From Gemmatimonas phototrophica (GTDB lineage Bacteria; Gemmatimonadota; Gemmatimonadetes; Gemmatimonadales; Gemmatimonadaceae), in assembly GCA_945869195.1 (NCBI GenBank), contig CAMBNV010000006.1, positions 62,001 through 126,000 on the forward strand: 64,000 nt of DNA, given 5' to 3'. Under the pieces are notes generated by a model. The model made no database searches. It worked only from the letters and a program-made list of their open reading frames with translations, and was not told the origin of the DNA. The stretch's first letter is position 1, and each line of letters starts with the position of its first letter. A program made the position numbers and the translations under genes. Shown here piece after piece: positions 1 to 64,000 of this stretch.

Positions 1-1019
1 ACGTCCTGCACCAGTGGCAGGAGATCCACCGGCTCCCGATCGATGTCGAAGCGTCCCTCGTCAGCGCGCGCGAGTGTCAACAACGAGTCCACGAGGTTGG
101 CCATCCGCGATGTCTCGGCGAGCGCCTCCTCGAGGGCAGGCAGTTGATCGCCGGAGGCGTGTGACGACGCCATGGCGCGCTCGATGTCAACGCGGAGCAC
201 CGTCAGCGGCGTCTTGAGCTCGTGGCTCGCGTCGGCCGTGAAACGCCGCAGGGCGCCAAACGACCCCTCGAGCCGGGCGATCATCGCGTTGATCTTTTCA
301 GCCAGCCGATCGAGCTCGTTCTCTTGGCTCTCCACGGGAAGGCGCCGGTGCAGCGAGCGCCCGTCCTCGATCGCCTCGAGATCAGAGATGAGGTGGTCGA
401 CCGGTTCGAGGTTCGCTCCCGCGAGCACCCAGGCCGCCACGATTGAGAGCAGGAAGATGAGCGGAAAAGCGAAGAGAATCGGCGGAAAGATCTCGAGCTT
501 TGTGATGTCCAGCTCGGCCGCTGACTCGGCCGACAGTACGCGCAGGCCGCTACCGCGGCTCCCGGACTGTTCAAACCGCACCCGCGCCATCAGCCGCACC
601 GTGTCGAGCGAGACAAACCCCGCGGACTGCGCGGGAGAGAACACGCGGACTACGGCGCGCGCCAGCTTGTCCTGGTCGGCCTGCACAAGCAGCGCGACCT
701 CCGGGCTCGAGTAGAGGAGCCTTGACGAGTCGGCGACGATCACGTACCCGGGGAGCGCGCCAAGCCGGCTCACAATACTCGCCGAGAGCGGGGGCGGGGC
801 CATTCGTGACTGCTCAGCGACGATCACCCGGTCGTAAAGTCCTGTGCCCGCCTGCTCGATGATCCGCGCGCCAAGCCTCGCGACGCTGTCCACGCGGCGT
901 TGCAGCGCACCCTCCGCCGCCGTGCGGCTGGCCGAGAGCATGACGCCAGCGAAGACGAGCAGCGTCGCACCGAGCACGCAGGCATAGGCGACCGTCAGGC
1001 GAGCGCGGATCGTTTTCAC
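1..1019 (-). CDS. Sensor histidine kinase, partial (cut by left edge)
   Basis: Membrane-bound sensor kinase of a two-component system; about 339 N-terminal residues are in the window and the ATPase domain is lost beyond the left edge. The GTG start lies 9 bases after the stop of the response regulator, so the two are one operon. Visible in order: an N-terminal membrane helix (residues about 8-30), a periplasmic sensor region, a second helix (about 180-200), a HAMP-like linker, and the dimerisation/phosphoacceptor helix with the H-box ASHELKTPLTVL, phosphorylated His near residue 266. This architecture is that of the classical OmpR-partner (QseC/PhoR-like) kinases. The signal sensed cannot be told from sequence. 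The function is secure; the exact subfamily is not. Confidence 0.93.
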   Translation of the reverse strand, partial: MKTIRARLTVAYACVLGATLLVFAGVMLSASRTAAEGALQRRVDSVARLGARIIEQAGTGLYDRVIVAEQSRMAPPPLSASIVSRLGALPGYVIVADSSRLLYSSPEVALLVQADQDKLARAVVRVFSPAQSAGFVSLDTVRLMARVRFEQSGSRGSGLRVLSAESAAELDITKLEIFPPILFAFPLIFLLSIVAAWVLAGANLEPVDHLISDLEAIEDGRSLHRRLPVESQENELDRLAEKINAMIARLEGSFGALRRFTADASHELKTPLTVLRVDIERAMASSHASGDQLPALEEALAETSRMANLVDSLLTLARADEGRFDIDREPVDLLPLVQD

Positions 1020-1028
1020 GTCGGGTCC

Positions 1029-1697
1029 TCAGCCCTTGAGAAGATAGCCAACACCACGCACCGTCGTGATGAGTTTCTTCTCGTGTGGCGCGTCAAGCTT
1101 TTTGCGGAGGTGGTTGATCACCACATCCACGATATTCGTCCCCGGATCAAAGTGATATCCCCAGGCGTACTCGGTGATGAGCGTGCGCGAGAGCACACGC
1201 CCCGCGTGGCGCGCGAGATACTCGAGGACGAGGAACTCCTTGGGTGTGAGGACCACCGGCAGTCCCGCGCGCACGACGGTACGCGCTCCGAGATCGATGA
1301 CTAGATCGGCAACCGAAATCTGCGGCGACACCATGGCGCGGGGACGCCGCGCGAGTGCTTCCACACGCGCCAGCAATTCCTCAAACGCGAACGGTTTGGT
1401 GAGGTAATCATCGGCGCCGGCACGGAGCGTCTCGACCTTTTCATCGATGGCGTCCTGGGCCGTCAGCACGAGGACAGGCTTCTCGAATCCCCGAGCGCGC
1501 AGATTGCGGAGCACCTGCTGCCCGGAACGGCCGGGAAGCCGCAGGTCGAGCACGACGATGTCGTAGGGCTGTGATCGGGCCCGGGCCTCCCCCTCCGCAC
1601 CGTCGGCGACGAGGTCCACGGTCCACCGCTGCTCCTCGAGCCCGCGCTTGACGAACTGGCCGACCGTGGGGTCGTCCTCAATCACTAGGACTCTCAT
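1029..1697 (-). CDS. OmpR-family response regulator
   Basis: DNA-binding response regulator, partner of the kinase that follows it. The 222-residue length is typical of OmpR/PhoB proteins. The receiver domain (about 1-118) has the acidic pocket E7-D8-D9, the phosphoacceptor D51 in the VLDLRLPG context, the T79 switch residue and K101 in YLTKPF. A winged-helix domain (about 125-222) ends with the usual TVRGVGYLL motif. It is first in its operon. The target genes are unknown; no repeated site for it was recognised near its own start. Confidence 0.95.
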   Translation of the reverse strand: MRVLVIEDDPTVGQFVKRGLEEQRWTVDLVADGAEGEARARSQPYDIVVLDLRLPGRSGQQVLRNLRARGFEKPVLVLTAQDAIDEKVETLRAGADDYLTKPFAFEELLARVEALARRPRAMVSPQISVADLVIDLGARTVVRAGLPVVLTPKEFLVLEYLARHAGRVLSRTLITEYAWGYHFDPGTNIVDVVINHLRKKLDAPHEKKLITTVRGVGYLLKG

Positions 1698-1785
1698 CTA
1701 CTCGACGACCGGGAAGAGGAGGCGGCAGGGTGACAGAAATCCGATCAGGCGCACCGCGAACCCATGACCGATGCTGCGCCACGAC

Positions 1786-2247
1786 CTACAGCTTCGCGAT
1801 CTCGGCTAGGATCTCGGCATTCTCGCGCCGGGTGCCCGGGTTAACCTCGACGTAGCTCCAACGCACGACCCCGTGCTTGTCGATCAGGAAATAGGCGCGG
1901 TTCGAAAAGAAGCGGTCGGCGAGCAGCGTGCCGTAGCTGCGCGAGACGTCTCGCCGAAAATCGGAGGCGAGATCCACCGGCATCGCGTACTTCGCTTTGT
2001 ACTCCCTGAGCGACGGCACGGCGTCGACGCTAATCGGAATCACAGCGACATCCTGTGAGGTGAAGTCCGCGTAGTCCTCGGTGAAGGCGCACATCTCGGC
2101 CGTGCAGGTCGAGGTGAACGCGAGCGGGAAGAACGCCAGCAGCACGTGCTGCTTGTCGCGGAATGACGAGAGCGTGATCGGGCCGCCCGTACCGTCGAGC
2201 GTGAAATCAGGCGCTGCGCTGCCGACCGCTGGGACCGCGTGAGTCAT
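1786..2247 (-). CDS. Peroxiredoxin (AhpC/TSA family, AhpE/BCP-like)
   Basis: Thiol peroxidase expected to reduce hydrogen peroxide and organic peroxides in the cytoplasm. The 153 residues form one thioredoxin-fold domain. The active-site signature is PLAFTSTC, giving T45 and the peroxidatic C48; a second cysteine, C53, lies five residues later in the same helix, as in BCP/PrxQ-type enzymes that form an intramolecular disulfide. The conserved Arg of the active site is probably in the SDFRRDVS segment. There is no signal peptide. It is transcribed in the same direction as the two-component genes but 88 bases upstream of them, so its regulation is probably separate. Whether it works as a 1-Cys AhpE or 2-Cys enzyme is not decided by sequence. 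Confidence 0.9.
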   Translation of the reverse strand: MTHAVPAVGSAAPDFTLDGTGGPITLSSFRDKQHVLLAFFPLAFTSTCTAEMCAFTEDYADFTSQDVAVIPISVDAVPSLREYKAKYAMPVDLASDFRRDVSRSYGTLLADRFFSNRAYFLIDKHGVVRWSYVEVNPGTRRENAEILAEIAKL

Positions 2248-2283
2248 GACGAACCCTTCGAAAGGTAGGTGATTCTACGCACA

Positions 2284-2356
2284 TGGAGCGTATCGGGATC
2301 GAACCGATGACCCCCTGCTTGCAAAGCAGGTGCTCTCCCAGCTGAGCTAACGCCCC
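2284..2356 (-). tRNA. tRNA-Ala (anticodon UGC)
   Basis: Complete 73-base cloverleaf on the minus strand. The acceptor stem contains the G3-U70 wobble pair, the main alanine identity element. The anticodon loop reads TTTGCAA, giving UGC. D-loop and T-loop (GGTTCGATCC) are canonical. CCA is not encoded. Confidence 0.97.
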
Positions 2357-2368
2357 TTGAACGGACGG

Positions 2369-2374
2369 AATATA
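2369..2374 (-). promoter_or_regulatory. Candidate -10 box of the tRNA-Ala promoter
   Basis: TATATT on the minus strand, 12 bases before the tRNA 5' end, fits a -10 element with a leader of about 6 bases. No convincing -35 hexamer was seen. The remaining 145 bases up to the end of actF show no gene. Confidence 0.45.
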
Positions 2375-2519
2375 CCCGAGATTCACCCGGAACAGTGAGT
2401 CCCCAACGGGCCGTGCCATCCCCCCGGCTCTCATCCGCGCTCGTTGCCGTTGCAGCCGCCTGAGCGAGGGAAATGCGCCAGTCGGCGCGCCGCCCTCGGC
2501 AACTCGACACACGAGCGAG

Positions 2520-3863
2520 TTACTCGTGCGCCGGCAGCGGCTCCATCGTCTCGGCGTTCACGGGAATCTGCACTTCATCCCGGAACGGCGACGTCATCTT
2601 GAACACCTGTGCCTGGGGGAAGGCATCCATAAACTGCGAGTAGCTCCAGAGGAAAATGCCGAGAAAACCGAGAAAGATTCCGATTTCCCAGATACCGAGT
2701 GGCGCCTGAGCGACCCGGGTACCGTAGACCGACGGATAGACCTCAGTGTAGCGCGTAAGCCAGAGGCCGACGAACGAGCAGACCGCGAAGAAAATCATGC
2801 TCGGCGAGTAGAGCTTCGCCTTGACCGAGAGTAGTCCGAAAAATGGCAACACAAACGTCAGGATCGCTGCGAGCATCGTGGTCGTGGTCCAGGCGCCGGT
2901 GAGCCGCAAGGTGAAGAAGTGCGTCTCCTCCGCGAGATTGCCGTACCAGATGATCAGAAACTGCGAAAAGGTCAGGTAGCCCCAGAACACGGTGAACGCG
3001 AACGCCAGCTTGCCGATGTCGTGGTAATGCTTGTCGGTCACGAGTTCTGGCAGCTCGGGGAACTGCCCCTTCCACCACCGCAGGAGCACGGCCCACGTCA
3101 TGAGCGACAGGAGCCAACCGCCCATGAAGAACTGCCAGCCGTACATCGTGCTGAAGAAGTGGAAGTCAAGCGACATCGAATGGTCCCACGCGAGCATCGA
3201 CCAGCCGAAGCCGAACACGATCGCCATACCGACGGCAATCTTGCCCTGGAGCGAGTGCGTCGAGTGCAACTCGCGACGCTCTTCACCGAACGCACGGCGC
3301 ATCTTTGCGCGCAGACCGGCCGCCCACGAGGCGCCGTGCTCGGGCACGATTCCGACGTCAAGGCGCACCGAGGTCCAGACGTACCAGAGCTGAAGCGCCA
3401 TGAGTCCACCGAACACCACGACCGAGCGGGCCAAGAAGAAGCCGTGATTGAACCAGGTTTCTTTCTCTGGGATCAGCTCGCCGGTGCCGACGAGGTTCCA
3501 CCACGGATAGATGTGCGACTTCCCGCCGACGATGATCACGAGCAGACCGACCGCCGCGAACGGCAGGAACGCCACATAACCCTCAAGAAAACGGATCACG
3601 CCGCGGGACCAGCGCGCGGTCGTGATACGCTGCGTGGCGGAAAACATCACCGCAGCCGAGGCGATGGTCGTGAAGAAAAGCCAGTTGACCAGAAAAGAGT
3701 GCCAGGCGCGATCTTCACCAATCGCGACACCGATCACGAAGAGCAGCATCCCGGCAATGCCCATGGCGAGACCGCTCTGCTTGGCGATCGGAGGCATCGA
3801 TTTGGACTGCAGAACGCCGACGAACTGGTCGCGCGGCGGAGAGTAGTGGTGCTGGCCGCTCAT
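2520..3863 (-). CDS. actF: Alternative complex III subunit ActF (quinol:cytochrome c oxidoreductase)
   Basis: Large integral membrane subunit of alternative complex III, which oxidises quinol and passes electrons to a cytochrome c or directly to an oxidase. The 447 residues contain about ten hydrophobic helices with many aromatic residues (for example LAWDHSMSLDFHFFSTMYGW) and the FLIIWYGNLAEET motif characteristic of ActF. It is the distant partner of ActC and, in solved complexes, lacks a cofactor. The start overlaps the stop of actE by four bases (ATGA), so translation is coupled. It is last in the operon; no oxidase genes follow. Confidence 0.95.
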   Translation of the reverse strand: MSGQHHYSPPRDQFVGVLQSKSMPPIAKQSGLAMGIAGMLLFVIGVAIGEDRAWHSFLVNWLFFTTIASAAVMFSATQRITTARWSRGVIRFLEGYVAFLPFAAVGLLVIIVGGKSHIYPWWNLVGTGELIPEKETWFNHGFFLARSVVVFGGLMALQLWYVWTSVRLDVGIVPEHGASWAAGLRAKMRRAFGEERRELHSTHSLQGKIAVGMAIVFGFGWSMLAWDHSMSLDFHFFSTMYGWQFFMGGWLLSLMTWAVLLRWWKGQFPELPELVTDKHYHDIGKLAFAFTVFWGYLTFSQFLIIWYGNLAEETHFFTLRLTGAWTTTTMLAAILTFVLPFFGLLSVKAKLYSPSMIFFAVCSFVGLWLTRYTEVYPSVYGTRVAQAPLGIWEIGIFLGFLGIFLWSYSQFMDAFPQAQVFKMTSPFRDEVQIPVNAETMEPLPAHE

Positions 3864-4585
3864 TCGTGACCTCCAGTGTTCCCTGCCGGCTTACCGGTCT
3901 GGGCAGCCTTCTCGGCCTTGGGCGTGATGCCGGTCGTGGCCGGCTTCAGATACACGGAGGGGACCGTCGGGCCCACCGCCGAGACACCGGGCAACTTGTC
4001 ACCCGTCTGTCCGGGGAACCCCAGCGGACCAGTCGCGACCGGATAGCGGCCCTGCAGGCCGCGGACATAGTTGATCACGTCCCAGCGCATCGCCTCAGGA
4101 ATCCGGTTCTGAGGCGGCATAAGACCGCGGCCGTTTCGTAGCATCCCGAAGAGGTAGCCATCGGTACGCGCCTGCGTGGCCGCACCGTCGATCGCCGGGA
4201 CGAACGCCATGCCCGACACGACCGCAAGCGTTCCTTTTCCATCGCCGAGATCGCCATGGCAGACGGCGCAGTTGACCTGAAAGATCTTCCGCCCGTTCAC
4301 GAGCGAGCGCTCGTCTGCCGCCACCGGATTGGCGATGCCAGACATCGAGTCGACCGTCGCCGGCATCGGCGCGTACGAGACCTGCCACGAGGCCACGGTG
4401 ATGCCGTTTGTCGGCACGGAACCCTGTGGATTGCCGCGGAACGGCGTGGTGTCGCCGGCGACCGTGTCGGTGGAGAAGTACTGCCAGGTGCCCACGGACG
4501 GCTGCTGTTTCATGTCGGTCAGCCACTCTTCTTGCGTGCACGCCCCGAGCAGGAGTGGCACGGCCAGCGCGGCCAGTCGACGCAT
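3860..4585 (-). CDS. actE: Alternative complex III subunit ActE (monohaem cytochrome c lipoprotein)
   Basis: Monohaem c-type cytochrome of alternative complex III, exposed to the periplasm. The chosen ATG at 4585 gives 241 residues with a short lipoprotein signal (LLLGAC, lipidated Cys about residue 16); a longer reading frame upstream overlaps actD and lacks a signal. The haem site is CAVCH and the likely distal ligand is the Met in LMPPQNRI. The C-terminus is rich in Pro, Ala and Lys. It sits 4 bases after actD and overlaps actF, in the canonical act order. Confidence 0.93.
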   Translation of the reverse strand: MRRLAALAVPLLLGACTQEEWLTDMKQQPSVGTWQYFSTDTVAGDTTPFRGNPQGSVPTNGITVASWQVSYAPMPATVDSMSGIANPVAADERSLVNGRKIFQVNCAVCHGDLGDGKGTLAVVSGMAFVPAIDGAATQARTDGYLFGMLRNGRGLMPPQNRIPEAMRWDVINYVRGLQGRYPVATGPLGFPGQTGDKLPGVSAVGPTVPSVYLKPATTGITPKAEKAAQTGKPAGNTGGHE

Positions 4586-4589
4586 GTTG

Positions 4590-5093
4590 TTAGCGCTCAC
4601 CGCGCACCTCGACCGCACCATGGCGGCGCAGAATCGATTCGACCGCGGCGAGCTTCTCCGGCGCACACTCGCACCAGACGCCGAAATGGCTGGCACTGAA
4701 ACGCGCATCGTACCCGACGGTCGTCGTCAGCCGTGGGATCCCAGCCAAGTAGAACATGCCAAACACGGTAGAGAGCGCACCGACCATGACCATCACCTCA
4801 AACCCGAACACCGTGTAGGGAATCCAGGTCGAGATCGCCTTGCCGCCGACGACCAGCGGCCAGTATTCCGACCCCCAGATCGCGAGCCAGTAGCCGAAGA
4901 TGGCGCCAGAGAGCGCACCCACGAGCGTGAACTTCCGGACCGGCGACTGCGGCGGGTCGATCGCCTGTTCGAGTTCCGGCCGCGGAGTCGGGGAATAGGC
5001 GGTCACCTCTCCGAGCTGTTTTTGCTTCAACTCCTCGATCGCTTCCACGGTGCTGTCGAGCTCCGTGAAGACGCCCAGCATGCCACGCATCAT
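4590..5093 (-). CDS. actD: Alternative complex III subunit ActD (DUF3341)
   Basis: Small membrane subunit of alternative complex III. The 167 residues start with a cytoplasmic domain (MLGVFTELDSTVEAIEEL), followed by two transmembrane helices (about residues 55-80 and 95-120) and a C-terminal domain containing FGVWCECAPEK. Order and length match DUF3341/ActD proteins, whose role is structural. It begins one base after the actC stop and ends 4 bases before actE, which implies tight translational coupling. Confidence 0.92.
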   Translation of the reverse strand: MMRGMLGVFTELDSTVEAIEELKQKQLGEVTAYSPTPRPELEQAIDPPQSPVRKFTLVGALSGAIFGYWLAIWGSEYWPLVVGGKAISTWIPYTVFGFEVMVMVGALSTVFGMFYLAGIPRLTTTVGYDARFSASHFGVWCECAPEKLAAVESILRRHGAVEVRGER

Positions 5094-5094
5094 C

Positions 5095-6498
5095 TCAGTG
5101 CCCTCCGTGGTGGTGCGAGTCCGTCTGCTTCATCTTGGGCGGGATGATTTCCTTGATCTCAGCCAGCGCCATGATCGGTAGCTGCTTGATGAAGAGCAGG
5201 AACCACATGAAGAACCAGCCGAACGAGCCGATCAGAAGCCCGTAGTCAACCCAGGTCGGCACGTAGCTCGACCACTGCCAGGGCTCGACATCATGCGAGA
5301 GGGACGGCACGACGATCACGAAGCGCTCGAACCACATGCCGATATTGATGAAAATCGACAGGATGAAGAGCCAGGTCGGGTTGCGGCGCAACTTCTGCGA
5401 GAACAGCGAGAGGGGGAGGATCATGTTGCAGGTGAGCATGATCCATGCGGCCCACCACCACTGCCCGAAGACACGGTTCCAGAAGTAATCCTGCTCGTAC
5501 TGGACCCCGCCGTACCAGGCGATGAAAAACTCGGCCACGTAGGCGCAGCCCACCACGATGCTCGTGAAGAGCACCATTTTCGCCGAAGCATCGAGGTGAT
5601 TGAGGGTCACATAGTGGCGCAACCCGAACCAGCGACGCATCGGGATGATGATCGTCCAGACCATCGCGAAGCCGGAGAAGATGGCGCCGGCGACGAAGTA
5701 GGGCGGAAAGATCGTCGTGTGCCAGCCCGGCGCGATGCCCAGCGCGAAGTCAAACGACACGATCGAGTGGACCGAGAGCACGAGCGGCGTAGAGAACGCC
5801 GCGAGGAACAGGTAGGCGCGGGCGAAGTGGCGCCACTCGCGCTCGCTGTTGCGCCAGCCAAAGCTGAGTGCCGACAGGATATGCTTGCGCAACGGGTTCT
5901 TCTCCCGGTCACGGAGCACGGCGATGTCGGGAATCAGGCCAACGAAGAGGAACGTGGTGGAGATTGTGAGGTAGGTCGTGATCGCGAAGACGTCCCAGAC
6001 GAGCGGCGACTTGAAATTCGGCCAGAGCATGCGCCAGTTCGGATACGGGATCAACCAGAAGAACTTCCAGGGGCGACCGATGTGGATGATCGGAAAGAGG
6101 CCCGCCGTCATGACCGCGAACACCGTCATGGCCTCGGCGGCACGATAGATCGTCGTGCGAAATCCGGCACGGAACAGGTAGAGAACGGCCGAGATCAGCG
6201 TGCCGGCGTGCCCAATGCCGACCCAGAACACGAAGGTGATGATGTACACACCCCACATGACCGGTGGATTGTACCCGGCTACGCCGAGGCCTTCGTGGAT
6301 CTGGTACGACCAGGACAGGATGCCGAATGCAAGACAGGTCAGCGCGATCAGAAGACCGCCAAACCAGGCCTTGGTCGGCTGGAGGATCTGCAGGATCTCC
6401 CGGTCGACCTGGTCGTAGTCCTTGACCGCCGGGAGCTGAATGTCGGCCGACGCGATGTTCGGCCGGCGCGGCGCGTCGGGATGCGCGATCTGTGCCAT
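5095..6498 (-). CDS. actC: Alternative complex III subunit ActC (NrfD/PsrC family)
   Basis: Polytopic membrane subunit of the NrfD/PsrC family that is thought to bind and oxidise menaquinol. The 467 residues hold about ten helices; conserved polar segments include GIGHAGTLISAVLYLFR near residue 90 and SVHSIVSFDFALG in the middle, both typical of ActC. The cytoplasmic C-terminus is His-rich (HHHGGH). Start 13 bases after actB. Length is usual for the family. Confidence 0.95.
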   Translation of the reverse strand: MAQIAHPDAPRRPNIASADIQLPAVKDYDQVDREILQILQPTKAWFGGLLIALTCLAFGILSWSYQIHEGLGVAGYNPPVMWGVYIITFVFWVGIGHAGTLISAVLYLFRAGFRTTIYRAAEAMTVFAVMTAGLFPIIHIGRPWKFFWLIPYPNWRMLWPNFKSPLVWDVFAITTYLTISTTFLFVGLIPDIAVLRDREKNPLRKHILSALSFGWRNSEREWRHFARAYLFLAAFSTPLVLSVHSIVSFDFALGIAPGWHTTIFPPYFVAGAIFSGFAMVWTIIIPMRRWFGLRHYVTLNHLDASAKMVLFTSIVVGCAYVAEFFIAWYGGVQYEQDYFWNRVFGQWWWAAWIMLTCNMILPLSLFSQKLRRNPTWLFILSIFINIGMWFERFVIVVPSLSHDVEPWQWSSYVPTWVDYGLLIGSFGWFFMWFLLFIKQLPIMALAEIKEIIPPKMKQTDSHHHGGH

Positions 6499-6511
6499 GA
6501 TCCGCGTCCCC

Positions 6512-9500
6512 TTAGGCCGTCGCCGACGCAGACGGCGCCGGATGGTTGACCTTCTTCAAGTAGACCACCGCCGTGAAGGTGTTGAGCTCCTCAAACACGT
6601 GGTACGCCCGACGGTCCTTCGCCCACTGCGCGACCGACCAATTCTCGTCCGCCGCGTCACCGAAGATGATCGCGCGGGACGGACAGGCCTGCGCGCAGGC
6701 GGTGGTGAACTCGTCGACCTGGAGATCGCGCTGTTCGAGCGAGGCGCGATTCTCCGCCTCCTTGATGCGCTGCACACAGAAGGTGCACTTCTCCATGATG
6801 CCTTTGTTGCGCACCGTGACGTCCGGATTGAGCTGCCAGTGGAGTGGTTCCGGGAACGCGTATTGCGTGCGCGACGGGTCGCCGTAGCCGAACCAGTTGT
6901 AGTACCGAACCTTGTACGGGCAGTTGTTGGAGCAGTAGCGCGTTCCAACGCACCGGTTGTAGACCTGCACGTTGAGGCCATTTGGCGCGTGGTAGGTCGC
7001 GTACACCGGGCAGACGGGCTCGCAGGGAGCATTGCCGCAGTGCTGGCACATCATCGGGATGAAGCGCGTTTCGAAGTCCGGCTGTTCGGGATCGAACTTC
7101 ACGTCCTTCGGTTCACGGTCAAGTTCCCAGTAGCGCTCGAGGCGGATCCAAGCCATCTCGCGCGAGCGCGTGATGTTGGCGCCAAATCCCGTGCGGTCGG
7201 GAAGAATCTGCGCGCCCTGCCACGAGGCCCCAACGGTTGGGATGTTGTTCTCTGCGTAGCAGGCGGTGACGCAGGCTGAGCAGCCCGTGCACTTCGCCAG
7301 GTCGATGGTCATCGCCCAACGGCGACGCGCCGCACCCGACCAATGGTCGGGGGCGTACTGACCCTTATCCTTGCTCCCGGGAACCCCGAGATCGCCCTGC
7401 GCATCGTTCGCGGTCGGTGAGCGGAGTCCCGGGAGGAACTCGGTGCTCGCCTGTCCATCGAACAGATGCGGATGCTCTTGCACGCCGGCGAGCAGCGCCG
7501 GCAGCGCGATCGCCTGCGCGATGCCGCGTCCGTGCTGCCGGCCAGAGCCCTCGATCGTGACGATGCGCTGGTTGCCGCTCGCCTTGACGACCGTGGCCTT
7601 GGTGCTGCCGAGCGCCGCAGCGCCGGAGCGCGCGTCCTCGCCGCCCGCGTAGAGCGTCCAGGCATTCTCCCCCGCGACCGCATAGCGGCCGGCGGCGGTG
7701 TGACCGCGGCCGACTTGCACGGCGAGCGTATCAGGGCGGATGCCGATGTACACAAAGGCTGGCGCGGTGAGCGCGCCGGCCGCCGACGTCACGGTCACGA
7801 GATCGCCGTCGATAACGCCGATGGCCAGCGCCGTTTCGGCGTGCATCTCGACGACGGTCTGCCAGACGATCTTCGTGACCGGATCTGGTAGCTCCTGCAA
7901 CCAGGGCTTGTTCGCGCCACGCCCATCCCCGAGCGTCGGCGACGGATACGTGATCAGGTGATAGGCACCAACCTGCTCAGTCGCCGTGGCGGGACGCGGC
8001 GGCGCAGAGGGCGGCGTGCGTGTGGCCGCGCTCCCCGACATCATCGCGGAGGGAAGCGCGTTCTTGAGCGCGGCATTTCCGCCGACGCGGCTCGCGATCC
8101 AGCCCCGGTAGTCGCTGACAGGGTAGCGCGACGCCATCGTCTGGTCACCCTTCGCGATGGCGAGGAGCACGTCTCCCGTGGACCGCGAGTCGAACACCGG
8201 GTCCATGGTGGGCTGCTGGAGCGAGAGCAGGCCCCGCGTCGGCTCCGCGTCGCCCCAGCTCTCGAGGGCATGGTGGTCGGGGAGCACGAGGTCGCAGAGC
8301 GACGTCGTATCGTCGGGCACGCTCGAGAACGAGACTTTGAACGGCACCTTCGAGAGTGCGGCCGCGAAGCCGACCGACGGGGCCGTAGTGTAGGCAGGAT
8401 TCGCGTGGCGCACGATCAGCATCGGCACGTCGCCGGCGTTCATGCGTGCGGCGAGCAGGCGCATCTCGGCGTGGCCGGCCACGCCCTCGAACGCGAGATA
8501 GCCCTCGGACGGGAGGATGGTCGTCCCGACGTTTCCGCGCTGTTTGTTGAGCTCCGCGACCGCGGACGCGAGCTCACTGGCATCGGCGCCGAAGCCACCC
8601 GAGAGGATCGCACTGGCGGTCGCGCCGCGAACCTCAGCGGCGAGACCCTCAATGAGTTTCTGACCGACACCCGCCGCTTTGGCCGCCGCGGCGACCGAGC
8701 CACGCCCGAGCAACGCGTTCACGACCGCGAGTTCGGTACCCGGTCGTGCCGGGATCCACTGGTCGGCGTTGAGACCGGTGAGCGAGCGGCGCGCGCCAAC
8801 GTAGATGAAGCGCGGCGCGCCCTCGACCTTTCCACGTGCAGCGGCGAAGGCGAGCTGTTGCGGGACCGGAAGACCCCAGCCATCGAGGAAGTCGGCACTG
8901 AAGGAGACGATCAGCGATGCGGCACCAAAATCAATCTTGGGCCACGAGACGCCATACGCCGCTCTGTTCGCCAGTGCGACCGCAGCCGGAGCCTCGGCGT
9001 CATAGCTGTGGTGCGGCGCGATACCGAAGCCACCGAGGACCTCGTCGAGAAACGCCGGGAACGAACCCTGCTCGTGCTGATTGATCACCGCGACATTGGC
9101 GCCGAGGCCGCGGCTCTTCACCTCGCCGAGCTTGGTCGCCAGGGTCTGCATCGCGTCGGACCAGGTCGTCGCGACGAGGACCCCGCCCACGCGCTTCATT
9201 GGGCTCCGATAACGATCGGGATTGTAGAGCCCCTGCAGTCCCGCCTGACCACGGGCGCAGAGCGCGCCCTGATTGACCGGGTGCTCGGGATTGCCCTCGG
9301 CCTTGATCGCCCGTCCGTCGCGGACTTCGACAATCAGTCCGCAGCCCGCCGCGCATTCGCGGCAGGTGGTGGCGTAGTAGTTGGAAACCCCAGGCGTTGT
9401 CTGATCCGGCGAGACGAGATACGGGATGAGCTTCTCGACATCACCGGAGGAACAGCCGACCGCAGTCGCGGCGGCGCCGGTGACGGACAGGACCTTGAGG

Positions 9501-9550
9501 AAGTCGCGGCGCTTGACGCCGGACGACTGATTCTTGGTATCAGGGGTCAT
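6512..9550 (-). CDS. actB: Alternative complex III subunit ActB (molybdopterin-like plus Fe-S protein)
   Basis: Periplasmic iron-sulfur subunit that carries electrons from ActC towards the cytochrome subunits. The N-terminus has a Tat motif (KRRDFLK) followed by a lipobox-like TAVGCSS, so export is by Tat with probable lipid anchoring. Residues about 60-700 are a molybdopterin-oxidoreductase fold, generally without molybdenum in this family, and retain a C-x2-C-x3-C-x27-C motif. Residues about 740-1000 are a PsrB-like ferredoxin domain with four cluster sites, including CTGCSACVTAC, CQHCGNAPCEPVC and CTFCVQR. The 1012 residues agree with fused ActB proteins. It lies 9 bases after actA. Confidence 0.95.
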   Translation of the reverse strand: MTPDTKNQSSGVKRRDFLKVLSVTGAAATAVGCSSGDVEKLIPYLVSPDQTTPGVSNYYATTCRECAAGCGLIVEVRDGRAIKAEGNPEHPVNQGALCARGQAGLQGLYNPDRYRSPMKRVGGVLVATTWSDAMQTLATKLGEVKSRGLGANVAVINQHEQGSFPAFLDEVLGGFGIAPHHSYDAEAPAAVALANRAAYGVSWPKIDFGAASLIVSFSADFLDGWGLPVPQQLAFAAARGKVEGAPRFIYVGARRSLTGLNADQWIPARPGTELAVVNALLGRGSVAAAAKAAGVGQKLIEGLAAEVRGATASAILSGGFGADASELASAVAELNKQRGNVGTTILPSEGYLAFEGVAGHAEMRLLAARMNAGDVPMLIVRHANPAYTTAPSVGFAAALSKVPFKVSFSSVPDDTTSLCDLVLPDHHALESWGDAEPTRGLLSLQQPTMDPVFDSRSTGDVLLAIAKGDQTMASRYPVSDYRGWIASRVGGNAALKNALPSAMMSGSAATRTPPSAPPRPATATEQVGAYHLITYPSPTLGDGRGANKPWLQELPDPVTKIVWQTVVEMHAETALAIGVIDGDLVTVTSAAGALTAPAFVYIGIRPDTLAVQVGRGHTAAGRYAVAGENAWTLYAGGEDARSGAAALGSTKATVVKASGNQRIVTIEGSGRQHGRGIAQAIALPALLAGVQEHPHLFDGQASTEFLPGLRSPTANDAQGDLGVPGSKDKGQYAPDHWSGAARRRWAMTIDLAKCTGCSACVTACYAENNIPTVGASWQGAQILPDRTGFGANITRSREMAWIRLERYWELDREPKDVKFDPEQPDFETRFIPMMCQHCGNAPCEPVCPVYATYHAPNGLNVQVYNRCVGTRYCSNNCPYKVRYYNWFGYGDPSRTQYAFPEPLHWQLNPDVTVRNKGIMEKCTFCVQRIKEAENRASLEQRDLQVDEFTTACAQACPSRAIIFGDAADENWSVAQWAKDRRAYHVFEELNTFTAVVYLKKVNHPAPSASATA

Positions 9551-9559
9551 CAGGCGATC

Positions 9560-10285
9560 CTAGTAGTGGCAGGTGGCACAGTCGTAGGTCGCCTTCTTGC
9601 GGGGCAGAGCGAGCGTGGCAGAGTCAGGCTCGAAGCCCGCCGCGCGCACCCCGTCGGCTGGGGAGTAGCCGTTGACATGGCAGGACAGGCACCACCCCAT
9701 GTTGAGGCTCTGCGCCTGGAAGACCTGCGACATGTTATTCACCTGGCCGTGGCAGGTCTGGCAGGTCACCCCCGCGTTCACGTGGCGCATGTGCGGGAAG
9801 TGCACATACTCCGGCACCTTGTGCACGCGAACCCAGGGGACGGGCTGCTTCTTGGTCCAGTACTCGGTGAGCTTCGCAATCTCTGGGCGGCCCGCCCCAA
9901 CGATGGTGTGGCATCCCATGCAGGTGGCGACGGCGGGCAGTCCCGCGTCCGGCGACTGGCTTGCCGCGTTGTGACAGAACGCGCAGTTCATCTTGAGCGC
10001 GTTCACGTGCACGGGATGCGGGAACTTCACCGGCTGCTCGGGGGAGCGGCCGATGCCGCCACCGAGATAGTTCGTGTAGCCCGACGCCCCGCTGTACGAC
10101 CACGGGCCGGGCACGGCCTTGCCGAACGCTTCACGGTTGGCCACCTGCGTTGCGTTTTCCGGGGTGCCGGCGGCCGGCGCTTGCGGATCGAGGGACCGGG
10201 AGCCCGCGTAGGCGGACATCATGGTCGCGATCAAGGCAATGGCGACCAAGCCAGGGATGGCTACCCACGTTCTGCGACCGGTCAT
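9560..10285 (-). CDS. actA: Alternative complex III subunit ActA (pentahaem cytochrome c)
   Basis: First gene of the act operon; a membrane-anchored pentahaem cytochrome c. The ATG at 10285 gives 241 residues beginning with a basic tail and a hydrophobic anchor (VAIPGLVAIALIATMMSAYA). Five haem-binding motifs are visible in order: CAFCH, CMGCH, CQTCH, CLSCH and CATCH, the last at the extreme C-terminus. A longer frame reaches into the upstream gene but has no signal sequence at its start. No Shine-Dalgarno is seen. A CRP-type dyad lies about 52 bases upstream and is the best candidate for operon control. Confidence 0.95.
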   Translation of the reverse strand: MTGRRTWVAIPGLVAIALIATMMSAYAGSRSLDPQAPAAGTPENATQVANREAFGKAVPGPWSYSGASGYTNYLGGGIGRSPEQPVKFPHPVHVNALKMNCAFCHNAASQSPDAGLPAVATCMGCHTIVGAGRPEIAKLTEYWTKKQPVPWVRVHKVPEYVHFPHMRHVNAGVTCQTCHGQVNNMSQVFQAQSLNMGWCLSCHVNGYSPADGVRAAGFEPDSATLALPRKKATYDCATCHY

Positions 10286-10325
10286 GCACAAGACTCGGAT
10301 GAGGGGGATTCCGGACGGCATTCGC

Positions 10326-10349
10326 GGCTTGTGAACGTGTTCACAAGCC
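10326..10349. promoter_or_regulatory. Perfect dyad matching the CRP consensus, upstream of actA
   Basis: A 24-base inverted repeat with 11-base arms and a 2-base centre. Its core is exactly TGTGA-N6-TCACA, the consensus of the CRP family. The centre is about 52 bases before the actA start and about 82 bases after the stop of the methyltransferase gene transcribed in the same direction. It could instead act as an RNA hairpin ending that gene, but no T-run follows. Confidence 0.6.
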
Positions 10350-10419
10350 CCTGCTACAGAGTCGGAAAATGACGAGTGCCCACGATTATTGCAAGTGAGA
10401 GAAAACGGACCTTCTACCC

Positions 10420-11166
10420 CTACTCGAGTCCGCGCTTCACCCGATCGATCGTGCGCAGAACCTCGATCGCCATCGCCCGAACGAGCGTGAGTTCGCGCGA
10501 GTCGGGCCCCGCTCGATTGAGCAGCGAGCGCACCGATCGCATGATGTGCTCCGCACTCCGGGTCCGGTAAAAGGAGATCGCCGCGAGGGCGCGATCGATG
10601 TCGCTGAGGGCCCGCTCCCACTCTTCGTGGTTCGGCAGCGCGGCATGATGTTTGTGCCTCGCCATGGTCCGTGAGGCGTCCCCGACCTCGAGGTGTAACT
10701 CATAGGCCGCGACGAGCACCGCCTGCGCCAAGTTGAGCGAGCTGTGCTCGGTGGTCGGAATGGTACAGAGGACCTGCGCCTGATCGATCGCGTCGTTGGG
10801 GAGACCGTGGTCTTCCTGGCCGAACAGCAGGGCAACGCGCCCTTCAGCCGCCTTCGCGATGGCCACCGGCGCAAGCGCACGGGGCGTCGTCAGCGGCCAA
10901 CGGTGGGCGCGGCGTTTTCCCGCGAAGGCGGCAACGTAGACGCAGTCGGCGAGGGCCTCGGGCAACGTATCGAAGTGCTGGATGCGATCGACGACGTCGC
11001 GCGTGCCATGCGCGATCCCCTCGATGCGCCAGGGATCGTACGGAGCTGGTTGGACGAGCCGGAGGTCGGCAAGCCCCATGTTCTTCATCACACGCACGGT
11101 CCCCGCGATATTGATGGGATCCTGCGGGCGATGAAAGACAACGACGATGTTATCGAGCAAGGACAT
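10420..11166 (-). CDS. TrmJ/SpoU-family RNA 2'-O-methyltransferase
   Basis: S-adenosylmethionine-dependent ribose methyltransferase of the SPOUT class, acting on tRNA or rRNA in the cytoplasm. The N-terminal 160 residues hold the trefoil-knot fold: VVFHRPQDPINIAGTVRVMKN at the start (substrate-binding Asn/Arg), LLFGQEDHGL in the middle (motif 2) and SSLNLAQAVLVAAYEL (motif 3). The C-terminal helices resemble TrmJ. 248 residues is the usual size. It is divergent from the DedA gene with only 36 bases between starts; a TAAGTT hexamer 6 bases before ATG suggests a leaderless mRNA. The exact target base is not known; TrmJ methylates tRNA position 32. Confidence 0.88.
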   Translation of the reverse strand: MSLLDNIVVVFHRPQDPINIAGTVRVMKNMGLADLRLVQPAPYDPWRIEGIAHGTRDVVDRIQHFDTLPEALADCVYVAAFAGKRRAHRWPLTTPRALAPVAIAKAAEGRVALLFGQEDHGLPNDAIDQAQVLCTIPTTEHSSLNLAQAVLVAAYELHLEVGDASRTMARHKHHAALPNHEEWERALSDIDRALAAISFYRTRSAEHIMRSVRSLLNRAGPDSRELTLVRAMAIEVLRTIDRVKRGLE

Positions 11167-11172
11167 GGGAGG

Positions 11173-11178
11173 AACTTA
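11173..11178 (-). promoter_or_regulatory. Candidate -10 box of a leaderless mRNA (methyltransferase gene)
   Basis: TAAGTT on the minus strand, 6 bases before the ATG at 11166, in a 36-base divergent gap. Transcription would start at or next to the A of ATG. Confidence 0.5.
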
Positions 11179-11188
11179 GTCCGTCTGC

Positions 11189-11194
11189 TAGATT
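11189..11194 (+). promoter_or_regulatory. Candidate -10 box of a leaderless mRNA (DedA gene)
   Basis: TAGATT, 8 bases before the ATG at 11203, with no purine-rich ribosome site between. It sits back to back with the -10 of the divergent methyltransferase gene. Confidence 0.5.
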
Positions 11195-11202
11195 TCGCGC
11201 CC

Positions 11203-11838
11203 ATGGACTTCTTCGTCGACCTTTTCCACCAGATACGCGACCTCAACTCGCTGGTGGCGACTGCGGGCTACGCCGGCATCACGGCGATCATCTTCATCGA
11301 GACGGGGTTGCTCTTCCCGTTCCTTCCCGGTGACTCGCTGCTTGTGACCGCGGGGCTCTTCGCCGCCCAGCGCCACGGGCTCGTGCCGATGGACGTCTGG
11401 ACGCTGGGCGCGCTCTGTACCGGCGCTGCGATCGCCGGCGACCAACTCGCGTACGTGATTGGGCGGCGGTGGGGTGCGGCGCTCTTCCGCCGGCCAGACT
11501 CGCGGTGGTTCAAGCAGCGTCACCTCCTCGCGGCGCAATCGTTCTACGAGAAACACGGCGGCAAAACGGTCATCCTCGCGCGCTTCATGCCGTTCGCGCG
11601 GACCTTTGCGCCGGTCGTCGCCGGTGCGGCCAAGATGCGGTATTCGACGTTTCTTTTTTATAACGTCATCGGTGGCTTCGCATGGATCTGGTCGATGTTG
11701 CTCACGGGCTACTACCTGGTGAAGATGGTGCCCGGGCTCGAGGCCCGTGTCGAGCAGCTCGTGATCGGGATCATCGTGGTGAGCGTCACGCCCGGGGTGA
11801 TCGGATGGTGGAAAGCACGAAAGTCCCCCTCACGCTAA
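11203..11838 (+). CDS. DedA/SNARE-associated family membrane protein
   Basis: Polytopic inner-membrane protein of the DedA superfamily, linked in other bacteria to phospholipid flipping and membrane homeostasis. The 211 residues begin MDFFVDLFHQIRDLN. The family motifs are clear: ETGLLFPFLPGDSLL (re-entrant loop with the conserved Glu), GDQLAYVIGRRWG, and FMPFARTFAPVVAGAAKMRY with the two essential Arg residues. A much longer in-frame extension overlaps the upstream gene on the other strand and is not credible. Close homologues are simply named DedA or YqjA-like; substrate is inferred. Confidence 0.92.
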   Translation: MDFFVDLFHQIRDLNSLVATAGYAGITAIIFIETGLLFPFLPGDSLLVTAGLFAAQRHGLVPMDVWTLGALCTGAAIAGDQLAYVIGRRWGAALFRRPDSRWFKQRHLLAAQSFYEKHGGKTVILARFMPFARTFAPVVAGAAKMRYSTFLFYNVIGGFAWIWSMLLTGYYLVKMVPGLEARVEQLVIGIIVVSVTPGVIGWWKARKSPSR

Positions 11839-11907
11839 GCGCGACGTAACCGGCACGAATACCGACACAACCGCTGTGAAAGCGGGCACCATCCCTGATC
11901 GCAGCCC

Positions 11908-11913
11908 TATATT
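11908..11913 (+). promoter_or_regulatory. Candidate -10 box of the superoxide dismutase gene
   Basis: TATATT, 28 bases before the ATG at 11942. A GGAG ribosome site lies between, so this gene has a normal leader, unlike several neighbours. Confidence 0.4.
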
Positions 11914-11941
11914 CCGCTTGAACCCGTAACGGAGCCCACCA

Positions 11942-12550
11942 ATGACGCACACCCTTCCCGCTCTGCCCTACGCCCACGACGCGCTCGCCGCGCACATTGA
12001 CGCGCAGACGATGCAGATCCATCATGGCAAGCATCATCAGGCGTACGTGAACAACCTCAACGCGGCGATCGAGAAAGCGCCCGAGCTCGCCTCGTGGTCG
12101 CTCGATCACCTCTGTCGCGACATCGCGAAAGTGCCCGAGTCGGTCCGCGGCGCGGTGCGCAACAACGGCGGCGGCCACTGGAATCACTCCCTGTTCTGGA
12201 GCCTCATGGCGCCGAACTCAGGCGGCGTACCCTCGGGTGAGCTGGCGTCGTCGATTGACAGGGCGTTCGGAGACTTCTCCAAGTTCCGCGACGCCTTCAA
12301 GGCCGCCGCAGTCGGCCGGTTCGGCTCAGGTTGGGCTTGGCTCGTCGCGGCACCGGACGGCACGCTGACGATCGAGAGCACGCCCAACCAGGACAATCCG
12401 CTCATGGAAGGGCGGCACGCGATCCTCGGCCTCGACGTCTGGGAGCACGCGTACTACCTCCACTATCAGAACCGGCGCCCCGACTATGTTGACGCCTGGT
12501 GGAATCTGGTGCAGTGGAGCCAGGTCGCGGCGCGCTACGAGCAGCGCTGA
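11942..12550 (+). CDS. sodA: Superoxide dismutase (Fe/Mn family, probably Mn)
   Basis: Converts superoxide to hydrogen peroxide and oxygen in the cytoplasm. 202 residues, the standard length. The metal ligands are visible: H27 in QIHHGKHH, the His of [10 protein letters not shown], and Asp and His in [15 protein letters not shown] before NHSLFW and the GSGWAWLV segment are closer to Mn than to Fe enzymes, but metal use cannot be proved from sequence. A GGAG site precedes the ATG by 7 bases. It ends at a strong hairpin shared with the convergent arginine decarboxylase gene. Confidence 0.95.
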
Positions 12551-12558
12551 GGTTCACC

Positions 12559-12588
12559 CGTTGAGGCGCTGACCGGCGCGCCTCAACG
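12559..12588. terminator. Bidirectional terminator-like hairpin, sod/speA
   Basis: Perfect 11-base stem (12559-12569 with 12578-12588) and 8-base loop between two convergent genes; it overlaps the last codons of speA. No T-run, so a Rho-independent role is inferred from stem strength and position. Confidence 0.6.
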
Positions 12589-14583
12589 CGCTGCCTCGCC
12601 CTCGAGGTAGGTGTACCCCTCGAGGCCAGCCACGTACTCGGCGATGAACATGTTCGCCTCCTCGCGCGACAGATCCTTGGCGCCCTGCACCTTACGGCGG
12701 AAGGTCGCCAGGAGGTCGCTCGCGCGGAACTGCACGTAGTTGAGGACCTCGGTCACCGTGTCGCCGTGCACGAGGTGGGTGACCTCGTAGTGGTCGCCCT
12801 GCAACCGCACATGCACCGCGTTGGTGTCGCCGAAGAGATTATGCAGGTCGCCGAGGATCTCCTGGTACGCACCAGTGAGGAAAATCCCGAGGATGTAGGC
12901 GTCGCCATCCTTGAAGACGTGCAGCGGCATCGAGGGAGCCCCATCGCGCGCGCCGATGAAGCGGTCGATCTTGCCATCGGAGTCACAGGTCACGTCCTGG
13001 ATCGTGCCGCGACGCGTGGGCTCCTCATCGAGCCGATGAATCGGCATGATCGGGAAAAGCTGATCGATCGCCCAGGAGTCAGGGAGCGACTGGAAGAGCG
13101 AGAAGTTCGCGAAATACCGGTCGACGAGCGCGGCATCGACGTCGCGGATAATGTCGTCAAAGTGATCGCGGCGGCCAGCGGTGAGTCGCCCGACGACATT
13201 CAGCGTGCACAGATAAAATGTTTCGGCCATGGCGCGCTCGCGCAGCGAGAGCACCCCTGAGTTGAAGAGCTGCTGGGCGCGCTCTTTGTCGAAAATCGCG
13301 TCGTGAAAGATCTCGCGGACGCGTCGCATCGAGACGTTCTTGCGACTCACCGTCTTAAAGTCGTCAGCCATCTCGTGGAGGAGCGCAGGGTCGTCATCGA
13401 GGAGCGCCGGCGCCAGTGGCTCGGCCGCCGATTCGACGTCGATCACCGACAGCAGCAGGAGCGCGTGATGCGCCGTGAGCGCACGGCCAGACTCGGAGAT
13501 GATATTGGGCATCGGCAGCGATTCCTCGCGGCAAATTTCGGCGAGCGTGTACACGATGTCGTTGGCGTACTCCTGCGGCGAGTAGTTCATCGACGCCTGC
13601 GCCGTGGACTGAGTGCCGTCGTAGTCGACGCCCAGTCCGCCACCGACGTCGACGTAGCAGATGTCCAGGCCGAGACGTCGCAGCTCGACGTAGAAGCGAC
13701 TCAGCTCTTGCAACCCGCGCTTGATGAACCGAATATCGGTGATCTGCGAGCCGAGATGGAAATGGATCAGTTTGATGATGTCGAGGTGCCCCGCGTCCCT
13801 GAGGCGGTCGATCACCTGCATGAGCTGCGCCGAGGTGAGGCCGAACTTGGACTTCTCGCCGCCGGACTGCGCCCAACGGCCCGACCCCTCGCTCGAGAGC
13901 TTGATGCGGACGCCGATGGTGGGCGTGATGCCCATCTCCTTCATCACTGGCAGGAGCACGTCGAGCTCGCTCACCTGTTCGATCACGATGAGCACCGTAT
14001 GGCCGAGCTTTTGGCCCATGAGGGCGAGGCGCATAAACTCCTCGTCCTTGTAGCCGTTGCAGATGATCAGATGATCGGTGCGTTCGGTCAGGGCGAGCAC
14101 CGCCTGGAGCTCGGGCTTGCTGCCGCACTCAAGGCCGACACCCGTCGCCTCGCCGAACTCCACAATCTCCTCGACGACGTGGCGCTGCTGATTGACCTTG
14201 ATCGGATAGACGGTCGTGTACTTCCCCTCGTACTGAAATTCGGCGATCGCGTGCGCGAAGCTCGCGTGGAGCATCTCGATGCGCGACTTGAGAATGTCTG
14301 AGAAGCGAAGCAGGACGGGCAGGCCAACGCCCTGTGCCTCGAGATCGTGCGCGAGTTCGAAGAGGTCGAGCACCTGCTCCGGACGCTCCTTGTCGGGACG
14401 GACAACGACGCGGCCCGCGGCGTTCACGTCGAAATACCCATCGCCCCATCCGTCGATGTTGTAGAGAGCGCGCGCGCGCTCGACGGTCCAGGGCGCCGGT
14501 GACGGCGCGTCTTTCGCAGGCGCGGGGGCCGTCGATGCGGCGGACAACGCCGTAGGAACGTCGGAATTCGAGGGGGCGGACAT
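12583..14583 (-). CDS. speA: Biosynthetic arginine decarboxylase
   Basis: PLP enzyme converting arginine to agmatine, the first step of putrescine/spermidine synthesis. The ATG at 14583 gives 666 residues, close to E. coli SpeA. The N-terminal 35 residues are low-complexity Ala/Ser/Pro. Motifs: YPIKVNQ with the PLP lysine, LECGSKPELQAV, HFHLGSQI, YVDVGGGLGVDYDGT and the C-terminal NLFGDTNAVHV followed by a tail ending EGYTYLE. A TACTAT hexamer 7 bases before the ATG and no ribosome site suggest a leaderless transcript. No agmatinase or agmatine deiminase gene is nearby. Confidence 0.95.
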   Translation of the reverse strand: MSAPSNSDVPTALSAASTAPAPAKDAPSPAPWTVERARALYNIDGWGDGYFDVNAAGRVVVRPDKERPEQVLDLFELAHDLEAQGVGLPVLLRFSDILKSRIEMLHASFAHAIAEFQYEGKYTTVYPIKVNQQRHVVEEIVEFGEATGVGLECGSKPELQAVLALTERTDHLIICNGYKDEEFMRLALMGQKLGHTVLIVIEQVSELDVLLPVMKEMGITPTIGVRIKLSSEGSGRWAQSGGEKSKFGLTSAQLMQVIDRLRDAGHLDIIKLIHFHLGSQITDIRFIKRGLQELSRFYVELRRLGLDICYVDVGGGLGVDYDGTQSTAQASMNYSPQEYANDIVYTLAEICREESLPMPNIISESGRALTAHHALLLLSVIDVESAAEPLAPALLDDDPALLHEMADDFKTVSRKNVSMRRVREIFHDAIFDKERAQQLFNSGVLSLRERAMAETFYLCTLNVVGRLTAGRRDHFDDIIRDVDAALVDRYFANFSLFQSLPDSWAIDQLFPIMPIHRLDEEPTRRGTIQDVTCDSDGKIDRFIGARDGAPSMPLHVFKDGDAYILGIFLTGAYQEILGDLHNLFGDTNAVHVRLQGDHYEVTHLVHGDTVTEVLNYVQFRASDLLATFRRKVQGAKDLSREEANMFIAEYVAGLEGYTYLEGEAAR

Positions 14584-14590
14584 GAGGTGA

Positions 14591-14596
14591 ATAGTA
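14591..14596 (-). promoter_or_regulatory. Candidate -10 box of a leaderless mRNA (speA)
   Basis: TACTAT on the minus strand, 7 bases before the chosen ATG at 14583. It supports that start over the more upstream in-frame codon at 14679. Confidence 0.5.
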
Positions 14597-14794
14597 GGGC
14601 CGTCGAGGGGCTGGCGGTATCGCGCGGTGTCCAGCAAATCCGGAACGCGATGCCTCAACCAGCTGCCAGGGCGCGACACCTCAGGGAACGAGGCGGCGGA
14701 TTCCGATGCGCATTGGCTCGATGGGCTCGGGGTTATGTTTTACCTCAGCGCCCACTCTAGGCATGTGATCCCCTCCCCGTTGCGACCCCATCCG

Positions 14795-15352
14795 ATGAAA
14801 CGACTTTTCACGTACTTCCTTCGTGGTCTGGTCCTGACGGTCCCGCTCGTCGTCACGGTCACGGTCTGCTGGTTCGTGCTCACGCGCATCGACGGGTGGC
14901 TCGGGCTGTCGCTCCCTGGTGCGGGCCTCGCAATCACCATCGCCGGGATCACACTGGTTGGGTTTTTCGGCACCTCCTTCCTCTGGACACAGGCGGAGAG
15001 CTTCTTCGAGCGTCTCCTCGATCGCCTGCCGTTCCTCCGACTCCTCTACTCGTCGACGAAGGACCTACTCAATGCGTTCGTTGGGGAGAAGCGGCGCTTT
15101 GACACGCCCGTACTGGCCGCGCTCTCTGCCGACGGTGCGGTGCGCTCGTTCGGGTTCATCACGCAACCGTCGCTCCGCGCACTCGGTCTCCCGGGGGATG
15201 TGGCGGTCTACTTTCCACAGGCCTACAACTTCGCAGGCCAGCTCCTCGTGGTTCCGGCCACCCGTGTCACGCGACTCGAGGCGGAAAGTTCAGAGGTACT
15301 GGCGTTCATCTTGTCGGGTGGGGTCACCGACGTACCGGAGGCAAGACGATGA
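14795..15352 (+). CDS. DUF502 family membrane protein
   Basis: Inner-membrane protein of unknown function. The 185 residues begin [19 protein letters not shown], a typical DUF502 opening, with two hydrophobic helices (about 5-30 and 42-65). The soluble part carries the family motifs [18 protein letters not shown] and [19 protein letters not shown], the latter matching the conserved PTTPNPTSG-type loop of the family in position but not in sequence. Its stop overlaps the next start by four bases (ATGA), so it is translationally coupled to the amidohydrolase; no functional link is obvious. Confidence 0.85.
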
Positions 15353-16710
15353 GCACCATGACCAGACGGGCGCGACAGGTGAGTCCATTGGAGCGGCGAT
15401 GGATCCGCCTCTCGGCCGTGGGTGGCCTGCTCACCGCAGGACTCGTGGCGTGGGCACGACCCGTCGAGGCACAGGTGGCCAGAGTCGCCGTGCCGCTCGA
15501 GCAGACGACACTCCTGATCCCCGACCGCGTCTTCATCGGGACCGAGGATTCTGCACGCACGGGATGGGTCGTGCTCGTGCGTGGGGAGCGCATCGCGGCA
15601 GTGGGGCCGCGCGCAGAGGTGCGCGCGCCGGCTGACGCGCGTCTCGTCGTGCTGCGCGGCACCACGCTGATGCCTGGGCTGATTGAAGGGCACACGCATC
15701 TGTTTTTACATCCCTACGACGAGACGAGTTGGAACGATCAGGTCCTCAAGGAATCGCTCAGCCTGCGCACCGCACGCGCCGTGAATCACGCGCGCGCAAC
15801 GCTCGTGGCCGGATTCACAACGGCGCGTGATCTGGGTACCGAAGGAGCGGGATACGCCGACGAGGGACTCAGGCAGGCGATTGATCAGGGCATCATCCCG
15901 GGACCCCGGCTGCTGATTGCATCGAAGGCGATCGTCGCGACCGGCAGCTACGGTCCCAAGGGGTACGCGACAGAATGGGAGGTGCCGCAGGGCGCCGCCG
16001 AAGCCGACGGCGTAGATGAACTGATGCGTGCCGCGCGCGAGCAGATCGGCCACGGCGCCGACTGGGTGAAAGTCTACGCCGATTACCGTTGGGGTCCAAA
16101 CGGCGAAGCGCTCCCCACCTTCTCAGAGCAGGAACTGCGCGCGCTCGTCGAGGTCGCCGCGTCGAGCGGGCGCAAGGTGGTCGCGCATGCGGCGACCGAC
16201 GAGGGGATGCAGCGCGCCGTCCGGGCTGGCGTCGCGATGATCGAACATGGCGATGCGGGGAGCGCCGCGACCTGGCGGCTGATGGCGGAGCGCAACGTGG
16301 GGTACTGCGCTACGCTCGCGGCAGTCGAAGCCACGGCGCGCTACGCGGGTTGGCGGGAGGGCGCGGCACCGACTCCGCGGATGGTGCAGAAGCGGTCGGG
16401 CTTTGCCGCGGCGCTCGCCGCCGGCGTCCCCCTGTGCATGGGTGGCGATGCGGGAGTCTTCACTCACGGGGAGAATGCCTGGGAGATCGAGCTGATGGTG
16501 GCGGCGGGGATGTCGCCCGCGGCGGCACTGCGATCGGCCACGAGCGTGAATGCACGACTGTTCGGTCTAGACGGCCGACTCGGGACCGTGCGGGTGGGCC
16601 TGCTGGCAGACCTCGTCGCGATCAGCGGTGACCCAACGCGTGAGATCGCGTTGGTGCGCTCGGGGGTACGGTTCGTGATGCAGGGTGGCCGCGTGGTGCG
16701 CGAACCCTAA
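15349..16710 (+). CDS. Secreted amidohydrolase (imidazolonepropionase/prolidase-like)
   Basis: Metal-dependent hydrolase of the amidohydrolase superfamily; substrates in this branch include dipeptides with C-terminal proline and related amides. 453 residues. An N-terminal signal (about 1-42, ending RPVEAQ) directs it to the periplasm. The barrel has the GHTHLF motif (HxH metal ligands), a lysine in [10 protein letters not shown] that may be carbamylated, [11 protein letters not shown] and MIEHGDAG for the next two His ligands, and MGGDAG with the final Asp. It ends just before a strong terminator. A similar but distinct domain occurs fused in the gene at 25251. Confidence 0.9.
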
Positions 16711-16715
16711 CGACG

Positions 16716-16746
16716 AGCCCCGTCCGGCAGAGCGCCGGACGGGGCT
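16716..16746. terminator. Bidirectional hairpin between amidohydrolase and hppA
   Basis: Perfect 13-base GC-rich stem (16716-16728 with 16734-16746), 5-base loop, between convergent genes. Only TT follows on the plus strand. Confidence 0.7.
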
Positions 16747-16770
16747 TGACGTACAGAATGCTCAGCGGAA

Positions 16771-18996
16771 TCAGGCGAGGAACGGCGCCATGACCAGCAT
16801 GATCGTGGCGAGCAGCTTGATGAGCACGTGGATCGACGGACCGGCGGTGTCCTTGAACGGATCGCCGATGGTGTCGCCGATGACCGCTGCCTTATGGGCC
16901 TCGGATCCCTTCCCGCCATGCGCGCCGACCTCGATGTACTTCTTGGCGTTGTCCCACGCGCCGCCGCCGTTGTTGAGCAGCGTGGCGAGGAGGATACCGG
17001 CAATGGTACCGACCATGAGAAAGGCGCCGACTGCCTCCGCGCCGACGTCAAATGGGCGGAAGAGCAGCGCCACCGCGACCGGCACTCCCACGGCAATCAC
17101 ACCAGGAATCACCATCTGGCGCAGCGCGCCGCGCGTCACGATGTCCACGCAGGTGGCGTAGTCGGGACGCTCGGTCCCCAGCAGAATGCCCGGACGCTCC
17201 TTGAACTGGCGACGCACCTCGTCAATCACGTACTTGGCCGCATTCCCTACCGCACGAATGGCCGTGGCGGCAAAGAGGAAGACGAGCCCAGCGCCGAGCA
17301 TCGCGCCGACGAAAACCGCCGGCTTGGCGATATCGACACCGTCCAGCTTGGCGCCGTACGAGCGCACCGCGTCGAGGTATGCAGAAAAGAGCAGGAAGGC
17401 GGCGAGACCGGCCGACCCGAGGGCGTAGCCCTTGGTGAGCGCCTTCGTGGTATTGCCGGCGGCGTCCAGACGGTCGGTGCGCGCACGGACATCATCGGGC
17501 TCACCCGCCATCTGGGCGATGCCACCCGCGTTGTCCGTGATCGGGCCGAAGTTGTCCATCGCGAGGATGTAGCCCGCAGTGGAGAGCATGCCGATGGTGG
17601 CCATCGCCGTACCGAAGAGCCCGGCCGACGGCAGGCCGGTGGACTCGCCGACGGCGTACGAGCTGAGGATCGCAAGCGAGATCATCACAATCGGCAGCGC
17701 GGTCGACTCGAATCCGACGGCGAGGCCGGCGATGACGTTGGTCGCCGGACCAGTAAGCGACTGCTCAGCAATGCTGCGCACCGGGCGATACTGGTGCTCG
17801 GTGTAGTACTCGGTCACCATCACGAAGCCGAATGCCGTGACGATACCGATGACGGAGCAAAAGAAGAAGCTCAGCCAGGCCTCGGGTGCAGCCTCGGTCA
17901 CCAGCAGCAGTCGGCAGGAGACGTACAGCCCCACCAGCGCGAGCGCCGTGGTGACATAGAAGCCGCGGTTAAGCGCGGCCATCGGGTCCTCGTCCTCGCG
18001 CATCTTCACGCTATAGACACCGACGATCGATGCCAGCAGGCCGAAGCCCGCGGCGACGAGCGGGAAGAGAATACCATTGGCGCCAAAGGTCCCGAAGAGC
18101 GCGACGCCAAGGATCATCGCACCGATGTTCTCGGCCGCGATTGATTCGAAGAGATCCGCGCCGCGGCCCGCGCAGTCGCCGACGTTGTCACCGACGAGGT
18201 CGGCGATGACCGCTGGATTGCGCGCGTCGTCCTCGGGGATGCCGGCTTCAACCTTGCCGACGAGGTCAGCGCCGACGTCGGCCGCTTTCGTGTAGATGCC
18301 GCCGCCGAGCTGGGCAAAGAGCGCCACGAACGACGCACCGAACCCGTAGCCGATAACCAGGAGCGGGGCGTGCTGCGCGGTCACGTCCATGCCGCGCAAA
18401 ATCGCGAAGAGGGTGGCGACGCCAGCGAGGGACATGGCTGGCACGACGAGGCCGGCCACCGCACCACCCCGAAGGGCCGTGCGGAGGGCCAACGCCGTCG
18501 AGGACTGCGCCGAGACCGCAACCCGCACGTTGGTGCGAATCGCGACCCACATGCCGAGCACGCCCGCGACGCCCGAGCAGAAGGCGCCGAAGACGAAGGC
18601 GATGGCCATGGCGATCGCGAGGGTCGCCGCCGAAGCGGGATCCTCGGGCGAGGGCGTGCGCACGAACGCGTAGAGCACATAGACGACGAAGGCCGTGCCG
18701 GCCGCGATGATTGCAATCGTGCGGTACTGGCGCCGTATAAAGGCTTCGGCACCCTCCTTGATGGCCTCGTACACGACCATCATCTCCGGATTGCCGCCGG
18801 GGCCCGCGAGGAGCTCGCGCGCGAGCAGCCCTGCGGCGACGAAGGTCACGGCACAGGCTGCGAGGACGAACGCGAGCCAGTTGGACTCGACCGCGGGGAG
18901 TTGACCGACCGCGAGGGCGAATGCCCCCGCGGCAAGCAGAATGACCAGCAGGACGGGGAAGATGAGACCGCCGCCCGATTGTTGCTTGGAGTTCAC
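16771..18996 (-). CDS. hppA: Membrane-bound proton-translocating pyrophosphatase (K+-independent type)
   Basis: Integral membrane pump that couples hydrolysis of pyrophosphate to proton export. The 741 residues contain about 16 helices. The pyrophosphate site is intact: DVGADLVGKVE, DDARNPAVIADLVGDNVGD and the GGAWDNAKKYIE/DTIGDPFKDTAGPS pair near the C-terminus. The motif GNTTKALTKG carries Lys where K+-dependent enzymes have Ala, which assigns it to the K+-independent class. The start is GTG. Conserved TEYYTEHQYRPV is present. The gene is followed by a terminator shared with the convergent amidohydrolase. Confidence 0.96.
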   Translation of the reverse strand: MNSKQQSGGGLIFPVLLVILLAAGAFALAVGQLPAVESNWLAFVLAACAVTFVAAGLLARELLAGPGGNPEMMVVYEAIKEGAEAFIRRQYRTIAIIAAGTAFVVYVLYAFVRTPSPEDPASAATLAIAMAIAFVFGAFCSGVAGVLGMWVAIRTNVRVAVSAQSSTALALRTALRGGAVAGLVVPAMSLAGVATLFAILRGMDVTAQHAPLLVIGYGFGASFVALFAQLGGGIYTKAADVGADLVGKVEAGIPEDDARNPAVIADLVGDNVGDCAGRGADLFESIAAENIGAMILGVALFGTFGANGILFPLVAAGFGLLASIVGVYSVKMREDEDPMAALNRGFYVTTALALVGLYVSCRLLLVTEAAPEAWLSFFFCSVIGIVTAFGFVMVTEYYTEHQYRPVRSIAEQSLTGPATNVIAGLAVGFESTALPIVMISLAILSSYAVGESTGLPSAGLFGTAMATIGMLSTAGYILAMDNFGPITDNAGGIAQMAGEPDDVRARTDRLDAAGNTTKALTKGYALGSAGLAAFLLFSAYLDAVRSYGAKLDGVDIAKPAVFVGAMLGAGLVFLFAATAIRAVGNAAKYVIDEVRRQFKERPGILLGTERPDYATCVDIVTRGALRQMVIPGVIAVGVPVAVALLFRPFDVGAEAVGAFLMVGTIAGILLATLLNNGGGAWDNAKKYIEVGAHGGKGSEAHKAAVIGDTIGDPFKDTAGPSIHVLIKLLATIMLVMAPFLA

Positions 18997-19023
18997 GAGA
19001 TTGCTAGTTGGTGAGTGAGAGGG

Positions 19024-19041
19024 GCCTGAGCGTACTCAGGC
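19024..19041 (-). terminator. Hairpin at the end of the permease gene
   Basis: Seven-base stem (19024-19030 with 19035-19041), 4-base loop, overlapping the permease stop codon. It precedes the hppA start by 28 bases. No T-run. Confidence 0.4.
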
Positions 19042-20508
19042 GGATTCGAGCTTGCTGTGCTTCTTGCTATAGGCGAAGTAGATGACGATGCCGATCATCA
19101 ACCAGACGCCGAGGCGCAGCCAGTTGGTCCAGCCAAGTCCGTAGATCATGGCGCCACAGACGACCATGCCGAGGGTCGCGACCAGGGGCAACGCGGGAAC
19201 CCTGAAGCCACGCGGGATGTCCGGACGCCGGACCCGCATGATCCAGACGCCCGCGCAGACGAGAATGAAGGCGAAGAGCGTCCCGATGCTGGTCATCTCG
19301 CCGACCACGTCGCCGGGGATGAACCCCGCAAAGGCCGCTGTGACGAAGAAGAACAGGATATTGGACTTGTACGGGGTGCGGAACTTCGGGTGCACCTCGG
19401 AGAAGATGGGCGGCGCGAGTCCGTCCCGGCTCATCGAATAAAAGACCCGCGACTGCCCGAGGAGCATGACGAGGATCACCGAGGAGAAGCCGGCAAGAAT
19501 CGCGACCGTCACGAGCTTGGCGAGCCAGGCGTAGCCGGGCATGTACGTGGTGATTGCGTACGCCACAGAGGCCTCGCGGCCCTGGGTCCTGAAGTCCTCA
19601 ACCGAGGCGACGCCCGAGAGCACGTGCGCGAACAGGATGTAGAGGATGGTGCAGACGACGAGCGAACCGAGGATCCCGATCGGCATGTCGCGCTTGGGGT
19701 TCTTTGCTTCCTGCGCGGCGGTGGAGACCGCGTCGAAGCCGATGTAGGCGAAGAAGACCACGCCCGCGGCGCCGAGGATGCCCATGATCCCGCCGTAGTT
19801 GTGGACCACGCCCACGGGAGAGGTGTACGTCGTGGCGGCCGGGATGTACGGCGTGTGGTTCGCAGGGTTGATGAAGCCCCAGCCAACCGCGATGACGATC
19901 ATGACGATCCCCACCTTTAGAATCACAATGAGGCCGTTGACGAACGCCGACTCCTGCGTCCCGCGCACGAGCAATGCCGAGATCAGGGCGAGAATAATGA
20001 TCGCCGGGACGTTCATAATTCCGTGCACACCGGTGAACTGCGAGACCTCGAACGGCGAATGCGTCCACTGGTACGGGATGTTCATCCCGAAGAAGCCGAG
20101 CACGTTATTGAAGTATTCGGTCCACGCGATTGCGACGGTCGCCGCACCGACGGCGTACTCGAGCACCAGGTCCCAGCCGATGATCCAGGCGACGAGCTCG
20201 CCCATGGTGGCGTAGGAGTAGGTGTAGGCGCTCCCAGCGACCGGGATCATGGAGGAGAACTCGGCGTAGCAGAGGCCCGCGAGGGCGCAGCCCAGGCCGG
20301 CGACCATGAACGCGAGCGTCACCGACGGACCGGCGCGGTCCGCGATGGCCGCCGCGGTGCGAACGAAGAGTCCCGCACCGATGATAGCGCCGACGCCTAG
20401 GAAGACCAGGGCCCAGGGGCCAAGGGTCCGCTTGAGTCCTGACTCGCCCTCCCCACTGTCGGCGATGAGGGCGTCGATCGACTTCGTCCTGAACAAAGCA
20501 GAGGCCAC
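19036..20508 (-). CDS. APC-family amino acid permease (cationic amino acid transporter-like)
   Basis: Inner-membrane secondary transporter for amino acids with about 12 helices. The N-terminus has LFRTKSIDALI and LGVGAIIGAGLFVRTG-type motif (here GVGAIIGAGLFVRTAAA), the unwound TM1 of APC proteins; EFSSMIPVAGSAYTYSYATMGE and FFAYIGFDAVSTAAQEAKNP are typical of the CAT/YhdG branch. Two GTG starts are possible; the one at 20508 has AGGA about 7 bases upstream and gives 490 residues, the other (20535) adds nine residues without a better ribosome site. Substrate specificity is inferred from family only. Confidence 0.9.
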   Translation of the reverse strand: MASALFRTKSIDALIADSGEGESGLKRTLGPWALVFLGVGAIIGAGLFVRTAAAIADRAGPSVTLAFMVAGLGCALAGLCYAEFSSMIPVAGSAYTYSYATMGELVAWIIGWDLVLEYAVGAATVAIAWTEYFNNVLGFFGMNIPYQWTHSPFEVSQFTGVHGIMNVPAIIILALISALLVRGTQESAFVNGLIVILKVGIVMIVIAVGWGFINPANHTPYIPAATTYTSPVGVVHNYGGIMGILGAAGVVFFAYIGFDAVSTAAQEAKNPKRDMPIGILGSLVVCTILYILFAHVLSGVASVEDFRTQGREASVAYAITTYMPGYAWLAKLVTVAILAGFSSVILVMLLGQSRVFYSMSRDGLAPPIFSEVHPKFRTPYKSNILFFFVTAAFAGFIPGDVVGEMTSIGTLFAFILVCAGVWIMRVRRPDIPRGFRVPALPLVATLGMVVCGAMIYGLGWTNWLRLGVWLMIGIVIYFAYSKKHSKLESA

Positions 20509-20642
20509 GTTCGTTCCTGGGTAGGGTGTTGACACTCCCGCAATTTGTCCGCGGCGACCCCCCAGCGGTAGTGTCGAGCATAAACTCGAACAGGCCCCTC
20601 CGTTGCACGATCTCTGGTCCGCCCCGCCGACCGCTGGACTCC

Positions 20643-22775
20643 CTATTGCAGCCAGTACCCGAACCAGTCGCGCAGGCGACCGAGCCGATCGACGAGGAGC
20701 CAGGGCTCACCGGTCCGACTCAGGTCATGCGTCGAGCGCGGATAGCGCACAAACTCCACCGGTGTGCCCTGTCGCTTGAGCGCCGCGAACCACTGCTCGG
20801 CGTCGGTCATCGGTGTGCGGTGGTCTTCTTCGCTCTGCAGGATGAAGGTCGGGGTCTTCACCGCACGCACGTTGCGGATCGGGGAGAGCGAGTCGTACAT
20901 CGCGGGGTTGTCCCACGGGCGACCGAAAAACTCGAACTCCGTGAGGCTCTGGACGTCCGTCGTCCCATACCACGACCACCAGTTGCTGATCATCCGGTCG
21001 GCCTCGGCCGCCCTGAATCGGTCGGTCTTGGTGGTGATCCACGCCGTCATCACCCCGCCGTACGACCCCCCAGCCAGTCCCATGCGCGTGGAATCGACAT
21101 CAGGGCGCGCCGCCGCGATGTCGGTCGCCTTCATGAGATCCTGATAATCCTCCGCGAACCAACGCCCACGCGTTGAATACGTGAAGTCGGCGCCGTAGCC
21201 GCTCGAGCCGCGGGGGTTGGTGTAGAGGACCATGAAGCCTGCCGCCGCTAGGTTCTGCGTCTCGTCGAACCACTGTTCGCCGTACTGACTGTGTGGGCCG
21301 CCGTGGATATAGAGCACGAGGGGGTACTTCTTCCCCACTTCGTACCCGAATGGCTTCATCATCCATCCTTCGATCTCGACGTCCCCAACCGAGCGGTAGG
21401 TGAATCGCTCGGCCTCAGACCAGGCGATCTCGGTGTTCAGACGATCATTGATGCCCGTGAGCTTGCGCTCCCCCCTCCCGTCGGCACCCGCGATGTAGAT
21501 CTCGGTTGGCTTCGCGACGCTCGTCGATACATACGCGACCTGGCGACCCGCCTGATCGAAGGTGAAGCCGCTCATCTTGCGCCGGCCACCGAGCGACTCG
21601 CGGAGCTTGCCGTCTCGCGGGTTGACGAGAAAGAGTCCGCTCGCGCCCCCGATGTCGGCCGAGACAGCGATCTCGCCCAGCGGTAGCCAGTCAAGGCTCG
21701 CCGGCTCGTAGCGCCACTCCGGCGCCATCGGCGTCAGCTCGCCAGTGGCTATTTCGAGCACGCCGACGGTTGCCTGCTTCACTCGGCCGGGACGGAGGAT
21801 GAGGGCGAGGCGACGACTGTCCGGTGACCAGGTAAGATCAGACTCGGCGCCGGGGAGGGTGGCGACTTTTCGTGGCGTGCCGCCGGCGACGGGGATGACG
21901 TAGACGTCGGACTCGTTCCGATCGACTTCGTCGCGGGCGGCATCATACGGGAGCAGGGCGAGTGAATCGGCTAGTGCCTGCACCATCGAATCGGCGCGCA
22001 GGGCGGCGTCGGCAACAAACGCGATCCACTTGCCGTCGGGCGAGACCACCGGGGCGCGGTGCGAATAGCCGGTGCTCGTGAGCTGGACACGCTTCGCGCC
22101 GGGCGTCTGTGTGAAGAGCTGCTGCGGACGGGCGACCGGCGCCTCGCGAGGTCCTGGCAGGAAGCCCTGACCGTTGGCCTTGTAGCGCGCTTCGACGATA
22201 TGGCGACCGTCGAAACGCGTCGGGTCGACCGGCTTGGTGATGGCACCGAACGGCGGGCGCGCCATCGGCGGCATGCGCGCATAGATGTCGGCGTCGCCCG
22301 CGGCCGCGGCGCCCGGGCCCGCCAGCGTCGTGTCGGGGGCAACTACCGCCGCGAAGACGGCGAACCGGCCGTCGCGCGGCCACGATCCGGTGGGATAGTC
22401 GGCCAGCTGCGCGGCCTCGCCTGAGGGGAGATCCATCCGGATCGACCAGGCCGGGCCAACTCCACCAGCGCGCGTCGACGCGAAGTGTAGATACTTGCCG
22501 TCGCGAGAGAAGGAGGGATTCGAACTCTCCGTAGCGGGCGCCGTATAGCGGACCGGATCGCCACCGGCGGTCGGGACGACCCAGACTTCCTGGTGCCGCC
22601 GGTTCTCACGCTCGTTGACCGTCGTAACGGTGAAGGCGACGAGTTTGCCGTCGGGGGACAGTGCCGGCTGCGAGAGCGTCGTGAGCCGGTGCCAATCGCT
22701 GGGTTTCATGGCGCGCTGCGCGGAGAGCGCAGCCGGCGCAAGCATCAGGACGAGTGTGAACATTCGACGAGGCAT
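20643..22775 (-). CDS. Secreted S9-family peptidase (acylaminoacyl/dipeptidyl peptidase-like)
   Basis: Exported serine peptidase of the prolyl-oligopeptidase family, cleaving short peptides in the periplasm or outside. The ATG at 22775 opens a signal peptide (MPRRMFTLVLMLAPAALSAQ) and gives 710 residues; an in-frame start 36 codons upstream lacks a signal. A WD40-like/TolB beta-propeller (about 30-430, repeated SPDGKW and SPDSRR blades) gates an alpha/beta hydrolase domain (about 450-710) with the nucleophile in GLAGGSYGGVMTAW, an Asp in LQSEEDHRTP and a catalytic His in RYPRSTHDLS. Confidence 0.92.
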   Translation of the reverse strand: MPRRMFTLVLMLAPAALSAQRAMKPSDWHRLTTLSQPALSPDGKLVAFTVTTVNERENRRHQEVWVVPTAGGDPVRYTAPATESSNPSFSRDGKYLHFASTRAGGVGPAWSIRMDLPSGEAAQLADYPTGSWPRDGRFAVFAAVVAPDTTLAGPGAAAAGDADIYARMPPMARPPFGAITKPVDPTRFDGRHIVEARYKANGQGFLPGPREAPVARPQQLFTQTPGAKRVQLTSTGYSHRAPVVSPDGKWIAFVADAALRADSMVQALADSLALLPYDAARDEVDRNESDVYVIPVAGGTPRKVATLPGAESDLTWSPDSRRLALILRPGRVKQATVGVLEIATGELTPMAPEWRYEPASLDWLPLGEIAVSADIGGASGLFLVNPRDGKLRESLGGRRKMSGFTFDQAGRQVAYVSTSVAKPTEIYIAGADGRGERKLTGINDRLNTEIAWSEAERFTYRSVGDVEIEGWMMKPFGYEVGKKYPLVLYIHGGPHSQYGEQWFDETQNLAAAGFMVLYTNPRGSSGYGADFTYSTRGRWFAEDYQDLMKATDIAAARPDVDSTRMGLAGGSYGGVMTAWITTKTDRFRAAEADRMISNWWSWYGTTDVQSLTEFEFFGRPWDNPAMYDSLSPIRNVRAVKTPTFILQSEEDHRTPMTDAEQWFAALKRQGTPVEFVRYPRSTHDLSRTGEPWLLVDRLGRLRDWFGYWLQ

Positions 22776-22842
22776 CTGGTACTGAAATCCTGGTTTGAAG
22801 GACGCCTGCGTGTGAGGGCGGGCGAGATCCGGCTCACGGATT

Positions 22843-24474
22843 TTACGGGGTGCGCAGCGATCGCGCTGGGAATGTCTCGCCAACGCGCGCCGCCGTCAGT
22901 AGGCCGAGCGCGGCAAAGGTGAGGGTGCCGTTGCAGCAACTCGCGGTCACATTGGTCGGCGCTCCCGCGATGAACAGATTTTCATGGTCGTGCGATCGAC
23001 CATCTCGATCGACGACGCTCGTGGCGGGATCATTTCCCATGCGGCAGCCGCCGCCGGGATGCTCTTGACCGATGTCGCCCGCTGCCGACGCGTTGGAGAT
23101 GATCTCGCCGTCGCCGGCGCGCGCCATCCGCTGGAAGAGCTCGCGAATCGTCTGCTCGGTCCACGCACGCAGGGCGATCGACTCCGGGGCGTCGCGAAAC
23201 TGCAGGCGCGGCATCGGGTCGCCCCAGGCGTTCTTCAGACTCGGGTCGAGGGTGAGTTCGCTCTCGCGTGCTGGGAGCACGTCGTAGTAGGCGCGTACCC
23301 TCGCGGTGCCCTTCACCGTGCGCGCACGCCAATCGTGGACGAGTGCGTCACCGAACAGCACCGCGCCCGAGTCGTCGCGGAGGCGAGGCTCCTGCCCGAA
23401 CGACGACTCCCACACCCGCAGATCGTGCCGGATGTACTTACTCAGTGCCCCGGGCCGCATGAACTGCTTGGTGACGAGCGAATGTTGCGCGTTCACGCCG
23501 GGGAGGAGTTTCATCGGCAGACGAATCTGCGCACCGACGTTGCGATGGCCGCACAGGTACTTCCCGACGAGCCCGGACCGATTCGCGATACCATTCGGAT
23601 ACGAGGCCCCGCCCGAGAGTAGCAACAGGTGTGGCGTCCAGGTGAAGCCGGCCGCGAGGACGAAGCTCTTGGCCCGGATCGTGACCTCCCGGGCCGGATC
23701 TTTTGTCGCGTTTGCCGTCGCGTGCGTGATGCGCCCACTGCGCGGGTCCGCATGCAACCGGCGCACGAGCGTGTCGGTCACCAGCCGGATGCGCCCCGTC
23801 CGCACGAGCGCGTCGAACGAAAAGTCCGGCGAGTACTTGGCCCCAGTCGGGCAGATGGGATAACAGGTGTCACAGCGCTGACAGACGCCGCGTCCCTGAT
23901 ATGGCACCGAGTTCTTCGCGCTCGGCTGGCTCCACATTGCGATACCGGCCTTCCCGGTCCACTCCCGGAGTCGTTCGAGGTTCTGACTCAATGGAAGCGC
24001 CGGCATCGGGAACGGCTTGGCTCGCGGGTCCATCTCCGGCGGGCCCTGCGCACCGGCGATCCCCATCCGCTCCTCCGCCTCCTGATAGAACGGATCGAGG
24101 TCGTCGTAACTAATCGGCCAATCGTCGCCGACCCCGTAGAGCGTCCGCAATTTAAAATCCTCGGGCGAGTACCGCGGCGTCACACCGCCCCAATGCAGCG
24201 CGAGACCGCCGACGTTCATCGACGGCGAAAATCCATACGCCGTGCCGAGCGCGTTCTGGTCGTCGAGATGGTCATTGGGCCATGGCGTCTCTCCGTAGTC
24301 CTTCCAGCGCGCCCGGCGCAGCGCGCGCTCGCGAAGCGGCGTCGAGTGGCCGCCGGCCTCGACCACGAGGATCGTCGCATGACGCTCCGCCGCGAGCTTC
24401 TCCGCCATGAGCGCCGCCGTGATGCCGGAGCCGACAATACAAATGTCGGCTTCGAGGACCCGCGGGGCGGTCAC
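22843..24474 (-). CDS. GMC-family FAD oxidoreductase with a ferredoxin-like Cys motif
   Basis: Flavoprotein of the glucose-methanol-choline family, related to the large subunits of gluconate/FAD-glucose dehydrogenases. The GTG at 24474 overlaps the stop of the partner gene (GTGA) and gives 543 residues. The FAD site is ICIVGSGITAALMAEKL (about 11-27). Near residues 198-209 lies CQRCDTCYPICP, a C-x2-C-x2-C-x3-CP spacing as in ferredoxins, which suggests an Fe-S cluster. The C-terminal HPGGGCRMG and CCNGTLTFAAL segments are those of the family. It has no signal peptide; export on the partner's Tat signal is likely. The substrate is unknown; sugars or other alcohols are the family norm. Confidence 0.88.
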   Translation of the reverse strand: MTAPRVLEADICIVGSGITAALMAEKLAAERHATILVVEAGGHSTPLRERALRRARWKDYGETPWPNDHLDDQNALGTAYGFSPSMNVGGLALHWGGVTPRYSPEDFKLRTLYGVGDDWPISYDDLDPFYQEAEERMGIAGAQGPPEMDPRAKPFPMPALPLSQNLERLREWTGKAGIAMWSQPSAKNSVPYQGRGVCQRCDTCYPICPTGAKYSPDFSFDALVRTGRIRLVTDTLVRRLHADPRSGRITHATANATKDPAREVTIRAKSFVLAAGFTWTPHLLLLSGGASYPNGIANRSGLVGKYLCGHRNVGAQIRLPMKLLPGVNAQHSLVTKQFMRPGALSKYIRHDLRVWESSFGQEPRLRDDSGAVLFGDALVHDWRARTVKGTARVRAYYDVLPARESELTLDPSLKNAWGDPMPRLQFRDAPESIALRAWTEQTIRELFQRMARAGDGEIISNASAAGDIGQEHPGGGCRMGNDPATSVVDRDGRSHDHENLFIAGAPTNVTASCCNGTLTFAALGLLTAARVGETFPARSLRTP

Positions 24475-25124
24475 TTCGCCCCTGCGGCGGCGAGCGGAAG
24501 CGGCGCCCGCGACGTCTCTGACAGCAGGCGGCACTTCCCGCTCATGATGCGCGCTTCGTACGCGAGGTCAGTCGCCTCGCTCGACGCCGCCCAATGCGCG
24601 AGGAGCGCGACGGCGACATGCGGGGCCGCCAACGGGTTCGCCGGCAACCGTGTGCCGCTCACTCGGGCAAGCTGCACCCCCGCGACCTCGCGCCGGAGCG
24701 CCACGCTGAGGCGCGCGAAGCCGCGCCGATGTTTGCGGCGCGAGAGCAGGTCGAGCCCCACGAGCTGCGCATTCCAGCCCGGTGCCGGATCGCTCGGCGT
24801 GTAAGTGATTTCTGCGTCGCCGTAGCCATGCATCTCCTCGGCGACCGGCGTGTACAGAGCGAGCCAGCTGGTAAAGGCGGTGATCCCCCGCATCCGGCCG
24901 GCGTCGCCGAGTAACTCGGGCAGGATCGCCCCGCCGAGCGCCTGAAGGAGCACGGGGTCGAGGGACCGCAGTGCGGGCGGTGGTGCGACACCGCGCGGAC
25001 TCGACGGGACTGGCGGCGGCGCGCCACGAGCGCCCTGTGCCAATGTGGTAGAGGCGTCGATTCCCGACGCAGCGGCGGCCGCAATCGCGGCACGCTTAAT
25101 GAAGTCTCGGCGGTCAGTGGTCAC
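24471..25124 (-). CDS. Gluconate 2-dehydrogenase subunit 3-like protein (Tat signal)
   Basis: Small subunit that accompanies GMC dehydrogenases, needed for their folding and export. The GTG at 25124 gives 217 residues starting with a twin-arginine signal (RRDFIKRAAIAAAAASG). The mature domain matches Gluconate_2-dh3 in layout, with LDPVLLQALGGAILPELLG and SGTRLPANPLAAPHVAVALLA. It precedes and overlaps the flavoprotein gene by four bases. The cytochrome c subunit usual in such complexes is not encoded nearby. Assignment rests on size, context and the Tat motif, so it is a little less certain than its partner. Confidence 0.78.
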   Translation of the reverse strand: MTTDRRDFIKRAAIAAAAASGIDASTTLAQGARGAPPPVPSSPRGVAPPPALRSLDPVLLQALGGAILPELLGDAGRMRGITAFTSWLALYTPVAEEMHGYGDAEITYTPSDPAPGWNAQLVGLDLLSRRKHRRGFARLSVALRREVAGVQLARVSGTRLPANPLAAPHVAVALLAHWAASSEATDLAYEARIMSGKCRLLSETSRAPLPLAAAGAK

Positions 25125-25250
25125 GGCGAGGATGGTAACTCGCGTCAGGTCCGCGCGCGAGCGCCAGACTGAACCGTGCACGATGCGAGCGTTCTGGCTT
25201 CGGCGCTGCGCAGGACGCAGATTCCGCCGCAACCGCACACAGAGGCCGCA

Positions 25251-28200
25251 ATGCAGACTCCGGGCTCCCCTACGCACCGCCACTCCTTTTCTCACGCGCT
25301 CCGTCATGCGCTGCTGCTCGCCGTTCCGGTCCTGCTCGCCGCTGGCGCGCCACCAGCGAACGGATTTTCCACGGACGTTCGACCCGAGGCCGCCCCCCTC
25401 ACGATTCGCGCGGGCGTCCTCCTCGACGGTCGCGGCGGCGTGCTGCGCGACGTCGTACTAACCATCGAGGGGACCCGCATCACGCGCATTGTGCCGTGGC
25501 AGGCGGGGTCCGCGGTGACCTGGGATCTCTCGAGCCGCACGGTCCTACCGGGACTGATCGACACGCACGTGCATATCGACGGCCACTTCGGTGCCGACGG
25601 GCGAGCGAACACGCGTAGCGAGACGCCGCCACAGCGACTCCGTGCCGCGATGGAGAACGCGCAGCGGACGCTGCGGGCTGGCTTTACCACGGTGCAAAGC
25701 CTCGGCGCGGCAATCGACCTCGAGCTCCGCAGTGCGATCGTCGATGGGCGCGCTGAGGGACCGCGCATCCTCACCGCGGTCGCGCAGTTCAGTGACACGT
25801 CGCGCACACCAGAGCAGATCCGAGAGTGGGCACGCGCCACCGTGGCCCGAGGCGCCGACGTCATCAAGATCTTCGCATCGAAGAGCATTCGTGAGGGCGG
25901 CGGCCAGACGCTGAGCGACGCGCAGATCGCCGCCGCCTGCGATGAGGCACGCCGGCTCGGAGTGCGGAGTTGGGTCCACGCGCACGCCGCCTCGGCCGTG
26001 CGGGCGGCGGCAACAGCCGGCTGCTCCGGCGTCACCCATGGCACGCAGGTGACCGCGACCGAACTGGCGTTAATGGCTAGGCGGGGGACGTACTTCGAAC
26101 CGAACATCGGGCTCGTGATCCAGAACTACCTCGAGAACCGCGCGCGATTCGTTGGCACCGGAAACTTCACCGACGAGGGCTTCCAGTTCATGGAGGACGT
26201 CCTACCAAAGAACCTCACCGTCTTTCGCGAAGCGATGCGGACCCCGGGCCTCAAGGTCGTGATGGGCACCGACGCGGTGGCGGGCGCGCACGGCCAGAAT
26301 GCCCGCGAGATCGTCTACCGCGTGAGCGCCGCAGGCCAGACCAACGCCGAGGCGATTCGCGCCGCCACCTCGCTCGCGGCAGAGGCGCTCGGACTCGCTG
26401 ACAGCCTCGGTACCCTGAGTGCGGGCCGGGTCGCGGATCTCATCGCCGTCGAGGGCGACCCACTCACCGACATCACCGCGCTGCAACGCATCGCCTTCGT
26501 CATGAAAGGAGGTGCCGCCGTACTCGCGCCGGAGCGAATCGATCGCGCTCGTGGCGGTGCGCTGGGCTGGGCTTCGTACGGCAACGACGCTGGTGGACTC
26601 AAGTACTCACAACTCAGCGACATCGACCGCACGAACGTGCACGGGTTGCGCGTCGCATTCAGCTGGGACGCGAACGAACGACCGATCGCCGCGAGCGCGG
26701 GTCAGCTGTCGGCGCGTCCTGGACTCTTCCAGGCCACACCGCTCGCCATCGGCGACACGTTGTATTTCCCCACGCCCTACAATCGCGTCATCGCCCTCAA
26801 CGCACGCAACGGGCGCGAGCTCTGGTCGTACGACCCACAGCCGTGGAAAGGCTACGGCCAGCCGAGCAATGGGACGGGCTTCGTGCATCGCGGCGTGGCG
26901 ACGTGGACCGATGGCCGCAGCCGACGCGTGTTCATCAACTCCCGCTGGCGGCTGATCGCGCTCGACGCGACAACGGGGAAGCCGATCGCATCGTTCGGCA
27001 CCGACGGGGAGATCGACCTCACGGCGGGCCTCTCCCGCACGGTGCGTCGCGAGCACTACACCAACACGTCACCGCCCGTCATCTGGGGCGATCTCGTAAT
27101 CGTCGGCAACGGGGTCGGTGATCGCCTGGTGTATCGCGGCGATCCACCGGGCGACGTGCAGGCGTTCGACGTGCGTACCGGGCTCCGCGTCTGGCGGTTC
27201 CGCACCGTGCCGCAGCCCGGTGAGGTCGGCAATGAGACCTGGGAGAACGAGGCATGGCGCTACAAGGGCCACACGAATGTCTGGGCGCCCTTTACCGTCG
27301 ACAGCGCGCGCGGTCTCGTCTTCCTTCCCGTCGGGACGCCGAGTGACGACTGGTACGGCGGTGAACGGAAGGGAGCCAACCTCTTCGGGGAGTCCCTCGT
27401 CGCACTCGATGCGCGCACCGGCAAGCGGGTCTGGCACTCCCAGATTACGCATCACGGCCTCTGGGACTATGATCTGCCCGCGCCGCCGAACCTGATGACC
27501 GTGATGCACGAAGGGCGCCCCACCGACATCGTCGTCGTGCCGACCAAGCAAGGGATGCTCTTCGCGTTCGAACGCGCGACGGGCGCACCGCTCTGGCCGA
27601 TCACCGAGCGGGCCGTCCCGGCCAGTGATGTGCCCGGCGAGGTCGCGTGGCCGACCCAGCCCTTCCCCACCAAGCCGGCGCCATTCACCAAACAGGGACT
27701 CGGCGTCGACGACCTGATGGACTTCACGCCGGCACTGCGCCAGGCGGCGCTCGACGAACTCGCGCCGTATCGTCTTGGGCCGATCTATACGCCTCCGTCA
27801 CTGCAAGGGACGGTGGCGATGCCCGGCGTGATCGGCGGCGCTGGGTGGGGTGGCGCGGCCGTCGATCCGAGCACGGGGTGGCTTTTCGTGAAGGGATCGA
27901 ATGCGCCAGCACTATTTCGCTTAGTGAAGCGCGATCAGCCCAGCGACACGGTCGACACGCCGTACATGGTCGACCTGCCGCGTTCGTCGCTTGGCGTTTC
28001 CCAGCGGGAGACTGCTGAAGGCGCCGATCGGGCGAGCACGCGATTGCCGGTGAACAAGCCGCCCTACGGCACGATGACCGCCGTCGACATGAACACCGGC
28101 GAGACGATGTGGCAGGTCCCACTGGGTGACACCCCCGACGTGCGCCAACATCCGTCGCTGCGCGGCGTGGTACTGCCCGCACGCCTCGGCGTTTCCGGCT

Positions 28201-28433
28201 CACCCGGCGGACTCGTGACGGGCGGCGGACTCGTCTTCGTGTCAGGCGGTGGCACCGTGCTGCATGCGATCGATACGCGGACCGGCGTCACCCTCTGGGA
28301 ACTCGACCTCGGCCAGCAGGCGTACGCGAACCCGATGACGTACCGCACGAGTGACGGCCGTCAGTTCGTGGCGATTGCGACCGGCGGCGGCACGACGTCG
28401 CGGTTGGTCGTGCTCAGCCTCGATCGCGACTGA
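25251..28433 (+). CDS. Secreted fusion: amidohydrolase plus PQQ-dependent dehydrogenase
   Basis: One 1060-residue polypeptide with two enzymes. After a signal region (about 1-40) residues about 50-425 form an amidohydrolase: LPGLIDTHVHIDGHF (HxH), a Lys in VIKIFASKS, VHAHAAS and GVTHGT His ligands, and MGTDAVAG with the Asp. From about residue 440 the frame continues into a quinoprotein beta-propeller of the membrane glucose dehydrogenase type: WASYGNDAGGLKYSQL, THHGLWDYDLPAPPNL, QPFPTKPAPFT and GGAGWGGAAVDP. No haem motif is present. The ATG at 25251 has GAGG 8 bases upstream; an in-frame start at 25176 would place the signal internally. It is divergent from the FAD dehydrogenase genes, which suggests shared use. 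Confidence 0.88.
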   Translation: MQTPGSPTHRHSFSHALRHALLLAVPVLLAAGAPPANGFSTDVRPEAAPLTIRAGVLLDGRGGVLRDVVLTIEGTRITRIVPWQAGSAVTWDLSSRTVLPGLIDTHVHIDGHFGADGRANTRSETPPQRLRAAMENAQRTLRAGFTTVQSLGAAIDLELRSAIVDGRAEGPRILTAVAQFSDTSRTPEQIREWARATVARGADVIKIFASKSIREGGGQTLSDAQIAAACDEARRLGVRSWVHAHAASAVRAAATAGCSGVTHGTQVTATELALMARRGTYFEPNIGLVIQNYLENRARFVGTGNFTDEGFQFMEDVLPKNLTVFREAMRTPGLKVVMGTDAVAGAHGQNAREIVYRVSAAGQTNAEAIRAATSLAAEALGLADSLGTLSAGRVADLIAVEGDPLTDITALQRIAFVMKGGAAVLAPERIDRARGGALGWASYGNDAGGLKYSQLSDIDRTNVHGLRVAFSWDANERPIAASAGQLSARPGLFQATPLAIGDTLYFPTPYNRVIALNARNGRELWSYDPQPWKGYGQPSNGTGFVHRGVATWTDGRSRRVFINSRWRLIALDATTGKPIASFGTDGEIDLTAGLSRTVRREHYTNTSPPVIWGDLVIVGNGVGDRLVYRGDPPGDVQAFDVRTGLRVWRFRTVPQPGEVGNETWENEAWRYKGHTNVWAPFTVDSARGLVFLPVGTPSDDWYGGERKGANLFGESLVALDARTGKRVWHSQITHHGLWDYDLPAPPNLMTVMHEGRPTDIVVVPTKQGMLFAFERATGAPLWPITERAVPASDVPGEVAWPTQPFPTKPAPFTKQGLGVDDLMDFTPALRQAALDELAPYRLGPIYTPPSLQGTVAMPGVIGGAGWGGAAVDPSTGWLFVKGSNAPALFRLVKRDQPSDTVDTPYMVDLPRSSLGVSQRETAEGADRASTRLPVNKPPYGTMTAVDMNTGETMWQVPLGDTPDVRQHPSLRGVVLPARLGVSGSPGGLVTGGGLVFVSGGGTVLHAIDTRTGVTLWELDLGQQAYANPMTYRTSDGRQFVAIATGGGTTSRLVVLSLDRD

Positions 28434-28460
28434 CGAGGACTCGGACGGCGCCACGCGGCG

Positions 28461-29636
28461 CTAGGCAGCCAACATCCGCCTGAGCACGCGCCCCGCGCGC
28501 ACCGCCGCCTCGGCGATGCGCGAGGGACTCGTCACGAACGAGACACGGAAGAACCCCTCACCCCCCGCACCGAGCGACGAGCCGGCGAGCGCGATCACCC
28601 CCTCTTCGGCCATGAGCCGCTCCTGGAACTCGAGCGACCTGATTCCCGCGGGTAGCGGCACCCAGAGGTACATCGCGGCTTGCGGAGTCTCGACACCGTC
28701 GAATCCGTTCGCCCGAAAGGCCGCGACCGCCGCGTCACGACGCTCGCGAAAGATCCCGACGTTGGCCGGGACCCAGGTGGCCCACGAGTCGAGCGCCGCG
28801 ATGCCGGCCTTCTGAACGGCCATGAACTGCCCCGTGTCGAGGAAGCTCTTCACCTTGCCGAGCGCGCCAATGATCGCGGCGTTGCCGCACGCCCAGCCGC
28901 AGCGCCAGCCCGTCATGTTGTACGTCTTCGAGAGCGAATGAAACTCGATGGCGACGTCGCGCGCTCCTGGCACATCGAAGATGCTCGGCGCCACGTATCC
29001 ATCGAAGGTCATCTCCGAATATGCATTGTCATATACGAGGATGATCCCGAGCTCCTTGCAGCGACGCACGACCTTCTCGAGATACTCCAGCGGCGCGACG
29101 GCGGCCGTCGGGTTATTCGGATAGTTCAAGTAGAGGATCTTTGCGCGCTTCAGTACGGCGGCAGGAATCTCGTCGAGCTCGACGAGGAAGTTCGTGCGCG
29201 GCGTGATCGGATACAGGTACGGCTCCGCCTCGCTGAGGAGCGTTCCGCCGAGGTACGCGAGATAGCCGGGGTCAGGAATGATCGCGACATCGCCCTTCTG
29301 CAAGTACGCGAATGCGAGATGCGCAATGCCTTCCTTGCTGCCGATGAGCGGTACGACCTCTTTGAGCGGGTCAAACGAATGGCCGAATCGCTTCTGCATC
29401 CACGCGCTCACCGCTTCTCGATACGCCGGGAGGCCAAGCCCGAAGCCATAGCGACTCATGGCTGGGTCCTCCGCGGCAGCCCTGAGGGCAGCGACCGCGG
29501 CAGGAGGCGGTGCGAGATCGGCGTCGCCTGCACCGAGGTCGATCACATCCACGCCCTGCGCGAGGAGTTCACGCTTCCGCTGCGGGATCGTGGCGAGCAG
29601 GTAGACGGGGAGACTTTCGAAGCGCTGCGTGAACAT
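28461..29636 (-). CDS. Class I/II aminotransferase (LL-diaminopimelate aminotransferase-like)
   Basis: PLP aminotransferase, 391 residues from the ATG at 29636. It resembles DapL-type enzymes in MFTQRFESLPVYLLATIPQ, DVIDLGAGDADLAPP, YPNNPTAAVAPLEYL and SLSKTYNMTGWRCGWACG, where the Lys of SKT binds PLP. In DapL the reaction makes LL-diaminopimelate for lysine and peptidoglycan directly from tetrahydrodipicolinate; related proteins use aspartate or aromatic keto acids, so the substrate is inferred. An in-frame start 21 codons upstream is less likely because conservation begins at MFTQ. It stands alone between convergent and tail-to-head neighbours. Confidence 0.82.
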   Translation of the reverse strand: MFTQRFESLPVYLLATIPQRKRELLAQGVDVIDLGAGDADLAPPPAAVAALRAAAEDPAMSRYGFGLGLPAYREAVSAWMQKRFGHSFDPLKEVVPLIGSKEGIAHLAFAYLQKGDVAIIPDPGYLAYLGGTLLSEAEPYLYPITPRTNFLVELDEIPAAVLKRAKILYLNYPNNPTAAVAPLEYLEKVVRRCKELGIILVYDNAYSEMTFDGYVAPSIFDVPGARDVAIEFHSLSKTYNMTGWRCGWACGNAAIIGALGKVKSFLDTGQFMAVQKAGIAALDSWATWVPANVGIFRERRDAAVAAFRANGFDGVETPQAAMYLWVPLPAGIRSLEFQERLMAEEGVIALAGSSLGAGGEGFFRVSFVTSPSRIAEAAVRAGRVLRRMLAA

Positions 29637-30118
29637 GAAAGACTGAGGGTCGAGGGGCGAGGGTGAAACGAGAACCAGGACGTTGCAGCCGAGCTCCACA
29701 CCGGCGTTCAGCGCCCACTGTGCTCAAAGCTAGATGAATCGAGCGCCGGCGGCATCTCCTGGTCTCCCGACCGTCTTCATACGTGGACGGGATAGCGGCG
29801 CTGTCATGATATTGCGTATTGCACTATTGGCGGTGGAGTGGAATACTCGGAGTGGAGAGCGAGGGCGACGCCTCCGCGATGCCTCAAGCGAATCGGGCAC
29901 CTGATCCCGGTTCTCCCTTGCCCACATCCCGCCACAGTGCGGGACGCACGGTCGGGTGGCACGATACAGCACCCGAGCCGACACCGACCCCGAACGAGGG
30001 AGCCTTGGAGCTCCCTCGGCATTGCCGCGAAGATCCTCCAGGGCCGGCGAAACGAGGGCCAGCGCCATCGCGCTCTGGCCCTCGGTGCGTGCTGCGAATG
30101 GCGTGGCCGTAGGAACTA
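29637..30118. other. Gene-poor 482-base gap with two terminator-like hairpins
   Basis: No credible gene on either strand. It holds two inverted repeats: arms 29995-30002/30011-30018 (8 bases) and arms 30053-30062/30075-30084 (10 bases, extended inward). The second lies 35 bases after the flavin reductase stop and is followed on the minus strand by TTTC, so it may end the tyrosine-degradation transcript. The part next to the aminotransferase must contain that gene's promoter; no clear boxes were recognised. Confidence 0.55.
30053..30084 (-). terminator. Probable terminator of the hppD-hmgA-flavin reductase unit
   Basis: Perfect 10-base outer stem, partly paired loop, followed by a short T-rich stretch on the minus strand, 35 bases after the last stop codon. 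Confidence 0.55.
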
Positions 30119-30814
30119 CTAGCTCCCGAGCGTCCGCCTGGGCGCCGGCTTGTTACTCGGCAGATCGCTCGGCACATCGCTCCGCAGATCGCTCGGCACA
30201 ACCACTGGCCGCGGCAGAATCAGCATGTTCTGAGCCGTCACGTACGCCCATTCCTGCCGTCCCAACCGCGCGGCGGGATGCAGGCGCGTCGTATCGGGGA
30301 GTCCATCCTCGGCGATAAGTCCATCGTCCACATGCAGCACGAGCACTTCACCGATCACCCAGGTGCTCTGCTGCGGACCGCTCCCGTGCGGTACGATCTG
30401 AAAGACCTTGCACTCAAGCTGCGCCAGGCTCTCGGCCACCCGCGGCGGCTTCACCACCGACGAGGGCATCCGGGTGAACCCCGCGGCGTCGAACTCGTCG
30501 ACGTCGGCCGGATACGGCGCCGAGGCCTGATTCACCCGCTCGATCATGGAGCGCGAGACGACATTGATGACAAACTCACCTGTCTCGAGCACATTGCGCA
30601 GCGTGTCCTTCGGATTGCCGTCTCGATCGGAGACCGGACAGAAGGCGATCGACTGTGGACTCTGTCCACCCATCGCGAAGAACGAGAACGGCGCAAGGTT
30701 CCCGACGCCGAGTGCGCTCAGAGTGCTCACGAGCGCAATCGGCCGCGGCACGATGAGCGGGGTGAGCCAGGCGTGGCGCTGCGACGGTCCGAGATCGGCG
30801 AGGGTGAGCTGCAT
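30119..30814 (-). CDS. Flavin reductase-like FMN-binding protein
   Basis: Protein of the flavin reductase-like domain family (split beta-barrel binding FMN), 231 residues. Visible motifs: RPIALVSTLSALGVGNLAPFSFF near the N-terminus and SIAFCPVSDRDGNPKDTLRNV, then TGEFVINVVS, all typical. It is the third gene after hppD and hmgA, its start overlapping the hmgA stop by one base (TAATG). Its role in aromatic degradation is unproved; it could supply reduced flavin or have its own reaction. The C-terminal tail is encoded by three 12-base repeats (PSDLRSDVPSDLP) and is probably disordered. Confidence 0.82.
   Translation of the reverse strand: MQLTLADLGPSQRHAWLTPLIVPRPIALVSTLSALGVGNLAPFSFFAMGGQSPQSIAFCPVSDRDGNPKDTLRNVLETGEFVINVVSRSMIERVNQASAPYPADVDEFDAAGFTRMPSSVVKPPRVAESLAQLECKVFQIVPHGSGPQQSTWVIGEVLVLHVDDGLIAEDGLPDTTRLHPAARLGRQEWAYVTAQNMLILPRPVVVPSDLRSDVPSDLPSNKPAPRRTLGS
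30161..30196. repeat. Three 12-base tandem repeats in the flavin reductase tail
   Basis: Units start at 30161, 30173 and 30185 and share the core ATCGCTC; in frame they encode repeated Ser-Asp-Leu/Val-Pro/Arg. Confidence 0.7.
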
Positions 30815-31995
30815 TACGACGTCGGCGGCGAGAACCCCTGCCCTGGCTCAATCCACGAAAACATGTACCTCGGGTCCTCGTACGGCAGGATTGCCTTCGC
30901 CACTTTGAGCGGACGGAACGAGTCCATCATCACTGCGAGCTCGTTGGTGTGCGTCATGCCGATGCTCCCCTCGTAGCGACCCGGATGCGGGCCGTGTGGG
31001 ATGCCATCAGGATGATGTGTGACCGATCCGTACTCGATCCCCTTGCGACTCATAAACTCGCTCGACGCGTAAAACAGCACCTCGTCGGAGTCGACGTTGC
31101 TGTGGTTGTACGGCGCCGGGATGGCTTCCGGGTGGAAGTCGTACGGTCGCGGGCAGAATGAGCAGATCACGAAACCGTCGCCCTGGAAGGTCTGATGCAC
31201 TGGCGGCGGCTGATGTACGCGGCCGACGATCGGCTCGAAGTCGTGGATGTTGAACGCCCAAGGATAGAACTGGCCGTCCCACCCGATCACGTCGAGCGGA
31301 TGGTGGTCGAGTACGATCTCGTTCAGACCGTTGTACTGTTTGATCACGATGGGGAAGTCGCCCTTCTCGTCGTGCGTGCGGAGTTCGCGCGGGACGCGGA
31401 TGTCGCGCTCGCTGTAGGGCGCACCTTCGATGTGTTGCCCCACGTTGTTGAGGTAGCGCGAGGGCGGACGCACATGGCCGCGGCTCTCCATCACGAGCAG
31501 CTTGGCCGGCTGCGTGAACCGGTATCGGTGGAGGAGGTGGCGATGGATGACGAGATAATCCCCAGGGCGGATCGGCAGGTCGCCGTACTGCGTCTCGAGC
31601 GTCCCCTCGCCCTCCGCGACGTACACGACCTCGTCACCCTGCGCATTGCGATAGAAATGCTCGTCCTGCTTGTCCGGCGCGACATAGAGCATCGCGATGT
31701 CGTTGTTGAAGAGCATCGGGACGCGGTCGAGCGTCGGACTGCCGCCGCGCGCGATCGGCCCCGTCTTGAAGTGCCGGTGCCGCAGCGCCCGATCGGTGTC
31801 CTCGACATACGGCGTCTCGGCCAGACGACGCACCGACTTCACGGTTGTCGGCGGATACAGGTGGTAGAGGAGCGCCGATGGCCCGGTGAATCCCTCGACC
31901 CCGACGAGCTGCTCATGATAGAGTCCGCCATCCGGCTTACGAAAGACGATATGCCGCTTGCGGGGGATCTGGCCAAGCGTGTGATAAAACGGCAT
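30814..31995 (-). CDS. hmgA: Homogentisate 1,2-dioxygenase
   Basis: Iron(II) dioxygenase opening the ring of homogentisate to maleylacetoacetate in tyrosine and phenylalanine degradation. 393 residues, somewhat shorter than the roughly 430 of proteobacterial HmgA but similar to other bacterial forms. Seen: YHTLGQIPRKRHIVFRKP at the N-terminus, VYVAEGEGTLETQYGDLPI and PGDYLVIHRHLLHRY of the cupin part, and the metal-site region PAPYNHSNVDSDEVLFYAS with HPDGIPHGPHPG. It overlaps hppD and the flavin reductase by one base each (TAATG), so the three are translated in series. Confidence 0.93.
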   Translation of the reverse strand: MPFYHTLGQIPRKRHIVFRKPDGGLYHEQLVGVEGFTGPSALLYHLYPPTTVKSVRRLAETPYVEDTDRALRHRHFKTGPIARGGSPTLDRVPMLFNNDIAMLYVAPDKQDEHFYRNAQGDEVVYVAEGEGTLETQYGDLPIRPGDYLVIHRHLLHRYRFTQPAKLLVMESRGHVRPPSRYLNNVGQHIEGAPYSERDIRVPRELRTHDEKGDFPIVIKQYNGLNEIVLDHHPLDVIGWDGQFYPWAFNIHDFEPIVGRVHQPPPVHQTFQGDGFVICSFCPRPYDFHPEAIPAPYNHSNVDSDEVLFYASSEFMSRKGIEYGSVTHHPDGIPHGPHPGRYEGSIGMTHTNELAVMMDSFRPLKVAKAILPYEDPRYMFSWIEPGQGFSPPTS

Positions 31996-33119
31996 TACAG
32001 GTTTCCTCGGAGTGCCTGTTCGCGCTCGATGCTCTCGAAGAGCGCTTTGAAGTTGCCCGCACCGAAACTCTTGGCACCCTTGCGCTGGATGATCTCGAAG
32101 AAGAGCGTGGGGCGATCCTCGATCGGCTTGGTGAATATCTGCAGTAAATAGCCTTCGTCGTCGCGGTCCACCAGGATCCCGAGCTCGGCCAGCGGCGCGA
32201 GCTCCTCGTCGATCGTGCCCACGCGATCAAGGACGGTCTCGTAGTACGTCTGCGGGATCGTCAGAAACTCGATGCCGCGTGCCTTGAGCTCGCGCACCGT
32301 CGCGACGATGTCGTCGGTCGCCATGGCAATGTGTTGCACGCCCGGGCCACCGTAGAAGTCGAGGTACTCCTCGATCTGCGACCTCTTCTTGCCGGCCGCT
32401 GGCTCGTTGATCGGAAACTTGATGCGACCGTTCCCGTTGGTCATGACCTTGGACATGAGCGCCGAGTACTCGGTGCTGATGGTTTTGTCGTCGAACGAGA
32501 GCAGGTTGTAGAATCCGAGCACCTTGGAATAGAAGTCGACCCAGTGGTTCATCTTGCCGAGCTCGACGTTGCCGACACAGTGGTCGACGTACCTGAGTCC
32601 CACCGCGGCGGGCATGAACGGCGACGTCAGCTTGCGAAACCCGGGCATGAAGAGGCCGCGGTAGTTCTTTCGCTCGACAATCGAGTGGATGGTGTCGCCA
32701 TACGTACGAATGCCGGCGATGATGAGCGCGCCGTCCTCGTCCGTCATGACGGTGGGTTCCTGCACCGAAATCGCGCCGCGCTCAACCGCTTTGGCGTGCG
32801 CATCGCGAGCGTCGTCCACCCAGAAGGCCATGTCGCGCACGCCGTCACCGTGCTTGGCGATGTGCGCAGCGAGTTCGCCATCGGGTCCCATGGGGGTCGT
32901 CAGCAGCAGGCGAATCTTGCCCTGCACGAGCAGGTAGCTCGCCCGGTCACGGACACCAGTCTCGGGGCCGCGATACGCCGTCAACTGGAATCCGAAGGCG
33001 GCGCGGTAGAAGTGTGCGGACTGTTTCGCATTTCCGACCCAGAACTCGATGTAGTCCGTCCCGTTGATCGGGAAGGTGTCGTGTGCGGTTTCCTTGACGG
33101 GGGCGGTGCTGGTGGCCAT
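31995..33119 (-). CDS. hppD: 4-Hydroxyphenylpyruvate dioxygenase
   Basis: Non-haem iron enzyme making homogentisate from 4-hydroxyphenylpyruvate, the entry step of tyrosine breakdown. The ATG at 33119 has GGAG 7 bases upstream and gives 374 residues, normal for HPPD; a longer frame upstream has no ribosome site. Two vicinal-oxygen-chelate halves are seen: FPINGTDYIEFWVGNAKQS at the start and LRYVDHCVGNVELGKM in the middle (first His ligand). GPGVQHIAMATDDI gives the second His and RPTLFFEIIQRKGAKSFGAGNFKALFE the Glu ligand and C-terminal gate. It follows a leader of about 220 bases with a possible regulatory mini-ORF. Confidence 0.96.
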   Translation of the reverse strand: MATSTAPVKETAHDTFPINGTDYIEFWVGNAKQSAHFYRAAFGFQLTAYRGPETGVRDRASYLLVQGKIRLLLTTPMGPDGELAAHIAKHGDGVRDMAFWVDDARDAHAKAVERGAISVQEPTVMTDEDGALIIAGIRTYGDTIHSIVERKNYRGLFMPGFRKLTSPFMPAAVGLRYVDHCVGNVELGKMNHWVDFYSKVLGFYNLLSFDDKTISTEYSALMSKVMTNGNGRIKFPINEPAAGKKRSQIEEYLDFYGGPGVQHIAMATDDIVATVRELKARGIEFLTIPQTYYETVLDRVGTIDEELAPLAELGILVDRDDEGYLLQIFTKPIEDRPTLFFEIIQRKGAKSFGAGNFKALFESIEREQALRGNL

Positions 33120-33429
33120 GTGCGTCTCCAGAGTGGAGGGGTAGGGCGAGCGATGGGAGGCGTGAGGCGCGGCGATGTGTGAAGGACGAGGGGTGGAAGA
33201 AGCTATCGAATCGCCCCTGCACGCTCCTAGGCTCCGCGCGCGCCCGTCCGGGCGCTCGTCCACCAGCGGCCCCAGCTGTCGTTCGACGCCCAATCCTCGA
33301 TCCGCATTCTCTGCTCCGTCTGGTCCGGGTAGCCAACGTCGCTCAAATATACTGCTGCGCTCTGGCACCCCGTCCAACGGCGCCCGACTGCGGTCTCCGT
33401 TCGGCCTTCAGCGTTCAGTCTCTGTCTCA
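33120..33429 (-). promoter_or_regulatory. Long leader region of hppD
   Basis: A 310-base gap with no ordinary gene. Read on the minus strand it contains a -10-like TATATT at 33346-33351, a GGAG site, a 26-codon Trp-rich mini-ORF (33307 to 33227), a compact GC hairpin at 33240-33255 that overlaps the end of the mini-ORF, and then about 107 bases before the hppD start. This is the layout of a translation-controlled attenuator, but the idea is inference. Confidence 0.5.
33227..33307 (-). CDS. Candidate Trp-rich leader peptide upstream of hppD
   Basis: Mini-ORF of 26 codons with ATG at 33307 and TAG at 33227. GGAG lies 8 bases upstream. Tryptophan is at residues 6, 12, 15 and 16, the last two adjacent, just before a GC-rich hairpin. 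Four Trp in 26 residues is far above the usual proportion. It may be a regulatory leader peptide or a chance ORF; there is no Tyr codon, which would be expected if tyrosine were the signal. Confidence 0.35.
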   Translation of the reverse strand: MRIEDWASNDSWGRWWTSARTGARGA

Positions 33430-35514
33430 TCAGATCGCCAACGCCGGCAGTGCTCGGTAGAGCTCCAGCGCTGCCGGGTTCGCGAGCGCATCCGTGTTCT
33501 TCACGACCCGTCCATGGAGCACGTCGCGGACCGCAATCTCGGAAATCTTCCCGCTGATGGTGCGCGGGATGTCGGCCACCGCTTCGATCACACGCGGCAC
33601 ATGATGAGCACTTGTCGCCGCGCGAATCACCTGCCTGATGCGCGCCCGGAGGGCATCGTCAAGGACGGCGTCGCCGCGCAAGCGCACGAAGAGCACAATC
33701 CGGACATCCTTCTCCGCACCGCTCCCCACATCCTGACCGACAACCACGCTTTCGAGCACCTCGGGCAGCTGCTCCACCTGCCGGTAGATCTCGGCGGTGC
33801 CGATGCGGACACCGCCCGGATTCAACGTCGTGTCACTCCGACCGTGGATCACGAGACCGTCGTGTGCCGTGAGCTCGGCCCAGTCGCCGTGACGCCAGAC
33901 GCCGGGGAATGTATCGAAGTAGGCCGCGCGATACTTGGCTCGGTCCTCGTCCTGCCAGAACGCGACGGGCATCGAGGGAAAGGGCTGCGTGCAGACGAGC
34001 TCCCCTGCCACGCCACGCAGCGGCTTGCCGGCGTCGTCCCACACCTCGACCGCCATTCCGAGTCCGCGACATTGGAGCTCGCCGCGCCAGACCGGGAGCA
34101 TCGGATTCCCGAGCGCAAAGCAGGAGATCAGATCGGTCCCGCCGGAGATGCTCGCGAGATGCACATTGGCGTGCACGTCCCGATAGACGTAGTCGTAGCT
34201 GTGCTCCGCAAGCGGACTGCCGGTGGAGAGGATGGAACGGAGCGCCGTGAGCTCATGCGTACGGACCGGCGCGAGCTGCAGCTTCTCCGACATCGCGAGG
34301 AACTTTGCACTCGTACCGAAGACCGCGACACCCTCGGCGACCGCGAGATCCCAGAGGATCGCGGGATTCGCGTCAGGGAGCGGCGCGCCGTCGTAGAGCA
34401 CGATCGTCGCACCGCAGGCGAGCGCGCTCACGAGCCAGTTCCACATCATCCACCCGCAGGTCGTGAAATAGAAGATCCGTTGTCCGGAACTGAGGTCGGT
34501 GTGGAGGCGATGTTCCTTGAGATGTTGGAGCAGGGTGCCACCCGCCCCGTGCACCATGCACTTGGGCAGTCCCGTCGTCCCCGAACTGTACATCACGTAG
34601 AGCGGATGATCGAACGGGAGCCGCTCGAACTGTTCCGGGCTTGAGTCCCCGCGGGCAATGAAGTCGTCCCACCTCACGGAGTGCGGAAGCACGCGCGCCG
34701 TCGCCGCGACGGCATCGTCGTCGCCAAGGAACGGGACGATAATCACCTGTTCGATGCTCGGGATCGCCTGCGCGATCTCGCGCGTACGCTCGAGACACTC
34801 AATGCGTTTGCCTGCGTAGCAATACCCGTCGGCGGCGATTAACACCTTGGGCGCGATCTGCCCGAACCGGTCGAGGACACCGCGGGCACCGAAATCCGGA
34901 GAACACGAAGACCAGACCGCGCCAACACTCGCCGCCGCGAGCGCCCCGACGACCGCCTCGGGAATGTTGGGCAGAAACCCGACCACTCGATCGCCTGGCA
35001 CCACGCCGACCGCACGGAGCGCCCCGGCGGTGCGGCGCACCTGATCGGCGAGCGCAGCGAACGAGATCTCGCGACGGCGCCCGCGCTCGTCGTGCGCGAT
35101 GATCGCCGGCGCGCAGCTGCGGTCCCGCAGCAGGTTCTCGGCAAAGTTCAGACGCGCCCGCGGGAACCAACGCGGTCCTGTGCCATCGAGCGTGGACCGA
35201 CCGTCGGGCGGGCGCATGACCGCTCCACCCTGGAGCACGTCTTCCTTGGAAAATTCACGCCGGCGGACGGGACCGCTCCCGGATCGATCGCTGGGCGTCA
35301 CTCCATCCGCGATCACTCCACCAAACGCCCAGATCGCACTCCAAAATCGCTCTCGCTCGCGCACGGACCAGGCGTGCCACTCGCCGTATGGTGCCTCGGC
35401 GGCAGGCGCCGTCGCGTCGGTCGCCGCGACGTGCGCGAAGAAGCGCGCCAACTCGGTCGCGCGGACGCGAGCTGGGTCGGGACTCCAGAGCGGGGACGAG
35501 GCGGCGAACGTCAT
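33430..35514 (-). CDS. Acetoacetyl-CoA synthetase
   Basis: ATP-dependent ligase making acetoacetyl-CoA from acetoacetate and CoA. The 694 residues fit the AACS branch of the acyl-adenylate family. Motifs: WFPRARLNFAENLLR typical of AACS, SCSPDFGARGVLDRFGQI, the P-loop YVMYSSGTTGLPKCMVHG (A3), STGSPLAEHSYDYVYRDVH, and GRSDTTLNPGGVRIGTAEIYRQVE with the C-terminal Lys in ISGKISE. It lies directly upstream of hppD, and acetoacetate is an end product of tyrosine breakdown, so the two may serve one pathway. A -10-like TATTAA lies 9 bases before the ATG with no ribosome site. Confidence 0.93.
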   Translation of the reverse strand: MTFAASSPLWSPDPARVRATELARFFAHVAATDATAPAAEAPYGEWHAWSVRERERFWSAIWAFGGVIADGVTPSDRSGSGPVRRREFSKEDVLQGGAVMRPPDGRSTLDGTGPRWFPRARLNFAENLLRDRSCAPAIIAHDERGRRREISFAALADQVRRTAGALRAVGVVPGDRVVGFLPNIPEAVVGALAAASVGAVWSSCSPDFGARGVLDRFGQIAPKVLIAADGYCYAGKRIECLERTREIAQAIPSIEQVIIVPFLGDDDAVAATARVLPHSVRWDDFIARGDSSPEQFERLPFDHPLYVMYSSGTTGLPKCMVHGAGGTLLQHLKEHRLHTDLSSGQRIFYFTTCGWMMWNWLVSALACGATIVLYDGAPLPDANPAILWDLAVAEGVAVFGTSAKFLAMSEKLQLAPVRTHELTALRSILSTGSPLAEHSYDYVYRDVHANVHLASISGGTDLISCFALGNPMLPVWRGELQCRGLGMAVEVWDDAGKPLRGVAGELVCTQPFPSMPVAFWQDEDRAKYRAAYFDTFPGVWRHGDWAELTAHDGLVIHGRSDTTLNPGGVRIGTAEIYRQVEQLPEVLESVVVGQDVGSGAEKDVRIVLFVRLRGDAVLDDALRARIRQVIRAATSAHHVPRVIEAVADIPRTISGKISEIAVRDVLHGRVVKNTDALANPAALELYRALPALAI

Positions 35515-35523
35515 GGGGTCGAA

Positions 35524-35529
35524 TTAATA
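35524..35529 (-). promoter_or_regulatory. Candidate -10 box of a leaderless mRNA (acetoacetyl-CoA synthetase)
   Basis: TATTAA on the minus strand, 9 bases before the ATG at 35514, in an AT-rich patch. The 92-base divergent gap also holds the dinB -10. Confidence 0.4.
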
Positions 35530-35594
35530 GTTGTGCGCCCCTCAGGACTAGACGGACCGTCCAGCGCACGCTCGCCACGGGCCGCCTCCGGGGA

Positions 35595-35600
35595 TACTCT
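35595..35600 (+). promoter_or_regulatory. Candidate -10 box of a leaderless mRNA (dinB)
   Basis: TACTCT, 6 bases before the ATG at 35607 (GATACT two bases earlier is an alternative reading). No ribosome site. Confidence 0.45.
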
Positions 35601-35606
35601 TTCCGG

Positions 35607-36878
35607 ATGACCAGCCGCCGCATCCTCCACGCCGACGCCGATGCCTTCTTCGTGGCGGTCGCCCGAATGGCGGATCCGGACGGGGCCGGCAAGGCGCCGC
35701 TGCTGATCGTCGGCGGACGGCCTGGGTCGCGGGGGGTTGTCTGCTCGGCCTCGTACGAGACGCGAGTCTTCGGGGTGCGGTCGGCGATGCCGATCTCGCA
35801 GGCGCTCCGCCTCTGTCCCGCGGCGATGTGCGTTCCCGTCCCGCGTCACGCGTGCAGCGCAACGTCCAAGGCGATTGCCGCGGTGCTCGCTCGATTCACC
35901 CCGTTGGTGGAGGGCGCGAGTATCGACGAGTGGTACCTCGACCTCACGGGGACCGAGGCACTCTACGCCGGGGAGACCCTCGACGCGACGGCGCGCCGCA
36001 TTCGCGAGGCGGTGCATCACGAGACCGGACTGTGGGTTTCGATCGGCGGCGGGAGCTCCAAGTTGATCGCGAAGCTCGCGGCCGAACGCGCGAAGCCTCG
36101 GCCGGGCTCCGGCGCGACGGGCGTGCGCGTCGTGGCAGTCGGCAACGAGGGCGCGTTCATGACGGAGTTCAGCCTCGCCGAGCTCCCAGGGGTCGGCCCG
36201 AAGCTGCAAGTCAAGCTCGCGGGAGTCGGAATGGTGCGCGTGGTCGACATGCTCCCGCACGACCGCGCGACGCTGGGGCGCTGGATTGGGCGACGGCCCG
36301 CCGCATGGCTCTGGGCTCGGGTGCGAGGCATCCACTCAACACCAGTCGAGACGCGTGCCCCGGCCAAACAGATCAGTCGTGAGAGCACCTTTGACCGCGA
36401 CGTGAAGGAGAGCGCGGTAATCGCCGGCGTCTTGCGCTCGCTCTCCGCGAGCGTTGCGGCCGACCTTCGCGGCGATAAGCTCAGCGCACGCACTGTGACC
36501 GTGAAGCTCAAGGACGCCGACTTCACGTCGCGACACGCGAGTCGAACAGTCCGGGAGCCGATTGAGAGCGACCGCGTGATCGCCGAGATTGCGATGGCGC
36601 TGCTGGCGAAGCTGCGCGCCGAAAGAAGGATGTCGGCGCGACTCGTGGGGGTCTCGCTCGGGAATCTCACTCCGGTGCGCGATGCGGAGCAGCTGGGGCT
36701 CTTTGGCACGGGTGCCCGCGTGGGGGCCTCCACGGGCAGGGCGGCGGGCACGGCGACGGCCATGCCACCGATGACCGTCGAGCGACCGCAGGACCGCGCG
36801 GTGTCGCGCGCCGTGGACCGGGTCCGAGCGCGCTTTGGTGCCAACGCGATCCGAACGGGCGCCGGCCGCCAGACGTAA
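35607..36878 (+). CDS. dinB: DNA polymerase IV (Y-family, DinB)
   Basis: Error-prone translesion DNA polymerase. The ATG at 35607 gives 423 residues; longer frames lack the conserved start HADADAFFVAV (metal Asp and steric-gate Phe). Other motifs: VVCSASYETRVFGVRSAMP in the fingers, SIDEWYLDLTGTE with the two catalytic acids, IGGGSSKLIAKLAAERAKP in the palm, and ELPGVGPKLQVKLAGVGM (helix-hairpin-helix thumb). The little-finger domain follows at about 245-350 and the tail is Ala/Thr-rich. Trp after SIDE, where Ala is usual, is a variant. No LexA-like box was recognised upstream; the promoter looks leaderless. Confidence 0.92.
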   Translation: MTSRRILHADADAFFVAVARMADPDGAGKAPLLIVGGRPGSRGVVCSASYETRVFGVRSAMPISQALRLCPAAMCVPVPRHACSATSKAIAAVLARFTPLVEGASIDEWYLDLTGTEALYAGETLDATARRIREAVHHETGLWVSIGGGSSKLIAKLAAERAKPRPGSGATGVRVVAVGNEGAFMTEFSLAELPGVGPKLQVKLAGVGMVRVVDMLPHDRATLGRWIGRRPAAWLWARVRGIHSTPVETRAPAKQISRESTFDRDVKESAVIAGVLRSLSASVAADLRGDKLSARTVTVKLKDADFTSRHASRTVREPIESDRVIAEIAMALLAKLRAERRMSARLVGVSLGNLTPVRDAEQLGLFGTGARVGASTGRAAGTATAMPPMTVERPQDRAVSRAVDRVRARFGANAIRTGAGRQT

Positions 36879-36966
36879 GGTCGTGGCGGCGGCGCGTTGC
36901 ACCGCTCATCTTTTCGGAGTCGTTCCCCTCGCCGTAGTCCCTCATGCATCCCAACCCATCTCACTG

Positions 36967-39600
36967 ATGAATCAGACTCGTCCGTTCGCAATCGCGGCGG
37001 CCCTCGCGATCTTGGCCATCGCCTGCCAGCCCGCGACCCCATCGACGACACCGATTCCGACAGCCGCGCCGTCCGGCGCGCCCGTCGCGGGTGCACCAGG
37101 CGAGACTCCGGCGCCAACCCCCGGAACCCCCGCCGGTCCTCCCGCTGCCGGCCAGGCGCCGGCTGGCGGCCCTGGCGGAGCCGGTGGTGCCCCCGGCGCT
37201 CCAGCGGCCGATCCGGTGCCCCGTCCCTATGCCCAAGTGATCCGTGGCGCAGTCGTCACCAAGTCCGGGCTCTTCAAGACGCACCTGATCGGGAGCTCGC
37301 TCTACTATGAGATTCCGGCCAGCGAGCTCGGAAAGGAGATGCTCCTCGTCTCGCAGATCGCGAAGAACAACGACGGCGACGGGTACGGCGGCGAGCCGCT
37401 CGACCAGCGCGTGGTGAAGTGGGAGCGGCGCGGGAACCGCGTGCTCTTCCGCAACGTCTCGCACGCGATCATCTCCGACCCATCGGTGCCGATCGCCGGC
37501 GCGGTCCGCAACTCCAACTACGACGCGATCCTCGCGATCTTCCCGGTGGCGGCGTTCGGCCCCGACTCGGCGGCCGTGATCGACGTGACCCGCCTGTACA
37601 CGTCACCACCGAACGAGATCAGCGCCATTCAATCGATCCGCGGGACGCTCGACGCCGCCCGCAGCTTCCTCGAGCGCGTCGCCGCCTACCCGCGCAACGT
37701 CGAAGTCGAGGCCTCGCTGACCATCAACGCGCAGCCGCAGGCGCAGTCATTCGCCCCCGGCGTGCCCCCACAGCAGCCGGCGCCCGGCACACCGACGTCG
37801 ACCAAGTCGGTCGTGGTCCATTGGTCGATGGTGAAGCTGCCCGACGAACCGATGCTGCCGCGCCTGCGCGATTCGCGGGTCGGCTACTTCTACACCAGCA
37901 CCACCGACTTCAGTCGGCCCGAGCAGCGGGCGCAACAGCGCCACTTCATCGCCAAGTATCGCCTCGACAAGAAGGACCCGAGTGCCGCGATCTCCGAGCC
38001 GGTGAAGCCGATCGTCTACTACGTTGATCCGGCGACACCGGCCTGGCTGGTGCCCTGGGTCAAGAAGGGCGTCGAGGAATGGCAGGTGGCGTTCGAAGCC
38101 GCCGGCTTCCGCAATGCGATCATCGCCAAGGAGGCCCCGAGCAAGGAGGAGGATCCGGATTGGTCGATGGAGGACGCCCGCTACTCGAGCATCCGTTGGC
38201 TGCCGTCGACGACCGAGAACGCGAACGGACCGCACGACTCCGACCCCCGCACCGGCGAGATCCTGAACGCCGATGTGAACATGTACCACAACATCATGAA
38301 CCTGCAGACGTGGTGGTACTGGACGCAGGTCGGTCCGCTCGATCCGCGCGCGATGAAGTTGCCGTTCCCCGATTCGCTGCAGGGCCGGCTCGTGCAGTTC
38401 GTGGTGGCGCACGAGGTCGGTCACACGCTCGGCCTCCCGCACAACCAGTTCGCGTCGAGCACCTATCCGGCCGACTCCGTGCGTTCACGCACCTGGGTGG
38501 CACGCATGGGCCACTCGCCGTCGATCATGGATTACGCGCGCTTCAACTACGTGGCGCAGCCCGAGGACAACATCCCGCTCGACCAACTGATCCCGAAGGT
38601 CGGTGTGTATGACAAATACGCGATCCGGTGGGGCTATGCTCCGATCCCCGGCGCGCGCACCAGCGATGACGAGCGTCCGGCACTCGACGCGATCGCCCGC
38701 GAGCAGGATGCGACGCCCTGGTACCGCTACGGCGTCCCGGACGACTTCGGCGCGATCCCGTTCACGGCGTATTCGGAGGCCGTGGGTGACCAGGACGCGG
38801 TGAAGAGCACCGAGCTCGGCATCCGCAATCTCAAGCGACTCATGCCCATGCTCGTGCCGGCGACGACGCAACCGACCGAAGATGTGTCGTTCACGAAGGA
38901 AGGCTACAACCGCATCATCGGCCAGCTGATGAACGAGCTGCGCCATGTGGCCGCGATCCCTGGCTCGTCGACGGGCCAAGAGAAGTTCGGGTCGCAGCCA
39001 GGACCGCGTTTCACCCCGATCCCGCGGGAGCGCCAGCGAGAGGCGGTGAAGTTCCTGCAGGACAATCTCTTCACCACGCCGACCTGGCTCCTCGATCCGG
39101 CGGTCCTCCGTCGCCTTGAGCCCGACGGTGCCGTCGCACGCATCAACACCGCACAGCGCGGCGTGCTCAGCGCGCTGATGACGGAAGACCGGATGGCACG
39201 GCTCGTCGAGTACGAGGCCCTGCCGGGCGCGAGGGGCTCCTATTCGATCGGCGAATACCTCAGCGACATTCGCACGGGAATCTGGAGCGAGCTCGGCACC
39301 GTGTCGGTGCGGGTCGACGCCTACCGTCGCGGCCTGCAGCGGAGCTACGTCGAGCTCGTCACGGCACGCCTGAATGCCCCGCCGCCCACGACACCGCGCA
39401 TGTCGAGCAGCTCACAGACGGGACAGAGCTACACTCAGGCGGCTCGCCCGAGCACCGACATGAAGGCGATGCTTCGGCAGGAACTGCGGGGGCTCGACGG
39501 ACAACTCGCCACCGCGCAGTCGAAAGCGGCCGATGCGATGACCCGCGCGCATCTGGCGGACATTCGGTGGCAGATCAAGCAGGTGCTGGAGCCGAAGTAG
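36967..39600 (+). CDS. Zinc-dependent metalloprotease lipoprotein (DUF5117/DUF5118 type)
   Basis: Large secreted metalloprotease. The ATG at 36967 opens a lipoprotein signal (ALAILAIAC, lipidated Cys about residue 19) and gives 877 residues. A Pro/Ala/Gly-rich linker (about 20-80) tethers the rest. The first domain (about 85-320, IVYYVDPATPAWLVPWVKKGVEEWQVAFEAAG at its end) precedes the zinc site VVAHEVGHTLGLPHN, an HExxHxxGxxH metzincin motif with Glu as base, and a downstream Met-turn candidate SPSIMDYARFNYVAQ. This arrangement is common in Bacteroidota and Gemmatimonadota. The natural substrates are unknown. It ends before a very strong terminator. Confidence 0.9.
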   Translation: MNQTRPFAIAAALAILAIACQPATPSTTPIPTAAPSGAPVAGAPGETPAPTPGTPAGPPAAGQAPAGGPGGAGGAPGAPAADPVPRPYAQVIRGAVVTKSGLFKTHLIGSSLYYEIPASELGKEMLLVSQIAKNNDGDGYGGEPLDQRVVKWERRGNRVLFRNVSHAIISDPSVPIAGAVRNSNYDAILAIFPVAAFGPDSAAVIDVTRLYTSPPNEISAIQSIRGTLDAARSFLERVAAYPRNVEVEASLTINAQPQAQSFAPGVPPQQPAPGTPTSTKSVVVHWSMVKLPDEPMLPRLRDSRVGYFYTSTTDFSRPEQRAQQRHFIAKYRLDKKDPSAAISEPVKPIVYYVDPATPAWLVPWVKKGVEEWQVAFEAAGFRNAIIAKEAPSKEEDPDWSMEDARYSSIRWLPSTTENANGPHDSDPRTGEILNADVNMYHNIMNLQTWWYWTQVGPLDPRAMKLPFPDSLQGRLVQFVVAHEVGHTLGLPHNQFASSTYPADSVRSRTWVARMGHSPSIMDYARFNYVAQPEDNIPLDQLIPKVGVYDKYAIRWGYAPIPGARTSDDERPALDAIAREQDATPWYRYGVPDDFGAIPFTAYSEAVGDQDAVKSTELGIRNLKRLMPMLVPATTQPTEDVSFTKEGYNRIIGQLMNELRHVAAIPGSSTGQEKFGSQPGPRFTPIPRERQREAVKFLQDNLFTTPTWLLDPAVLRRLEPDGAVARINTAQRGVLSALMTEDRMARLVEYEALPGARGSYSIGEYLSDIRTGIWSELGTVSVRVDAYRRGLQRSYVELVTARLNAPPPTTPRMSSSSQTGQSYTQAARPSTDMKAMLRQELRGLDGQLATAQSKAADAMTRAHLADIRWQIKQVLEPK

Positions 39601-39670
39601 GGCGGTCGACGCTGGACGACAGCAGAACGTCGGCACAGCAAGACGGCAGCACCGAGACGGCAGCAATGGC

Positions 39671-39708
39671 AACGGCGGGATGCGAGAGAGTACTCGCATC
39701 CCGCCGTT
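39671..39708. terminator. Strong bidirectional terminator hairpin
   Basis: Perfect 16-base stem (39671-39686 with 39693-39708) and 6-base loop between the convergent metalloprotease and M16 genes; GTTCATTT follows on the plus strand. Confidence 0.8.
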
Positions 39709-39739
39709 GTTCATTTCCGTCGCTCCCGACCTCCCCCGA

Positions 39740-41905
39740 CTAACGCACCCGGACAAACTCGACCGGTTGCCCCGCCGGTCCGAATTTCATCACGCGATGC
39801 GCCGCTGCTTTCTCGATCCAATACGTCCCCGGTGCGTCACCGCCAGTGAAGGCCACACGGTAGGTCTCCACTGCACCCATCGGAATCGTGATCGTCTCCT
39901 CGCCCGACACCTGATACGTATTCGTGCGCACCGTGCCCTGCCCTGAGCCGAACACGGAGACGTTCACCGTCGCGCCGGGCGACCAGGTGAAGAACGGCAG
40001 TAGGCCCTGGATCACGTTGTCGTCGATGGTCCCCGGAAGGAGCTCGACGTCGGCATAACGCACTGGCTGCAACCCCGCTGCGCCAGGCGTCACGCCTGCG
40101 CCTGTCACCCGCCCGTTCGCGTAGCGGACATCGAGCTTGAACTCCGCGCCCTGGAAGCGACCCGACTGCACCGCGCTGCGCATCGAGAGGTCGAGGCCGA
40201 AGCGCACCTCGGTCGACTGTTGGATCACCGTCGCGAGCTGCGAGCGCTCCGTGTAGACCCACCCGTCGCCGTCGCGGCCGAGCGACGAGACCTGGTAGCC
40301 GAACTCGCGGCCTTGCACGAGCACCGTGAACGAATCGGTCGCCGCGACGATCCGCGTCGGGTCGATGGCGAGCACCACGACTTTCGGGAGCAGGTCGTCC
40401 GCTGTCATCGGATTGCCGTCCACATCGACCATGGAGACCGGTGCGATCGCGCGTAACCGGTCGGCGATCTTCGTCGCGTCACCCACCACCACGATCAGCG
40501 CGCCGTCGGCGCGCATGCCCATCCGCGCGGCCGCCTGCGCCTGCTCCGCGGTCACCGCCGCGAGCCGTTGGCGGTACGTCTGCACATAGTCTGTGGCGAG
40601 ACCGAGCAGTCGGGCATTGGCGACCTGCGCCGCCACCGCATCGGCGGTCTCCACCTGCAGCGGGTACCGCCCGACGAGGGTCTGCTTCTGTCGCTCGAAC
40701 TCGTCGGCGGGGATCGGCATACTGCCGATGCGGCCCAGCTGCGCGAGCAGCTCCACGAGGGCGGAGTCGGTCACTTCGGTGCGCACTTCGGCCGTCGCGC
40801 TGAACGTCCCGAGTCCCTTGCGGCGCGCGACACTCGAGTACGCGCCGTAGGTCCACCCCTTCTGCTCTCGCAGGATCTGAAAGAGGCGCGCGTCGCTCGC
40901 GCCGCCCAGGACCTGATTGGCGAGCGTGAGGGCATAGCCCCGCGTGTCGGTGGCCATCCAGGTGGTGTTGCCCACGATGATATTCGACTGCACCGAACCG
41001 GGACGATGCACGAGGAGGATCTCGGTGCGCGCGCGCTGCGGCGCCGCCCGCGCGACTGGCGCGCCGACCGCCACGCCGCCCCATGCGCTAAACGTCTCCT
41101 CCGCGAGTTGACGCGCCTCGACCGTGTCGATCGCGCCGGCGATCACCAGCAACGCCTGACTGGGACGCATCCGCTGGCGGTGAAACGTCACGAGGTCGTC
41201 GCGTGTGATGGCGCCCACGCTCGCGTTGTCGGGCGCGCGGCCGTACGGATGGTCCCCGTAGAGTCCCTTCGCGAATGCCTGGGCTGCGATCGACCCCGAC
41301 TGCGACTTGGCGAGCGCGAGCGCCGACAGCGACTGCTTGCGCAGCAGTTCGACCTCGGTCGCAGGAAAGGTCGGTCGCAACGCCGCATCGGCGAGGAGTG
41401 CGAATGCAAGGCGGCGATCGCTCGTCAGCACCGCCGCGCTGATGGTGAGGAAATCGGCCCCTGCCGTCGCGCTGAGCGAACCACCGACACCCTCGATCGT
41501 CGCCGAGAGCTGATCGGCCGTGCGCGTTCCCGCGCCCTTGGTGAGCAGCCCCGCGACCAATTCTGCGGTACCGGATTTTCCGGCCTCGTCGTATAGGGCG
41601 CCACCGGGCACCGCGAGCGTGAGCGAGAGCACGGGCTGCTTCGCGTTGGACACGACGAGTACGCGCATCCCGTTGGCGAGGACCGTCTCCGCAAACGGCG
41701 GGAACTGTGCCGGCTGGAGCGGCATCGGCGCGGGTGGACGCGTAGGGAACTGCGCGGCCACGGGCACCGCCGCGAGTCCAGCCGCGAGCGCGCCCGCGAG
41801 CGCGAGCGCGACCGCGAGCGCGCCCGGCCCCGCGCGGACGGCTCGGATGCAACGCGCGCCGCTGCCGGCGCGGCGCGAAATGAAGTCGACGAGCGGGAAC
41901 ATCAT
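39740..41905 (-). CDS. M16-family peptidase, non-catalytic partner subunit
   Basis: Second member of an M16B (insulinase/processing peptidase) pair. The ATG at 41905 overlaps the stop of the catalytic subunit (ATGA) and gives 721 residues with a long N-terminal signal region (about 1-50, ending PVAAQF). Two M16 repeats are present (about 65-290 and 300-490), but the position of the HxxEH zinc site reads TAELVAGLLTKG, so it is predicted inactive and to form the closed heterodimer with the upstream gene product. About 200 extra C-terminal residues (from about 520) form a beta-rich domain of unknown role. Confidence 0.9.
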   Translation of the reverse strand: MMFPLVDFISRRAGSGARCIRAVRAGPGALAVALALAGALAAGLAAVPVAAQFPTRPPAPMPLQPAQFPPFAETVLANGMRVLVVSNAKQPVLSLTLAVPGGALYDEAGKSGTAELVAGLLTKGAGTRTADQLSATIEGVGGSLSATAGADFLTISAAVLTSDRRLAFALLADAALRPTFPATEVELLRKQSLSALALAKSQSGSIAAQAFAKGLYGDHPYGRAPDNASVGAITRDDLVTFHRQRMRPSQALLVIAGAIDTVEARQLAEETFSAWGGVAVGAPVARAAPQRARTEILLVHRPGSVQSNIIVGNTTWMATDTRGYALTLANQVLGGASDARLFQILREQKGWTYGAYSSVARRKGLGTFSATAEVRTEVTDSALVELLAQLGRIGSMPIPADEFERQKQTLVGRYPLQVETADAVAAQVANARLLGLATDYVQTYRQRLAAVTAEQAQAAARMGMRADGALIVVVGDATKIADRLRAIAPVSMVDVDGNPMTADDLLPKVVVLAIDPTRIVAATDSFTVLVQGREFGYQVSSLGRDGDGWVYTERSQLATVIQQSTEVRFGLDLSMRSAVQSGRFQGAEFKLDVRYANGRVTGAGVTPGAAGLQPVRYADVELLPGTIDDNVIQGLLPFFTWSPGATVNVSVFGSGQGTVRTNTYQVSGEETITIPMGAVETYRVAFTGGDAPGTYWIEKAAAHRVMKFGPAGQPVEFVRVR

Positions 41906-43245
41906 TTGGCCTCCGGAACGATCACGAGGGTGAGTGAGTTGTCGGGACGCAGATAGGCGGTGGCGACGCGCCGGAGGTCGGCGAGCGTCACCGACTCGTA
42001 GCGCGCGGCATCGGTGTTGATCGCCTCGGGCGAGCCGAGATACATCGCCGCATACTGCACCGCTTCCGAGGTCGCGAGGGCGGTCTGCCGACCGAAGATC
42101 GTCGAAGAGCGCCACGAGTTCTTCGCCTTCTTGAGCTCCTCGGCGGTGATCCCTTGGGCAATCGTCTTCATTTCGCTGGCGAACTGGGCCTTGAGGGTGT
42201 CGACGTCGACGCCCTGGTTGGCGATGACGATCGCACCGAAAATCCCCGCGCCGCGCATCGGACCGAACGGATCGAAGAGCGACTGCGCCACGACCGCGAC
42301 CTTGGCGTCGCGCACGAGCGTGCGATTGAGGCGCGAGCTCTCGCCCGTCCCGATGATCGTGGAGAGGAGTTCGAGCGCCGGATAGTCGGCGTGCGCGGGC
42401 GGCACCGCGCGATACGCGGTGAGGACCGCCGGGAGCGTGGCGTTGCGGTCGGGGATGCGACGGACGACTTCCCGGCCCGTGGCACCCTGGGGGGAGCAGG
42501 TGACCGCCGCCGGCGCTGCGCCGCGGGCGATTCCGCCGAAGTACTCCGTCACCAGGCGGCGCGTGGCCGCGGGCTGGAGGTCACCGGCGATCACGAGGAC
42601 GGCGTTGTTCGGTGAGTAGTAGAGGTCGAAGAACGCCTGCACGTCGGCGACGGTGGCGGCGTTCAGATCATCCATCGATCCGATGATCGAATGGGCGTAG
42701 GCGAAGCAGCTGGCACGATCGAAGAGGGTCGGGAGTGAGTCCACCAGCGCCGCCGTGTACGGCGCGTTGTCGAATCGCAGTCGACGCTCCTCCTTCACCG
42801 CCTCCTTCTGATTCGTGAGGTTCTCGGCGTTGACCGTCAGCGAGCGCATGCGGTCGGCCTCGAGCCAGAGCGCGAGATTGAGCCGGTTGCTCGGCACCTC
42901 GTTGTAGTAGTTGGTGCGATCGGGCTGCGTGGAGCCGTTCAGCTGTCCGCCCGCGCGTTCGACGAGCTGCCCGTGCTCGGCCTTCTTCACGTTGGCCGAC
43001 CCCTGAAACATCATGTGTTCGAACAGATGCGCGAAGCCGGTACGACCGGCGCGCTCATTACGTGAGCCGACATCGTACCAGACGTTGACCGCGACGACCT
43101 GCGCGGAATGATCCTCCACGAGGTGCACGCGCAGACCGTTGGCCAGGGTGAACGACTCGACCCGCACACGACTCGGCGCCTGCGCGCCAAGAGTCGTCGC
43201 CACGGTCAGCACGAGAGCAGTGACGAACGAACCACGCAAACGCAT
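41902..43245 (-). CDS. M16-family zinc peptidase, catalytic subunit
   Basis: Periplasmic metallopeptidase of the pitrilysin family. The ATG at 43245 has GGAG about 7 bases upstream and gives 447 residues with a signal peptide (MRLRGSFVTALVLTVATTLGAQ). The inverted zinc motif HLFEHMMFQGS is intact, with the third ligand Glu expected in ENLTNQKEAVKEERR. The C-terminal half carries the usual Arg/Tyr substrate-binding elements (GSPEAINTDAARYESV). It is the first gene of the pair and is coupled to the inactive partner by a four-base overlap. Confidence 0.92.
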   Translation of the reverse strand: MRLRGSFVTALVLTVATTLGAQAPSRVRVESFTLANGLRVHLVEDHSAQVVAVNVWYDVGSRNERAGRTGFAHLFEHMMFQGSANVKKAEHGQLVERAGGQLNGSTQPDRTNYYNEVPSNRLNLALWLEADRMRSLTVNAENLTNQKEAVKEERRLRFDNAPYTAALVDSLPTLFDRASCFAYAHSIIGSMDDLNAATVADVQAFFDLYYSPNNAVLVIAGDLQPAATRRLVTEYFGGIARGAAPAAVTCSPQGATGREVVRRIPDRNATLPAVLTAYRAVPPAHADYPALELLSTIIGTGESSRLNRTLVRDAKVAVVAQSLFDPFGPMRGAGIFGAIVIANQGVDVDTLKAQFASEMKTIAQGITAEELKKAKNSWRSSTIFGRQTALATSEAVQYAAMYLGSPEAINTDAARYESVTLADLRRVATAYLRPDNSLTLVIVPEAK

Positions 43246-43289
43246 CGCGTTTCTCCAAGGCATGAGGGGCAACGTACGCACCGAGCCGC

Positions 43290-43793
43290 TCAGTGGCCGG
43301 TGGAGCCGAATCCGCCGGCTCGGTCGGTGGTGCGCGCGACGGCGCCGCGCGTGAAGGACAGTGTCTCGTACCGGGCCAAGACCATCTGCGCGATGCGCTC
43401 GCCATGCCGCACGGTGAGCGCCCCGGCCCCTCCGTTCTTCACCGGGACGCACCACTCGTCCGGATAGTCGGCGTCGATCGTGCCGGGACTGTTCACGATC
43501 ACCAAATCGGTCTTGAGGCTCGTCCCGGAACGCGGACGCACCTGTGCCTCGTACCCCACCGGGAGCTGCGCTTTAAAGCCGAGGGGGAGGAGCGCCTTCT
43601 CCCCGGGCGCGAGCGTGATCGTCGCACCCGCGGCGTCGGCGACCACGTCGCGAACCTCGGCAACGCCGCCCACGAACACCCGCACGCGGCCGCCACTGAG
43701 GCAGAGCGCGAGGTCGTGACCAGCGCTAGCCTCAGTCGCGCGGCGAGGGGGCTCGACTCCCTCATGTAGTGGCTCAAAGATGATGTCGGACAT
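43290..43793 (-). CDS. dut: dUTP diphosphatase
   Basis: Trimeric enzyme hydrolysing dUTP to dUMP and pyrophosphate, which keeps uracil out of DNA and supplies dTMP synthesis. 167 residues with all five family motifs: AGHDLALCL (motif 1), RPRSGTSLK (2), NSPGTIDADYPDEW (3, with the catalytic Asp), RIAQMVLARYE (4) and RAGGFGSTGH (5). A TAGTTT hexamer lies 8 bases before the ATG with no ribosome site, which suggests leaderless expression. An 11-G tract lies just outside its promoter. Confidence 0.96.
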   Translation of the reverse strand: MSDIIFEPLHEGVEPPRRATEASAGHDLALCLSGGRVRVFVGGVAEVRDVVADAAGATITLAPGEKALLPLGFKAQLPVGYEAQVRPRSGTSLKTDLVIVNSPGTIDADYPDEWCVPVKNGGAGALTVRHGERIAQMVLARYETLSFTRGAVARTTDRAGGFGSTGH

Positions 43794-43801
43794 GGGGCGG
43801 A

Positions 43802-43807
43802 AAACTA
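43802..43807 (-). promoter_or_regulatory. Candidate -10 box of a leaderless mRNA (dut)
   Basis: TAGTTT on the minus strand, 8 bases before the ATG at 43793. Confidence 0.45.
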
Positions 43808-43839
43808 ACCGCCGGCCGGCGCTCCGGTGAGACTCTGTC

Positions 43840-43850
43840 GGGGGGGGGGG
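43840..43850. repeat. Homopolymer tract of 11 G
   Basis: An uninterrupted run of 11 G on the plus strand between divergent dut and the unknown secreted protein gene, 22 bases before the latter's upstream GTG. Such tracts slip during replication and can alter promoter spacing. Confidence 0.8.
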
Positions 43851-43872
43851 ACGACACTTCGGCTGCCCTGCT

Positions 43873-45744
43873 GTGTATCATCATCCCGTGACCCTTCTTG
43901 CCTTCTCCCGCAGGAGCGCCCTTGCCGCGGCGCTTCTTGTCCTCGCGCCGGCCACCGTGCTGCGCTGCCTCTCCCCTGCCGTGAGTGCCCAGGATACCGT
44001 CCGTGTCGCCCCAGGGACCGTCGTCGTCGTGGAGAGCCTCCCCCCCGAGGACCCGCGAACGACTGGACAGCGCGCACAGGCCGAGTTCGAGCGCTTTCGT
44101 CGCCTGAATCTCCCCGAGTTTCGAGGCAAGGTCTTTTCCGGGAAAAGTTGCCCAGAGCCGGTCGGGATGAACTGGTGCTACTGGTACGACGGAGGCTCCC
44201 TGATTGCCGCGGAGCTCCCCACCGTCGTCGAGAGCCGCGAGCGTCTCCTGGGGCGGCTCGACTCGCTGGGTACGGCGCAGCCGGGCGATAACTGGATCGG
44301 CGGCCAACGGGTGCGCTACCTGATCGAAGCGGGCCGTCCGCTCGATGCACTGAAAGTCGCGGAACAGTGCACGGCCTTCGGCTGGTGGTGTGACGCCCTC
44401 GCCGGGATCGCATTGCACGAAGCCGGGCGCTACGCCGAGTCGGAGTCGCGCTACGAAAAAGTCCTCGCGGCCATGGGCCCGCGCGAACGGTGCACCTGGC
44501 GTGACCTCACGCCCTATCTCGACGACGACACGCGCCGCCAGTACATCCGTCATGCCTGCGGGACGGCCGAGCGTGAGGCGTTCGAGGCGCGTGCCTGGTG
44601 GTTCTCACGGACGCGCTACGGCATGGCGGGGAACGACTCGCGCACCGAGCACTACTCGCGACTGACCTATGTAGAGTTCCTGCGCGATGCCGCCTCGGCG
44701 CACAGCCGCGGCTTCGACGAGTCGGAGCGTGAGATGACCGTGCGCTTTGGTTGGAATCGTCGATGGGCGCGCGATGGGACCTCTCGCGGCGCGCCCGCTG
44801 AGATGCCCCTCGGTCCTGACGGCAGGCCGCAGCGCTACGACCCGTCACTGAGCATCAACGTCATCGGACAGGAGGCGACGCCCGCGTACCGCTTCATTCC
44901 GCCGAGCGAGGTGCTCACGAGTCCGGCAAGCTCCGACTCGACCGAGTGGGCCGTACAACTGCCGCCGGTCGTCGCACGGTATCATCCCAAGTATGCGTCG
45001 CGCCTCCTCATGCTCGAGCATCAACAGGCGCTCTTCCGCCGCGGCGACACGGCGCTCGTCGTTCTCGCCTACGACGTGAGCAAGGTCCCGGGAATCGCCT
45101 TCTCCCGGCTCGACGGCGCCCTCGTCCTCACGCCCGGCACGCGCCCCTCGGGCCAAGCGACGACGGTGCGCGGCATTGCGCCCAAGGGGACGATGACCGT
45201 CCGCGCCCCGTGGGGACCACTGCTGATGAGCGCCGAAATCGCGGCCGACTCGGCCTCGACACTCGTCCGCGCGCGATATGGAATTCGGCCGCCATTCGCA
45301 ATCGGAGCGCGCGTCTCGCTCTCGGACCTGCTCTTCTACACGCCGTACGGCACCTTCCCTGCCACGGTCGAGGAGGCGCTCCCGCATGCGCTGGCCACAC
45401 AAAAGGTCCGGGCCGACCAGCCGATCGGCATCTACTGGGAAGCGTACAATACGAATCCGGTCGGCGAGCGCATGACGATCTCGCTCGTCATTGCCCCCGA
45501 CGATGCAGAGGAGCCGGGCCGCCTGGGTCGGGCAGCACGGGCGCTCCGACTCGCGCGCGGGAGCTCGCCGGTGAGCGTCACGATCGAGGACATGTCGGCG
45601 CGCGGCGCGCCGACATCGCCGCGCGCGGTGCAACTCGACATCTCGACGCTCAAGCCGGGTGACTACCTCGTCCAACTCGAGGTGGATGTGGCGGGCCAGT
45701 ACGTGATCCGCGCCGACCGCCGCATCACCGTCGTACAGCCCTGA
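43873..45744 (+). CDS. Secreted protein of unknown function
   Basis: Not recognised. About 623 residues. A signal peptide follows either GTG start (43873 or 43888): SALAAALLVLAPATVL and the processing region PAVSAQD near residue 40. Residues about 130-210 have helical, TPR-like spacing (AGRPLDALKVAEQC, EAGRYAESESRYEKVLAAM). Later segments (LSINVIGQEATPAYRF, RVSLSDLLFYTP, and IGIYWEAYNTNPVGERMTISLVIA near the end) look like a beta-rich extracellular domain, resembling GWxTD-type proteins in style only. Six or more Cys, including CPEPVGMNWCYW and CTAFGWWC, suggest disulfides. It ends at a strong terminator. The start is uncertain. Confidence 0.8.
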   Translation: MYHHPVTLLAFSRRSALAAALLVLAPATVLRCLSPAVSAQDTVRVAPGTVVVVESLPPEDPRTTGQRAQAEFERFRRLNLPEFRGKVFSGKSCPEPVGMNWCYWYDGGSLIAAELPTVVESRERLLGRLDSLGTAQPGDNWIGGQRVRYLIEAGRPLDALKVAEQCTAFGWWCDALAGIALHEAGRYAESESRYEKVLAAMGPRERCTWRDLTPYLDDDTRRQYIRHACGTAEREAFEARAWWFSRTRYGMAGNDSRTEHYSRLTYVEFLRDAASAHSRGFDESEREMTVRFGWNRRWARDGTSRGAPAEMPLGPDGRPQRYDPSLSINVIGQEATPAYRFIPPSEVLTSPASSDSTEWAVQLPPVVARYHPKYASRLLMLEHQQALFRRGDTALVVLAYDVSKVPGIAFSRLDGALVLTPGTRPSGQATTVRGIAPKGTMTVRAPWGPLLMSAEIAADSASTLVRARYGIRPPFAIGARVSLSDLLFYTPYGTFPATVEEALPHALATQKVRADQPIGIYWEAYNTNPVGERMTISLVIAPDDAEEPGRLGRAARALRLARGSSPVSVTIEDMSARGAPTSPRAVQLDISTLKPGDYLVQLEVDVAGQYVIRADRRITVVQP

Positions 45745-45754
45745 ACTAGATTCA

Positions 45755-45797
45755 GACACAGGTGAGGTGAGGGCCGTAGGCCCGCCTCGCCTGTGTC
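45755..45797 (+). terminator. Terminator hairpin after the unknown secreted protein
   Basis: Outer stem of 13 bases with one G-T pair (45755-45767 with 45785-45797), inner GGGCC/GGCCC stem, followed by TT on the plus strand. It separates two genes in the same direction. Confidence 0.7.
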
Positions 45798-45824
45798 TTC
45801 CACCTCTGCGCCCTGACCTGCGTT

Positions 45825-46847
45825 ATGCGTCCTGCGCTCCTCCTCGCCACCGCCGCCTTCATGCTGCCGCTCGCCCTGCAGCAGGGCGCCTCGACGCAGC
45901 AGGCCTCACCAGACTCCGCGCGGCCTGACTCACGATTGGCGAAGCGCGACACCGTTCGCGCCACTGGGCTCCGTCAGGCGCCGCCGCGCACCGCCGAGGA
46001 GCTACGGATCGCGCGTCGCGACTCGATCCTCAACGCGCTCTGGCCGGTGAAGGGACCGGAGCTGCTCCCGGGATCGATCCTTCCCGAGAAACGGATCATT
46101 GCGTTCTACGGCAATCCGCTTTCTACGCGCATGGGAGTACTCGGTCAGTACCCGTCGGACCAGATGCTGAGGCTGCTTGACGCGGAGGTGGAGGCGTGGG
46201 TGAAGGCCGACCCGGCGACTCCGGTGATCCCCGCCTTGCACCTCATCGCCGTGGTGGCGCAAGGCTCCGCAGGAAGAGACGGTAAGTACCGCCTGCGCAT
46301 GGCCGACACGCTGATCGAGCGCGTCGCGACGTGGGCGGCCAAGCGGAATGCGCTTGTCTTTCTCGACGTACAGGTGGGGCTGAGCACGTTGCAGGCCGAG
46401 CTCCCGCGACTCGCGGGTTTCCTCGCGCGGCCGAACTTCCACCTGGGGATCGACCCCGAGTTCTCGATGAAGAACGGCGGACTGCCCGGCAAGCGGATCG
46501 GCACGTACGACGCGACCGACATCAACTACGCCGCCGAGTTTCTTCAGGGTCTCGTCGTCAATCACAAACTGCCGCCGAAAGTGCTCGTGGTACATCGCTT
46601 CACGCAGCGCGGAGTGACGAACTATCAGAACATCCAGCTGCGCGCCGAGGTGCAGGTGGTGATGCACATGGACGGCTTCGGAGCCCCGGCACTCAAGCGC
46701 AACAGCTTCCGGCAGTTCGTGAAAGCGGAGCCGGTGCAGTTCGCGGGATGGAAGCAGTTCTTCAATCCCCGCAATGACCTGCCACGCACGCCGATCGCCG
46801 AGATCGCCAAACTGCACCCGAAGGTGCTGTACGTCCAGTATCAGTGA
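45825..46847 (+). CDS. Secreted protein of unknown function, possible barrel fold
   Basis: Not recognised by name. 340 residues with an N-terminal signal (MRPALLLATAAFMLPLALQQG) and a polar, repetitive spacer to about residue 65. The rest is well ordered: RIIAFYGNPLSTRMGVLGQYP, FLDVQVGLSTLQAELPRL, HLGIDPEFSMKNGG, TYDATDINYAAEFLQGL and PPKVLVVHRFTQRGVTNY alternate strands and helices like a TIM barrel, with conserved-looking acids at the strand ends (FLDVQ, GIDPEF, YDATD). A periplasmic hydrolase is possible but unproved. No ribosome site is visible. A hairpin follows the gene. Confidence 0.82.
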   Translation: MRPALLLATAAFMLPLALQQGASTQQASPDSARPDSRLAKRDTVRATGLRQAPPRTAEELRIARRDSILNALWPVKGPELLPGSILPEKRIIAFYGNPLSTRMGVLGQYPSDQMLRLLDAEVEAWVKADPATPVIPALHLIAVVAQGSAGRDGKYRLRMADTLIERVATWAAKRNALVFLDVQVGLSTLQAELPRLAGFLARPNFHLGIDPEFSMKNGGLPGKRIGTYDATDINYAAEFLQGLVVNHKLPPKVLVVHRFTQRGVTNYQNIQLRAEVQVVMHMDGFGAPALKRNSFRQFVKAEPVQFAGWKQFFNPRNDLPRTPIAEIAKLHPKVLYVQYQ

Positions 46848-46862
46848 AGCCAGACGAGAGCT

Positions 46863-46905
46863 GGGAGCAGACGGCGTGTTCGATTCGCGCACGCCGGCAG
46901 CTCCC
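46863..46905. terminator. Bidirectional terminator-like hairpin
   Basis: Outer arms 46863-46868/46900-46905 and inner arms 46872-46878/46890-46896, between convergent genes. Confidence 0.5.
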
Positions 46906-46943
46906 CTTCACGTTCGCCTCTGTATTCTCGCGTTCCTACTTTC

Positions 46944-47552
46944 TCACCTGATGACCGTCACCCCGATGACGCCATCAGCCTGCGCGAAGATGCGGCCGCT
47001 CGGATTATAGAAAAAGATCCGTCGCTTGTGCCCCGCCACAATCTCGTCGGCGTGCGCGAACTGCCGCGCCAGGGCGATCTGCCCCTGTTCGAGCGACGGG
47101 AACGTCGCCGCAGGGTAGCTCACCATGATCTCACCGGACTCCTCCTCGACGAGCGCGGTCTCCCGCGTGCGCCGGATGAGCGCCATCGCCTCCTCGCGCT
47201 GCCTCGGCGTGGCGATGATGTTCGATGGTGTCGTCGCGGGATCGCCCCGCACCGACCCCTCACTGCCGCCCGCCGCGAGCCAGAAGACGAGGACGAGGAC
47301 GATGCCAAGCGCGCTCCAGCGCGCGACGGGCGACTGTCGCCAGACGAATGCGCGTGCCTGCGCCAGCGGAGCACCGACGGTGCCGGCGCGTGAGGCACCC
47401 TGAGGAAAGCCGGCGTCACGGATGCTACGCCGACTTGGCGTTCCACTGGAACCCGACGGCCGTGTCGCCGACTCGTCCGTGGCGTACGGGGTGAAGCAGT
47501 GCGGGCAGACCCGACGATTATTGCTTGCCTTTTCGCAGACGGCGCAGAGCAT
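46944..47552 (-). CDS. Zinc-ribbon membrane-anchored protein of unknown function
   Basis: Unrecognised 202-residue protein. The N-terminus has two CxxC pairs (CAVC at residues 3-6 and CPHC at 16-19), a zinc ribbon. A disordered, Ser/Gly/Arg-rich stretch leads to one membrane helix (about 78-95, WSALGIVLVLVFWLAAG). The C-terminal 100 residues (EEAMALIRRTRETALVEEESG and AHADEIVAGHKRRIFFYNPSG) form a small soluble domain outside the membrane with no Cys. The ribbon is cytoplasmic if the helix is oriented as the positive-inside rule suggests. It is probably monocistronic. Confidence 0.8.
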   Translation of the reverse strand: MLCAVCEKASNNRRVCPHCFTPYATDESATRPSGSSGTPSRRSIRDAGFPQGASRAGTVGAPLAQARAFVWRQSPVARWSALGIVLVLVFWLAAGGSEGSVRGDPATTPSNIIATPRQREEAMALIRRTRETALVEEESGEIMVSYPAATFPSLEQGQIALARQFAHADEIVAGHKRRIFFYNPSGRIFAQADGVIGVTVIR

Positions 47553-47602
47553 GGGCGAAATAGAACCTCACGGCCACGCGGGTTCAACGTGCAGCGGAAC
47601 GG

Positions 47603-47944
47603 TCAGTCGGCGACATAGTCGCGCTTGGCCATGCCGATTCCCCCACCGTCGGTCACCTGGTGGTAGCCCGCGCCCCGCAGCGCCACGGCCGCCGCCGCTG
47701 AGCGGCCTCCAGAGGCACAGTAGACCAGAATCCGGCTCCTGGTGCTCACCCCCGGCATCGCGGCGAGAGCCTGTGCGACCTGGTCGACGGGGACGCATAC
47801 CGCGCCGGGCAGATGCCCCATCCAGAACTCAATCTTGGAGCGGACATCAATAACGGCGTCGACCGGGCGATCACGGAATCGGGGCATGGCAGGGGCGTTG
47901 GAGGAGTCGAGTCGGGCAGCCGAGCCGTGAAAGTGGCCGGACAC
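47603..47944 (-). CDS. Rhodanese-domain protein
   Basis: Single-domain sulfurtransferase, 113 residues from the GTG at 47944; an internal ATG at 47887 is also possible and starts right before the conserved AVIDVRS. The active-site loop is VYCASGGRSAAAA, with the catalytic Cys. FWMGHLPGAVCVPV is the typical HxPGAxx element. It probably moves sulfane sulfur to thiols in the cytoplasm. The shared upstream gap contains an AT-rich repeat unlike the rest of the window, a candidate operator. Confidence 0.88.
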   Translation of the reverse strand: MSGHFHGSAARLDSSNAPAMPRFRDRPVDAVIDVRSKIEFWMGHLPGAVCVPVDQVAQALAAMPGVSTRSRILVYCASGGRSAAAAVALRGAGYHQVTDGGGIGMAKRDYVAD

Positions 47945-47955
47945 CCTGATGACAA

Positions 47956-47979
47956 CATATAACCATATAGTAATATATA
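47956..47979. promoter_or_regulatory. AT-rich repeat between rhodanese and barrel genes
   Basis: Three 8-base units (two starting CATATA, one AATATATA) in an otherwise GC-rich window, 12 bases from the rhodanese start. Both strands contain several -10-like hexamers, so it may be overlapping divergent promoters or a regulator's site. Confidence 0.5.
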
Positions 47980-48067
47980 GTGACGCCGAGAAGAATCAAG
48001 GCGTCTTCCTCGGAACCCAAAGCCGACTCCGGCAGCGGGCGCTTTCCATCCCTCCCTGGAGACTGAC

Positions 48068-48550
48068 ATGCTGCGCCGCGTCGCGATGGTGCTCGGCCTC
48101 ACCGCTCTGCTCACAGCCCCGGTCGCGGGCCAGCTTCCCCTGCTCGACGTGCGCATCGGCGCTCAGGCCGTGATGCCGCAGGGGGACTTTGCCGAGTTGT
48201 ACACGGGGGGCTTGGGCGCCTATGGCCGCGTGGGAATCCCACTCGGTTTCATTAAGGTCATGGGCACCGCCACCTGGACCCGGCTCCCGGGCAAGACGCT
48301 CTCCCTGTTCGGCACGTCGGTTGACATTGAGGACGTGGACGTCATTGGGCTCACGGCGGGTCCGCACCTGTCGCTGCCCTTTCTCGACCTCGGCGTCGAG
48401 GGCGGCTACTTCAGCAACTTCAAGAAGGTCGGCATCGTCCCCAGCGCCTCACTCAGCCTGCTCAACTTCGACGTGATGGCGTCCTACACCATCGTGCCCA
48501 TGGACCTCACCGCCAACTGGCTGGGACTCGGCGTCGGCCTCCGGTTCTAG
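48068..48550 (+). CDS. Small outer-membrane beta-barrel protein (predicted)
   Basis: 160 residues; GGAG about 9 bases before the ATG. A signal peptide (MLRRVAMVLGLTALLTAPVAGQ) is followed by about eight amphipathic strands, such as VRIGAQAVMPQGDF, GAYGRVGIPLGF, GPHLSLPFLDLGVEGGYF and a terminal strand LTANWLGLGVGLRF ending in Phe, the outer-membrane insertion signal. This looks like an OmpW/OmpX-sized barrel; the function is unknown. It ends 6 bases from the convergent argG. Confidence 0.8.
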   Translation: MLRRVAMVLGLTALLTAPVAGQLPLLDVRIGAQAVMPQGDFAELYTGGLGAYGRVGIPLGFIKVMGTATWTRLPGKTLSLFGTSVDIEDVDVIGLTAGPHLSLPFLDLGVEGGYFSNFKKVGIVPSASLSLLNFDVMASYTIVPMDLTANWLGLGVGLRF

Positions 48551-48556
48551 GACGCG

Positions 48557-49933
<1,377 letters not shown>

Positions 49934-50023
49934 TTAGTCGGTCGAGTCCCGGAAATGACTCAGCCCCGTCAAAGCACCGGCCCGGTGGGAGTCAATGAAG
50001 CGCCGACACAGGTCGCCCGGGGC

Positions 50024-50029
50024 TAGATT
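50024..50029 (+). promoter_or_regulatory. Candidate -10 box of a leaderless mRNA (lactate oxidase gene)
   Basis: TAGATT, 9 bases before the ATG at 50039, with no ribosome site between; same hexamer as upstream of the DedA gene. Confidence 0.45.
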
Positions 50030-50038
50030 AGCGCCGTT

Positions 50039-51127
50039 ATGACGACCACTTCTCCGCTCATCAATCTGCACGCGTACGAGTCCGCCGCCGCCGAGTGCCT
50101 CCCGCGGATGGTGTTCGACTACTTCGCCGGCGGCGCGGGCGACGAGGTCCTGCTGCGCACCGCGCGCGCTGCCTGGGACGACATTGCGGTGCGCTACCGC
50201 GTGCTCCGTGATGTCGCCGTGCGCTCGCAGCGCACCGAACTGCTCGGCCACACCCTCGACTGGCCAGTCCTCGTGGCGCCGATGGCCTTTCAGCAGCTCG
50301 CGCACGCCGATGGCGAACTCGCCTGTGCACGCGCGGCGGACGCGACCGGCACCGGCATGATCCTCTCAACGCTGGCCACGCAGCCCATCGAGGCGGTCCG
50401 CGCCGCCACCCAGGGACCGCTCTGGTTCCAGCTCTACATTTTTCGCGACCGCGGCCTGACGGAGGCGCTCGTGCGCCGCGCCGAGCAGGCGGGCTGCACC
50501 GCCCTTGTGCTCACGGTGGACGCACCGCTCCTCGGCCGCCGCGAGCGCGACCTGATTAACGGATTCCACGTGCCGGCCGACACGCCGCTCCCCAACGTCA
50601 GCGCCGTGCCGCGCGACGCCCTCGCGCAGCGCGTCGAGACGGCGTCGTCCCTCGCAGCCTTCGCGGAGCGTCACTGGGACGCGTCGATCGCGTGGGCGGA
50701 TCTGGAATGGCTTCGTTCGATCACCCAGGTGCCGATCCTCGTGAAGGGGATCGTGCGAGGCGACGATGCCGACCGTGCGCTCCAGCACGGGGCCATGGGG
50801 GTGATCGTCTCCAACCATGGAGGGCGCCAGCTCGACACGGCACTCCCCACGGCGCGCGCACTTCCCGAGATCGCGGAGGCCATGGCGGGACGCGGCGCAC
50901 TGCTCGTGGACGGCGGCATCCGCCGTGGCACCGACGTGGTGAAGGCGCTCGCCCTGGGCGCGCAGGCTGTCCTACTCGGTCGCCCGGTGCTCTGGGGGCT
51001 CGCGGTCGACGGGGCGGCCGGCGCCCAGCGCGTCTTGCAGATCCTCAAGGACGAGTGCGACCTGGCACTCGCGCTCTCCGGGTGCCGCACTCCGGCGGAA
51101 GCCACCCCTGACCTGATCGTCCGATGA
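50039..51127 (+). CDS. FMN-dependent alpha-hydroxy-acid oxidase/dehydrogenase (lactate)
   Basis: FMN barrel enzyme of the lactate/glycolate/mandelate family; with the lactate permease next to it, L-lactate is the likely substrate. 362 residues. Motifs: DYFAGGAGDEVLLR, PVLVAPMAFQQLAHADGE, FQLYIFRDR, LTVDAPLLGRRERD, a Lys in PILVKGIV, SNHGGRQLD with the catalytic His, and LVDGGIRRGTDVVKALALGAQAVLLGRP for phosphate binding. There is no membrane-anchor loop of the LldD type that can be recognised, so the acceptor, quinone or oxygen, is open. Its stop overlaps the permease start by four bases. Confidence 0.9.
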   Translation: MTTTSPLINLHAYESAAAECLPRMVFDYFAGGAGDEVLLRTARAAWDDIAVRYRVLRDVAVRSQRTELLGHTLDWPVLVAPMAFQQLAHADGELACARAADATGTGMILSTLATQPIEAVRAATQGPLWFQLYIFRDRGLTEALVRRAEQAGCTALVLTVDAPLLGRRERDLINGFHVPADTPLPNVSAVPRDALAQRVETASSLAAFAERHWDASIAWADLEWLRSITQVPILVKGIVRGDDADRALQHGAMGVIVSNHGGRQLDTALPTARALPEIAEAMAGRGALLVDGGIRRGTDVVKALALGAQAVLLGRPVLWGLAVDGAAGAQRVLQILKDECDLALALSGCRTPAEATPDLIVR

Positions 51128-52734
51128 TCGGCGAGCAGACGCTCACCCCCTGGACGCAGATCTACGACCCACTCGGCTCGGGGATTCTCTCGACGCTCGT
51201 GGCGTTGCTCCCGATCGCCGTCCTGCTCGGCCTCCTCGCCTCACACCGTATGCGAGCCCAGTGGGCCGCGCTCGCGGGGCTTGGGGCAGCCCTGCTCATC
51301 GCGATCGTAGCGATTGGCATGCCGGCAGGGCTCGCCTTGCGCGCCGCGGCTCATGGCGCCGCGTACGGGGTGTTCCCGATCGGCTGGATCCTACTAAACG
51401 TCCTCTTCCTCTACCAGCTCACGGTGGACCGGGGACTGTTCGCCGTGCTGCAGCAGAGCATCGCGCACGTGACGACCGACCGGCGCCTCCAGTTAGTGCT
51501 TATCGCATTCAGTTTCGGTGCCTTTTTTGAGGGCGCTGCCGGCTTCGGCACGCCCGTCGCGGTCACGGCGGCGCTCCTCATCGGACTCGGCTTTCCGGCC
51601 ATCGAAGCATCCGTCTTCTCGCTGATCGCGAACACAGCGCCCGTTGCGTTCGGGGCGCTTGGAACGCCGTTAATTGCGCTGCAGGGGGTGACGGGGCTCG
51701 ACCTGCGCGACCTCTCGGCGATGGTCGGACATCAGCTGCCGCTCTTCTCGGTGATCATCCCGTTCTGGCTCGTGCTCGCGTACGCGGGCGTGAAGCGCAC
51801 GGTAGAGGTCTGGCCGGCCCTGCTCGTGGCGGGACTCTCGTTCGCGGTGCCGCAATACCTCGTCGCCGTGTACCACGGGCCCTGGCTCGTCGACGTGATT
51901 GCCTCGCTCTGTTCGATGGCGGCGCTGACGGTGTTCCTCCGCGCCTGGCGTCCCTCGCTGACCACCGCGGAGGTCGACCGCGGTGCCATCGCGCGGGCGT
52001 GGACGCCGTGGGCGATCCTCACGATCGTAGTGTTCGCCTGGGGCACGCCGCAGGTGAAAGCGTGGCTCAACTCGCTCTCCGCTCCGTCGTTCGCGGTCCC
52101 GGGGCTACACGAGATGGTCGTGCGCGTTGCGCCCGTGGTGCCAGTTCCCAAGGCCGAGGCCGCGATTTTCGCCTTCAACTGGTTGAGCGCAACGGGCAGC
52201 GGGATCGCGCTTGCGGCACTGATCGGGGGTCTTGTGATGGGATGCAGCGCCCGAACAATGGTCCGGACCTACGCGATGAATGCGCGGCGACTCGTCCCCT
52301 CGCTGCTCACCATCTCCGCGATGATGGCGATCGGTTTCGTCACGCGGTACTCGGGGACCGACACCATTCTTGGTCTCGCCTTCGCGCACACCGGCGTCTT
52401 CTATCCGTTCTTCGGCACCCTGCTCGGATGGCTCGGCGTTGCGCTCACCGGGAGCGATACCTCGTCGAATGTCCTCTTCGGCGGCTTACAGGTCGTGACC
52501 GCGAATCAACTCGGGGTGGACCCTGTCCTGATGGCCGCCGCGAACAGCTCGGGTGGGGTGATGGGCAAGATGATCGACGCGCAGAGCATCGTCGTGGCGA
52601 GCGCCGCGACCGGCGCGCACGGCGCGGAGGGGACGATCCTGCGCCGCGTTTTCTGGCATTCGGTCGCGCTCGCCTCGATGATGGGACTCTGGGTGCTCCT
52701 TCAGGCGTACTGGATCCCGCGCGCGTTCGGTTGA
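51124..52734 (+). CDS. lldP: L-lactate permease
   Basis: Inner-membrane lactate/glycolate:H+ symporter. 536 residues, about 13 helices. It opens WTQIYDPLGSGILSTLVALLPI, an LldP hallmark, and has FGAFFEGAAGFGTPVAVTAALL and SLIANTAPVAFGALGTPLIAL, both highly conserved in the family, and near the end TGSDTSSNVLFGGLQV with SSGGVMGKMIDAQSIVVA. It is translationally coupled to the oxidase gene, so uptake and oxidation are made together. No LldR-type regulator is near. Confidence 0.96.
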   Translation: MIGEQTLTPWTQIYDPLGSGILSTLVALLPIAVLLGLLASHRMRAQWAALAGLGAALLIAIVAIGMPAGLALRAAAHGAAYGVFPIGWILLNVLFLYQLTVDRGLFAVLQQSIAHVTTDRRLQLVLIAFSFGAFFEGAAGFGTPVAVTAALLIGLGFPAIEASVFSLIANTAPVAFGALGTPLIALQGVTGLDLRDLSAMVGHQLPLFSVIIPFWLVLAYAGVKRTVEVWPALLVAGLSFAVPQYLVAVYHGPWLVDVIASLCSMAALTVFLRAWRPSLTTAEVDRGAIARAWTPWAILTIVVFAWGTPQVKAWLNSLSAPSFAVPGLHEMVVRVAPVVPVPKAEAAIFAFNWLSATGSGIALAALIGGLVMGCSARTMVRTYAMNARRLVPSLLTISAMMAIGFVTRYSGTDTILGLAFAHTGVFYPFFGTLLGWLGVALTGSDTSSNVLFGGLQVVTANQLGVDPVLMAAANSSGGVMGKMIDAQSIVVASAATGAHGAEGTILRRVFWHSVALASMMGLWVLLQAYWIPRAFG

Positions 52735-52738
52735 GCTG

Positions 52739-53296
52739 ATGACGATCCCCACATCGGAACACTCGAGCCCCGTTCGCATATTGATACTCTGCACCGGAAA
52801 CTCGGCGCGGAGCCAGATGGCCGAGGCGATTATTACGACCCTTGGGGCGACACGTCCCATGGGTACGGTGGTGGCCGACAGCGCCGGCTCGCGCCCGGCG
52901 TCGAGCGTGAATGAGTACGCACTCGCCGCGCTCTCGGCGCACGGGATCAGCTGGGGGCGGAGTCAGCCCAAGCACTTGGAGCAGTTCCTGGGGCAGCAGT
53001 TTGCCCTGGTGATCACCGTCTGCGACAGCGCGCGCGACGCCTGTCCAGTCTTCGTGGGCGCGGCGGCACAGGTGCACTGGGGGCTCCCCGACCCGGCGGC
53101 GCATCTCGGGGCCGCGACTGCGCGGGCGGCCTTCGCCAGGACGTACACCGCGCTCGTCACCCGGCTCGACGCCCTGCTCCGTCTTCCGCTCGAATCGATG
53201 GCACCCGCGGCGTTGCAGGCAGCGGCCCAGGCGATCCACGATCAGATCGTGGCGCCGCCCGCGCATTCTGGGCACCAGCGTGCCACCGCGCCCTGA
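52739..53296 (+). CDS. ArsC/low-molecular-weight phosphatase-like protein
   Basis: Protein of the LMW phosphatase fold, in the thioredoxin-coupled arsenate-reductase branch. 185 residues. The loop CTGNSARSQMAE provides the catalytic Cys and Arg of the C-x5-R type, and WGLPDPAAHLG supplies the conserved Asp of the DP motif. Cys pairs for a relay are at about residues 97 and 102 (VCDSARDAC). The C-terminal 40 residues are Ala-rich and extra. It starts 4 bases after lldP but no ars regulator or pump is present, so its link to arsenic is family-based only. Confidence 0.85.
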   Translation: MTIPTSEHSSPVRILILCTGNSARSQMAEAIITTLGATRPMGTVVADSAGSRPASSVNEYALAALSAHGISWGRSQPKHLEQFLGQQFALVITVCDSARDACPVFVGAAAQVHWGLPDPAAHLGAATARAAFARTYTALVTRLDALLRLPLESMAPAALQAAAQAIHDQIVAPPAHSGHQRATAP

Positions 53297-53322
53297 GCGA
53301 GTCGGCACGCTTCTAAAACGAA

Positions 53323-53350
53323 CGGGGCCACTCCGAAAAGAGTGACCCCG
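53323..53350 (-). terminator. Terminator of tRNA-Pro and/or the ArsC-like gene
   Basis: An 11-pair stem with one mismatch and a 6-base loop (53323-53333 with 53340-53350); on the minus strand it is followed by GTTCGTTTTAG. Confidence 0.7.
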
Positions 53351-53362
53351 CCGCTATCTGAA

Positions 53363-53436
53363 TCGGGACGACAGGATTTGAACCTGCGACCCCTTCCACC
53401 CCAAGGAAGTGCGCTACCGGGCTGCGCCACGTCCCG
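53363..53436 (-). tRNA. tRNA-Pro (anticodon GGG)
   Basis: Complete 74-base cloverleaf. The loop TTGGGGT gives anticodon GGG. T-loop GGTTCAAATCC and acceptor CGGGACG/CGTCCCG pair fully; discriminator A. Confidence 0.97.
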
Positions 53437-53570
53437 TCAGTCAGGCGTTCGTTCCATCTGACGACAGAGCGCGTAAGCTAGTCAGCCCGCACCTCCAACG
53501 CTACCAGCACACCTCCTCAGGCCACGGGAACCACTCAGCATTCCCAGACGTATTTCCCTCTGGCGCCGAC

Positions 53571-54434
53571 TTACGCGACGACCAGGGCGAACGGGTCGGC
53601 GTCTAGATGCGCCGGGAACCGGCGGCGGTACTCTCGCAGCCGATCGTGAGAGATCGTCGCGTCCATCACCTGAGGCGCCGCATCGCACTCCGCGGCCGGT
53701 TGTCCGAGGAAGTCAAGCACCGCGCTCCCCCCCAGGTGCCCGATCGCATTGCCATCGGAACCGGTCCGGTTGACGCCGACGACATAGCACAGGTTTTCGA
53801 TCGCGCGCGCCCGCAGCAGAGTGCGCCACGCGTCATGCCGCACGCCCGGCCAGTTGGCGACGTAGAGCAGCAGGTCGTAGTCGAGCGCGCCGGCTTGAGA
53901 CGAATCGACGCCATTGCGCGAGAAGACTGGAAAGCGCAGGTCGTAGCAGACGAGCGGACAGATGCGCCACCCGCGGAACTCGACTACGAGCCGTTCCCGA
54001 CCGGCGGCGTACCAGTCCTGCTCGCGCGCCATCCGAAAGAGATGGCGTTTATCGTAATGCCGGACAACGCCGTCCGGAGTCGCCCAAAGGAGTCGATTGT
54101 GCACCGCGTCGCCGACGCGGATCTGTACGCTCCCGGTTATCGCGGCGTCGTGGGCTCGCGCCTGCCCGCGCATCCACGAGACCGTCTCCCCTTCCATCGA
54201 CTCCGCGGTCGCAATGGCGTCGTTGGAAAATCCGGTACTAAAGGTCTCGGGCAGGACGATCAGGTCGGGGCGCGGCTGGATGGCAACGCGCTCGCCTAAC
54301 CACCGGGCGATCCGCTCGCGATTGGCAGCAGCATTATGCCAGATGGTGTCCGCCTGGACGAGCGTGACCTGCAGGTCGGATACCGCGGACGCCGGGGCGT
54401 CAGTGATCCCGCCCCCATCCGTTGCGTCGCTCAC
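53571..54434 (-). CDS. Carbon-nitrogen hydrolase, probable omega-amidase (YafV/Nit2-like)
   Basis: Nitrilase-superfamily amidase that hydrolyses 2-oxoglutaramate or 2-oxosuccinamate. The GTG at 54434 overlaps the aminotransferase stop (GTGA) and gives 287 residues; the longer frame overlaps that gene. The catalytic triad is visible: Glu in VLPETFSTGFS, Lys in HYDKRHLFRMA and Cys in PLVCYDLRFPVFSRN, a form diagnostic of YafV/Nit2. It lies in an operon with a methionine/glutamine aminotransferase. The context strongly favours omega-amidase over general nitrilase. Confidence 0.92.
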   Translation of the reverse strand: MSDATDGGGITDAPASAVSDLQVTLVQADTIWHNAAANRERIARWLGERVAIQPRPDLIVLPETFSTGFSNDAIATAESMEGETVSWMRGQARAHDAAITGSVQIRVGDAVHNRLLWATPDGVVRHYDKRHLFRMAREQDWYAAGRERLVVEFRGWRICPLVCYDLRFPVFSRNGVDSSQAGALDYDLLLYVANWPGVRHDAWRTLLRARAIENLCYVVGVNRTGSDGNAIGHLGGSAVLDFLGQPAAECDAAPQVMDATISHDRLREYRRRFPAHLDADPFALVVA

Positions 54435-55591
54435 ACGCCCTCCAGCCGCGCAATCGCGGCGTCGAGCGTGGACTGATCTTTCGCAAAGCAGAGCCGCACC
54501 AGACGCTGCTCCTCCACCGCCTTTCCATAGAACGGCGAGAGTGGAATCACCGCGACCCCATGTTCGGTGCAGAGCCATCGTGCGAACTCCACGTCGGGGA
54601 GCGCCGAGACCTTGGAGTAGTCGACAACCTGGAAGTACCCGCCCGGGACCGGCAGGGGCACGAACCGCGTGCGCGCGAGCTGCGCGGCAAAGCGGTCGCG
54701 CTTGGGCTGGTAAAACCCCGAGAGTTCGCGGTAGTGCTCCGGATGCGCCTGCAGCATATTGGCGAATGCCCACTGCGCTGGGGTGAAGCTGCTAAAGGTG
54801 TTGTACTGATGAACCTTTCGCAGCTCAGTCGTGAGCGCCGTGGGCGCGATGCAGTAGCCAACGCGCCACCCGGTACAGTGATAGGTCTTGCCAAAGCTCG
54901 AGACGACGAACGACCGCTGGGCGAGCTCGGCGTTCCGCAACACGCTCTCATGCCACTGGCCGTCGTACACGATATGCTCGTACACCTCGTCGGAGAGCAC
55001 CAATATCTCGGTCTCGCGCGTCAGCGCGGTGAGCTGCGCAACGTCCTCGGCCGACCAGATGGCGCCAGTGGGATTATTGGGCGAGTTGACGATGATGAGG
55101 CGCGTGCGCGACGTCACGGCGGCGCGGAGCCGAGTCCAGTCGATCGAGAAATCGCGCTCGCACAATCGCACGTGGCGGCAGAGCCCGCCGGCCAGCGCAA
55201 TCGCGGGCTCGTAGAGATCGTAACAGGGGTCGAGCACAATCACTTCATCGTCGGCGCGCACGACCGAGAGGATGACACTGAAGATGGCCTCCGACGCGCC
55301 GCTCGTCACGGTAATCTCTGTCTCGGGATCGGGGCGTGTGCCGTAGCAACTCGCCGTCTTGGCGGCGATCGCCTGGCGCAACGCGGGGATCCCGGGCATC
55401 GGCGCATACTGATTGCGACCCTCATTCATCGCCCGCGTCAGAGCGTCCATGAGAAACGTGGGGACCGAGAAATCGGGGAACCCTTGCCCGAGGTTAATCG
55501 CGCCAACCTCGGCCGCCAGCTGCGACATCACGGTGAAGATTGTCGTCCCGACCGCTGGTAGCTTGGAGTGGACCGCCCCGGGCACCGACAT
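54431..55591 (-). CDS. Methionine/glutamine aminotransferase (YbdL/KAT type)
   Basis: PLP aminotransferase that converts 4-methylthio-2-oxobutanoate and similar keto acids with glutamine or other donors. 386 residues, the same length as E. coli YbdL. Motifs: INLGQGFPDFSVPTFLMDAL, NQYAPMPGIPALRQAIA, NSPNNPTGAIWS, LSDEVYEHIVYDG and SSFGKTYHCTGWRVGYC, where Lys binds PLP. When glutamine is donor the product, 2-oxoglutaramate, is destroyed by the omega-amidase encoded next, which pulls the reaction forward. It follows a DinB-like gene by 6 bases. Confidence 0.92.
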   Translation of the reverse strand: MSVPGAVHSKLPAVGTTIFTVMSQLAAEVGAINLGQGFPDFSVPTFLMDALTRAMNEGRNQYAPMPGIPALRQAIAAKTASCYGTRPDPETEITVTSGASEAIFSVILSVVRADDEVIVLDPCYDLYEPAIALAGGLCRHVRLCERDFSIDWTRLRAAVTSRTRLIIVNSPNNPTGAIWSAEDVAQLTALTRETEILVLSDEVYEHIVYDGQWHESVLRNAELAQRSFVVSSFGKTYHCTGWRVGYCIAPTALTTELRKVHQYNTFSSFTPAQWAFANMLQAHPEHYRELSGFYQPKRDRFAAQLARTRFVPLPVPGGYFQVVDYSKVSALPDVEFARWLCTEHGVAVIPLSPFYGKAVEEQRLVRLCFAKDQSTLDAAIARLEGV

Positions 55592-55597
55592 CTCGTG

Positions 55598-56149
55598 TTA
55601 GGCCGTCGCCGTCGCCGCCGCCTGCGCGCGCGCCGCCGTCCGCGCCTGGCGTTCACGGGTGAGAGGCGCGACACCGCCGAGCAGACGCAGAATGAGCATC
55701 AACTGCGCCCGGTGGTGCATCTCATGCTCCTTTGCCGACATGAGACTCTCGAGCCGCGTCTTGGGGCTCGCACCCGTTGCGTCGGTGAATGTCTCGGCCA
55801 GCAGCGCATCATCGAGCGTCTCCAGCCAGGCAGCATAGCTCTCGCCGTCCGCTGTGAGCGCGGCCACCAGTGCGGCCTTGCTGCGTGACTGCGCCTCGAA
55901 CGTGCCTGCCTGCGTCATGACCGCGAGGAAGTCGAAGCCCTTGAGCGTCGTGATCCGACTCCCGCTATGGAATCCCTGGGAGATCCGCGGAGCCCAGATC
56001 ATGTGGGCGATAAGCGCACGCACGGTCCGAAAACCTGGCGCCGCGACAAAGTCGAACTGATCGTCGGGAATCTCCTCGACCACACGCGCCGTATTCGTCC
56101 GCACAGTGCGAAACGCTGCCGCGAGCTCCTTGGCGCCATACACTGACAT
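55598..56149 (-). CDS. DinB/YfiT-like four-helix protein
   Basis: Metal-binding four-helix bundle of the DinB superfamily (not DNA polymerase IV), 183 residues; a GGGAG site precedes the ATG. The three expected His ligands are His in VRALIAHMIWAP and the two in AKEHEMHHRAQLML. Related proteins include thiol-dependent transferases, but many are uncharacterised. The C-terminal 20 residues are Ala/Arg/Thr-rich. It is the first of three genes leading to the aminotransferase and omega-amidase. Confidence 0.85.
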   Translation of the reverse strand: MSVYGAKELAAAFRTVRTNTARVVEEIPDDQFDFVAAPGFRTVRALIAHMIWAPRISQGFHSGSRITTLKGFDFLAVMTQAGTFEAQSRSKAALVAALTADGESYAAWLETLDDALLAETFTDATGASPKTRLESLMSAKEHEMHHRAQLMLILRLLGGVAPLTRERQARTAARAQAAATATA

Positions 56150-56218
56150 GTTCCTGCTCCCTTTTCATCTGCAATCGTGAGGTGATCTGCCGCCACATCA
56201 AGATATGCGGCGTGCGCG

Positions 56219-56998
56219 TTACTGCGTCCAGTTCTTGCGGTCGTCGGGGGGGATGAAGTTGGAGAGAAACAACTTCTCCTGCTCCGTGACACTGCCGATC
56301 CCCGAGGCACTGATCTTGTCGAGAATCCGATTGACCTCTTCGCGAGTGATCGCGTGCACACCCTCGAGGTTGACCCGGTCGAGGTTTCGCTTGATCGCGC
56401 GTTCAGTCTCTGGCTTCACCGTGCGGGCATGCTTACGCCACCGATTGCCGGGCGACCAACGGTCGAGCGCCCAGAGGAAGGCGAAGGCTCCGGCATAGCC
56501 ACCCAGATGCGCAAAGTCCGCAACGCCGCCGCGCGAACCAGCCACGCCCGAGCGGATCGACATCACGGTGTATGCGACGACCATCATCCAGACCTGCATG
56601 GGGAGGATACCCCAGATTAGGAACACCTGTTTTGGCCAGAAGACGGCATACGCCATCATCACCCCGAAGACGCCGGCGGAGGCACCGACCATCGCCCCGC
56701 CTGGCGCAAGAACGAACTGAAAGAGCGCCCCCGTCACGCCAGCGATGAAGTAGAGCTGGGCAAAGCGCGCGCCCCCCAATCGTTCCTCCACGCGCGCGCC
56801 GAACCAGAAGAGACCGAGCATGTTAAAAAGCAGATGCATCGGGCCGCCATGTAAGAACATGTAGGTCACGGCGGTCCACGGCTCGCGAAGCACCGAGCGC
56901 GGGACGAAGACGAGCTGATCGGCAATCCCGGGCATGAGGACCTGCAGTCCGAACATGACAACATTCGCTATCACCAGGCGGAGTACCCACGGGGTCAC
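56219..56998 (-). CDS. Rhomboid-family intramembrane serine protease
   Basis: Integral membrane protease. GTG start at 56998 with GGAG about 9 bases upstream; 259 residues. Six helices are expected. Catalytic elements: MFLHGGPMHLLFNMLGLFWFG (oxyanion Asn and His), the Ser in VGASAGVFGVMMAY and the His in DFAHLGGYAGAF. A soluble C-terminal tail of about 80 residues, with a coiled, EF-hand-unlike ITREEVNRILDKISASG helix, is typical of rhomboids in this group. The start is preceded by another GGAG-like site. Confidence 0.93.
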   Translation of the reverse strand: MTPWVLRLVIANVVMFGLQVLMPGIADQLVFVPRSVLREPWTAVTYMFLHGGPMHLLFNMLGLFWFGARVEERLGGARFAQLYFIAGVTGALFQFVLAPGGAMVGASAGVFGVMMAYAVFWPKQVFLIWGILPMQVWMMVVAYTVMSIRSGVAGSRGGVADFAHLGGYAGAFAFLWALDRWSPGNRWRKHARTVKPETERAIKRNLDRVNLEGVHAITREEVNRILDKISASGIGSVTEQEKLFLSNFIPPDDRKNWTQ

Positions 56999-57109
56999 GT
57001 CATTGGCTCCATAAAGTCGTGGTCATCGGGCGGCCCCTCGCACGGGGCGAACGAATCCGGTGTTGTTCGCGGGCCCGGGTGGCGGCGCTTCGACCACTCC
57101 GGTACGGGG

Positions 57110-58633
57110 TCAGGGCGCTGACGTGAGCCCGAAAAGGTTTTGTGTCAGCGACTCGTCCCACTGCTCCATCACGGCCGTCGATGCGCGCACGCGATCCGGA
57201 TAGCGCGCCGCAAGGTTGTACGCCTCACCAGGGTCACTCGTGAGGTTGAACAGCAATGGCAACGGCCCCGTCGTCTGCCGGCTCAGCCAGCCGAGTCGCT
57301 GGTTCACTGGCATCGGCCAGACATAGTGATTGGTAGTCCGAATGAACTTCCATTCGCCGGACCGCATGCTTTCGAGCGTGCCCTGATGGTAAAAGAAGAG
57401 TTCACGTGGCGGTGCTGCGGTCCGCGCGGCGGGCCGTGCGAACAGATCCGCCATGGACAGGCCATCGATCAGCCGGTCCGACGGCAGTCCGATTCCGGCG
57501 AGCGCGAGGAGCGTCGGAAAGACGTCGATGTTCATCGTGAGGGCGTCGCACAGCTGTCCGCGCGGGATCGTGCCCTCCCAGTGCGCGATCATCGGCACGC
57601 GATGCCCGCCTTCGAAGCTCTGACCCTTCCGCCCGCGGAACCCAGCGGGACTGCCGTCGTACCACGGACCGTTGTCACTCGTGAAGAGCACCAGGGTGTT
57701 CTTGTCCTGGCCCGTGCGCGCGAGGGTGTCCATCAGGCGCCCGACGTTCCAGTCAATCTCCTCGATCGTGTCGCCGTACGCTCCAGCAGCGGAGCGATCC
57801 TTGAACTGCGACGAGGCAGCGAGCGGTCGGTGCGGGTAGGTGTGCGCGAGATAGAGAAAGAATGGCGTGTTGGCGCTCGCCTCGACGATCTTGATCGCCT
57901 CGTCGGTATAGAGGCGGGTGAGTTTCGTACGGTCAACGAGCTCGGCTTCGACGACGTCGTGGTCCCGGTAGAGCGGAAACGGGCTCATATCGTTGCTGTG
58001 CGGCACGCCAAAGAAACTCGTGAACCCATGATTGAGCGGATGGAACTGTGGCGCATTCGCGAAATCGCCAAGATGCCACTTACCGACCAGCGCGGTGCGA
58101 TACCCGCGCTGCTGCAACGCCTGGCCGACGGTGACCTCGAACGCGTCGAGACCCCTGGCACCGACTTCCGAATCCATGTCCATCAGCCCGACGGCGCCCG
58201 CCGCGAACCCCAGCTGGTTGATGAGCTTGACCTTCAGCGACGTGGTGGTCGGCATGAGCGGGAAATCGAGCCGCATCCGCTTCGGGTACCGACCGGTGAG
58301 GAGCCCCGCCCGCGAGGGGGTGCAGACCGAGTCGCAGGCGTGGAAATCAGTGAAGCGCACCCCGCGCGCCGCGAGCGCGTCGATCTGCGGCGTCTTGACC
58401 GCGGCGCTTCCGTAGCAGCCTAGGTCACCATATCCCAGGTCGTCGCAGTTGATGAGAATAATGTTCGGCGGCCGACCCGTGAACGCGGGATCGAGCGCCG
58501 TGATCTCCCCGATCGCGCGCGACGCCGGGAAGGGCTGCTGCTTCGCCTTGAGGAAATACCATCCTCCAGCGGCCAATCCAACGCCGCCCACGGCGAGTCC
58601 GCCGATGAATTGCTTTCGCGAAATCTGCCGCAT
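57110..58633 (-). CDS. Secreted sulfatase (arylsulfatase A family)
   Basis: Sulfatase acting on sulfate esters outside the cytoplasm. 507 residues. The active-site CTPSRAGLLTGRYP carries the C-x-P-S-R motif in which Cys is converted to formylglycine; NCDDLGYGDLGCYG near residue 63 gives the calcium-binding Asp pair and LFTSDNGPWYDG the rest of the site. The N-terminus (SRKQFIGGLAVGGVGLAAGG) is a Tat-like signal or membrane anchor with Arg-Lys instead of Arg-Arg. No separate formylglycine-generating enzyme is encoded in this window. Confidence 0.93.
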   Translation of the reverse strand: MRQISRKQFIGGLAVGGVGLAAGGWYFLKAKQQPFPASRAIGEITALDPAFTGRPPNIILINCDDLGYGDLGCYGSAAVKTPQIDALAARGVRFTDFHACDSVCTPSRAGLLTGRYPKRMRLDFPLMPTTTSLKVKLINQLGFAAGAVGLMDMDSEVGARGLDAFEVTVGQALQQRGYRTALVGKWHLGDFANAPQFHPLNHGFTSFFGVPHSNDMSPFPLYRDHDVVEAELVDRTKLTRLYTDEAIKIVEASANTPFFLYLAHTYPHRPLAASSQFKDRSAAGAYGDTIEEIDWNVGRLMDTLARTGQDKNTLVLFTSDNGPWYDGSPAGFRGRKGQSFEGGHRVPMIAHWEGTIPRGQLCDALTMNIDVFPTLLALAGIGLPSDRLIDGLSMADLFARPAARTAAPPRELFFYHQGTLESMRSGEWKFIRTTNHYVWPMPVNQRLGWLSRQTTGPLPLLFNLTSDPGEAYNLAARYPDRVRASTAVMEQWDESLTQNLFGLTSAP

Positions 58634-58715
58634 TCGTGGTGATCACCGGGGGAAAGGGGAATCATTACGACAACGCCCCGCCGCTTCAAGCGTGGCAGGG
58701 CGTTGGATCAAAGAG

Positions 58716-58788
<73 letters not shown>

Positions 58789-58921
58789 GTGACTCTGAGT
58801 ATAGCCCTCCCCCACAGGACCGACAAGCGCCCGCGCGCGGTCCCGCGTCATTTCCAGACAGGGCCAGGCCTAGGCGCCCCGCACGCAATGCGTCGAGCTA
58901 CGCGTGAAGACCAGAAAGCAG

Positions 58922-58959
58922 AAGCGGGGCCACGCACCCGGTGCGCGACCCCGCTTTTT
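58922..58959. terminator. Terminator hairpin within the tRNA cluster
   Basis: Arms 58922-58929 and 58949-58956 with a partly paired loop, followed by TTTTT on the plus strand (CTTCTGCTTTCTGG on the minus). It lies between tRNA-Thr and tRNA-Gly. Confidence 0.65.
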
Positions 58960-58988
58960 GCATCAGCAATATCTCACCTCTGCCACCA

Positions 58989-59060
58989 AGCCACAGACCG
59001 GGATTGAACCGGTGACCGCTCGATTACGAATCGAGTGCTCTACCGCTGAGCTACTGTGGC
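58989..59060 (-). tRNA. tRNA-Thr (anticodon CGU)
   Basis: 72-base cloverleaf; loop TTCGTAA gives CGU. Acceptor GCCACAG/CTGTGGC paired. Confidence 0.96.
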
Positions 59061-59142
59061 GCTTCAGACGGTGAGCCGAGGGTCGTGAGCGAACTGCCAC
59101 CTCACGTCTCCCCTCTCCGATCTCACAGCTGTCGTGCTTGAA

Positions 59143-59224
59143 TGCCCTGGCGCGGACTCGAACCGCGACGCCTTACGGCACCACCCCCTCAAGATGGCGT
59201 GTCTACCAATTTCACCACCAGGGC
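59143..59224 (-). tRNA. tRNA-Leu (anticodon GAG)
   Basis: 82 bases with the long variable arm of class II tRNAs; loop TTGAGGG gives GAG; acceptor GCCCTGG/CCAGGGC paired; discriminator A. Confidence 0.96.
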
Positions 59225-59309
59225 CCTGCGACTTCAGATGGGAGACGATGGGCGTAGGATCACTGCGGCTCTGACCCTTCGCCTGCGACCAACGTCTTCT
59301 GCATCGAAC

Positions 59310-59383
59310 GGGAGCGACGGGGCTCGAACCCGCAACCTCTCGAGTGACAGTCGAGTGCTCTAACCAGTTGAGCTACGCCCCCA
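59310..59383 (-). tRNA. tRNA-Asp (anticodon GUC)
   Basis: 74-base cloverleaf; loop CTGTCAC gives GUC; discriminator G as expected for Asp. Confidence 0.97.
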
Positions 59384-59425
59384 GACCTACAGAACAGCTC
59401 TCACCCGCCACGAAGGGGCGACGAA

Positions 59426-59497
59426 TAGCCCCAACGGGAATCGAACCCGTCTCTACACCTTGAAAGGGTGTCGTCCTAACCGATAGACGATGGGGCC
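59426..59497 (-). tRNA. tRNA-Glu (anticodon UUC)
   Basis: 72-base cloverleaf; loop CTTTCAA gives UUC. The first pair of the acceptor stem reads G-U with discriminator A. Confidence 0.95.
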
Positions 59498-59548
59498 GAT
59501 CTCCTCACACCTTCCACCTCACACCAACCTCACACCAACCTCAGACAG

Positions 59549-59621
59549 TAGCGGTAACGGGATTCGAACCCGTGTTCCAGCCTTGAGAGGGCCGTGTCCT
59601 AGTCCCCTAGACGATACCGCC
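59549..59621 (-). tRNA. tRNA-Glu (anticodon CUC)
   Basis: 73-base cloverleaf; loop CTCTCAA gives CUC. It shares the G1-U72 pair and A discriminator with the UUC gene. Confidence 0.95.
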
Positions 59622-59665
59622 GTGGGTCCTGCATCGTGCGTCGTACACCTACTCTCCGCCCAGCA

Positions 59666-59738
59666 CAGGCCCGGAGGGAATCGAACCCCCAACCGCCGGT
59701 TTTGGAGACCGGTGCTCTACCAATTGAGCTACGGACCT
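59666..59738 (-). tRNA. tRNA-Trp (anticodon CCA)
   Basis: 73-base cloverleaf; loop CTCCAAA gives CCA; acceptor AGGTCCG/CGGGCCT; discriminator G, the Trp identity element. Confidence 0.97.
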
Positions 59739-59797
59739 AAGAGGGGAGATCAGGCCCGACCGTCTCCCACCTCCCACCTACAACCTGCAGCTTGGAG

Positions 59798-59871
59798 GGT
59801 GGCTGACGGGAATCGAACCCGCGACCCTCGGAACCACAATCCGATGCTCTAACCGACTGAGCTACAGCCAC
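59798..59871 (-). tRNA. tRNA-His (anticodon GUG)
   Basis: Loop TTGTGGT gives GUG. The discriminator C can pair with an encoded extra G just before the 5' end (59872), the G-1 needed by HisRS. It is the tRNA nearest efp. Confidence 0.97.
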
Positions 59872-59949
59872 CATGTCCCGGTCGCGGTCCCGGGGAACAG
59901 GGAAAAATACTCGGGACCACAGCGCGAATCAACCGCCCTTTTCCTGCGG

Positions 59950-60516
59950 TCAGTCCTTCGCCCGATCCATATACTCGCCGGTGTTCGGGTTCACTCGCAC
60001 CCGTTCCCCCGACGCGATGAACTCTGGCACGTTGATCGAGACGCCGTTCGCCAGCACTGCCGGCTTCGAGCTCGCGGTCTTCGTCGCCGTCTTCATGACA
60101 GGCGCCGTATCGGTGATCTCGTAGTTCATGAACTGCGGCAGCTGCAACGACATTGGCTTGCCATTATAAAACTCGACAATCACCTGCATGTTGTCCTGCA
60201 TCCAGGGCGCATTGTCGCCAAGCGCTTCCTCGTCCATCTCCAGCTGCTCGTAGTTCTCGGTGTTCATGAAGTGGTACGAGTCGCCCCCCTTGTAGAGGAA
60301 CTGCAACTCGTGCGTCTCCATGTCCGCCTTGTGGAGCTGGTCGTCAGCGCGGAAGCGATGCTCGAAGTTGTTGCCCGAGCGGAGATTCTTGAGCTTCGCC
60401 TGCACCATCGCGCGCAGGTTGCCCGGCGTGTGGTGACGGAACTCGATGATGCGGCAGGGATCGCCTTCCCACACGATGACCATGCCGCGACGGATCTGCG
60501 TGGCTGGGAGCGCCAT
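59950..60516 (-). CDS. efp: Translation elongation factor P
   Basis: Relieves ribosome stalling at proline stretches. 188 residues with the three EF-P domains; it starts MALPATQIRRGMVI and ends SGERVRVNPNTGEYMDRAK, the family signature. In the domain I loop, where E. coli has the modified Lys in PGKGQA, this protein reads PGNLRA (about residues 31-36), so Asn replaces the Lys and Arg sits two positions on. No EpmA/EpmB/EarP-like gene is near. The next genes downstream are tRNAs, which may share its transcript. Confidence 0.96.
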   Translation of the reverse strand: MALPATQIRRGMVIVWEGDPCRIIEFRHHTPGNLRAMVQAKLKNLRSGNNFEHRFRADDQLHKADMETHELQFLYKGGDSYHFMNTENYEQLEMDEEALGDNAPWMQDNMQVIVEFYNGKPMSLQLPQFMNYEITDTAPVMKTATKTASSKPAVLANGVSINVPEFIASGERVRVNPNTGEYMDRAKD

Positions 60517-60627
60517 AGGAGTCAGTGCTACAGGTTGAGAATCGGCCTAAACGAAGACAGCCTTTAAGCTTAGCCGTTCTGAAGCGCTGGGTCAACCAAC
60601 CGACGGCCACTTGTCGCAGCCGCCTGC

Positions 60628-61368
60628 TCAGCGAATCGTCACTCCGGGGAGGGTCCGCAACAGCGGTGCGAGCGCCTTCCACATATTTCGCGCCGCGCGG
60701 CGCGCGCCCTCCTCATTTGGATGGATCCCGTCGTCCTGGTTCAGATCGGGCACGCCGGCTATGCCCTCGAGAAAGAAGGGGATCAGCGTCACCTGCTCCG
60801 CTCGCGCTACCGCCAGAAAGGCGTCGTGAAAGTCGCGGGTGTAGTGACGCCCCAGATTCGTCGGGGCCTCCATCTGCGCCAGGACGACCCGCACCGTGGG
60901 GTTGGCCGATCGTACTTTGCGGATGATGCCCGCAAGGTTCGCCCGGGTGGTGTCGACCTGCAGCCCACGGAGACCATCGTTCGCCCCGGTCTCGATCACG
61001 ACCAGGTCAGCCCGGTCCCGCAGCAACCAGTCCACCCGGCGCAGTGCGCCCGCCGACGTCTCTCCAGACAACCCGGCCGCCACAACGAGCGCCCGGTACC
61101 CCACCGAGTCGGCGAGTCGCTGAAGCACCGCCGGGTATGCCGAGTCGGGATCGAGCCCTTGCCCGGCCGTGATGCTCGTCCCGAGGATGAGTACGCGTAC
61201 GACAGCCGTTGCTCGGACGGGCGCCACCGTGCTTGATTCCGTCGTTGTTTCCACTGGCACAGGTAGCACCGTCGCTGGCTGCGGCTCGGCGCCGCACGCG
61301 CCTCCCCACAGCACGATCAGCAGCGCCGCTGCGCCGCCGCCGATTCCCCCTCTTCTCAAATTGCGCAT
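60628..61368 (-). CDS. SGNH/GDSL esterase lipoprotein (TesA-like)
   Basis: Periplasmic lysophospholipase/thioesterase-like hydrolase, 246 residues. A lipoprotein signal ends in VLWGGACG (Cys about residue 26), then a Thr/Val-rich spacer. SGNH blocks: VLILGTSITAGQGLD (block I, with the catalytic Ser; GTSIT replaces GDSLT), AAGLSGETSAG (block II), ETGANDGLRG (block III) and DGIHPNEEG (block V, Asp and His). Its start codon is 3 bases from that of the divergent ATPase gene, as in the tesA-ybbA arrangement of proteobacteria. Confidence 0.92.
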   Translation of the reverse strand: MRNLRRGGIGGGAAALLIVLWGGACGAEPQPATVLPVPVETTTESSTVAPVRATAVVRVLILGTSITAGQGLDPDSAYPAVLQRLADSVGYRALVVAAGLSGETSAGALRRVDWLLRDRADLVVIETGANDGLRGLQVDTTRANLAGIIRKVRSANPTVRVVLAQMEAPTNLGRHYTRDFHDAFLAVARAEQVTLIPFFLEGIAGVPDLNQDDGIHPNEEGARRAARNMWKALAPLLRTLPGVTIR

Positions 61369-61371
61369 GCA

Positions 61372-62064
61372 ATGCTCTCAGCTCGAGACCTGACCAAAGA
61401 ATACCAGAGCGGTACGTCCGCCCTGGCCGTGCTCAAGGATGTCACCTTCGACATTCCTCAGGGCACTTTCGTATCCATCGTGGGCCCGTCGGGCAGCGGC
61501 AAGACCACACTCCTGGGACTATTGGCGGGACTCGATCTGCCGTCCCGCGGTGCCGTCTTGCTTGACGGGGCTGACCTCACGCGCCTCGACGAGGACGCTC
61601 GGGCGCAGCTCCGAGGTGAGAAAGTCGGATTCATCTTCCAGTCGTTTCAGCTCATCTCGACCCTGACCGCCGCTGAGAACGTGCAGGTCCCGCTCGAACT
61701 CCGCGGCGACGACAACGTCGCCGCGCGCGCGCTCGATCTCCTCGCACGCGTCGGGCTCGGCGATCGCACCGACCACTACCCGGCCCAACTCTCCGGCGGC
61801 GAACAACAGCGCGTTGCCATCGCACGTGCCTTTGCCAATAAACCCCGGATCCTCTTCGCCGACGAGCCCACTGGCAATCTGGACGGAAGCACCGGCGCGC
61901 GCATTGTCGAGCTGCTCGACGAACTCAACCGCGAGTCAGGCGCGACCGTGGTGATCGTCACGCACGACCTCACTCTCGCCGAGCATGCACAGCGCCTGAT
62001 CCGACTCCAGGATGGTGCGGTGGTCGAGGATCGGCCTTCGCGTAGCGTCACCGCGAGCGCCTGA
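61372..62064 (+). CDS. ABC transporter ATPase (YbbA/LolD-like)
   Basis: ATP-binding subunit of a MacB/LolD-type exporter or lipid-associated transporter, 230 residues. Walker A GPSGSGKTTLL, Q-loop FIFQSFQLI, signature LSGGEQQRVAIARAFAN, Walker B ILFADEPTGNLD and switch His in VIVTHDLTLAEHA are all intact. Its stop overlaps the start of the permease by one base (TGATG). The neighbouring TesA-like esterase and large permease match the conserved ybbA-ybbP locus, whose substrate is unknown. Confidence 0.93.
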   Translation: MLSARDLTKEYQSGTSALAVLKDVTFDIPQGTFVSIVGPSGSGKTTLLGLLAGLDLPSRGAVLLDGADLTRLDEDARAQLRGEKVGFIFQSFQLISTLTAAENVQVPLELRGDDNVAARALDLLARVGLGDRTDHYPAQLSGGEQQRVAIARAFANKPRILFADEPTGNLDGSTGARIVELLDELNRESGATVVIVTHDLTLAEHAQRLIRLQDGAVVEDRPSRSVTASA

Positions 62065-64000
62065 TGGCCCGCTCGGCCCGCTTCAGTACCCTGATGACCC
62101 TCGCCTGGCGTGAGAGCCGCACCGCGCGCCGTCGACTGCTGCTCTACATGAGCTCAATCTCGCTTGGCGTTGCCGCGCTCGTGGCGATCGACTCCTTCGC
62201 AGAAAACGTCCAGGAGAGCGTCCGGGAGCAGTCACGTGCGCTGCTCGGCGGAGACATCAGCCTGCGCCCACGCACCGGATTCACACCGGCGCTCGATTCG
62301 CTGCTCGATTCGCTCAGTACCGCCGGTGTGCCCTCGGCCAAGGTGGTGAGCTTTGCCTCCATGGCCACGGCGGCTCCCTCGGGAGGGACCCGACTCGCGC
62401 AGGTGCGCGCCGTCTCGCCGGGGTATCCGTTCTACGGCAACGTCATTACCGAGCCTGCCGGCGCCTGGACGGCCCTGCATACCGGGGCCAACGCGTACGT
62501 CGATCCTTCGCTCCTCATCTCGCTCGACGCCACCATTGGCGACACCCTCGTGATTGGGTTCGCGCGGTTCGTCATCCGCGCGTCGCTCATCGACGTACCC
62601 GGCGACCCCGGCATCGCGGCCACTATTGCGCCGCGCGTATTCATTTCCGATCGATACCTCGCTGAGACGCAGCTCCTCGGCTTTGGGAGCCGCGGCGAGT
62701 ACGAGGTGGTACTCAAACTTGCCCCTGACGTGCGCACGCAGCTCTGGGTCGCACCACTGCGGCCGCGCTTTGAGGCCGCGGGAGCACGAGTACGTACCGT
62801 AGTCGAGAACGAGATCGACGTGACCAACGGAATCCGCCAACTCGCGCGATTTCTCGGCGTGATCGGACTGATTGCGCTCCTGCTTGGCGGGATCGGGGTG
62901 GCGAGTGGCGTGAGCGCATTCGTGCAGAACAAAATCGACACGGTGGCGGTACTGCGGTGCCTCGGTGCATCGAGTGCGCAGGTGCTCACGATCTACCTCG
63001 TGCAGGCGGCGGCGATGGGATTCCTTGGTGCCGCGATCGGCGCGGCACTCGGCGTCGGCATCCAGTTCCTGCTACCACAGCTGATGGGTGACCTCCTCCC
63101 TGTGGACGTGGGCGTGACGCTCGTGCCCCAGGCGATCGGCCTCGGGCTCGCGATCGGCATCTGGGTCGCGGTGATCTTCGCCCTGCGGCCACTACTCGTG
63201 CTGCGTCGCGTGTCGCCGTTGCAGGCGCTCCGTCGCGACCACGCAGCCCTCGTGGCCTCGGCGCGCCGCGACAGCTGGACCTGGATTGTGAACCTCGCGC
63301 TCGTGGTGAGCGTGGTCCTGCTGGCGGTCGATCGCGCCGACACCACGCAGCAGGGGCTCTGGTTCGCGACGGGCGTCTTCGTGAGCATCGGCCTGCTCTA
63401 TGGGAGCGCCACCCTGCTCTCCCGGCTCGCGCGCCGGCTCGTCTCGTCACGCTGGCCGTATGTGGTACGGCAGGGTGTGGCCAACCTGTATCGTCCGGCG
63501 AGTCAGACGCGCGCGGTGGTGCTCGCGCTCGGCTTCGGCTCGTTCCTTGTCACGACGATTGTTCTCGTCCAGGTGAACCTGCTCCGATCGTTCGACATCA
63601 CCGCGGCGGCCTCGCGCGGCAATCTCGTCTTCTTCGATGTGCAGTCGGACCAACGCGCGGAGCTCGACTCGCTCGTCCGAGGCGCAGGACACGAGGTCGT
63701 CTCCCAGACGCCGATTGTGACGATGCGCCTCGTGGGCGTGAACAGCGTGACAACCGACGAGTGGGCGGCGGCCCATGCGATTCCGCCGCGCTACTGGGCA
63801 CTGCGACGCGAGTATCGCTCGACATACCGCGACTCAATCATCGCCACAGAGCAGCTCACCGGCGGCACCTGGTTTGGTGCCGCCTCGCCCCAGGACATGG
63901 TCTTCGAGTTTAGCCTGGAAGAGGGAATCGCTGGCGAACTCGAGCTCACGCTCGGGGACACCGTCACCTGGGATGTGCAAGGGGTGCGGGTGCGCGCGCG
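62064..64000 (+). CDS. ABC transporter permease, YbbP-like, partial (cut by right edge)
   Basis: Large permease of the FtsX/MacB-related family; about 645 residues are in the window and the C-terminus lies beyond the edge. An N-terminal helix (LLLYMSSISLGVAALVAID) is followed by a periplasmic domain (about 45-255), then three helices at about 265-390 that form an FtsX domain (LLLGGIGVASGVSAFVQNKIDTVAVLRCLGAS), further helices at about 410-460 and the start of a second FtsX-like half (RQGVANLYRPASQTRAVVLALGFG). It is coupled to the ATPase. Confidence 0.9.
   Translation, partial: MARSARFSTLMTLAWRESRTARRRLLLYMSSISLGVAALVAIDSFAENVQESVREQSRALLGGDISLRPRTGFTPALDSLLDSLSTAGVPSAKVVSFASMATAAPSGGTRLAQVRAVSPGYPFYGNVITEPAGAWTALHTGANAYVDPSLLISLDATIGDTLVIGFARFVIRASLIDVPGDPGIAATIAPRVFISDRYLAETQLLGFGSRGEYEVVLKLAPDVRTQLWVAPLRPRFEAAGARVRTVVENEIDVTNGIRQLARFLGVIGLIALLLGGIGVASGVSAFVQNKIDTVAVLRCLGASSAQVLTIYLVQAAAMGFLGAAIGAALGVGIQFLLPQLMGDLLPVDVGVTLVPQAIGLGLAIGIWVAVIFALRPLLVLRRVSPLQALRRDHAALVASARRDSWTWIVNLALVVSVVLLAVDRADTTQQGLWFATGVFVSIGLLYGSATLLSRLARRLVSSRWPYVVRQGVANLYRPASQTRAVVLALGFGSFLVTTIVLVQVNLLRSFDITAAASRGNLVFFDVQSDQRAELDSLVRGAGHEVVSQTPIVTMRLVGVNSVTTDEWAAAHAIPPRYWALRREYRSTYRDSIIATEQLTGGTWFGAASPQDMVFEFSLEEGIAGELELTLGDTVTWDVQGVRVRA

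Follow-up and report, generated by a model that had tools for sequence, protein, structure and literature searches.

The window, that is, the whole stretch of 64,000 nucleotides that was analysed, carries at positions 25251-28433 of the plus strand a single stop-free frame of 1060 residues in which an amidohydrolase is followed by a PQQ-type dehydrogenase. An uninterrupted frame joining these two families had been claimed in an earlier note on this DNA, and both the translation and the recovery of the two Pfam domains confirm it. The frame is already open from a GTG at 25176, and an AGAGG is found about 10 bases 5' of the ATG at 25251. The layout is as follows.

25251..28433 (+): fused gene, 1060 residues, with a signal-like N-terminus, amidohydrolase, linker and PQQ-type dehydrogenase (frame, Pfam, five other genomes)
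25251..25385 (+): export-signal-like N-terminus, residues 1-45, a basic and then hydrophobic run, ALLLAVPVLLAAGA (pLDDT <50)
25386..26531 (+): amidohydrolase domain, residues 46-427 (Pfam; AlphaFold2 pLDDT ~83-98; VIA-align to 3mtw)
26532..26594 (+): flexible linker, residues 428-448 (pLDDT <50; alignment)
26595..28424 (+): PQQ-type dehydrogenase propeller, residues 449-1058 (Pfam PF01011; VIA-align)

The Pfam match to Amidohydro_1 (PF01979) spans residues 97-423 (E 8.7e-39, 134.2 bits against a cut-off of 25), and the match to PQQ (PF01011) spans residues 440-1040 and the complete model (positions 1-595 of 595, E 4.8e-193, 643.5 bits against a cut-off of 26.7). The motifs WDYDLP and GGAGWGG, also claimed beforehand, lie at residues 738-743 and 862-868, and the junction, previously placed near 26530, corresponds to the linker at about 26532-26594. 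The AlphaFold2 model, obtained from a 30-row alignment, shows well-defined residues 46-427, a disordered segment 428-448 and a mostly well-defined segment 449-1058, with a mean pLDDT of 83 and a pTM of 0.61, a value expected for two domains joined flexibly. The linker is variable across the fusions, with an 11-residue insertion in the one from genome G010. Residues 1-45 also vary in the alignment and are modelled with low confidence; the features of this N-terminal sequence suggest a putative export of the protein. In the structure comparison (VIA-align), the amidohydrolase half superimposes on the Cc2672 carboxypeptidase (PDB code: 3mtw) with a Z of 52.5 over 371 residues at 1.8 A, and residues 434-1059 on PQQ alcohol dehydrogenases with a Z of ~33. 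The solved structures listed cover nearly the full length of each half, further fold families being possible.

A run of three genes diverges from the fused gene.

24471..25124 (-): gluconate 2-dehydrogenase subunit 3 homologue with a Tat-like DRRDFIKR start, divergent (homology to L031:6375-7025)
22843..24534 (-): FAD GMC dehydrogenase, divergent (Pfam; PDB match 6a2u, E 1.4e-69)
20643..22883 (-): S9 (prolyl oligopeptidase family) peptidase, next in the divergent run (Pfam)

The product of 24471..25124 has no Pfam match itself and is 40-44% identical to that of L031:6375-7025, which matches Gluconate_2-dh3; it is likely the small partner of the GMC enzyme, whose nearest solved relatives are bacterial FAD glucose and fructose dehydrogenases. 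This pair adjoins five of the six fusions and is not found near the one in G314, and the S9 peptidase occupies the same place in G014, G010 and G001. Also, positions 30119-35514 hold flavin reductase, homogentisate dioxygenase-like, hydroxyphenylpyruvate dioxygenase-like and AMP-binding genes, a run for aromatic amino acid breakdown that is partly kept beside the fusion in genomes of the same genus. A second, distant amidohydrolase gene (15349-16710, 31% identical to the fused half) is kept in G014 and G001.

Predicted active sites and kinship of the two halves

The following residues are considered, the first five entries belonging to the amidohydrolase half, with conservation counted over 31 relatives, and the rest to the PQQ half, with conservation counted over 37 subfamily members.

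25566..25574 (+): H106-x-H108 metal ligands, invariant (31/31)
25866..25868 (+): K206, lysine ligand, carboxylated in the superfamily (31/31)
25977..25979 (+): H243, metal ligand (31/31)
26037..26039 (+): H263, metal ligand (31/31)
26271..26273 (+): D341, metal/catalytic aspartate (31/31)
26886..26891 (+): H546-R547, equivalents of Gcd H262/R266 (H546 34/37, R547 37/37)
27120..27122 (+): D624, metal ligand, equivalent of Gcd D354 (36/37)
27282..27284 (+): W678, PQQ-stacking, equivalent of Gcd W404 (37/37)
27465..27467 (+): D739, catalytic base in WDYDLP, equivalent of Gcd D466 (37/37)
27546..27548 (+): K766, PQQ-binding, equivalent of Gcd K493 (37/37)

The score, the HxH/Lys/His/His/Asp ligands and the fold place the N-terminal half in the amidohydrolase superfamily (PF01979), and the retention of six ligands in all 31 relatives bears out the description of this half as a complete amidohydrolase. 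The score against the Xaa-Pro dipeptidase equivalog (NF051886) is 231 bits, below the cut-off of 500. Xaa-Arg/Xaa-Pro dipeptidases and ochratoxin amidohydrolases (PDB codes: 3mtw, 2qs8 and, for ADH3, 8ihq) share the fold (Z 49-52) and all six metal ligands with the fusion. However, the identity with this group is only about 33-36%, and a C-terminal quinoprotein is present solely in the fusion.

For the C-terminal half, the site roles of D739, K766, W678, D624, H546 and R547 are presumably those of the corresponding E. coli Gcd residues. Invariant columns number 64 of 624 in the subfamily alignment, and the half combines the full PF01011 propeller with the catalytic Asp, the PQQ Lys and Trp and the metal Asp, a set shared with E. 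coli Gcd (TIGR03074, PF01011). PQQ binding and oxidation by this half would be consistent with such conservation. Unlike Gcd, the fusion has no membrane domain, is joined to a hydrolase, and belongs to a subfamily with the changes N355 to R, N607 to K and H775 to G; since these three residues contact PQQ or the metal in the E. coli enzyme, binding of cofactor or metal differs in detail from Gcd. In addition, S698 stands at the position of Gcd T424. TIGR03074, the membrane glucose/quinate/shikimate dehydrogenase model, is the best match, although the fusion fails its score (435 bits against 832.65) and is matched from model position 156, the amidohydrolase taking the place of the N-terminal membrane domain. 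The match to group A of the acido-empty-quinoproteins (TIGR04528) is also below its cut-off (209 bits against 650), and the cofactor-site residues are kept. The quinohaemoprotein alcohol dehydrogenases (PDB codes: 1kv9 and 1yiq) likewise combine the same PQQ propeller fold (Z ~33) with a partner domain. In that case, however, the partner is a C-terminal cytochrome c carrying CXXCH, whereas the PQQ half of the fusion contains neither CXXCH nor any cysteine, the only two cysteines of the protein being in the hydrolase half. A quinoprotein of the same genome (G000:C8, L040:7182-9395, ~785 residues) has lost the equivalents of D354, H262 and T424; judged by these losses, it resembles the 'empty quinoprotein' type and illustrates ligand decay.

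Spread and origin of the fusion

The search for the same domain order in other genomes recovered the stop-free fusion in G014 (88% identity), G233 (86%), G010 (77%), G001 (74%) and G314 (72%), which gives six carriers including the genome of the window (72-100% identity). No further full-length fusion was found among the 288 genomes of the order searched, and a wider contig scan used two amidohydrolase peptides as query, so the count is at least six and others may exist elsewhere. The carriers are a small group of uncultured Gemmatimonadota. It could be argued that two genes were merged by an error of assembly or frame, given that relatives (L031, L107) have both genes adjacent and in the same order, but this is ruled out by its presence in six genomes, assembled independently, that are 12-28% divergent. 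The assembly error at about 26530 that the earlier note had considered is thereby excluded, the junction being intact in the other five. Purifying selection is strong on both halves, with dN/dS values of 0.067-0.093 in the closest fusion pairs (values from other pairs are only rough, dS being near or above 1). Together with the retained ligands, this is consistent with the proposal that both halves would be active.

Separate amidohydrolase and PQQ genes stand in tandem in about 14 genomes from Gemmatimonadota and one Acidobacteriota. For example, G021 (L031) carries on one strand separate genes for the small subunit, the GMC enzyme, the amidohydrolase and the PQQ dehydrogenase. The tandem is also seen in G426, G079, G362, G073, G179, G119, G427, G241, G439, G214, partly in G154, in the MAG record of L116 and in the Bryobacterales contig PLRS01000163.1 (Acidobacteriota). 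The order is amidohydrolase and then PQQ dehydrogenase, often with the FAD sugar-dehydrogenase pair alongside; GMC genes adjoining amidohydrolases without a PQQ gene also recur in both phyla.

The fusions form one group in the trees of both halves. The topology departs from the genus labels, G233 falling inside the group and G314 next to G001; gene transfer or the binning of metagenome contigs may be the cause. In the hydrolase tree, where the row L118_diverg, an out-of-frame translation, is disregarded as a long-branch artefact, the fused hydrolase clusters with those that carry an FG-GAP/UnbV propeller (98-100% support), and the tandem hydrolases are scattered over at least four other positions. 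Constraining fusion and tandem hydrolases together, in a group that was named after a first tree had been seen, is rejected by the AU test (p 9e-62 and 2e-49). The fused hydrolase is therefore of another lineage than the tandem ones, and it is discarded that the fusion arose when a sampled tandem pair simply lost its intervening stop. This leaves a repeated joining of the two families or a swapping of hydrolase partners, and both scenarios point to a working link.

The propeller-bearing relatives (L036:7579-10224 and L074-L081) are amidohydrolases that share about 58-65% identity with the fused half and have a C-terminal FG-GAP/ASPIC-UnbV propeller, a partner confirmed in 8 of 9 loci, and represent a second hydrolase-propeller fusion of the same family. 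In another case (L039:5563-8859, G037), an M20 peptidase lies ahead of a related amidohydrolase in one frame of 1098 residues.

Supply of PQQ

PQQ synthesis genes were sought elsewhere in the genome, as the earlier note proposed, and were not found: a profile search gives no pqqC in any of the six carriers, and none of them has pqqE either, two in-phylum controls being positive for the latter. Because the first control genomes for the pqqC model were all silent, pSymB was added as a control and matched with 428 bits; pqqC is found in 44 of 395 Gemmatimonadota genomes. Lacking both genes, the carriers probably do not make PQQ.

According to PMC12124388, PqqU-mediated import of PQQ is widespread in Gemmatimonadetes, and its signature consists of Y99 (or F/W), R304 and R365. 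Full-length PqqU homologues are encoded in 6/6 carriers (E 1e-68 to 1e-78), with F at the Y99 position, R304, R365 and R536 kept and K or R at 274, and the next-best aligned TonB receptors do not have this signature. A homologue with the signature is also present in three of the tandem-gene genomes, and none was detected in the pqqC-positive genome G033. The signature (aromatic residue at 99, R304, R365) and the absence of pqqC and pqqE thus coincide in all six carriers, which makes the fusion hosts look like PQQ scavengers. Loss of PQQ ligands together with the absence of both synthesis and uptake had been named as evidence against the earlier claim; what is found is a PqqU-type importer and ligands that are kept. 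The carriers therefore resemble the scavenging system of PMC12124388, in which a quinoprotein and a PqqU-type importer occur without pqqC/pqqE, although the consulted passages of that paper do not describe this fusion. In this way, the fusion ties Gemmatimonadota quinoproteins to cofactor scavenging. Moreover, since the hosts encode an importer and quinoproteins with complete ligands but no synthesis genes, these enzymes would be mistaken for inactive in assays to which no PQQ is added.

In G021 (G021:C8:182659-186758), a relative of the PQQ dehydrogenase directly adjoins a TonB-dependent receptor with weak similarity to PqqU, possibly a dedicated importer of cofactor or substrate.

Proposed sequential action and alternative explanations

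With a probability of about 0.5, the fused gene encodes a secreted, probably periplasmic, bifunctional amidohydrolase-quinoprotein that acts sequentially on one substrate and uses imported PQQ. The N-terminal half would be an amide hydrolase with a binuclear metal site, from the Xaa-Pro/Xaa-Arg dipeptidase-ochratoxinase subgroup, and the C-terminal half a soluble quinoprotein of the glucose-dehydrogenase type that has neither haem nor cysteine. The cell would not synthesize PQQ but import it through the TonB-dependent receptor of the PqqU type, and the enzyme would bind it in an extracytoplasmic location. The flexibly linked halves would then act one after the other on what we infer to be a shared substrate, hydrolysing an amide or lactone and oxidizing a hydroxyl or aldose carbon, and the electrons would presumably be handed to a separate acceptor. 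A Tat-exported FAD sugar-type dehydrogenase (GMC enzyme plus small subunit) would commonly complete the module.

There is a lesser, though still appreciable, chance that both enzymes are active but merely tethered, for joint export or equal dose, with their reactions on different molecules. The flexible linker of the AlphaFold2 model would suit such an arrangement, as would the fusion of the same amidohydrolase lineage to FG-GAP/UnbV propellers and of a relative to an M20 peptidase. Also, most standalone PQQ relatives have no neighbouring amidohydrolase, so that coupling is not obligatory. Nonetheless, the pairing recurs in tandem with several amidohydrolase lineages and in two phyla, which argues for a functional coupling of the two activities as read from gene order, and the coupling of hydrolysis and oxidation suggested at the outset gains support from these recurrent tandem operons. 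It is quite unlikely that the propeller is an empty or structural quinoprotein through which the amidohydrolase binds or oligomerises, a role that the FG-GAP/UnbV propeller may have in the sister proteins. The missing pqqC and pqqE, the different propeller at the same end of the nearest amidohydrolases, the changed Gcd contact residues and the existence of related 'acido-empty-quinoprotein' models could be explained in this way, but the core residues for PQQ, metal and catalysis hardly vary, in contrast to those of the empty-like paralogue in this genome, the carriers encode a PQQ importer, and dN/dS is as low in the PQQ half as in the hydrolase half. Thus, ligand conservation and the importer disfavour an empty quinoprotein.

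As a variation on the sequential scheme, the order of the reactions could also be reversed, the quinoprotein converting a sugar-like compound into a lactone, or opening the way to an amide, that the amidohydrolase then hydrolyses. We regard this as possible but doubtful: it agrees with a PQQ half of the glucose-dehydrogenase type (TIGR03074 being the best match) and with a conserved neighbour whose nearest relatives are FAD-dependent glucose/fructose dehydrogenases, whereas the nearest hydrolase structures (3mtw, 2qs8 and ADH3) are peptidase- or amidase-like and no close hydrolase structure is named a sugar lactonase. Such an order would follow the logic of polyvinyl alcohol breakdown, where a PQQ dehydrogenase acts first and an oxidised-PVA hydrolase second. 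In both systems a periplasmic quinoprotein and a hydrolase would share one substrate, but in polyvinyl alcohol degradation they are separate proteins and the hydrolase belongs to a different family. As for the sequential amidohydrolase-quinoprotein, the kinship of the adjacent FAD enzyme to bacterial glucose/fructose dehydrogenases renders a sugar-like or lactone route as plausible as one in which an amide is cleaved first.

The fusion combines two known enzyme families in a new way but does not represent new chemistry, and nothing relevant to the fusion or the operon was found among the open-licence papers searched. More tentatively, and at somewhat less than even odds, it would represent a new extracytoplasmic amidase-quinoprotein architecture marking an undescribed oxidative-hydrolytic pathway with imported PQQ, widespread in uncultured Gemmatimonadota and present in Acidobacteriota, in which the amidohydrolase, the PQQ dehydrogenase and the FAD sugar-type dehydrogenase would form the set of enzymes. 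The fusion and the repeated pairing would name two reactions of one pathway and so offer a direct handle on its substrate.

Finally, other gene contexts are seen among the relatives. In genus g20, standalone PQQ relatives (L030:7860-8851 and L101:5730-6718) lie behind MsrB and MsrA genes, which are annotated in L030 and matched in L101 by genes of equal size. In genus g15, a Rieske VanA-like oxygenase adjoins the GMC-PQQ pair (L112:9905-11044 and L034:7065-8315).
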